From positions 1 to 33,355 of the forward strand of contig JAPYQK010000005.1 of assembly GCA_029941275.1 (NCBI GenBank): DNA of 33,355 bases. The letters are read 5' to 3'. The notes beneath the pieces were generated by a model that saw only the letters and a list, made by a program, of their open reading frames with translations, was not told the origin of the DNA and made no database searches. The stretch is from Longimicrobiales bacterium. Lineage in GTDB: Bacteria; Gemmatimonadota; Gemmatimonadetes; Longimicrobiales; Gaopeijiaceae. Positions 1 through 33,355 of the stretch are shown here, piece by piece (the stretch's first letter is position 1; the number at the start of each line of letters is the position of its first letter). The translations under genes and the position numbers were made by a program.

Positions 1-301
1 GTGTATGAGTTCGGCCGCTTCCGCTCATGAGATGATGTTGGGAGAGGACTCCGTGGCGATCACCATCACGATCCCGTTCGCGGTGGACTGGTCTGCTCCT
101 GCAACCAAGTACGAGAGGGCACCCTCGCCGGGCTCATCAAAGATGGGTGCACCGACCTCGGAAAGCTCTGCTCCATTTCCGGAGCGGGGATCGACTGCGG
201 AAGCTGCAGACCAGAGATCCAGCGTCTTCTGGAAGAGCATCTCGTCGAGGAGCCGGTATAGGCCCTTGCAGCCCAGCACGCCTTCGGCGCACTTTGTCCG
301 C

Positions 302-1600
302 ATGGCAAATTCCATCGCCCATTTCAGGGCCACCCTTCGGGGCCGACGCACGACTCTCGGACTGATCATCGTTTCGCTGGCCGCTTGCACGGCCGACCCG
401 TCCGGAGACTCCGCGAGTTCAGCCGGTCCCATGTCGGAAGAGCAGCCGGACCCCACGGCCATTCGGCCCTTCACGATCAACATCGCCGATGAGGTGTTGA
501 CCGATCTCCAGGACCGTTTGTCCCGCACGCGTCTTCCGGATCAGATCCCCGGAACGGAATGGGACTACGGGACCAATCGGGCGTACTTGGAGGAACTCCT
601 AGCCTACTGGCAAGACGGCTTCGACTGGCGCGCCCAGGAACGACGGCTCAATGAGTTCGATCACTTCAAGACCGTGATCGACGGGGTGGACGTGCACTTC
701 ATCCATCAGCGCTCTCCGGAGGAGAACGCGACGCCACTGCTCATCACGCACGGTTGGCCGGGCTCCTTCGTGGAATTCGCGAACATCATCGGTCCGTTGA
801 CCGACCCGGCAGCGTACGGGGGTGATCCCGCTGACGCGTTCCACGTCGTGATTCCTTCGCTCCCGGGCTTCGGTTTCTCGGGGATACCCACCGAGCGGGG
901 GTATAACCCTGAGAAGATGGCCGACGTCGAGGCAGGGTTGATGGAGCGGCTGGGCTACGACCAGTACGGCGCTCAAGGTGGCGACTGGGGGGCCATCATC
1001 GGCCGTCAACTCGCGGGTAACTACAGTGACCGCGTCATCGGCTTCCACTCCAACTTCATGACGGCTGGCCCACCACCAGGCGGCGACCCCGAAGAAGGTG
1101 TTACGGCCGAAGAGACAGCACTCAGGCTCGATCGGGCAGCATCGTTCGCGGATGGACGTGGCTATCAGTCGATTCAAGGGTCCAAACCACAGACTCTCGG
1201 ATACGGCCTCAACGATTCCCCCGCCGGCTTGGCGGCATGGATCGTGGAGAAATTCCACGGCTGGAGCGACAATGACGGCAACGTCGAGAGCGCGTTCACG
1301 AAGGACGAGATGTTGACGAACATCACGCTCTACTGGGTGACCGGGACGATCACCTCATCGACGCGCATTTACTACGAGTCCGGCAATACACCGCCCATCC
1401 GCCGGGTCGGGTACGTCACCGTGCCGACGGCCGCAGCCAACTTCCCGAAGGAGATCAGCTTCGCACCCCGAGCGTGGGCTGAAGCGCGCTACAACATCGT
1501 CCGCTGGACCATCATGCCCCGCGGTGGGCACTTCGCGGCGCTGGAGGAACCCGAGTTGTTGGTGGACGACGTCCGTGCGTTTTTCAGAGAACTGCGGTAG
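302..1600 (+). CDS. Epoxide hydrolase (EHN N-terminal domain, alpha/beta-hydrolase), exported or lipoprotein-like N-terminus
   Basis: ORF 5..1600; most plausible start is the ATG at 302 (MANSIAHF...IIVSLAACTAD, signal/lipobox-like). Motifs: ITHGWPGSFVEF oxyanion motif, GGDWG nucleophile elbow, GGHFAALEEPE catalytic His region; N-terminal PFTINIADEVLTDLQDRLSRTRLPD is typical of the EHN domain. Confidence 0.87.
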   Translation: MANSIAHFRATLRGRRTTLGLIIVSLAACTADPSGDSASSAGPMSEEQPDPTAIRPFTINIADEVLTDLQDRLSRTRLPDQIPGTEWDYGTNRAYLEELLAYWQDGFDWRAQERRLNEFDHFKTVIDGVDVHFIHQRSPEENATPLLITHGWPGSFVEFANIIGPLTDPAAYGGDPADAFHVVIPSLPGFGFSGIPTERGYNPEKMADVEAGLMERLGYDQYGAQGGDWGAIIGRQLAGNYSDRVIGFHSNFMTAGPPPGGDPEEGVTAEETALRLDRAASFADGRGYQSIQGSKPQTLGYGLNDSPAGLAAWIVEKFHGWSDNDGNVESAFTKDEMLTNITLYWVTGTITSSTRIYYESGNTPPIRRVGYVTVPTAAANFPKEISFAPRAWAEARYNIVRWTIMPRGGHFAALEEPELLVDDVRAFFRELR

Positions 1601-1629
1601 TACGTCCAACCGCCCTCCCCGGCACGCGT

Positions 1630-2394
1630 GTGATCATGATACTCGTGGTCGGTCTCGTATCGGCCTCGGCCATCGCCGCCCCGGCGGCCAAGGCGCAGGT
1701 GTCGACACCGCGACCCGGTCAGCAAGTCGCTTTGGTTACCGGTTCCACGAGCGGACTGGGCCACGAACTCGCGCTCCGACTCGGTTCCATGGGCATGCAT
1801 GTCATAGTGCACGGTCGTAACCGTGAGCGGGGAGTGGGGGTCGTCGAGGCGATCGAAGGACAAGGAGAGGGCAGTGCCCGGTTCTATCGAGCCGACCTCG
1901 GTTCCTTCGAAGAGGTCCGTGATTTCGGCGAAGCGATCCTTCGCGACTACGACAGGATCGACGTCCTCATCAACAACGCCGGCCTCGCGTCAGCCCCCAA
2001 CGGCCGGGCCTTCTCGACCGACGGGCACGAGTTGATGTTCCAGGTGAACCACCTCTCACACTTTCTACTCACCCGGATGCTCCTGCCTCGGCTCGTTGAT
2101 AGTGCCCCGTCCCGCGTCGTGAACGTCTCTTCGGGCGCTCAGCAACCGATCGACTTCGACGACGTAATGATGGAGAACAACTTCAGTGGTGGGCGGGCAT
2201 ACGCCCAAAGCAAACTCGCCCAAGTCATGTTCACCATCGACCTCGCGGAAGAACTCGAGGGTACCGGCGTAATCGTCAACGCGTTACACCCGGCCACCCT
2301 CATGGACACGCCCATGGTGGCCAAGCTCGGTCGCCCACCGAGGGCCACGGTCGACGAGGGAGCGGACGCTGTGTGCAGCTTGTCACTTCCCTAA
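1630..2394 (+). CDS. Short-chain dehydrogenase/reductase (SDR), exported-looking N-terminus, C-terminus frameshifted
   Basis: VALVTGSTSGLGHELA (TGxxxGxG), LINNAGLAS (NNAG), NVSS and YAQSK catalytic motifs. The reading frame stops at 2394, but the SDR C-terminus continues in another frame (see next feature). Confidence 0.85.
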   Translation: MIMILVVGLVSASAIAAPAAKAQVSTPRPGQQVALVTGSTSGLGHELALRLGSMGMHVIVHGRNRERGVGVVEAIEGQGEGSARFYRADLGSFEEVRDFGEAILRDYDRIDVLINNAGLASAPNGRAFSTDGHELMFQVNHLSHFLLTRMLLPRLVDSAPSRVVNVSSGAQQPIDFDDVMMENNFSGGRAYAQSKLAQVMFTIDLAEELEGTGVIVNALHPATLMDTPMVAKLGRPPRATVDEGADAVCSLSLP

Positions 2395-2528
2395 CCATCG
2401 GAAGCGGCGGCTATTTCAGCGATCAACAGCCCCGGCGGGCAAACAACCAGGCGTACGACGAAGGGGCTCGCGCGAGACTATGGAGGTTGAGCGAGGAGTT
2501 GACCGGGACGCGCAGAGCGGGAAACTGA
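2376..2528 (+). pseudogene. Out-of-frame C-terminal tail of the upstream SDR
   Basis: Frame from 2376 reads QLVTSLTIGSGGYFSDQQPRRANNQAYDEGARARLWRLSEELTGTRRAGN*, a typical SDR C-terminus (SGxYF...A.QAYD...R..LW.LSE.LTG). Confidence 0.8.
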
Positions 2529-2554
2529 CCGGACCTGCCTGGAGAGGGTTGGCC

Positions 2555-4288
2555 TCACCGCCCCACAGGTACGACGATGTCCTTCCGAGAAACGCGTTGA
2601 CTCAGGGGGATATCAAATCGCTCGGACCGTGACTCGACACCGTTCCACACGGATACGATGTCCAGCCGCCGGTCCCTGGGAACACCACAAAGCAGGAAGA
2701 GCCCATCCTCCCTGAGTTCCGTGGTGGAGCGTGAGTAACCCTGCTGGGCAAAGCCCCCGCCTCTTCCGGTAACCTCCACCCACCGGACCACGATCTCGAC
2801 CCCCGGGGCCGGATCGCCCGAAGCCAGCAGCGCGAACCCCACGAGAATTGCCTCGGTATCCGTGGGTTCGACGGAACCGCACGCCTCTGCTATCACGGTT
2901 TCCAGCGATCGGTGGACCAGGCGCACCGAGGCCACTTCGCCTGGCCTCACCTCGAAGAAGGTCGGCTCCGGTAGAAGACCGAGGTCATCCAAGACCGGGT
3001 TGGACATCCTCACCCCATAGTATCCCTCCACGAGGTCCGCAAACTGAAATCGGCCGTCCCCATCGGTCGTGGCTCGGATGCTGTCGTCCAGGAGGACGAC
3101 GACCCCCCCCACCGGCGCCGAATCCTCGGGATCGAGCACGACACCCTCGATAATGCCCGCCTCGGAGTCGAGCACGAGGTCACCATCCAAGTTGGTAACT
3201 CTCACGACCAAGCTGCCCTCTTCTCTGATGCCCACGAGCCGTATTTGCATTCGCCGGCCCGGCCTGGTTGCTGCCTCGAGGATGGGCATGCGGATATACC
3301 ATTCACGTACGATCCACGTCCCGTCGGGCAGACCATCGAAGCGGACCCGCCCCCCTAGCCTGTCCGAGTCGGGCACATCCAGGAACTCGTATCGATAATC
3401 CAGCCACTGAAGTTCGCCGGTCGTCCGATCGAGCCACATAACACCACTGATCTCGGGAACACCCCGGTCTTCGGTCGGCTCGAAGGAAAGCCCGATGAGG
3501 TCCTCCGCTTCGCCCCTCCCCTCAGTCAAACTCATGCAGTGCGTATCGATGAACGCGTCCGACAACAGGACATCCGCGTCGGGGGCGTAGTACGAGGCGC
3601 CACCCCCATCCCGGTCGATATGGACGAAGCCATTCTCCAGCAAGTTGTCGACGTCCAAACTCGCGAGGGGGCTGGCGAGGGTCCGTCTTTGGACTCGGCT
3701 CTGCTCGCTCAGTACGTTGCGGCCCCGAGCATCCAACTCCCGCTCGTAACGGCGAAGCGTATACCTGTACAACCGGCGCCCGCTCGTCTGGGCCGTCGCC
3801 TCCAGCGCCTTGCGCGCCTCTTCCCACACCGTGGCAGTGGCCACGCCTTGTCCGGGGCGAACCTCACAGCGACGACTGCTCGATACGGACACGCCCTCCA
3901 GCATGATCGCCTCTACCGGAGCCACGAGTTTGTAGACGACGGTCACCCCCCGGTCCACCGGTATCGGATCGGACCGAACACTGGCTCGGCCAATCCGCTC
4001 CGCCTGCAACCAATACGTCCCGGCGGATGGGAGCCGGAAACTGAACCGGCCAGACGGATTCGTCAGGCGCAAAGCGAGGCGATCCCCTGCACCGTTCAGG
4101 AGTACGACCGAAGCTCCCTGTATGGGAGCCTCCGTCTCCGCCTCGACCACGGTTCCGGTAATGGTCTGCCCAGCGATTGGGGCCACCCCGAGCAGGACCC
4201 CGCTGAAGATCCCGAGCGCCGTCGCGGTCAGACGCATCCACCTTCGATTTCGTGGGATGGACGCTTCAGAACGATGACCGGCGATCAC
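2555..4288 (-). CDS. Secreted carboxypeptidase-regulatory-like domain protein
   Basis: 577-aa ORF; likely start at 4237 (MRLTATALGIFSGVLLGVAPIAGQ signal peptide). Repeated regulatory-like motifs ITGTVVEAETEAPIQGASVVLLNG...SGRFSFRLP and GIIEGVVLDPEDSAPVGGVVVLLDDS...DGRFQFADL. Confidence 0.8.
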   Translation of the reverse strand: MIAGHRSEASIPRNRRWMRLTATALGIFSGVLLGVAPIAGQTITGTVVEAETEAPIQGASVVLLNGAGDRLALRLTNPSGRFSFRLPSAGTYWLQAERIGRASVRSDPIPVDRGVTVVYKLVAPVEAIMLEGVSVSSSRRCEVRPGQGVATATVWEEARKALEATAQTSGRRLYRYTLRRYERELDARGRNVLSEQSRVQRRTLASPLASLDVDNLLENGFVHIDRDGGGASYYAPDADVLLSDAFIDTHCMSLTEGRGEAEDLIGLSFEPTEDRGVPEISGVMWLDRTTGELQWLDYRYEFLDVPDSDRLGGRVRFDGLPDGTWIVREWYIRMPILEAATRPGRRMQIRLVGIREEGSLVVRVTNLDGDLVLDSEAGIIEGVVLDPEDSAPVGGVVVLLDDSIRATTDGDGRFQFADLVEGYYGVRMSNPVLDDLGLLPEPTFFEVRPGEVASVRLVHRSLETVIAEACGSVEPTDTEAILVGFALLASGDPAPGVEIVVRWVEVTGRGGGFAQQGYSRSTTELREDGLFLLCGVPRDRRLDIVSVWNGVESRSERFDIPLSQRVSRKDIVVPVGR

Positions 4289-4430
4289 GGATGCTCCGGG
4301 TTTGGGCTAGGAGACAACTGCTACCATGCGACGGGTCGGGGGGGTCCCTGACCCGAACACCTGAGTCCCGATTCTGCAAGGTTCGCGCCCGGCTTGCCAG
4401 ACAGTACGATCTCCTCGCAGTGGGAGCCCG

Positions 4431-5081
4431 CTACCGCGACCCATCCGGCCCCCACGGCGTAATGGCGATGGGCCCAGGACCGTTCCCTGCTTCGACGGTG
4501 GCCAAAACCGTATTCGTCTCTGTCGAGACCACCGATACGGATTGATCGAAGCGATTCGGGACGTACACCTGCGTCCCATCCGGCGTGATCAGCACTGCCT
4601 GGGGCCAGTTACCCACCCCGACGTTGGCTACTTCCACATTCGTTTCCGTCGAGATTGCCGACACGGAGTTGGTGAGGCGATTCGTGACGTAGACGCTCGT
4701 CCCATCCGGTGTGGTCGCCACCCCGGTCGTCAAACCGTCGGTATCGATCGTGGCCAGCACCGTATTCGTCGCTGCGGAGATCGCCGATACCGTCTGGTAG
4801 TTTCCTACATACACCAGAGGAGCGGGATGCACGTCGAACCCAGAACTGGTCACGATCAGCCCTGGTGCGGCGGTCGAGGCCGTCAAGTCGTAGCCCGACC
4901 CATCCCCGACAATGCTCAAGTCAGTGAAGTTTACTACCCCTGACGTGGCGGCCAGCGTCATGGTACCGGAAAGTGTTCCCCCTCCCGGATTGGTCCCAAC
5001 CGCCACGGTTACGTCGCCCGTGAACCCCGTAACGACGCTCCCGAGAAAGTCTCGGACCGTGACCTCCACCGTGTCGGGCAC
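4431..5081 (-). CDS. YVTN-type beta-propeller protein with N-terminal Ig-like domain, probably incomplete
   Basis: VYVGNYQTVSAISAATNTVLATI...PDGTSVYVTNRLTNSVSAISTETN...PDGTQVYVPNRFDQSVSVVSTETNTVLATV: about three YVTN repeats preceded by a Big/invasin-like segment (TVEVTVRDFLGSVVTGFTGDVTVAVG). Only a GTG start at 5081; no signal peptide in frame. Confidence 0.6.
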   Translation of the reverse strand: MPDTVEVTVRDFLGSVVTGFTGDVTVAVGTNPGGGTLSGTMTLAATSGVVNFTDLSIVGDGSGYDLTASTAAPGLIVTSSGFDVHPAPLVYVGNYQTVSAISAATNTVLATIDTDGLTTGVATTPDGTSVYVTNRLTNSVSAISTETNVEVANVGVGNWPQAVLITPDGTQVYVPNRFDQSVSVVSTETNTVLATVEAGNGPGPIAITPWGPDGSR

Positions 5082-5347
5082 ACAAAGGGCGCCAGAAAGG
5101 CACTCAGTACAGGACGAAAAGCCAGGGCAGCGAATCGTATGAGTGGGGCAAACAGCGTGAGTGCGGGCGCCGAACAGGGGGCCTCACGCACAGCTACCTC
5201 CTTATTGGTTGCCGCTGGGGGAGAAGAGCGGCTAGGACACCCACGGGCTGACTTTATCCTGCGGTGGAAGTAGTCGCAACCTCGTACTTGACCAACTCCC
5301 GGCCGACCGGCACCATCGGTGGCGTGCCTTTCAAGGGGAGGAAATTC

Positions 5348-6973
5348 ATGGCCAAGCGACCAATTATCGACCGCAGAGCGTTCCTCGCGGGCAGTGCCGG
5401 CGCGATGGGGGCGGCGTTCTTCAAAGGCGCACCGCTCGATGCCTTGGCCAGTCACGTTCCGCTTCCCGTATCCCAAGTCTGGGACACCGGTCGGGTACGA
5501 CACCTCCTCCCGACGGTCAGCGACTCGAGGATCCTTCTCAAGGCCTCCTTCGAACAGGCGCTGTCCGACACTCCCGTCCTTCGAGTCGGGGGGCGCAATT
5601 TCCCCGGCCGGATGACAGATACGGGGGGAAAATTCTGGCAATTCTACGCCACGGATCTCGACGCGGGTGTCAGCCACTCACTCTCGCTCGTGGCCGCGGA
5701 CGGCTCCTCCCTCTGTGAGCCCTGGCCGATCTCGACGTTTCCTGCAGCGGACGCGCGCCCAGACCGGTTCCGTCTCCTCTTCTTCACGTGTGCGGGCGGG
5801 CCGGAGGGCACGTACGCCGGGATCGGTGATCGTCGCGGCAACCTCCCCACGGCGCTGCGCAACCGACTGCTGCGTCGAGCGCTGTCGTTCAATCCGGACG
5901 CGACGGTCGCAAATGGGGACCACATTTACTGGGACCTCCATCAATGGAGCGGCCAACTGACAGGAGGACTCAGCCCCAGGGGGGAGAACTCGAACTTCGA
6001 TTTCTCGGGGTCCGTGTGGAGTACGAACAACGAGGCGGCGCTGATGCTGGCGGCGGGACCTCAGATCGTGCCTGTGTATGGCACGGACTTCCGATCGACG
6101 CCCACATTTTTCCTGCAGGACGATCACGACCACTGGGAGAATGACGCAGCCGGCGCGTTCCCGGTCGCTTGGTTTCAACTCCAGCTCGCCCGCGCGACCC
6201 AGCAGCTCTACTACCCGGAGTTTCTACCAGAGGCGAACCGTCCGCTGGGCCTGCCGTTCTCGTCATCGAGCGACCGAGGTGACCTGTCCGAGAGCTTCGG
6301 TACCATTCGCTACGGGAATTTGGCGGAGGTCCTTCTATACGACGTGCGGCGCACCATGACGCTCGGGCCCCGCGCCGTCTTTGTGGACTCGAACGTCGAG
6401 GACTGGCTGCTCGCGCGCACCGCAGCTCCGGGGATCCGCCACGTGGTCCACGCGCCCTCGAACCCGATGGGTTGGAGCGCCGGGAAGTGGGGCGAGTGGT
6501 ATCCTGACATCCTCGATACAGACGCCCAGACACTCACGACCGACGTCCCGAAACAGTTTTGGCAGGACGGTTGGCTCGGGCAGCACGACCGCCTGGTGGA
6601 CGCGATGTCAGGCATGAGGGACCGCGCCCCACTCGTCATAAGTGGCGACCTCCACGCGGTCGGTGCCGGCACCATGAGACGGGCCGGCTCGCTGGACCTC
6701 TCGGCAAACCCGGTCACCACCGTCCTAAGTGGCCCAGTCGGAACGTCTCAAAGGGGCTTCCCTTCGGTGGTTCGCGGCGTGGGGTCGACCCCGTCCTCGC
6801 ACCTCGATCTGGAAGAAATCGCACCACCCATTGAGCAACACGGCTTCACGCTCGTGGACTTCCTGCCGGACCGGATGAGCGTGCGCCTATTCCGGTGGGA
6901 CGTGAACAACCAGCCGGTCGAGGCGATCGACCGTTTGGAGCCGTACTACACGACCGAGTTGGCTACGCGCTGA
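5348..6973 (+). CDS. PhoD-like alkaline phosphatase / metallophosphoesterase with Tat signal
   Basis: ATG at 5348 after AAGGGGAGG-like RBS; RRAFLAGSAGAMGAAFF twin-arginine leader; NGDHIYWD, LQDDHDHWENDAAG, VISGDLHAVGAGTM metal-site motifs. Confidence 0.85.
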   Translation: MAKRPIIDRRAFLAGSAGAMGAAFFKGAPLDALASHVPLPVSQVWDTGRVRHLLPTVSDSRILLKASFEQALSDTPVLRVGGRNFPGRMTDTGGKFWQFYATDLDAGVSHSLSLVAADGSSLCEPWPISTFPAADARPDRFRLLFFTCAGGPEGTYAGIGDRRGNLPTALRNRLLRRALSFNPDATVANGDHIYWDLHQWSGQLTGGLSPRGENSNFDFSGSVWSTNNEAALMLAAGPQIVPVYGTDFRSTPTFFLQDDHDHWENDAAGAFPVAWFQLQLARATQQLYYPEFLPEANRPLGLPFSSSSDRGDLSESFGTIRYGNLAEVLLYDVRRTMTLGPRAVFVDSNVEDWLLARTAAPGIRHVVHAPSNPMGWSAGKWGEWYPDILDTDAQTLTTDVPKQFWQDGWLGQHDRLVDAMSGMRDRAPLVISGDLHAVGAGTMRRAGSLDLSANPVTTVLSGPVGTSQRGFPSVVRGVGSTPSSHLDLEEIAPPIEQHGFTLVDFLPDRMSVRLFRWDVNNQPVEAIDRLEPYYTTELATR

Positions 6974-6980
6974 CGAGCGG

Positions 6981-6997
6981 CGCACTCTTAGAGTGCG
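6981..6997. terminator. Short hairpin between convergent genes (possible bidirectional terminator)
   Basis: CGCACTCTTAGAGTGCG perfect inverted repeat between the phoD-like stop (6973) and the RND stop (7024); no clear T-tract. Confidence 0.35.
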
Positions 6998-7023
6998 GAC
7001 GCACACCTTGATGGAAGCGCTCG

Positions 7024-10000
7024 TCAGTCCCCTGCGACCGCTCCCGCCGGCATCACGGGCGCCGTCCCCACGGACGTCGCACCCACTCCTTGCACGCCCC
7101 TAACATCCTCGACCACGCAGTATAGAGCGGGAACGACCAGGAGAGCGATTACCGTGACGAAGAGCGCCCCGAATCCGAGACTGATCGCCATGGGGATCAG
7201 GAATTTCGCTTGCATGGACGTCTCGAATATGATGGGCAAAAGACCGAAGAACGTCGTGAGTGACGTAAGCAGGATGGGACGCAGGCGGCGAGCGCTTCCT
7301 TCGATCACAGCCTCCCGGACACTCGCCCCTGCACTTCGTTGAGTGTTGATGGAGTGTACTAGCACAAGGGTGTCGTTCACCACGACGCCCGACAGCGCGA
7401 TGATGCCGAACACGCTGATCATGGTCAATGTGTAGCCCATGATGAGGTGCCCGACAACGGCCCCCACGACGCCAAACGGAACGGCCGCCATCACGATGAG
7501 CGGCTGAATGTAGCTTCGGAACGGAATCGCCAAGAGACCGAACATGACCACGAGGGCAATCAGGTAGTTGGGGCCGAGCGACGTGAAGCTCTCCTGCATC
7601 TCGCGCTGCTGACCCACCAGATCCATCGACAAACCGGGGAACTCCGAACTCAACTCGGGGAACACGGATCCCTGGAGCGCCGACAGGACACCACGGCTCG
7701 AGGCGACGCCCTGCGCTAGCTCGGCGGTCACATTAACGGTCCGGCGGCCGTCCTCACGTGTGATCCGAGTGGGCGAGCGGCCACGCGTGAATTCCGCGGC
7801 GTACAGGACCGGCACCGCACCGTTTGGTGTGTTGACGATCAGATCCTCGATGTCCTGCTCTGAGGCTCTCTGCTCTTCCGGTAGACGAACCATGACTTTG
7901 ATCTCGTTCCGACCGCGCTGCTCTCTAAGAGCTTCCGCACCGAAAAACGACGATCGGATGGCACGCGCCACATCCGTGCTGGTCAGCCCCAACCCCGCCG
8001 CCTCGGGCAGAAGCTGGAAGTCGAGTTGGGGTTTACCCTCCGCATAGCTGTTATCGACGTTGACTAGGGCCGGAAAATCCCTGAGCCGGTTTGTCATTTC
8101 AAGAGAAGCCTGCGCGAGCACGTCCTCGTCGAGATGGCTGAGTTGAACGTCCACAGCCGCGCCGGCGCTAGGTCCGCCTGCGCTGGCGATCGTAAGCGAC
8201 TCCAGCTCGGCGAGGGCCGGGACGTGGGCCCGCCACCGCTCCTCGAACTGCGCGGCGGTGAAGTCACGCTGATCCTGCGGAAAAAGGCTCACCTCCAGAG
8301 ACACAAGATGGCTTCCCGTGAGGGCAGGGCCACCACCGAAGGAGGGCCCAAACTGCGTGGGACCCTGGCCAACCCGCGAAATGATGCCACGGATCGACTC
8401 CGATCCACCGCTCTCTTCGATCGCCAGATCCAAAGCGGCCTGGAGCTCAGCACGCACCGCGAGCGTCCGTTCGACGGGGGCGCCGAAAGGCAGCCGAGCC
8501 GCCGCCGTCACCACGTCTCCTTCGATTTGAGGAAAGAACGCGAACGGAATGACACCGCCGACCACGGCCCCGATCGTGATGAGGAGTATTGCGACAGCGC
8601 CCGCGACAGTCGTGTAACGGTTCTCCAAAAGTGTACCGAGCAGCGGTCGGTAGCGCGTTCGGATAAAGCGCTCGAGTCCGCGGGCCACCCAGGCCTGCAA
8701 CCGGTCGATGGGAGCCATGAGGCGCGCGCCGGCCGGCCACCCCCTACCGAGTTTGTGCGAGAGGTGGGCAGGAAGCACAAAGAACGACTCGACCAGAGAG
8801 AAGAAGAGAACACCCATCACCACAATCGGGATGAGTCGGAAAATCTTTCCCATCACGCCAGGCACGAACAGGAGAGGGGCAAACGCCACCATCGTAGTCA
8901 GGACCGAGAACGTGACGGGCATGGACATCTCCCGAGTGCCCTTCACTGCTGCTTCCAGGCGTCCCATCCCCCGCTGGCTCGCCTGGTACACATTCTCCGA
9001 TACGATGATTGCGTCGTCTACGACCAGACCTAGGGTGATGATCAGGGCGAAGAGTGTCATCATGTTGATGGACACATCCAGCGGACCCATAAGCAGGAAC
9101 GCCCCGAGAAAGGAGATCGGGATACCCAGAGCGACCCATCCGGCAAGCCGCCGGCTGAGAAAAAGCGTCAACACGATGAGCACGAGCGCGAGGCCCATCA
9201 CGGCGTTCTTGAAGAGCAGGTTGATCCGGTCCTCGAGCACCTCCGAGTCGTCGCTCCAAGTGGAGAGTGTGATGTTTGCCGGCACCCTGGCCCGAAGGCG
9301 CTCCGTGTAGTCCTTTACCGCCGTCGCCACCTCCGTCGGTGTCTGATCCCCCACCCGATACACCGTGAGCTGCACGGCCGGGAGGCCCCCGAACTCGGTG
9401 CTCATGTCGGTGTCCTCGTATCCATCGACGATGGTGGCGATATCACCGAGCCTGAGCTCGTGTCGCTGGGCCGTACCCCGGATGACGACGTTCGCGAAAC
9501 CCTCGGCGGTGAGTCGTCGATCCACCACACGAACTAGTACCTCACCCGACGATGTCTCCACCCCACCCCCGGGAAGGTCGATGGAAGCCATCCGGATCTG
9601 AGCCGCGATCTGTTCCAGGGTGAGCCCGTAAGACTCCAAATCCTCGCGGCGGACCTCGATCGCAAGCTCGAGGGGCGGCACGCCTCCGAGATCGACCTGA
9701 GTGACCTCGGGCAACTCCAGCAGCTCCTCGCGAGCTTGCTCAGCCAACCCGTGCAGAGTCCTGAGGTCCTGATCCCCGGCGAAAATCAGTGAGATGACCG
9801 GCTGTCGGATGGTCGTTGCCGAGATCGTGGGTTCTTCGGCATCCAGCGGAATGGTCGTAATCCGATTGACTTCGTTCGTTACATCTGAAACCACACGATC
9901 CTGGTCGGCCCCCAAAAGGAGTTGGATCGACACGCTGGCCATACCCTCGGACGCCACGGAGTTGACGCGTCTGACCCCGTCGATGGCCCGAACGGCCTCT

Positions 10001-10254
10001 TCGATGACCAAGACGATGCCCTGCTCGACCTCGCGAGGGCTCGCACCGGGATAGGGCACGGTGACGCTGATCATATCCATGGAGAACTCGGGGAACACCT
10101 CCTGCTTGAGCGTGAAGGCGGTCAGCGTCCCTCCGAGCAGAACGACCGCCATGAGCAGGTTGGCCGCCACGGGGTTGGAGGCCATCCAGGCGAGTGGCCC
10201 CTTCCTGATTTGTTCGTCGGACACGGTCGCTGCGCCCTCTTCGTCCATGTTCAT
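7024..10254 (-). CDS. RND-family multidrug efflux permease (AcrB/HAE1-like)
   Basis: 1076 aa; [61 protein letters not shown] (TM4 proton-relay Asp pair), duplicated 12-TM layout. Confidence 0.95.
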   Translation of the reverse strand: [1076 protein letters not shown]

Positions 10255-11408
10255 GGCTGTGACCCCGTAGCTGCGAGCGACCGGGCAGACGCGCCCTCCA
10301 CCGGGTTGACCAGCGGTGAAAGCACCAGCAAAGCACCGTCCTCCAGCCCCTCCTTCACGTACACATAAGTGTCATCGCTCCACACCCGAGATATGCTGCG
10401 TCGCTCGAGCGTCGATTGGGGGCTCAACACCCAAACCGTGTTCCCGTCGTAGATGGCCGCCCTCGGCACTGCTATGGCACCTTCGATGCTCCGCCCTCGC
10501 ACCTCGGCATCCACGAAGGCCCCAGGCAAGAGTGGGAGCGCGTCACCCAACGACATCGGATTCTCGACGAGCACCAGGACCTGTGCCCTGCGAGTCTCGG
10601 GGTCCAGCTCGTCCACCCGATGAGCTACACGGCCGGTTCTTTCGACGACCCGGTCGGCCCCTACGCGCTGCCGCACCACTACTAACGACCCCTCTTCCCC
10701 GTCGACGGACAGTTCGATGAGTTCCAAGTCTTCCAGTCGTACGGAGAGTAGAATCCGCACATTGTCGGTTCCGATCAAGCGGGCCACCTGGCTTTGCGGC
10801 CCTACGACCTGGCCTTCATCGACGGTCTCGGAGAGTACGGTGGCGTTGAAGGGCGCCCGAAGTTCTGTACGCTCTAGACCCAATTGGGCCCGCTCGAGGG
10901 CGCTGCGGTTCGCGTTCAAATTCATCTCGGCGGCCGCGCGCTGGCTCTCGCGTAATACGAGCGGCGACGGCTCTCCCCCGTCTCCCAAGAGGCGCCATTC
11001 CTCGAGTGCGATCGCCTGACGTGCTCGCTCCATCTCGACTTCGAGTTCCGCGCTTCTGACCAACCCGCGCTGTTGCTCGACCGCCAATTCGTAATCCCGT
11101 GCATCGATGCGGGCCATGACCTCGCCCGTTCGAAAACGCCCGCCGGGCACGAGACGGTCGGACACATACACGATGCGGCCGCTCACCTCAGGGATGACCG
11201 ACACTTCCCGCCCGGGTGAGATCAGTCCCGTCGCGGCAACCATGGCCTGATGGGCCCTGACCTGGGCGACCTGTGTTTGAACGACCAGCTCCGGCTCGTC
11301 CTGTGCCACGATCACCGGCTCTGTACCCATCACGCTGACGCCGGCGGCGACGGCTGCGCCGCTCAAGACCACAAGCGCCGGGATGCCGATCGTTTTCATT
11401 TTTGACAT
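10251..11408 (-). CDS. RND efflux periplasmic adaptor (HlyD/MFP family)
   Basis: GRIVYVSDRLVPGGRFRTGEVMARIDARDYELAVEQ lipoyl-like motif, coiled-coil, ELRAPFNATVLSETVDEGQVVGPQSQVARL. ATGA overlap with the RND gene (10251-10254). Confidence 0.92.
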   Translation of the reverse strand: MSKMKTIGIPALVVLSGAAVAAGVSVMGTEPVIVAQDEPELVVQTQVAQVRAHQAMVAATGLISPGREVSVIPEVSGRIVYVSDRLVPGGRFRTGEVMARIDARDYELAVEQQRGLVRSAELEVEMERARQAIALEEWRLLGDGGEPSPLVLRESQRAAAEMNLNANRSALERAQLGLERTELRAPFNATVLSETVDEGQVVGPQSQVARLIGTDNVRILLSVRLEDLELIELSVDGEEGSLVVVRQRVGADRVVERTGRVAHRVDELDPETRRAQVLVLVENPMSLGDALPLLPGAFVDAEVRGRSIEGAIAVPRAAIYDGNTVWVLSPQSTLERRSISRVWSDDTYVYVKEGLEDGALLVLSPLVNPVEGASARSLAATGSQP

Positions 11409-11411
11409 GGT

Positions 11412-12872
11412 CTATTCCCTGCCGAGGCCGCGGGTCCAGTCACCACCCGCCGCCTGTCGGAGTTGGATCCAAGAGCCCAGAACGTTCCGCTTCGTGCGGA
11501 CTACGTTCAGCTCTGCCTGTTGCATTCCATTCAAAGCGTTGAGTACGTCGAGGAAGGACGCGATTCCCACGAGGTACCGGCGTCGTGACTCGTCGTATGC
11601 GAGAGTCGAGGCATCCAGCTGCTCCTGAAACGCCTCAAGTTGTTCTGTCTGTTCCTCTTGCTGAGCCGTGGCAGAGCGTACCTCGCTGACTGCCAGGGCC
11701 TCCACTTGTCGTAACGAGGCTTCCGCCACTCCCGCCCCGGCTACGGCTTCTTGAATACGCCCTCTCCGGTCGAAACCGTCGAAGAGCGGCACTGAAAAAC
11801 TCAAGCTACTACCCCAGGTGGATTGGCTGGCTAGCTCGCTCACCCTAAAGAACTGAACGCCGGTGTTGAGGGAAAGATCCAACCTCGGGAGGCGGCTCCA
11901 TCGGGCACCTGATGCATCGCGGAGCGAGGCCTGGAGCCTGGCGTCCGCTCCGCGGACATCCGGACGATCGAACATCACGAACGCAGCACCAAGGGCGCCG
12001 GAGGCGAAGTCCTGGGCAGCCACCGGAACCGCTGGGAGGCGGTCCGGGACATCGGGTGGAGCCGCTGATGCATCGCGCGCAAGAAGTGCATGGAGCCGCT
12101 CAAGGGCCACCCGCACAGACGCCTCGGTTAGAGGCAGATTGGCCTTGGCGGTGGCGAGCTGCTGCCGCTGCTGAAGTACATCCAGCGCCGTCGCCTGGCC
12201 ACTCCGGTAGCGCAGGAGCGTGACGTCGGCGAGCTGCTGACTGGCCGTGACTTGCTGCTCAATGATCGCCCGTTGCTCCCTGGCGGACACCGCATCCAAG
12301 TACGCCTCGGCAACCTGAGTAGCCAGGGTGACCGCGATGGCATCACTATCCCCACGGCTCGCGGCGGCCCGAAGACGACTGGACTCCACCGCGCGAGACT
12401 CGGCTCCCCATGACGTGAGGTTGTATCGGGCCGTAACACCGCCGGACCCCGTGTAGAAGAGGGACGGGCGGGAAGCCGACGGGTCACCGCCAATCGGCAA
12501 CCCGCCGAACTGGAACCCCAGTCCGCTGAGGGGGGCGGCCGAGCCCTGGGCATCGAAGGTCAGCGTCGGCAAGATGGCGGCACGCGAGCGAAGCGAAGAA
12601 GCCTCCGCCTGGGCGATCCGCTGGACGGCTCCCATGAGGTCGGGGTTCATCGAGAACGCCTCGTCGATCAGCGCACCGAGTGTGTTGTCGTCCAACACGT
12701 CCCACCACGGTAGAGCCTGAGCGGCGGTCCGGGCGGGGGAAACGGCCCCGGGGAGCACGGTCAGGAACAGGATCGGCACCACCCGCTTCGCACGGTGCCT
12801 CAGGCCCTTTCGGACTGGGTCGTTATGAGCGGTGCGCCTCGGGGCTGCGTGCTTCATGGCCATGAGCTTCAT
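11412..12872 (-). CDS. TolC-family outer membrane efflux protein
   Basis: LGALIDEAFSMNPDLMGAVQRIAQAEASSLRSRAAILPTL and the duplicated coiled-coil repeat with SLSFSVPLFDGFDRRGRIQEA; immediately upstream of the adaptor. Confidence 0.9.
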   Translation of the reverse strand: MKLMAMKHAAPRRTAHNDPVRKGLRHRAKRVVPILFLTVLPGAVSPARTAAQALPWWDVLDDNTLGALIDEAFSMNPDLMGAVQRIAQAEASSLRSRAAILPTLTFDAQGSAAPLSGLGFQFGGLPIGGDPSASRPSLFYTGSGGVTARYNLTSWGAESRAVESSRLRAAASRGDSDAIAVTLATQVAEAYLDAVSAREQRAIIEQQVTASQQLADVTLLRYRSGQATALDVLQQRQQLATAKANLPLTEASVRVALERLHALLARDASAAPPDVPDRLPAVPVAAQDFASGALGAAFVMFDRPDVRGADARLQASLRDASGARWSRLPRLDLSLNTGVQFFRVSELASQSTWGSSLSFSVPLFDGFDRRGRIQEAVAGAGVAEASLRQVEALAVSEVRSATAQQEEQTEQLEAFQEQLDASTLAYDESRRRYLVGIASFLDVLNALNGMQQAELNVVRTKRNVLGSWIQLRQAAGGDWTRGLGRE

Positions 12873-13474
12873 CGGCCACCCCCCGACCCCAGCCCATGAG
12901 TGAGCAAGTCAGCAAGATGATTGACATACTCCTCGTCGGAAGATCCCGCAGGGGTGTGCCCCGTAATCTCAACGAAAAAAGCACGAAACTGGAGCGCACC
13001 GAGAATCATCGTGGCGGCCGCTTCGGAGTCCACGGGGCGGAGCAACCCTCGGTCCACACCCCGGAGCAACCAGGCGATGAGGGCCCGCTTCGCGACCAAG
13101 GGGGGCGCGACCTCAAACGACGCGAGCAACTCTTCTTTGGAGATTCCACTGGAGCGGATGACCGACAGACACGGAACAGCCTCCGCAAAAAACGCGGCCG
13201 CCTGCCGGATCACTGCCTGGAGTTGCTCCACGATGGGCCGGTCGTCCGGTCCATCCTCCAAAGCGCGTACCCAATCCGGAACCGCAGGGGGGAGGAGGGC
13301 AGCGAGCATGAGTGCCTTCTTCGTGCCGAAGCGCTTGAAGATCGCGGGCTGCGAGATATCCAGCTCTGCCGCGATGACTTCGGTGGACACGCCCGGACCG
13401 TGCGCGAGAAAGCACCGCCGAGCTTCCGCCAGGACGTCCGAATCGGAGACAAGTTTCGTGCGAGCCACATCCAC
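12869..13474 (-). CDS. TetR/AcrR-family regulator, first gene of the efflux operon
   Basis: LAEARRCFLAHGPGVSTEVIAAELDISQPAIFKRFGTKKALMLAA helix-turn-helix; GTG start; overlaps the TolC start by ATGA (12869-12872). Confidence 0.9.
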   Translation of the reverse strand: MDVARTKLVSDSDVLAEARRCFLAHGPGVSTEVIAAELDISQPAIFKRFGTKKALMLAALLPPAVPDWVRALEDGPDDRPIVEQLQAVIRQAAAFFAEAVPCLSVIRSSGISKEELLASFEVAPPLVAKRALIAWLLRGVDRGLLRPVDSEAAATMILGALQFRAFFVEITGHTPAGSSDEEYVNHLADLLTHGLGSGGGR

Positions 13475-13480
13475 CTCAAA

Positions 13481-13502
13481 AGTTAGTGAGTCATCACTAA
13501 CT
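13481..13502. promoter_or_regulatory. Probable TetR operator (perfect 9-bp inverted repeat, 4-nt spacer)
   Basis: AGTTAGTGA-GTCA-TCACTAACT, directly upstream of the TetR-led efflux operon start at 13474. Confidence 0.75.
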
Positions 13503-13600
13503 AAAAGATCCCAGCGTCGCGGTCAAGGGCACGGTTCCTTGGGGGTTCTCCACCGCTCTCGAGCGAGCCGTTGTGCTTCTTCAACAGACTTCGAGGACCT

Positions 13601-13666
13601 TCAGTCGCTCAACTGCCGGACTGCCTCTTCGAGGGCGCGCCGTTCCGTCACGTCCTGGACAATCAT
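13601..13666 (-). pseudogene. PAS/PAC-domain C-terminal fragment (sensor-protein remnant)
   Basis: Reverse frame reads MIVQDVTERRALEEAVRQLSD*, matching the conserved PAC tail 'DVTERKALEEALR'; no attached kinase or GGDEF domain. Confidence 0.6.
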
Positions 13667-13675
13667 AGGCCTAGA

Positions 13676-13692
13676 TGTTGACGACGTCAACA
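13676..13692. promoter_or_regulatory. Probable operator of the second TetR regulator
   Basis: TGTTGACG-A-CGTCAACA, perfect 8-bp arms around one base, 19 bp upstream of the ATG at 13712. Confidence 0.7.
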
Positions 13693-13711
13693 CTTTTGTT
13701 CACGTTACCGC

Positions 13712-14323
13712 ATGGCCAACCAAATCAGTGCCTATCACCACGGGGACCTCCGGGCTGCGCTGCTCGCCGAAGCCACAGCCATGATCACCGAAGGAGGGGT
13801 CGCGAGCGTGACGATGCGGGCGCTCGGCCAACGCCTCGGCGTGTCGCGGGCGGCCGCCTATCGCCACTTCGCAGGCAAGACCGCACTTCTGGTCGCGGTG
13901 GCCGCAAACGGATTCGACCGCCTCAGCGACCGCCTGCAAGCAACCGGCGCCGATTGCAAGCAATCCAGCGGCGAACGACTCAGGCACCTCGGTGAGGAGT
14001 ACGTGCTCTTCGCCCTCGAGAACCCCGCACAATATCGTCTGATGTACGGGAAGGAAGCGCTCGCTCGGAATGACCTACCTGAGTTGGGGAAGACCGCAAA
14101 AGCTTTGTTCGATCAGTTCGCCGACGTGATCCGATCCCACCAACAGAGTGGTATTCTCAAGCGGCAGGATCCCCACGCGCTGGCCTACGTGGCCTGGAGC
14201 GCGGTGCACGGCTTGGCGTCGCTGGTGATCGAAGGACAGATCCAAGGCACGGACGACATCGATGGGCTCATTCGGTTGACCACAAAAACTGTCCTGGACG
14301 GCATGCGGGTGCGAAGCCGATAG
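13712..14323 (+). CDS. TetR/AcrR-family regulator (WHG-type C-terminal domain likely)
   Basis: YHHGDLRAALLAEATAMITEGGVASVTMRALGQRLGVSRAAAYRHFAGKTALLVAVA; C-terminal half ENPAQYRLMYGKE...YVAWSAVHGLASLVIEGQI. Confidence 0.92.
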   Translation: MANQISAYHHGDLRAALLAEATAMITEGGVASVTMRALGQRLGVSRAAAYRHFAGKTALLVAVAANGFDRLSDRLQATGADCKQSSGERLRHLGEEYVLFALENPAQYRLMYGKEALARNDLPELGKTAKALFDQFADVIRSHQQSGILKRQDPHALAYVAWSAVHGLASLVIEGQIQGTDDIDGLIRLTTKTVLDGMRVRSR

Positions 14324-14397
14324 GGCGTGCCGGTGCCGAGCACACCACGTAGCTTCATAACCACGTGTTCATCGTGTCCCCGCCCCCGACGGCCCGC

Positions 14398-16506
14398 TCA
14401 ATCCTGAGGCCCAGCTCCCGCGTCCCGCCACGTCGGGTTCACGAACGCCCCGTTCGTCGCAATGTCCCACACCGCCACCCGAGCCCAATTCCATCCTTCA
14501 GCCTCGACCGTCCATTCGAAGGTCTCTGCGCCGAACTGACGTGTTTCGTATAGCGGAATGATCTCTCGATGGGTCCCCGTGCCATCGCCCCAGACGATCT
14601 CGGCAAAGCTGAGCGGGAAAGTCCAGTCGACACGCACCCGCGCCGTGAGTCGCTCGTCCGAAGATGCGGACCAGTCCACTTCCGGCAACAGAACTTCACC
14701 GGTCGTGGTGAACAACTCGCCCCGCGCCATGGGCTCCAGAACGTCCGCCCACTGATCGAAAGAGGGCAATCGATCCAGCCGGACGTAGTTGATGTTCATG
14801 TGCGCGTAGAGCTCGTGCGTGGCGTCGAACTGGAAGACATCGACTTCGCCGAAGAGCTTCTTGCGGAAGCCCTGGTTGCTCATGTCATCGAGCAAATCGA
14901 AGGCGCGGTCGCCGAGCCGAGGGGAGGACATGTCGGCCGGCAGCGACTTCCAGCCGGCCCCGAGATAGGCGGGGTCCTGGAAGTGATCGGCCTCGAAGAT
15001 CCGGTCGGGAAATCCGGTCGAGCCTTTGGTCCGGGGATGGGTCTGCACCATCGTCCCGCCCTCACGACGGACAATCTCCAGGAGTTCGGCGGCATTAGCG
15101 GCGCTATACACCGTGCCGTACGTGGGGTGGGTGGTCTCGAACGCCCCGCCTGGAGGCCGGTCCATGAACCAGTAAACGGGTTTTGGGAATGTGACGGTCC
15201 AGTGACCGCCGAAGTGTACGTTGGCCTCCTCGCTCGGGATGAGGAGAAAGTCGGGCTCCGACTGCGCGCGGAGCGCTAGGAAGTAGGCGTCGAGTTCGTC
15301 CAATCGCAGGTCGGTGAGATCGCGCGGATGGAGATCACCATGGAAGTCCATGATGATCGACGCATCCACCCCCATGGCCTTGAGGACTGGCTTGAAGGGC
15401 GGCGTCCAGTCGAACCCGTGCTCGAGCGCCTGGGTCGTGTACGCCAGGTGCCAGTGAGTGCTGACCGTCTTGTACCCGTCGAGAGGGCGGAAGCGGTCGG
15501 CGTTCGTGTAGGCGAGCACGTCGTTGAGTGTCCCTTCGGAAGCCCCGTCAGAGACGAGGAAAAACACCGACATCCGCTGGGTCTGCCCAGGTGGCGCGTT
15601 CATCCAGGGATAGAACTGCCAGTTGGTGTCGCCGATCTGCCGAGTACCTAGAGACACTCGGCCACGCCAAGCTCGGTGCCAGAGGTGGCCGAGGTTCGAG
15701 GTGAAGTCACGGGGAAAGAAGTACTGATGTGGAGCAGGAAAGACCGCGACGCTACCTCCTGCTGTCTCCACTGCCAAAGTCCGGTGGCGCACCTTTACGG
15801 GAATCCGCTCCGGCTCGAAGCCGCTCGCCACGTCCCGGCGCAACTCGCCTGTAGTGTCGTAGTAGCTGACCTCGGTGTTCATGTTGCGCCCGGCGGTCAG
15901 GTCGGACCTGGCGGCCATTTCCCAACCGGCATCGTAGTAGTAAGCCACGTCCTGTACGTCCGTGGTGAGCACGGCCTCCTGCTCGATCAAACGGCTGCCG
16001 GGATAAAACGTGTAGGCGATTCCGCCCTCGAAGACACCCATGCTCAGTCCGTCGAAGAGCAGTTCGACCCGCTCGCCGATCGTACGTGCCGTGGCAGTGC
16101 GGAGGCGGAAAGCACCCTGCGACCGCCTCGTGCCGTCCGGGTGGCTGGGCGGGTAGTCGAAGAAGGCGTTCCAGCCGCCACGCCGAGTGCCCGTCTCGGC
16201 TTCATAGAATGGGCGCGCGTTCGAAACAACGACGGTCGCGCCCGCCGCGATGGACTGAATGAGCGGCTGGCGTGGGTCGAGCGAGAAAGTCGCCCGCCAA
16301 GCCTGGCCGGTCTCATCGGGCCAGGTCACGATCACTGCGTCGTCGCCCTGGGTGACCGTCACCGGGCCCGGGCTGACTTGACCGAGATCGAGCGGGACGG
16401 CTTGTGCGGAGGCCGTACCTGCCACCAGCGCCGCGAGCGTGCCCAAGATTGGCAGTACCAGTGGCGCCCGGCGAAGTCGTGACGACACGGCGTTTTTGAG
16501 CTTCAC
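14398..16506 (-). CDS. Exported PHP/CehA-McbA-like putative metal-dependent hydrolase
   Basis: GTG start at 16506 preceded by AGGAGG; signal peptide LVLPILGTLAALVAGTASAQA. C-terminal half with HWHLAYTTQ, IIMDFHGDLHPRDLTD, IPSEEANVHFGGHW, MVQTHPRTKGS. No exact function recognised. Confidence 0.65.
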   Translation of the reverse strand: MKLKNAVSSRLRRAPLVLPILGTLAALVAGTASAQAVPLDLGQVSPGPVTVTQGDDAVIVTWPDETGQAWRATFSLDPRQPLIQSIAAGATVVVSNARPFYEAETGTRRGGWNAFFDYPPSHPDGTRRSQGAFRLRTATARTIGERVELLFDGLSMGVFEGGIAYTFYPGSRLIEQEAVLTTDVQDVAYYYDAGWEMAARSDLTAGRNMNTEVSYYDTTGELRRDVASGFEPERIPVKVRHRTLAVETAGGSVAVFPAPHQYFFPRDFTSNLGHLWHRAWRGRVSLGTRQIGDTNWQFYPWMNAPPGQTQRMSVFFLVSDGASEGTLNDVLAYTNADRFRPLDGYKTVSTHWHLAYTTQALEHGFDWTPPFKPVLKAMGVDASIIMDFHGDLHPRDLTDLRLDELDAYFLALRAQSEPDFLLIPSEEANVHFGGHWTVTFPKPVYWFMDRPPGGAFETTHPTYGTVYSAANAAELLEIVRREGGTMVQTHPRTKGSTGFPDRIFEADHFQDPAYLGAGWKSLPADMSSPRLGDRAFDLLDDMSNQGFRKKLFGEVDVFQFDATHELYAHMNINYVRLDRLPSFDQWADVLEPMARGELFTTTGEVLLPEVDWSASSDERLTARVRVDWTFPLSFAEIVWGDGTGTHREIIPLYETRQFGAETFEWTVEAEGWNWARVAVWDIATNGAFVNPTWRDAGAGPQD

Positions 16507-16626
16507 GGAATTCCTCCTGATAGCGAGAACCGAGTGGCCGCATCCCAATGACGGTGTTTTCCGGGGCGCTCCGGGTTCCGCGATACGCGATAGTTGGCAG
16601 GACGTCGCCACAGCCGCGGGACGCTG

Positions 16627-17055
16627 CTACGCACCACCGGGGGGTTCGGCGGGCTCCTCATATTCCAGACTGAACTCTACGCGTTCCACTCCGGGGATCG
16701 CTCGGACGACCGCGCCCAGACTCTGCTGCACCGTTCCGGTGCCCCCTGGAGTGCGGCGGCCCCCGCAGTCTTCACAGACGACCGAGCCGGTCACGGTGAC
16801 GACCCCGCCCATCACCACAACTGTAAGCGCATCGGCGGGAACGTCCGACGCGCTCGCCAACGCCGCCTCGACCCGAGCCTGAAGTACGTCGTCCGGCACG
16901 CCCTGGTCGGCGTCCGACCCGCAGGAGCCAAGAGCTAACACGGCGCAGGTACAGGTCACGACAACGAGATGGAACCTGGACAGCCTCTTCGTCAGGGTCT
17001 TGATCAATGTCTCAGTCACTCCGTCAATCAGTCTCAGCATCACTCTTCTGATCAC
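16627..17055 (-). CDS. BON-domain lipoprotein
   Basis: Lipobox-like LALGSCGSD; VEAALASASDVPADALTVVVMGGVVTVTGSV...VVRAIPGVERVEFSLEYE is BON-like. N-terminal start uncertain. Confidence 0.65.
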   Translation of the reverse strand: MIRRVMLRLIDGVTETLIKTLTKRLSRFHLVVVTCTCAVLALGSCGSDADQGVPDDVLQARVEAALASASDVPADALTVVVMGGVVTVTGSVVCEDCGGRRTPGGTGTVQQSLGAVVRAIPGVERVEFSLEYEEPAEPPGGA

Positions 17056-17132
17056 AGCCTCACGATTACTTTGTCGGTTACAGTCTCCAGAGTCGCTCTC
17101 TCAGCGTCTCGATGCGTTTGCCGATCTCGGCC

Positions 17133-18140
17133 TCAGGCAGACGTGGCGAGCGTCAGGACCGTACGTTCTACGACGCCTCGAGTCAGCGGGATCTTATAAG
17201 CGTTCTTCGAGAGCGGGGTTGCCCCCGCCACGGCGGCCGCGCCCACCGCACGGGCTAGTTCCGGCGTGACACGCTGGCCGGCCAGTAAGCTCTCGGCCTC
17301 CGGCACTCTCCACGGAATGGGCGCCACACCCCCAAGCACGATCTGTGCCTCCCGACACACGTCGCCGTCCATGTCGAGCACGACGGCGGCGCTTACCAAA
17401 GCGTGGGTCCAAGCATCTCGGTCCATGACCTTATGATACGTACTCCGCACGCCACTCCCCTGCGCTGGCAACACCACTGAGGCCAGCACCTCGTCGTCCG
17501 CCAAAACATTTTCGTGAGATGCATCCTGGCTGGGAAGCACGAAGAAGTCCGATCCGGACAGGGTCCGCTCACCGGTGGGCCCCACGACACGGAACGTCGC
17601 GTCGAGAGCGACGAGCGCGGGTGCGAGGTCCGAAGGATGAACGATGAAACTCGGGCCACCACCGAAGATGGCGTGGAGTTGGTTTTCACCCGCCACCGAG
17701 TAACACTGATCGCCCCCGGCCTTGAAGCAGGGGAATCCATTACGGTAGTACCAGCACCAGGGCCGCTGAACCACGTTGCCCCCCAGCGTGCCGACGTTCC
17801 GGATCTGCGGGCTCGCAACACTCTCCGCGGCCTCCGCGAGTACGGCGAACCGGCCGCGGACGACGGCGTTATCTGCGAGTGCGCTGAGCGTGATCATGCC
17901 ACCCACGGTCGTATCGCCGGACCCGCTCGTGACCTGATCGAGCCCCTCCACGGTCGTAAGGTGGACGAGGACGTCCGGTTCGGCGGATCCCGGGCGATTC
18001 ACCACCCTGTCCTTCATCAGTTGTAGCAAGTCGGTGCCGCCGCCCGCAAAAGAGACCGATTGGCCGGCGCTGATCGCCTCCTGCGCGAGCGACACGGCCT
18101 CGTCCAAAGTGCGGGCATTCTGGTTCGTAAAGGCTTTCAT
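17133..18140 (-). CDS. Molybdo-hydroxylase FAD-binding subunit (YagS/PaoB-like)
   Basis: SFAGGGTDLLQLMKDRV, SPQIRNVGTLGGNVVQRPWCWYYRNGFPCFKAGGDQCYSVAGENQLHAIFGG, HPSDLAPALVALDA; ATGA overlap with the Mo subunit. Confidence 0.92.
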   Translation of the reverse strand: MKAFTNQNARTLDEAVSLAQEAISAGQSVSFAGGGTDLLQLMKDRVVNRPGSAEPDVLVHLTTVEGLDQVTSGSGDTTVGGMITLSALADNAVVRGRFAVLAEAAESVASPQIRNVGTLGGNVVQRPWCWYYRNGFPCFKAGGDQCYSVAGENQLHAIFGGGPSFIVHPSDLAPALVALDATFRVVGPTGERTLSGSDFFVLPSQDASHENVLADDEVLASVVLPAQGSGVRSTYHKVMDRDAWTHALVSAAVVLDMDGDVCREAQIVLGGVAPIPWRVPEAESLLAGQRVTPELARAVGAAAVAGATPLSKNAYKIPLTRGVVERTVLTLATSA

Positions 18141-20320
18141 GCTAGCGCCTCCAGAACCCGTTCCCGTGTGATGGGCAGGTCCTTCATGCGAACTCCGATG
18201 GTGTTGAAGATCGCGTTGGCCACCGCCGCGGGGCCGAGAATGATTCCCGCCTCTCCGACGGTCTTGGCGCCGTACGGACCGTGACCATCATCGGTCTCGA
18301 TGAAGGTCACCTCGATTTCCGGCACATCCACGTGGGTCAAGTGACGGGCGCCGTAGTATCCGGCCGTGAGAGGATGACCGTTTCTCGGGTCATACAAGAG
18401 GTCCTCGTGCAGCGCTTGTCCCAACCCTTGAAGCGCGGCGCCGCGGATCTGATCTCGGGCGGGCAGCGGGTTGAGGATGCGCCCCGACTCGTGCACCGCG
18501 ACGTACTTGGTGACCCGGATGTGTCCAAGCTGCACGTCCGCCTCTACCTCGACGAAGTGCGCGCCGAAACACATACGCCGGGCGCCCTGCGTGCTAGGGG
18601 TCGGCGTCGCCGATGCGATCAGCACACCACCGTCCGTCGGCATGCCTTTTTCGGCGATCTGACCCTTGAGGTCGATGGCAGCTTGCACGACGGCGTAGCC
18701 CGTCATGGTGGTCGTCCGGCTTCCCGACTCGCCCACGGAGTACGGGCAAAGATCGGTATCACCCCACACGACCTCCACCTCCGACAGCGGCACACCCAAC
18801 TCCTCCGCGGCGATCATGGCCATCGTCGTTTTGGCGCCGGGCCCGATGTCCGTCACGCCCACGAAGAGCGTGTACTGCCCATCGGAATCCACCCGGAGGA
18901 TCGCACTGCTCGGGCCGACGCCCGAACGGAACATCATGAACGCCATGCCGGCCCCACGTTTGATCGGGCCCGGGTCCGAACCCGGCACGGGGCGCCAACG
19001 GCTCTCCCAGTCGAAGAGCTCTCGGCCCCGCGCGATGCACTCGTCCATCGTGTAGTTCGTGTACCGCTGCTCCTCGGTCGGCCTGCGCATGTTCTTCAGC
19101 GCGAAGTCCACCGGGTCCATGCCGATTTTGTACGCGATGTCGTCCATCATCGACTGCATGGCGAAGTGGCCCTGCGGATCCGAGGGCGCCCGGAAATTGC
19201 CGGACACCATTCGGTTCGTGTGGACCGGGTAGATCATGCGGTCGACGTTGGGGCACGCATAGATGTCGGTCCCGCTGATCCCCCCGGACCGCCTCAAGTA
19301 CGGACCCATACCGCTGTGCCCGACCATCTTGATGGCCGTGACTTCACCGTCCGCGGCCACGCCCACCGTGAAGTCCTGGATGGTGTGCCAGCGGCCGTGT
19401 GTGCCGAGCCAATCGTCCTTGCGCGTGAGCTCGAGCAGCACCGGCGCATCCGTCTCCTTGGCCAAGGAGGCGGCGATGAGATCAAAATAATAGCTGCCGT
19501 TCTTGTCGCCGAAGCCGCCGCCCATGTACTTGCAGATGATCTGGACTTGATGGTCCTCCAGACCTAGATCCCGAGCGTTGTCGTGACGGCAGTTCGAGAT
19601 GCCTTGGGTCGGCGTGTAGATGGTGACTTTGTCGCCGACCCACTGAGCCAGCGCGCTGCGCGGCTCCATCTGACCGTCCTGTACGAAGGCGGTCGTGTAG
19701 CGATCCTCGAAAATCCGGTCGGCTGCTGCAAAACCCGCTTCCGGGTCCCCGCTCGTCCCGCCCGACGGTCTCGGCTGGTTCGAAAAGTCCATCCCGAGGT
19801 TGCCTTCCGGCCAAATCCGCGGAGCGTTCGGCTCAAGCGCCTCTTCGGGATCGATGACGAAGGGCAGTTCCTCCCAATCGATTTCGATGAGTTGGAGGGC
19901 ATCCTCGGCCAAATGCCGGTTGACCGCGGCCACCGCAGCGATGGGCTGGCCGACGAAACGCACAGGGTTGTCGAACATGTACCTGATGCGTGTGGTGATG
20001 TCCTTGGCAGCGTCGCTGTATTGCCGGCCTCCGGCTATGGAGCCCGAGCTGTAAATCAACTGATGCGTCTCGTGCGTGATGACCGACCGCACGCCCGGTA
20101 GCGCTTCTGCCGCTGAAGTATCGATGCTGCGAATACGCGCGTGGGGATGCGGGCTCCTCAGCACCCGGGCGTACAACATTCCCGGAAGCTGCATGTCGCG
20201 GGTGTAGGTCGCTCTTCCCGTCACACGCTCGTACGAATCGATGCGCGGGACGTCGCGCCCCACCGTGTCCATGGGTCCAACCTGTTGGTCGACTTGCTGA
20301 CTCGCCGGCTTCGTGGTCAT
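18137..20320 (-). CDS. Molybdo-hydroxylase molybdopterin-binding subunit (xanthine dehydrogenase/YagR-like)
   Basis: ERVTGRATYTRDMQLPGMLYARVLRSPHPHARI, CKYMGGGFGDKNGSYY, C-terminal KTVGEAGIILGPAAVANAI containing the catalytic Glu. Likely start 20320 (ATGA overlap with the 2Fe-2S subunit) rather than 20398. Confidence 0.93.
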   Translation of the reverse strand: MTTKPASQQVDQQVGPMDTVGRDVPRIDSYERVTGRATYTRDMQLPGMLYARVLRSPHPHARIRSIDTSAAEALPGVRSVITHETHQLIYSSGSIAGGRQYSDAAKDITTRIRYMFDNPVRFVGQPIAAVAAVNRHLAEDALQLIEIDWEELPFVIDPEEALEPNAPRIWPEGNLGMDFSNQPRPSGGTSGDPEAGFAAADRIFEDRYTTAFVQDGQMEPRSALAQWVGDKVTIYTPTQGISNCRHDNARDLGLEDHQVQIICKYMGGGFGDKNGSYYFDLIAASLAKETDAPVLLELTRKDDWLGTHGRWHTIQDFTVGVAADGEVTAIKMVGHSGMGPYLRRSGGISGTDIYACPNVDRMIYPVHTNRMVSGNFRAPSDPQGHFAMQSMMDDIAYKIGMDPVDFALKNMRRPTEEQRYTNYTMDECIARGRELFDWESRWRPVPGSDPGPIKRGAGMAFMMFRSGVGPSSAILRVDSDGQYTLFVGVTDIGPGAKTTMAMIAAEELGVPLSEVEVVWGDTDLCPYSVGESGSRTTTMTGYAVVQAAIDLKGQIAEKGMPTDGGVLIASATPTPSTQGARRMCFGAHFVEVEADVQLGHIRVTKYVAVHESGRILNPLPARDQIRGAALQGLGQALHEDLLYDPRNGHPLTAGYYGARHLTHVDVPEIEVTFIETDDGHGPYGAKTVGEAGIILGPAAVANAIFNTIGVRMKDLPITRERVLEALA

Positions 20321-21057
20321 TGCGCACCTCCCGATCCCGAAGTCCCGGCGGCCGCTAACACGGCCTCCACGATCGCGTTGTAATTCGAGCAACGACAAAG
20401 GTTGCCCACCATCGCCTCACGCACCTCTTCCGTACTCGGTCGCGGGTTGTTGTCCAGCAGCGCGGTCGCCGTCATGAGTTGGCCCGGCGTGCAAAAGCCG
20501 CACTGAGGTGCATTGTGATCCATGAAGGCTTGCTGCAGCGTAGACACCTCACCGTCGTCGCTCTCGAGTCCCTCAATGGTCACGACGGCTCGACCGTCCG
20601 CCCACACCGCCAGCGTGCTGCACGAGTAAGTAGGCTCGCCATCCACCAGCACCGTACAAGCGCCGCACTCGCCACGGTTGCAGCCGATCTTGGAGCCCAG
20701 GAGCCCCATTCCGTCACGGAGGAACTCGTTGAGCGTCCACCGGTCTTCGACTTCTACTCGCTGCTCGTCACCGTTGACGGTCACGCGGATGGACGTCCGC
20801 GGAACTGGAGCGGCTTCCTGCCAGACGGGCCCTGCCGGTGAGGCCTCCACGGCTTCTAAATTCGTCGTACTGGCTGCAACCAGGGCAGCCCCCGTGCCTC
20901 CCAAAAACCCTCGTCGCGTGAGGCCGGCGTTCTCTGCCTCACTCTTCTCCACCTCGCTCATCCCCATCTCGCCCTCTTCAGGGGATTCTCCACTCCGGCG
21001 GATATCGCCGTCCTCGCGCTTGCCGTCCATGGTTGCCTGCCCACGTCGAGTGATCAT
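20317..21057 (-). CDS. Molybdo-hydroxylase 2Fe-2S subunit with Tat signal (YagT/PaoA-like)
   Basis: LTRRGFLGGTGAALVAAS twin-arginine leader; GCNRGECGACTVLVDGEPTYSC and CGFCTPGQLM...GNLCRCSNYNAIVEAV cluster motifs. Confidence 0.93.
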   Translation of the reverse strand: MITRRGQATMDGKREDGDIRRSGESPEEGEMGMSEVEKSEAENAGLTRRGFLGGTGAALVAASTTNLEAVEASPAGPVWQEAAPVPRTSIRVTVNGDEQRVEVEDRWTLNEFLRDGMGLLGSKIGCNRGECGACTVLVDGEPTYSCSTLAVWADGRAVVTIEGLESDDGEVSTLQQAFMDHNAPQCGFCTPGQLMTATALLDNNPRPSTEEVREAMVGNLCRCSNYNAIVEAVLAAAGTSGSGGAQ

Positions 21058-21178
21058 AAACCGCTTCTTACCGAGGTACGTTCAACTCCGCCAATCGGCC
21101 CCGGCCAAGGACCTGATGCGTCGCCGCCCCTCATGCATGTAGGACATCATGCAAGACATGACAAGGCCCGGAGCTTCT

Positions 21179-21590
21179 TCATTCGTCTAACCTGAAACCG
21201 AGGTAGATCCGGCATTCGTTGCTACCCAGGCACCCCTGGTTCGGCATATTCGTATTGAACGTTATCACAGGCCAATCGTCCTGCAGTAGGTTGTGCACCC
21301 GCAGGTGTATGATGGAGGACGTGGACACATCATAGTCCAACGACAGATTGACAAGATGTTCGTCCTATTTATACGCATCATGTTTATACGCATCATGCCA
21401 TTGATCGAAGGCGGGATTCCCGTAGGGACGTCTCAAAGTAGCTGGTGGAAGCGATCCTTACGTCCATCAATTCTTCTAGCGATAGGGTCCACAAAGACTG
21501 AGTGTCATCTTGGGCTCTCAGTTCGGGCGGACGAACGAAGAATAAGAGTAGGACCCAAGAGCACCTTCTCATGACGCCGTTGCTTATCAC
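21179..21590 (-). pseudogene. TonB-dependent receptor remnant (N- and C-termini only)
   Basis: N-terminal piece (21393-21590): MISNGVMRRCSWVLLLFFVRPPELRAQDDTQSLWTLSLEELMDVRIASTSYFETSL (signal peptide plus receptor N-terminus). C-terminal piece (21179-21364, different frame): DEHLVNLSLDYDVSTSSIIHLRVHNLLQDDWPVITFNTNMPNQGCLGSNECRIYLGFRLDE*, typical outer-membrane receptor ending. Confidence 0.7.
21368..21397. repeat. Perfect 15-bp tandem duplication
   Basis: TTTATACGCATCATG x2 without spacer, located between the two TonB receptor pieces. Confidence 0.95.
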
Positions 21591-21774
21591 TACTTTTTAC
21601 CCTTCATGATCCGGTACGATCCGCTTCACGTGGTTCGCCCACACCCTACCAACATGGGGTGCAGGTCGGCGGAGAGCGAACCGGTCCAGGCTACGGGACA
21701 CCTCTGATTTTCACCCTTGAGCGGCTCGAGACCGCCGGGGACGCTACGCGCCTGCGGATAGACTGCCCCGCTCA

Positions 21775-21827
21775 CAAGACGGTGCCACCGTCTTGCTGTC
21801 CAATGTCATTGCGCGGTGGCATTGGAC
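21775..21827. other. Two adjacent hairpins in a structured intergenic region
   Basis: CAAGACGGTG-C-CACCGTCTTG (21775-21795, perfect) and GTCCAATGTCA...TGGCATTGGAC (21798-21827, one mismatch). Additional complementary segments TGGTTCGCCC (about 21632) / GCGAACC (about 21676). Confidence 0.7.
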
Positions 21828-21928
21828 CACACAGTTTCAGGCTGAGGCCCCACCTTCGCGCTGCACCACGCTCGGGGTGTTTGGGGCACCTCACATGGCA
21901 GACGCCAGGCCCAAGTCAGGAGCGAGTT

Positions 21929-23287
21929 ATGATGACGAGCAGCCCCAAGTTCCGATCCTTGCAGGTTTCCGCGATGCTGTCGCTGGCCCTGGTTCTCCTC
22001 CTTGCCACCGCAAGAGCGGGGGCCGCGCAGGAGCAGTCCAGCTTCACGTTTTCCGAAGACATCGCTCCGATCCTGTTCGAGAACTGCGCTGGGTGTCATC
22101 AGTCGAGCGGCATCGGGCCCATGCCTCTGCTTAGTTACGACGATGTGCGGCCTTATGCGGCACACATCAAGCGGAAAGTGCAATCGCGTGAGATGCCGCC
22201 GTGGCATCTAGATCCCACGATCGGAATCCAAGCGTACAAGAATGACATCTCCCTCACCGATTCCGAGATCGGCAGAATCGCGAGTTGGGTCGACGCAGGA
22301 GCACCCGAAGGTGATCCCGCCCTGCTTCCGATGCTCCCGATGCTAGCCGACGGTAGCGAGTTTCACCTCGAAGCCCTGCTGGGGCCTCCGGACTTCGTCG
22401 TCGAAGCCCCGCCCTATACGATTGCCGCCAACGCTCAGGACCAGTGGTGGACACAGACGACACCCTTCGAGGGCCTCATCGATTCACCGCGCTACGTGAG
22501 GGCCACGGAACTGAAGGGCTCCTACCCGATGGGTGTAAAAGTCCTGCATCACGGACATGTGACGCTCGCCTTCGAGAACGAAGAGGGTCGCCGCCAATCA
22601 CGGCCGATCGGTCGCCAAGGCATCGGCAAAGGCGGGGATCTGTTTCCGGACGACACAGGCATGCTCATCGGCCCCACAGGCTCGCTGAACTGGAACCTCC
22701 ACTACTTCCCTATCGACGAAGAGGTGCCGAACGAGAGCGCCCTCGCCGCGGTGTGGCTCTACCCGGAGGGGTACGTGCCCGAGTACGAGACCGTCGGGGA
22801 GCAGCGGTTCACAGCGGACCGTGGTGGTGATATGCCCTGGGCCGGCGACATCGTCATCCCACCGCACTCGATCAAGGTGCAACAGGGAGTCCACGTTCTG
22901 AACAGGCCCGCGCTGATCCAGAGCTTCCGGCCTCACATGCACATGCGAGGAAGAGAGCAGTCGTTGGAGGCGATTTACCCCAACGGACGCCGCGAGATGC
23001 TGGCGAGGGTCGACAAGTACAACCACTTCTGGCAGATCACGTACGAGTTCGAAGAGGACGTGGCCCCTATCCTGCCCAAAGGCACCGTCTTGATGATCAC
23101 GACGACCTGGGACAACACCGCCGACAACCCGGTCAACCCGGATCCCCGTCAGTGGGTGGTGTTCGGACAACGTGGGGTTGATGAGATGTCTCACGTTTGG
23201 CTCGGGATGACGTACCTCAGCGACGAGCAGTACGAGCGGCTGACCCTCGATCGGAACCGGGTTGCGTCCGCGCGGGACGATCGCTGA
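21929..23287 (+). CDS. Cytochrome c domain fused to a PHM-like (copper type II) monooxygenase fold
   Basis: Start ATG at 21929 after CAGGAGCG; signal peptide; FSEDIAPILFENCAGCHQSSGIGPMPLLSY heme-c motif. PHM-like ligand set: VLHHGHV, NWNLHYF, FRPHMHMRGRE, GVDEMSHVWLGMTY. Confidence 0.82.
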   Translation: MMTSSPKFRSLQVSAMLSLALVLLLATARAGAAQEQSSFTFSEDIAPILFENCAGCHQSSGIGPMPLLSYDDVRPYAAHIKRKVQSREMPPWHLDPTIGIQAYKNDISLTDSEIGRIASWVDAGAPEGDPALLPMLPMLADGSEFHLEALLGPPDFVVEAPPYTIAANAQDQWWTQTTPFEGLIDSPRYVRATELKGSYPMGVKVLHHGHVTLAFENEEGRRQSRPIGRQGIGKGGDLFPDDTGMLIGPTGSLNWNLHYFPIDEEVPNESALAAVWLYPEGYVPEYETVGEQRFTADRGGDMPWAGDIVIPPHSIKVQQGVHVLNRPALIQSFRPHMHMRGREQSLEAIYPNGRREMLARVDKYNHFWQITYEFEEDVAPILPKGTVLMITTTWDNTADNPVNPDPRQWVVFGQRGVDEMSHVWLGMTYLSDEQYERLTLDRNRVASARDDR

Positions 23288-23408
23288 ACCCACTGGAAGT
23301 GCGGCGATGGGCGCGGATAGGGCGTCCACGCCGGCATGTAGAAAATCCACGCAGTCCGTTGGAAGGTCCGCACAACTAGGTAGCAGGTCGAAGCACGCAG
23401 GCAAGAAA

Positions 23409-24299
23409 ATGTCGACGTATACGTCTGTAAAACGATTGGGCGCGGTCGCTGAACGATCGCTGATCTTGGGAGGACTCGTCGGGCTGGTCCTGACCTCCCC
23501 GCTCGCCGCGCAGATTCCCGGGCAGAACCCTTTGAACCAAGATCCGCTCCGCCCCCGCGGGCAGAACGTCATCCCTATCTACGACGGGTGGTTTGGAAAT
23601 GAGGATGGCAGTTCCACGCTGTGCTTCGGTTACTTCAACATGAACACCGAGCAGTCGCTCGACATTCCCCTCGGGCCGGGGAATCGAATCGAGCCCTCGC
23701 GCTTCGACGGTCTGCAGCCCACACACTTCGATCCGGTGCCGGATCCGGACCTCACATCGAAGTTCAGGCACCACTGGTGCGTCTTCTCGGTCACCGTACC
23801 GGACGACTTCGGCACGCAGGACATCGTTTGGACGTTGGCCAGCCAAGGGGACGAGCTCGTGGTGCCCGGTTGGATCCTGCCGGCGTATATCCTGGATGAG
23901 CCGATTTCAAGCGGCCGGGGGGCTGTAGCCCCCTTCCTCAGGCTTGAGGAAGGGGGGGAGGAACTGCAAGGACGGAGGGGCCTGTGGACCGGTCCCAGAA
24001 CCGTACGTGCCAATGAGCCCCTGCCGGTCACCGCTTGGACCCGGCATTCTGATCCGGGGACCTGGCTCGGGTGGACGAAACATCAAGGCCCGGGTGAAAT
24101 CACCTTCAGCGAGCCTGAGTTCCGGTTGGATGCCGCCGAGGGAGTGGCCACCACGACCGTTAGGTTCAGCGAGCCCGGGAGCTACGTCCTACGGGTACAG
24201 GCTATCAACGACTTGGAGTCGGGGCGGAATCCCACGTACGGATTCGAGTTTCACTGCTGTTGGACGAACGGTTACGTCCGGGTCGACGTGATCGAGTAA
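23409..24299 (+). CDS. Secreted protein of unknown function (Ig-like C-terminal region)
   Basis: Signal peptide SLILGGLVGLVLTSPLAAQ; C-terminal TVRANEPLPVTAWTRHSDPG...VATTTVRFSEPGSYVLRVQAIND resembles a PKD/Ig-like fold. Same strand as, and adjacent to, the cytochrome/PHM gene. Confidence 0.7.
   Translation: MSTYTSVKRLGAVAERSLILGGLVGLVLTSPLAAQIPGQNPLNQDPLRPRGQNVIPIYDGWFGNEDGSSTLCFGYFNMNTEQSLDIPLGPGNRIEPSRFDGLQPTHFDPVPDPDLTSKFRHHWCVFSVTVPDDFGTQDIVWTLASQGDELVVPGWILPAYILDEPISSGRGAVAPFLRLEEGGEELQGRRGLWTGPRTVRANEPLPVTAWTRHSDPGTWLGWTKHQGPGEITFSEPEFRLDAAEGVATTTVRFSEPGSYVLRVQAINDLESGRNPTYGFEFHCCWTNGYVRVDVIE
23929..23956. repeat. 12-bp perfect inverted repeat inside a coding region
   Basis: CCCCCTTCCTCA-GGCT-TGAGGAAGGGGG; left arm can alternatively pair with upstream GGGGGCT...AGCCCCC. 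Confidence 0.85.
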
Positions 24300-24347
24300 G
24301 CGTGCCCCGCTAGGGGTGAGCCGCTAGTGCGCGTGCCAAAGGCGCGA

Positions 24348-25844
24348 TTAGTGCGGCATCCCTCCCCTCATACCTCCCCGCATCCCGCCGAACGGGTTAC
24401 CGCCCCTCGAACGCATGCGCTCGAGATATGCTTCCCGCTGGGCCTGGAGTTGGGCCAATCCGATGAGAGCGACTCGATCACCCTCTTCTAGACCGCTCAC
24501 GACCGCGGTGTTATCCCAGTCGGTCAATCCGATCATGACCATACGGGGCTCGATGGTTCCGTCTTCCGCGATCAGGAACACCACGGCGGACTCAACCTGA
24601 TCCGCTCCGTCCGCACCGCCCCGAGCAAATCGACCCATTCCGCCCATGTCCGGTCCGCCTCGCTGACCGCCCTGCCGGCGGGCAGCATTCTGCGAGCCGT
24701 CACGGCCGGGCCTCTGAGCGCGTGCGGATCCACCCTGGGCGGTTGCATTACCGTCGGCTGAACGGGCACCCTCGGCGCGAGCACCTTCGGGACGACCACC
24801 CTCGGGTCGCGCTTCGGCATCGCCACCGGGCCTACCACCAGCGAACATTCCCCTCATGCCGCCCATCAAACTTCCCATATCCACAGCCTCAGCGTCGAGA
24901 CCGAGGGCCAAGGCGGCGGGCTCGGCGTCCTGAATCATCACCACGGAACTGTTCGGAATCAGTAGTACCCCAGTGGCTTCACCGGTCTGGATCTCCACCG
25001 CAGTGTTCATCCCCGGCTTGAGCAGCCCGGAACTGTTGTCCAGTTGAACGATCAGCGGAAACAGCGTCGCGCCCGACTGCACGACTGCCTGTGGCTCGAT
25101 CTGATCCACCATCCCGACGAACGTCCGATTCGGATAAGCATCAACCGACACGGAGGTCCTCATGCCTTCCTTGATCTCGCCAAGGTCCCCTTCGTTCACG
25201 AAAGTCCGCACCTGTACCACGTTCAGGTCGGCCATGACAAAAAGTGTGGTTCCACTCGAGACGTTCTGACCGGAGGATTGGATGACCTGACCCTCCTCGA
25301 CGTTCTTCTCGAGAACCGTGCCGGACGATGGAGCACGAATGGTCACGTCCTGGAGGCGGAGCTGAGCCAGCTCCAAGTTGGTCTCAGCCTTCACGAGCCC
25401 GGCCTGGGCGTTGGCGAACTCGAGGGTGCTGCTCTCGTGCTCCTGGGGCGAGACGACTCCTAACCGCAAGAGCTCGTTGGAGCGCTCCACTTGTGCCTCG
25501 GCGATGGCGATGCGTGCTCGAGCCACCGCGATATCGGCGTTCGCCTGATCGGCCGCGTTTCGCACGTCGCGCGGATCGACCTCGGCAAGAAGATCTCCAG
25601 GTTCGATGACGTCACCCGTATCAACGTAAAGACGAAGAATCTCACCCGAGGCCTTGGACGTTACTTCCACCTTCCGAACGGGCTCGAGGATGCCAGTGGC
25701 TTCGGCGGTGGCGATGAGATTTCCACGGATCACCTCAGCGCTCTGAGCACTCGAAGCATCTCCGGCTTCAGCGGTTTCACAAGCCGCAAGCAAGGGAAGC
25801 ATCAGAGCCGCCAACCAGACTTTCTTTGCTCGAACCGTAGACAT
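24348..25844 (-). CDS. MacA/HlyD-like periplasmic adaptor lipoprotein with Gly/Arg-rich insertion
   Basis: LLPLLAACETAEAG lipobox; VEVTSKASGEILRLYVDTGDVIEPGDLLAEVDPRDV; VTIRAPSSGTVLEKNVEEGQVI; low-complexity GGRPGGDAEARPEGGRPEGARAEGARS...RRQGGQRGGPDMGGMGRFARGGADG. Confidence 0.88.
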   Translation of the reverse strand: MSTVRAKKVWLAALMLPLLAACETAEAGDASSAQSAEVIRGNLIATAEATGILEPVRKVEVTSKASGEILRLYVDTGDVIEPGDLLAEVDPRDVRNAADQANADIAVARARIAIAEAQVERSNELLRLGVVSPQEHESSTLEFANAQAGLVKAETNLELAQLRLQDVTIRAPSSGTVLEKNVEEGQVIQSSGQNVSSGTTLFVMADLNVVQVRTFVNEGDLGEIKEGMRTSVSVDAYPNRTFVGMVDQIEPQAVVQSGATLFPLIVQLDNSSGLLKPGMNTAVEIQTGEATGVLLIPNSSVVMIQDAEPAALALGLDAEAVDMGSLMGGMRGMFAGGRPGGDAEARPEGGRPEGARAEGARSADGNATAQGGSARAQRPGRDGSQNAARRQGGQRGGPDMGGMGRFARGGADGADQVESAVVFLIAEDGTIEPRMVMIGLTDWDNTAVVSGLEEGDRVALIGLAQLQAQREAYLERMRSRGGNPFGGMRGGMRGGMPH

Positions 25845-26021
25845 AAGGCTTTCCTCTCGTCGTTCAGAAAGGCCCGGTGCCCCCTGAGCCCATCGCGGCA
25901 GTAGATCACAAATGTACGCGAGAAGGACGGGTCTGGCCAGATTTCCAACGCGGCGTAGTGATACAGCCCTGTAATACAGAGTGCGCCACTGTTTGTGCCT
26001 GACGTCTCGGAGGATACTACG

Positions 26022-26933
26022 TCACGTGAGCAGCAATCGTATGGCACCCGGCTGAAGTCGCACAGAGATCGGCAAGACTCCCACCGGTTCTCCGTCCAAC
26101 TGCACCGGCACGGTTCCGTCGGCACTTAGGTGAACCCGAGTCGCAAGCTGGTGCCTCGCACCCCTCGCCCCACTAAGACCCGACGTCAGAATCCGGATCG
26201 AAAGTCGCAAGAGTCTGCTTCGGGAAGCCGGGTCGATCGCAACCACGTCGAGCCGTCCGTCGAACGGGTCCGCCGTATCCACCACCGTGCCACCGAACGC
26301 CACTTCGGCGACGTTGGGCATGATCACGCTGACCGCATCTTCGACCCTGCGGCCATCGATCTCGGTCCGAATCAGAGGCGCCGGGTAGCGGGCCAGCGCC
26401 CGCATGACACGAGGTGTACGGCGCAGCAGGCCCCTGACACCCATGCGCCCCGTCCGGGATGTGTTCAGTTCGTCGATGAGCACCGCGTCGAAGCCTGTGC
26501 CGCACCACAGGAGGAACGGCCGATCCTCGTCTTTGATGCGGACCACACCAACGTCGACCGCCCTCGTGTGTACGGTCGGCAGTGCGCGAGCCACCTCCTC
26601 GACGTCCCGGTTGAATCCGAAGGCTCGGACCGCCGCGTTTGCGGTGCCGGACGGGAGGAAACCCAGTGCGGGCGTCTGTTCGGCCGGGCGGCCGAGGCTC
26701 ATGAGGCCGGTCATCACCTCGTTCAAGGTGCCGTCTCCACCCACCGCGATGATCCGGTCGACCTCTGAGCCCGAAGAAGCGGCGATTTCGACCGCCGAGC
26801 CGCGGCGTGTGGTCTCGGCGACGTGTACGGTCGCCGACTTGGCCAGCCGATCGTGGAGGACCTTGGCTCTCCGTCGCGCGCTACCCTTCCCCGACACCGG
26901 ATTGACGATGATCAGGTATGACGTCAACGACAC
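26022..26933 (-). CDS. Diacylglycerol kinase / YegS-like lipid kinase family protein
   Basis: IVNPVSGKGSARRRAKVL, IIAVGGDGTLNEVMTGL, ALGFLPSGTANAAVRAFG, C-terminal VQLDGEPVGVLPISVRLQPGAIRLLL; GTG start. Confidence 0.9.
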   Translation of the reverse strand: MSLTSYLIIVNPVSGKGSARRRAKVLHDRLAKSATVHVAETTRRGSAVEIAASSGSEVDRIIAVGGDGTLNEVMTGLMSLGRPAEQTPALGFLPSGTANAAVRAFGFNRDVEEVARALPTVHTRAVDVGVVRIKDEDRPFLLWCGTGFDAVLIDELNTSRTGRMGVRGLLRRTPRVMRALARYPAPLIRTEIDGRRVEDAVSVIMPNVAEVAFGGTVVDTADPFDGRLDVVAIDPASRSRLLRLSIRILTSGLSGARGARHQLATRVHLSADGTVPVQLDGEPVGVLPISVRLQPGAIRLLLT

Positions 26934-27052
26934 TCCAAATAGCTCCCAGCTTGCTCCAACATCGCGTCCCGGCCTTTCATGGCGTTGTTGAGACGAGCAA
27001 CAGCATCAGCATCGGGCAATTCCTTACGAAGGTTCGGGTCGCCAGCAACATC
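26924..27052 (-). pseudogene. C-terminal remnant of an unidentified gene overlapping the YegS-like start
   Basis: Reverse frame reads DVAGDPNLRKELPDADAVARLNNAMKGRDAMLEQAGSYLECR*, bounded upstream by an in-frame TAG; its TGA overlaps the downstream GTG start region. Confidence 0.4.
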
Positions 27053-27244
27053 CTAGGCGGTACTGCCATGAGCAAGCTGCCTGCTCCGACACCTATGCCT
27101 GCTTACCAAGGCAAGCTACGGAGTAATTAGGATCTCACGTGCAGCGCTGAGCCACTGCCCCAAACTTGGACAGGGCCTGAGCCGGGGGTTACGGTTTCTG
27201 GAGCACCGATGATCTGGAAATGAGCCAGGCACACTGGAGGCAGG

Positions 27245-28081
27245 ATGAAGAATCTACCGAGTTTATTATTCGGACTATTGAGCTGCGTCTTCGTTTTCAG
27301 CTCCGCCGCAGACGCTCAATCGTATCGTGTGCTGCTCTCCAATGACGACGGCATCGAATCCCCGCAGTTGGCGGCATTGAAGCAAGCATTGGAGTCTCTG
27401 CCCGGCGTTGAAGTGCTTGTGTCCGCCCCCCACGAGAATCAATCCGGAGCCGGCCAAGCGACGGGCCCCGACCGACTGATCGTCGATCGTGTGTACCGCG
27501 ACGGTTCGCTGTTCGGATACGCCGTGCACGGTGAACCCGCAGAAGCCGTCCGTTTTGCCACAGTGATGTTGGCGGGGGACGAAGGCTTCGATCTGGTCGT
27601 ATCTGGGATCAATCAGGGCGCCAATGTGGGGAACGTCTCTCACCATTCGGGCACGGTCGGAGCTGCCTTCGAGGGCCACTATCAAGGCATCCCTTCCATC
27701 GCCATATCACAGGAGGCGCGCGGTGCTGACACGGAAAGGTCGGCGAGATTCGCAGCTGTTCTGGTCCAGAGATACCAGCGAGAGGGAGCACCCCCAGGAA
27801 TGATCTTGTCGGTCAACATCCCGGCGGGTGAGCTAAAAGGTGTACGGGTCAGACCGATGGGCGATGCTTACTTGAAGACTGTCGACTACGAAATTCGAGA
27901 GGAGTCCGAAAACACTACGACTTATCAACGTCGGCGAATCAGACAACGAGGCACGGATCCGAGTTCGGATACCTTCTCGTATCAAGAGGGCTACATCGTG
28001 CTTACGCCACTGAAGTTCGACTGGACCGATCATGAAGCCATCGGTGAAGTTACGGCGTGGGGTTTGCGGTTGGTGGATTGA
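27245..28081 (+). CDS. surE: 5'/3'-nucleotidase SurE, exported form
   Basis: RVLLSNDDGIESPQLAAL (NDDG metal motif), VSAPHENQSGAGQA, YAVHGEPAEAVRFA, LVVSGINQGANVGNVSHHSGTVGAAFEG; N-terminal signal peptide LLFGLLSCVFVFSSAADAQ. Confidence 0.92.
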   Translation: MKNLPSLLFGLLSCVFVFSSAADAQSYRVLLSNDDGIESPQLAALKQALESLPGVEVLVSAPHENQSGAGQATGPDRLIVDRVYRDGSLFGYAVHGEPAEAVRFATVMLAGDEGFDLVVSGINQGANVGNVSHHSGTVGAAFEGHYQGIPSIAISQEARGADTERSARFAAVLVQRYQREGAPPGMILSVNIPAGELKGVRVRPMGDAYLKTVDYEIREESENTTTYQRRRIRQRGTDPSSDTFSYQEGYIVLTPLKFDWTDHEAIGEVTAWGLRLVD

Positions 28082-28133
28082 TACTCACGGACAAAAATCG
28101 GGTCGGTGCGCTGATCGTTGAACTGGCTCCGAC

Positions 28134-28846
28134 CTAGCTCCGAGCTTGCTCAAGCATCTCCGTCGCGACCTGCTCGAACAACGGCGCTTCGAGTTTCTGG
28201 TAGCCCGCGATAGCCTCTTTGGGCAGTTCTCCGGCACGCTCCCGGTCGTCTGGTGCGCCGCACCTGAGGAGCATCCACGCCCACCATCGTCTGGTTTCGA
28301 ACTGTCCCATGACGATGGGGACCTCCTCCGCTCGCTGCAGGGCCGTCGTGAAGTGGCCTTCCGCTGCGTCCCACTCGCCAGCGCATGCCGCGGCAATTCC
28401 CGTCGTGCAAGCCCAGGGCACGGTGATGTGGCCCACGGTTCCGAGCGTCAGTGATTCGACGGCATCCTCGTACAGACCAGCTGCGGTTTCGATTTCCCCC
28501 AGCACGGTCAGCCCGTCGATGGCGGTGTGGAGAGCGAAGCCGTCCCCCACCCACCTTCGACGGCCGACTCGGAACAGCTCCGGCTCGACCTCCTCATAGA
28601 GCGACATTGCGTCCGGCCCGCCCGCATAAGCCGCGAACCAAAACCGGAAGCCCGCCGCATTTGAACGCCAAATTCGATCCTCTTTTTGTGCGGCGAAGAA
28701 ACGATCGATGAGGGCCACCGCCTCTTCCGGCTTCCCTTGCCAGAACCGGCCCACCGCCGCCTGGCCATGCCGCCCTCGCCGAGTTCTCGCCCGATCGAGT
28801 ATCGCCCTTCGAGGGCGGCATTCAGCCGGGTTACGGGGTCGGACAT
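28134..28846 (-). pseudogene. Ser/Thr protein kinase remnant: N-terminal glycine-rich loop joined out of frame to a TPR-like C-terminus
   Basis: ATG at 28846: MSDPVTRLNAALEGRYSIGRELGEGGMA (PknB-type start), then frame change into VGRFWQGKPEEAVALIDRFF...GEWDAAEGHFTTALQRAEEVP...RWWAWMLLRCGAPDDRERAGELPKEAIAGYQKL (ORF 28134..28754). Confidence 0.75.
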
Positions 28847-28869
28847 CCGGTCGTTCCTGGAGACTCGGC

Positions 28870-30096
28870 CTAGTTTCCGTTCAAGCGCACGAACTTCTGG
28901 ATCCGGTGCCCAGTCTGCACCTCACCCGTGTAAAGATTTCCCTGGGAATCGAACGCCATATAGTGGAGCCAATCGAAATTTCCCGCCTGGTGACCGCCGG
29001 TACCCCAAGAGTAGACGGGCTCGAGCGTCGCCCGATCCAGGGTCCACACCACATTGTTGGTCCCGTCGGGCACGTATAGGAACCGTTGCTCGGTATCGAG
29101 CGGGTCGAACTCGGCACCCCAGGTGGATCCAGGGCCGTACGTCTGGGGAGCAAGAACGTTCTCCATGATGAACGTACCGTCTTTCTCGAAGACCTGAAAG
29201 CGGTTGCTGGGACGGTCGCTCACGTAAACCCGCCCGTCATTGGAAATGGCCAGTCCATGTACGGGAGTCCGCCACGTACGGCTTGGCGGAGCATCCGGAT
29301 CCCACGGGCCTGGATCTTCATCCACTGGGGGCTCACCGTAGGCCCCCCAGTGCCGTAAGTACTCGCCAGTGTTGGCGTCGAAAACGATCAAACGCCGATT
29401 GCCGTACCCATCCGCCACGTAGAGTTCGTCCGTGGTGGGGTCCACTTCCATGGTGGCCGCCCGGCGAACGGAGTTCGTGTCGTTGCTGCCTTCGCTCACA
29501 CCGACGCCGCCGATCATGAGCACGAGCTCACCGTCCTGCGTGAACTTCATGATGTGATCGTCTCCGCCCCCGTTTCCGGCGACCCACACGAATCCTTGGT
29601 AGTCCACGTGAATTCCGTGTTCGCTATTGAACCACTGGTACTCGCCGGTGGGGCTGTCGCCGCCCCACGCTTGGATCACGTTTCCTTCCGGATCAAACGC
29701 CAACACGGCTGGGGCGGTGGTGCAGCATGCCGATTGGACCGGATCGCTGCCCCACGTCCGGTCCCTCGTGGTCTGCGCCATGGTCGAACCGGCGTTCGTA
29801 GCCTGCACCGTCCACGGCCTGTGAATGATCCAAAGGTTGTCATTGCTGTCGACGGATGTGCCGGCGATTTGCCCCGTGATCCAGTTGTTGGGAAGGGGCT
29901 TGGGCCAGAACGGGTCGACGGCGAACTGTGCCACTCCATCGGGTACTCCGGGGCCCGATGCGTCGGCGGGCACCCTGGCCATACTTTCTGCCGAGGAAGA
30001 TGCGGTCCCGGCGTCGTCCATGGCGCAGGCGGAAGCCACGAAGATGACCAACGATGTTGCGAGGACCGTGCAAATCAAACCGTAGGATCGGCTCAT
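28870..30096 (-). CDS. NHL-repeat six-bladed beta-propeller lipoprotein (peptidyl-alpha-hydroxyglycine amidating lyase-like)
   Basis: Lipobox VASACAMDD; SEHGIHVDYQGFVWVAGNG, PVHGLAISNDGRVYVSDRPSNRFQVFEKDG, DWLHYMAFDSQGNLYTGEVQTGHRIQKFV. Confidence 0.82.
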   Translation of the reverse strand: MSRSYGLICTVLATSLVIFVASACAMDDAGTASSSAESMARVPADASGPGVPDGVAQFAVDPFWPKPLPNNWITGQIAGTSVDSNDNLWIIHRPWTVQATNAGSTMAQTTRDRTWGSDPVQSACCTTAPAVLAFDPEGNVIQAWGGDSPTGEYQWFNSEHGIHVDYQGFVWVAGNGGGDDHIMKFTQDGELVLMIGGVGVSEGSNDTNSVRRAATMEVDPTTDELYVADGYGNRRLIVFDANTGEYLRHWGAYGEPPVDEDPGPWDPDAPPSRTWRTPVHGLAISNDGRVYVSDRPSNRFQVFEKDGTFIMENVLAPQTYGPGSTWGAEFDPLDTEQRFLYVPDGTNNVVWTLDRATLEPVYSWGTGGHQAGNFDWLHYMAFDSQGNLYTGEVQTGHRIQKFVRLNGN

Positions 30097-30212
30097 TGTT
30101 CGTCACCAGTTCAAGGGGAGTGTCCGAAACAAGGGATGGTAGAGTAGGACTCGACTGAGTTCTCGGACAGAACCACTGAGCATTCCTCGACAGTTCCGCC
30201 GGGCAATAACAA

Positions 30213-30246
30213 GAGCCCCGCAAGGCACGACAACCTTGCGGGGCTC
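30213..30246 (-). terminator. Intrinsic terminator-like hairpin downstream of the NHL gene at 30349-31497
   Basis: GAGCCCCGCAAGG-(8 nt)-CCTTGCGGGGCTC, 13-bp perfect stem followed on the minus strand by TTGTTATTG. Confidence 0.75.
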
Positions 30247-30348
30247 AAACTCGAAGTCTCTCGATGCAGCGAAACTCGTCACTAGTTGGCCTCGATGAGG
30301 CGCAAACCAGCGACCATCACCGGAAAACTAGCGGCCCTCCAATCCGAG

Positions 30349-31497
30349 CTAGCGCCCCTCCGCCCACGGCGGCCCAATGATCAAGTCCGGATCGACACCC
30401 TGCTTGGGCACGAACTTCTGGGTCCGGCCGTACTGGTTGTCCCCACCGTACATATTCCGCTCGGAGTCGACCGTAAAGGTGTGCACCTCGAGGTAGCCAT
30501 TCGGGAGCGCTCGGGGGACCTCCCAGGTGTACAGGCGCTTCCCATCGAAGTCCACCTTGACGAACCGGAGCGGACCCAACGTGGTGATCCACACCGCGTC
30601 GTCATTGACGATGACATCCAGCGTGAGGCCAAAACCGTCCGAAGAGTTGATGAACTCAACTCGGCCGGGATCGTTGGTCGTCCTGTATTGGTTGATACGA
30701 CCCCCGGACCGATCGAGGGCGAAAATCCGACCATCCGGCCCCGTGGCGATCGCGTGCACGCCGTTGAATTGACCGGGACCGCTTCCCTCACCTCCGAACT
30801 CGCCCAGATAATTCGTGTCCGCGTCCAGAATGACGACGCGATGGTTGTCCAGCCCGTCGGCAATCAGGATTCTTCCGTCGGGCAGGAACGCCACGTCCTG
30901 GGGCCGGGAGTAGTGGGTCTGGTCGGCTCCAGGGACGTCTTTCTCGCCCAACGTCATCAGGAGCTCGCTGCCGTCGTTGGAGAACACGTAGATCTGATGG
31001 AACGTCTCGTTAACGAGCCAGATCCGTCGCGCGGGATCGTAGGGGCTGATCCGAATCCGGTGCGGTCCGGGGCCTTCCGACCCTGCGCACAGGTAGTCCC
31101 ACTGCTCCCAAACGTCCGTCACGTTCCCGTTACGATCGAGCGTGTACAAGCAGTTCTGCCACGTCCTCAAGGCGACCGCCTGCAACGTGTTGATGCCGAT
31201 GGATCCGGCGTACCCGTCAAACTCGTCCGGAATCGGGATCGGCAACCGGGTCTCGCCACGCTGTGCGACGATGATGCGGTCGGGAGATTCAGCCCACAGG
31301 CCCGAGTTTCCGCCGTGTGTAAATCCTTGTTTGGCGAACGGTACGTGCCACCCCTCGATGATGTCGTAGGGGCTCGGGCCGATCGGTCCCTCGTCTACGT
31401 CCTGAGATGAGACGGGTCCTGGCAGTACGGCGGCGAACAAACCGGTCAGCACAGCACCGGCTAGAAGTCTCGAATTGCGCATGTCGAACAGCTCCAT
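30349..31497 (-). CDS. Secreted NHL-repeat six-bladed beta-propeller protein
   Basis: Likely start 31482 (MRNSRLLAGAVLTGLFAAVLPGPVSSQ) with GGAG RBS; RPQDVAFLPDGRILIADGLDNHRVVILD, GVHAIATGPDGRIFALDRSGGRINQY, VHTFTVDSERNMYGGDNQYGRTQKF. Confidence 0.82.
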   Translation of the reverse strand: MELFDMRNSRLLAGAVLTGLFAAVLPGPVSSQDVDEGPIGPSPYDIIEGWHVPFAKQGFTHGGNSGLWAESPDRIIVAQRGETRLPIPIPDEFDGYAGSIGINTLQAVALRTWQNCLYTLDRNGNVTDVWEQWDYLCAGSEGPGPHRIRISPYDPARRIWLVNETFHQIYVFSNDGSELLMTLGEKDVPGADQTHYSRPQDVAFLPDGRILIADGLDNHRVVILDADTNYLGEFGGEGSGPGQFNGVHAIATGPDGRIFALDRSGGRINQYRTTNDPGRVEFINSSDGFGLTLDVIVNDDAVWITTLGPLRFVKVDFDGKRLYTWEVPRALPNGYLEVHTFTVDSERNMYGGDNQYGRTQKFVPKQGVDPDLIIGPPWAEGR

Positions 31498-31681
31498 TAT
31501 GCGGATCCTTGATGACCCAGATTGGTGATGGCGGTTCCCCGTCTACTTCCTGCAGCCTGGTCCCGGTCGACGAGGACGTGGTAACGTGGCAAGAGACTCG
31601 GCATAGCGCCATGTCCGAGGATGGATTCGTGGCCCAGAGCTCCGACCTGGCATTGTCCGACCTAACTTTGTCGATCTGACG

Positions 31682-32032
31682 TTGGATGACGTAGTGGGAA
31701 CAAAAGGAAAGACCGAAGCCAGCAGCTTCTTCTGGAAGACGGCGGAGGAGTTGATGGGCCGCCCAGATATCAGCGAAGGAACGCTCATGGGGTTCCCCTA
31801 CTTGCGGGTGGACGGTGGCTTCTTCGCCACGTGTGATCATCGATCCGGCCACCTGATCGTGAAGCTCTCGCGCGAACGGGTTCAGGAGATCATCACTCAG
31901 GGCCAGGGTGAACCCTTCGCGCCGGCCGGTCGTGTGTTCAAGGAGTGGGCGCTAGTAGAACAGCGCGATACAAAGAAGTGGCAAGATTTGATGGACGAGG
32001 CGATTCAGTTCGTTGGAGGCGCGAATCGATAG
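31682..32032 (+). CDS. MmcQ/YjbR-family protein
   Basis: GTLMGFPYLRVDGGFFATCDHRSGHLIVKLSRERVQEIITQGQGEPFAPAGRVFKEWALVEQ; TTG start. Confidence 0.82.
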   Translation: MDDVVGTKGKTEASSFFWKTAEELMGRPDISEGTLMGFPYLRVDGGFFATCDHRSGHLIVKLSRERVQEIITQGQGEPFAPAGRVFKEWALVEQRDTKKWQDLMDEAIQFVGGANR

Positions 32033-32062
32033 TAGGTTGAAGTTCCACCTAGGAGGGACTCA

Positions 32063-33136
32063 GTGACCGAGCCGGATGGTACAACCCGTCCTTTCAACCA
32101 GCACGGTGGCCTGACGTTGATCCCGATGCCGGGCTTCGAGGATCTGGCCCGCGAGGTCAAGCGTCGCGTCGAGGTAGGCCGCTACGAATTCGACACCTCC
32201 ATTGATGTGGCGGACTTCGAGTTTGGCTATCGCGCGAGCGGCGAGCCCTATGTGCGCTTCGGCAAAGAGCACATCGCCGGGCACGATTGTGTCGTGTTGA
32301 CGAGCGGTCCGGGAACTCCCGCAATGCTTCTGCAGCTCATGCTCATCCTTCGTTATTTGAGCGGACGACGCGCCAGCCGCATTGCCGTGGTCGCCGGATA
32401 CTTTCCACTGGGACGCTCGGACAAGGACGAAGGGGCCCTGGAGTTCGCCATGCCCCCGTTGATCATCGACTTGATGATGATGTCGACCTACAACGGCCTC
32501 GACCGGGTGATCACGGTGGATCTGCATGCCCCTCAGGTCGTGATGAGCGGGCGTACCGGGTTCATCACGGAAGTCTCCATGATCCGCCGCATGCTGAAGC
32601 GGGCCGCAGACGAGGCCTTGGCCCTCGGTCATCCGATCTGCCTGTGCTTCCCCGACGACACCGCCGCCAAACGTATGGAATCCGCGGTCGCACAGATCAG
32701 TGAGCAAATGGGCGTCACGTTCCCAGTCGTCTATGGAGCCAAGCGTCGCACGTCGAGCCAGGAGTCGACGCTGGCAGGCCTCTTCGGCGAGTTGGATGCG
32801 ATTGACGGCGCCACCGTGCTCAACCTAGATGACGAGATCGCAACTGGGGGCACCAACATCGACAGCGCGGCCGAGCTCAAAGCCCACTACGGGGCGGCGC
32901 GCGTCTGGGCCGTCGTGACACACGGCGTGTTATGCGGGTCCGCCGCCGAGCGTTTCGGAGAGCCATCCTGTGCCGTCGATCGGGTCTTCATCAGCGACAC
33001 CATTCCAGTGTCCAACCGCCCAGAGCTGGAGCCACTGATGGCGTCGGGCCGCTTGGACGTTACATCCTGGTGCCCCGACCTCAGCTGGATTCTCTACCAC
33101 CACCATTGGAACCTTTCCATCCGAGAACTCCGCTGA
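32063..33136 (+). CDS. Ribose-phosphate pyrophosphokinase-like protein (divergent PRPP synthetase family)
   Basis: GTG start after AGGAGGG; VVAGYFPLGRSDKDEG, RVITVDLHAPQV, PDDTAAKRM, TVLNLDDEIATGGTNIDSAAELKAHYGAARVWAVVTHGVL (PRPP-loop region), RVFISDTIP. Confidence 0.78.
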   Translation: MTEPDGTTRPFNQHGGLTLIPMPGFEDLAREVKRRVEVGRYEFDTSIDVADFEFGYRASGEPYVRFGKEHIAGHDCVVLTSGPGTPAMLLQLMLILRYLSGRRASRIAVVAGYFPLGRSDKDEGALEFAMPPLIIDLMMMSTYNGLDRVITVDLHAPQVVMSGRTGFITEVSMIRRMLKRAADEALALGHPICLCFPDDTAAKRMESAVAQISEQMGVTFPVVYGAKRRTSSQESTLAGLFGELDAIDGATVLNLDDEIATGGTNIDSAAELKAHYGAARVWAVVTHGVLCGSAAERFGEPSCAVDRVFISDTIPVSNRPELEPLMASGRLDVTSWCPDLSWILYHHHWNLSIRELR

Positions 33137-33300
33137 TGGAGCCCGGGCGGAGGACACCCCTACCGCTCGCCCCTCGCAAAACTCCAGGCGCATGCGAGTT
33201 GACCGGTCTGACCCCGGCCCTCAGGTTATGATGACCCGGCTGAGGGCTGCTGACAGGAGGGCCATTCAGTGTCGTGGATCCCGCTGGCTTGGAGGGTAAA

Positions 33301-33355
33301 ATGAGGAATCGCGCTCTACTTACCGCCGTTCTTTGTGCGACCGCAGCGCTCGGCA
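33301..33355 (+). CDS. Start of an exported protein truncated by the window end
   Basis: GGAGGGTAAA-ATG; MRNRALLTAVLCATAALG signal-peptide-like. Confidence 0.5.
   Translation, partial: MRNRALLTAVLCATAALG

Follow-up and report, generated by a model that had tools for sequence, protein, structure and literature searches.

A probable TonB-dependent receptor pseudogene at a gene-turnover spot in a Longimicrobiales genome

Two short, adjacent segments on the minus strand of contig JAPYQK010000005.1 (assembly GCA_029941275.1) together form what we consider a convincing remnant of a TonB-dependent receptor (TBDR), of which little more than the two ends survives. The segments lie at 21179-21590 of the window, by which we mean the whole stretch of 33,355 nucleotides that was analysed. 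Of several possible explanations, we favour, at a probability of about 80%, a pseudogene with the following history: at a spot of gene turnover, a receptor of foreign origin took the place of most of a quinoprotein gene, and was later internally deleted. The assignment is convincing because two independent profiles pick segments that lie next to each other with the expected order and orientation; the tail by itself would be weak evidence. Judged from the sequence, receptor function has clearly been lost, as no receptor should be obtainable from a head and a tail that are out of frame, with a nonsense codon in the tail and with neither plug nor barrel.

The receptor head (21396-21572, minus strand) begins at an ATG at 21572, a GTG at 21590 being a possible alternative start, and its translation opens with MRRCSWVLLLFFVRPPELRAQDDTQSLWTLSLEELMDVRIASTSYFETSLRES. 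A hydrophobic stretch resembling a signal peptide (assigned by eye and not with a predictor) is followed by DDTQSLWTLSLEELMDVRIASTSYFETSLRES, and the N-terminal box, LSLEELMDVRIASTS, gives a profile match at about 21441-21503; beyond it, out-of-frame residues lead to a TGA at 21393-21395. The receptor tail (21182-21427, minus strand) is read in a different frame, as 21572-21340 = 232 is no multiple of 3. From 21427 to 21179 it translates as PYGNPAFDQWHDAYKHDAYK, an internal TAG at 21365-21367, and DEHLVNLSLDYDVSTSSIIHLRVHNLLQDDWPVITFNTNMPNQGCLGSNECRIYLGFRLDE, which ends at the stop codon at 21179-21181; the strands matched by the profile lie at about 21275-21355. About 53 recognisable residues are left in the head and about 60-80 in the tail. 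The original prediction, that a signal peptide and receptor N-terminus are followed after a gap of about 70 bp by a receptor C-terminus, is thus borne out by the translations, the profiles, and the order and orientation of the pieces, with about 85 bp separating the box from the recognisable last strands.

The switch of frame from head to tail and the end of the homology of the head place the putative deletion junction somewhere within 21400-21440 on the minus strand. Near this zone is an exact tandem duplication of 2 x 15 bp, (TTTATACGCATCATG)2, with copies at 21368-21382 and 21383-21397. The TAG of the tail sits directly after the second copy; an origin of this stop codon in the duplication was considered and rejected, as the TAG comes after the second copy regardless. 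A functional TBDR requires one uninterrupted frame, some 600 or more codons long, that encodes a plug (PF07715) and a beta-barrel (PF00593), while the locus offers two frames interrupted by the TGA and the TAG, and its approximately 400 bp are too little space for both domains. Neither piece matched any family in scans of Pfam, NCBIfam and PHROG, which is expected because the pieces fall outside the modelled domains.

In the clearest related receptors used for the profiles, the open frame runs over about 620-700 codons, in agreement with the 600 or more residues anticipated for an intact receptor. By this measure, roughly 500-600 codons would be missing, a loss that takes in the plug and almost the entire barrel. 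Loss of nearly the whole gene, as originally claimed, is consistent with this figure; the word “excised” exceeds the evidence, as the deletion is deduced from the homology of two ends with no intact parent found, and one deletion or several, in more than one possible order and by more than one possible mechanism, could account for it.

A feature overlooked in the original prediction is that the receptor tail abuts or overlaps a second dead gene, a PQQ-type quinoprotein gene of which the last roughly 25 codons, encoding a decayed C-terminus (GLVMSCMMSYMHEGRRRI; 21115-21191, minus strand), remain in the window. This stub is 70% identical over 23 aa to the corresponding sequence GLVMYGMMSYMHEGRQRI of a congener, G001 (tblastn, E 1e-6 against a 1.1-kb target), and its DNA is 73.7% identical over 171 bp (blastn, E 1.7e-22). 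Homology to G001 begins at 21191, no more than about 10 bp from the receptor end, and therefore the last codons of the tail, FRLDE and the stop, may already be quinoprotein-derived. It picks up again near 21854, on the other side of the relic.

Both flanking genes are intact. One (20317-21057, minus strand) encodes the [2Fe-2S] subunit of a xanthine dehydrogenase/aldehyde oxidase-type enzyme (Fer2_2, 2.7e-31; Fer2, 3.3e-8), has homologues in the congeners G001, G002 and G003, and belongs to three genes that encode molybdenum hydroxylase subunits on the minus strand (20317-21057, 18137-20398 and 17133-18140), downstream of the relic. Elsewhere in the genome, a paralogue of this subunit (L030, G000:C16:12372-13055) was matched with one in-frame TGA, which may reflect a further case of gene decay or a fault of the assembly. 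The other flank (21932-23287, plus strand) encodes a cytochrome-c-like and copper-monooxygenase-like protein with weak Pfam matches; it is 80% identical in G001, in the same synteny. Its family is strongly expanded: at a cut-off of E <= 1e-50, this genome of 2.9 Mb gives 11 matches, and other genomes of the bacterial family give up to 17. The intergenic DNA upstream of the relic contains short inverted repeats at 21776-21835, read by eye (AAGACGGTGCCACCGTCTT; CCAATG...CATTGG), perhaps a terminator-like or repeat element, and the surrounding 763 bp have no second copy in the genome.

Between the same two flanks, G001 possesses an intact PQQ-type quinoprotein gene (L039, 8772-10976), and in G101 a related quinoprotein gene (45% identity; L043, 388-2346) is located upstream of the cytochrome-like gene. 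Both thus occupy the same genomic spot as the relic, the window having kept the last codons without the body. In G003, the flanks enclose genes for an esterase-like and an FG-GAP/VCBS-like protein, and the same pair adjoins the [2Fe-2S] gene in G002 (the names quinoprotein, esterase-like and FG-GAP/VCBS-like were given by eye from the sequence, with no profile). When the interval 20317-21932 is compared with L039, L040, L041, L042 and L043, its contents accordingly differ between related genomes, being a quinoprotein, the esterase-like and FG-GAP/VCBS-like pair, or the receptor relic, a variability that the original prediction likewise passed over. One might speculate, with considerable reserve, that the interval between the [2Fe-2S] and cytochrome-like genes is a recurrent exchange spot of this lineage, where unrelated cargo genes replace each other and the stubs are layered as a record of successive occupants.

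The main rival to a pseudogene is a misassembly, in which an intact receptor, or two strains, supplied short reads that were falsely joined, so that only the draft lacks the middle. In its favour, the contig stems from a draft of 318 contigs with a completeness of 85%, and no more than about 40 bp separate the tandem duplication from the junction zone. However, the tail carries a TAG of its own and the neighbouring quinoprotein gene has decayed independently, which points to a locus that is genuinely decayed. Also, searches with the two pieces and with a plug/N-box query did not turn up the missing middle of the receptor elsewhere in the assembled genome, although it could still sit in the unassembled 15%. 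We regard a misassembly as unlikely, while giving it more weight than any other alternative.

It is far less probable still that the resemblance arose by chance in intergenic DNA that never held a receptor, as might be argued from the empty family scans and the failure to find a parent. The profiles were reached via a generic TBDR N-terminal consensus, used only as a lead, which matched plasmid loci that in many cases carry a TBDR annotation. The N-terminal portion of one such gene, from an Indioceanicola plasmid, retrieved about 30 strong homologues in the phylum; their starts include LKRLSIDQLMNIEVTSVSRRAERLSHAASAIQVIT and their ends YAELNARLTWQPTRTLGLSLVGQNLLHDRHAEF...GVFGGVEWHF. From phylum members and plasmid genes, profiles were made of 19 N-boxes and of 24 C-termini, the latter also including four receptors of the same genome. 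Against the N-box profile, the score of the head was 20.8 bits, the best of its 2,000 shuffles reaching 8.9; against the C-terminal profile, that of the tail was 10.9 bits, compared with 6.7 for the best of 2,000, so that each piece ranks 1/2,001. Receptor homology is thus present in both pieces, although the match of the tail is modest (i-Evalue 0.066 in the 2,001-sequence set). The window contains 727 stop-to-stop frames with 25 or more codons; of these, the N-profile matched that of the head best (E 1.8e-5; next 0.1), and the C-profile that of the tail (E 0.009; next 0.6). Chance would have had to place the best matches to two independent terminal profiles side by side, in the same orientation and in the right order, within a sharp dip in GC content.

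The head possesses what precedes the plug in a TBDR, a signal peptide and an N-box, and the support for it as a receptor N-terminus is strong at the level of sequence; the tail has the barrel strands that close such a protein, with a weak absolute score, and its sequence supports a receptor C-terminus less firmly. Least probable of all is that the head encodes a small secreted peptide of up to 65 aa and was retained for a function of its own, the tail being a separate relic: it is open from the ATG or GTG and has a signal-peptide-like start, but its recognisable part is a TBDR N-box, the reading after the box leaves the frame of the tail and meets a stop, and 120 other genomes of the family contain no convincing homologue.

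A search for the intact parent, as the original prediction had envisaged, returned none in the same genome, in the 120 family genomes (head), in 395 genomes of the phylum (tail; best E 0.0035, in a frame that did not look receptor-like) or in two tblastn scans of GTDB contigs, which require exact short peptides and so detect close relatives only. Searches of the assembled genome showed no other copy of head or tail at the protein or DNA level, nor a second copy of the relic or its upstream DNA. The DNA pattern of the box occurs across the 395 phylum genomes in the window and in one other match. Weak matches in G017, G071 and G183 were discarded, as the recovered frames did not look receptor-like, and matches of the pieces to plasmids (tblastn) were judged to be chance. 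In a search of PDB sequences the head had no match, and those of the tail were chance similarities to TIR adapters. The intact homologues that the analysis did recover are only distant, full-length TBDRs, with no close parent among them.

The relic has a GC content of 0.50 and lies in the part of the contig with the lowest GC (410-bp windows: mean 0.626, sd 0.028). The same genome has eight other TBDR barrel hits, at loci with a GC of 0.60-0.64; among its receptors with N-termini that were read, none starts with the box of the relic, and a plug/N-box query found no match in the genome at E <= 1e-8. The low GC and the lack of this box among the receptors read suggest that the receptor was probably acquired from outside the lineage, from a donor of lower GC, while AT-biased decay could have contributed to the dip.

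Under the history that we favour, a quinoprotein gene would originally have occupied the spot between the [2Fe-2S] subunit gene and the cytochrome-like gene. A segment with a foreign TBDR from a lower-GC donor may then have displaced nearly all of it, with about 25 last codons remaining. An internal deletion, perhaps a single one, would subsequently have removed about 500-600 codons of the receptor, and with them the plug and all but a little of the barrel. This would have left the signal peptide and N-box, a scarred junction with a change of frame and a 15-bp duplication, and the last strands, presumably without any other function.

We consider the relic a real but ordinary pseudogene remnant at a gene-turnover spot. 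For annotators, it follows that neither a receptor nor a small secreted protein should be called here. Its value is modest: where relatives have other genes, two superimposed dead genes within about 500 bp allow past gene turnover to be read from the sequence, and one well-marked pseudogene is added to a lineage known mainly from draft genomes.

The closest comparison is with TBDRs that have a LSIEQLMNIEVTSVS-type N-box, represented by plasmid genes of Indioceanicola, Pseudoalteromonas and Caballeronia (L070-L072) and by phylum members among L080-L102. With these the relic shares a signal peptide followed by a box near the start of the plug and, at the C-terminus, the end of the barrel, including an xNLL turn and a hydrophobic last strand. 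It differs from them in that plug and barrel are nearly all gone, that its two pieces stand in different frames and that a nonsense codon is present; its box is also divergent, with RIASTSYFE in place of EVTSVSRRPE. A literature search that combined TBDR, pseudogene and internal deletion returned, by their titles and abstracts, only papers on other topics. The formation and removal of bacterial pseudogenes are well described (PMC2916853, PMC9336565). Set against bacterial pseudogenes in general, the relic displays the same truncation, change of frame, premature stop and decayed neighbour; it is not unusual in kind, and both of its termini happen to survive.
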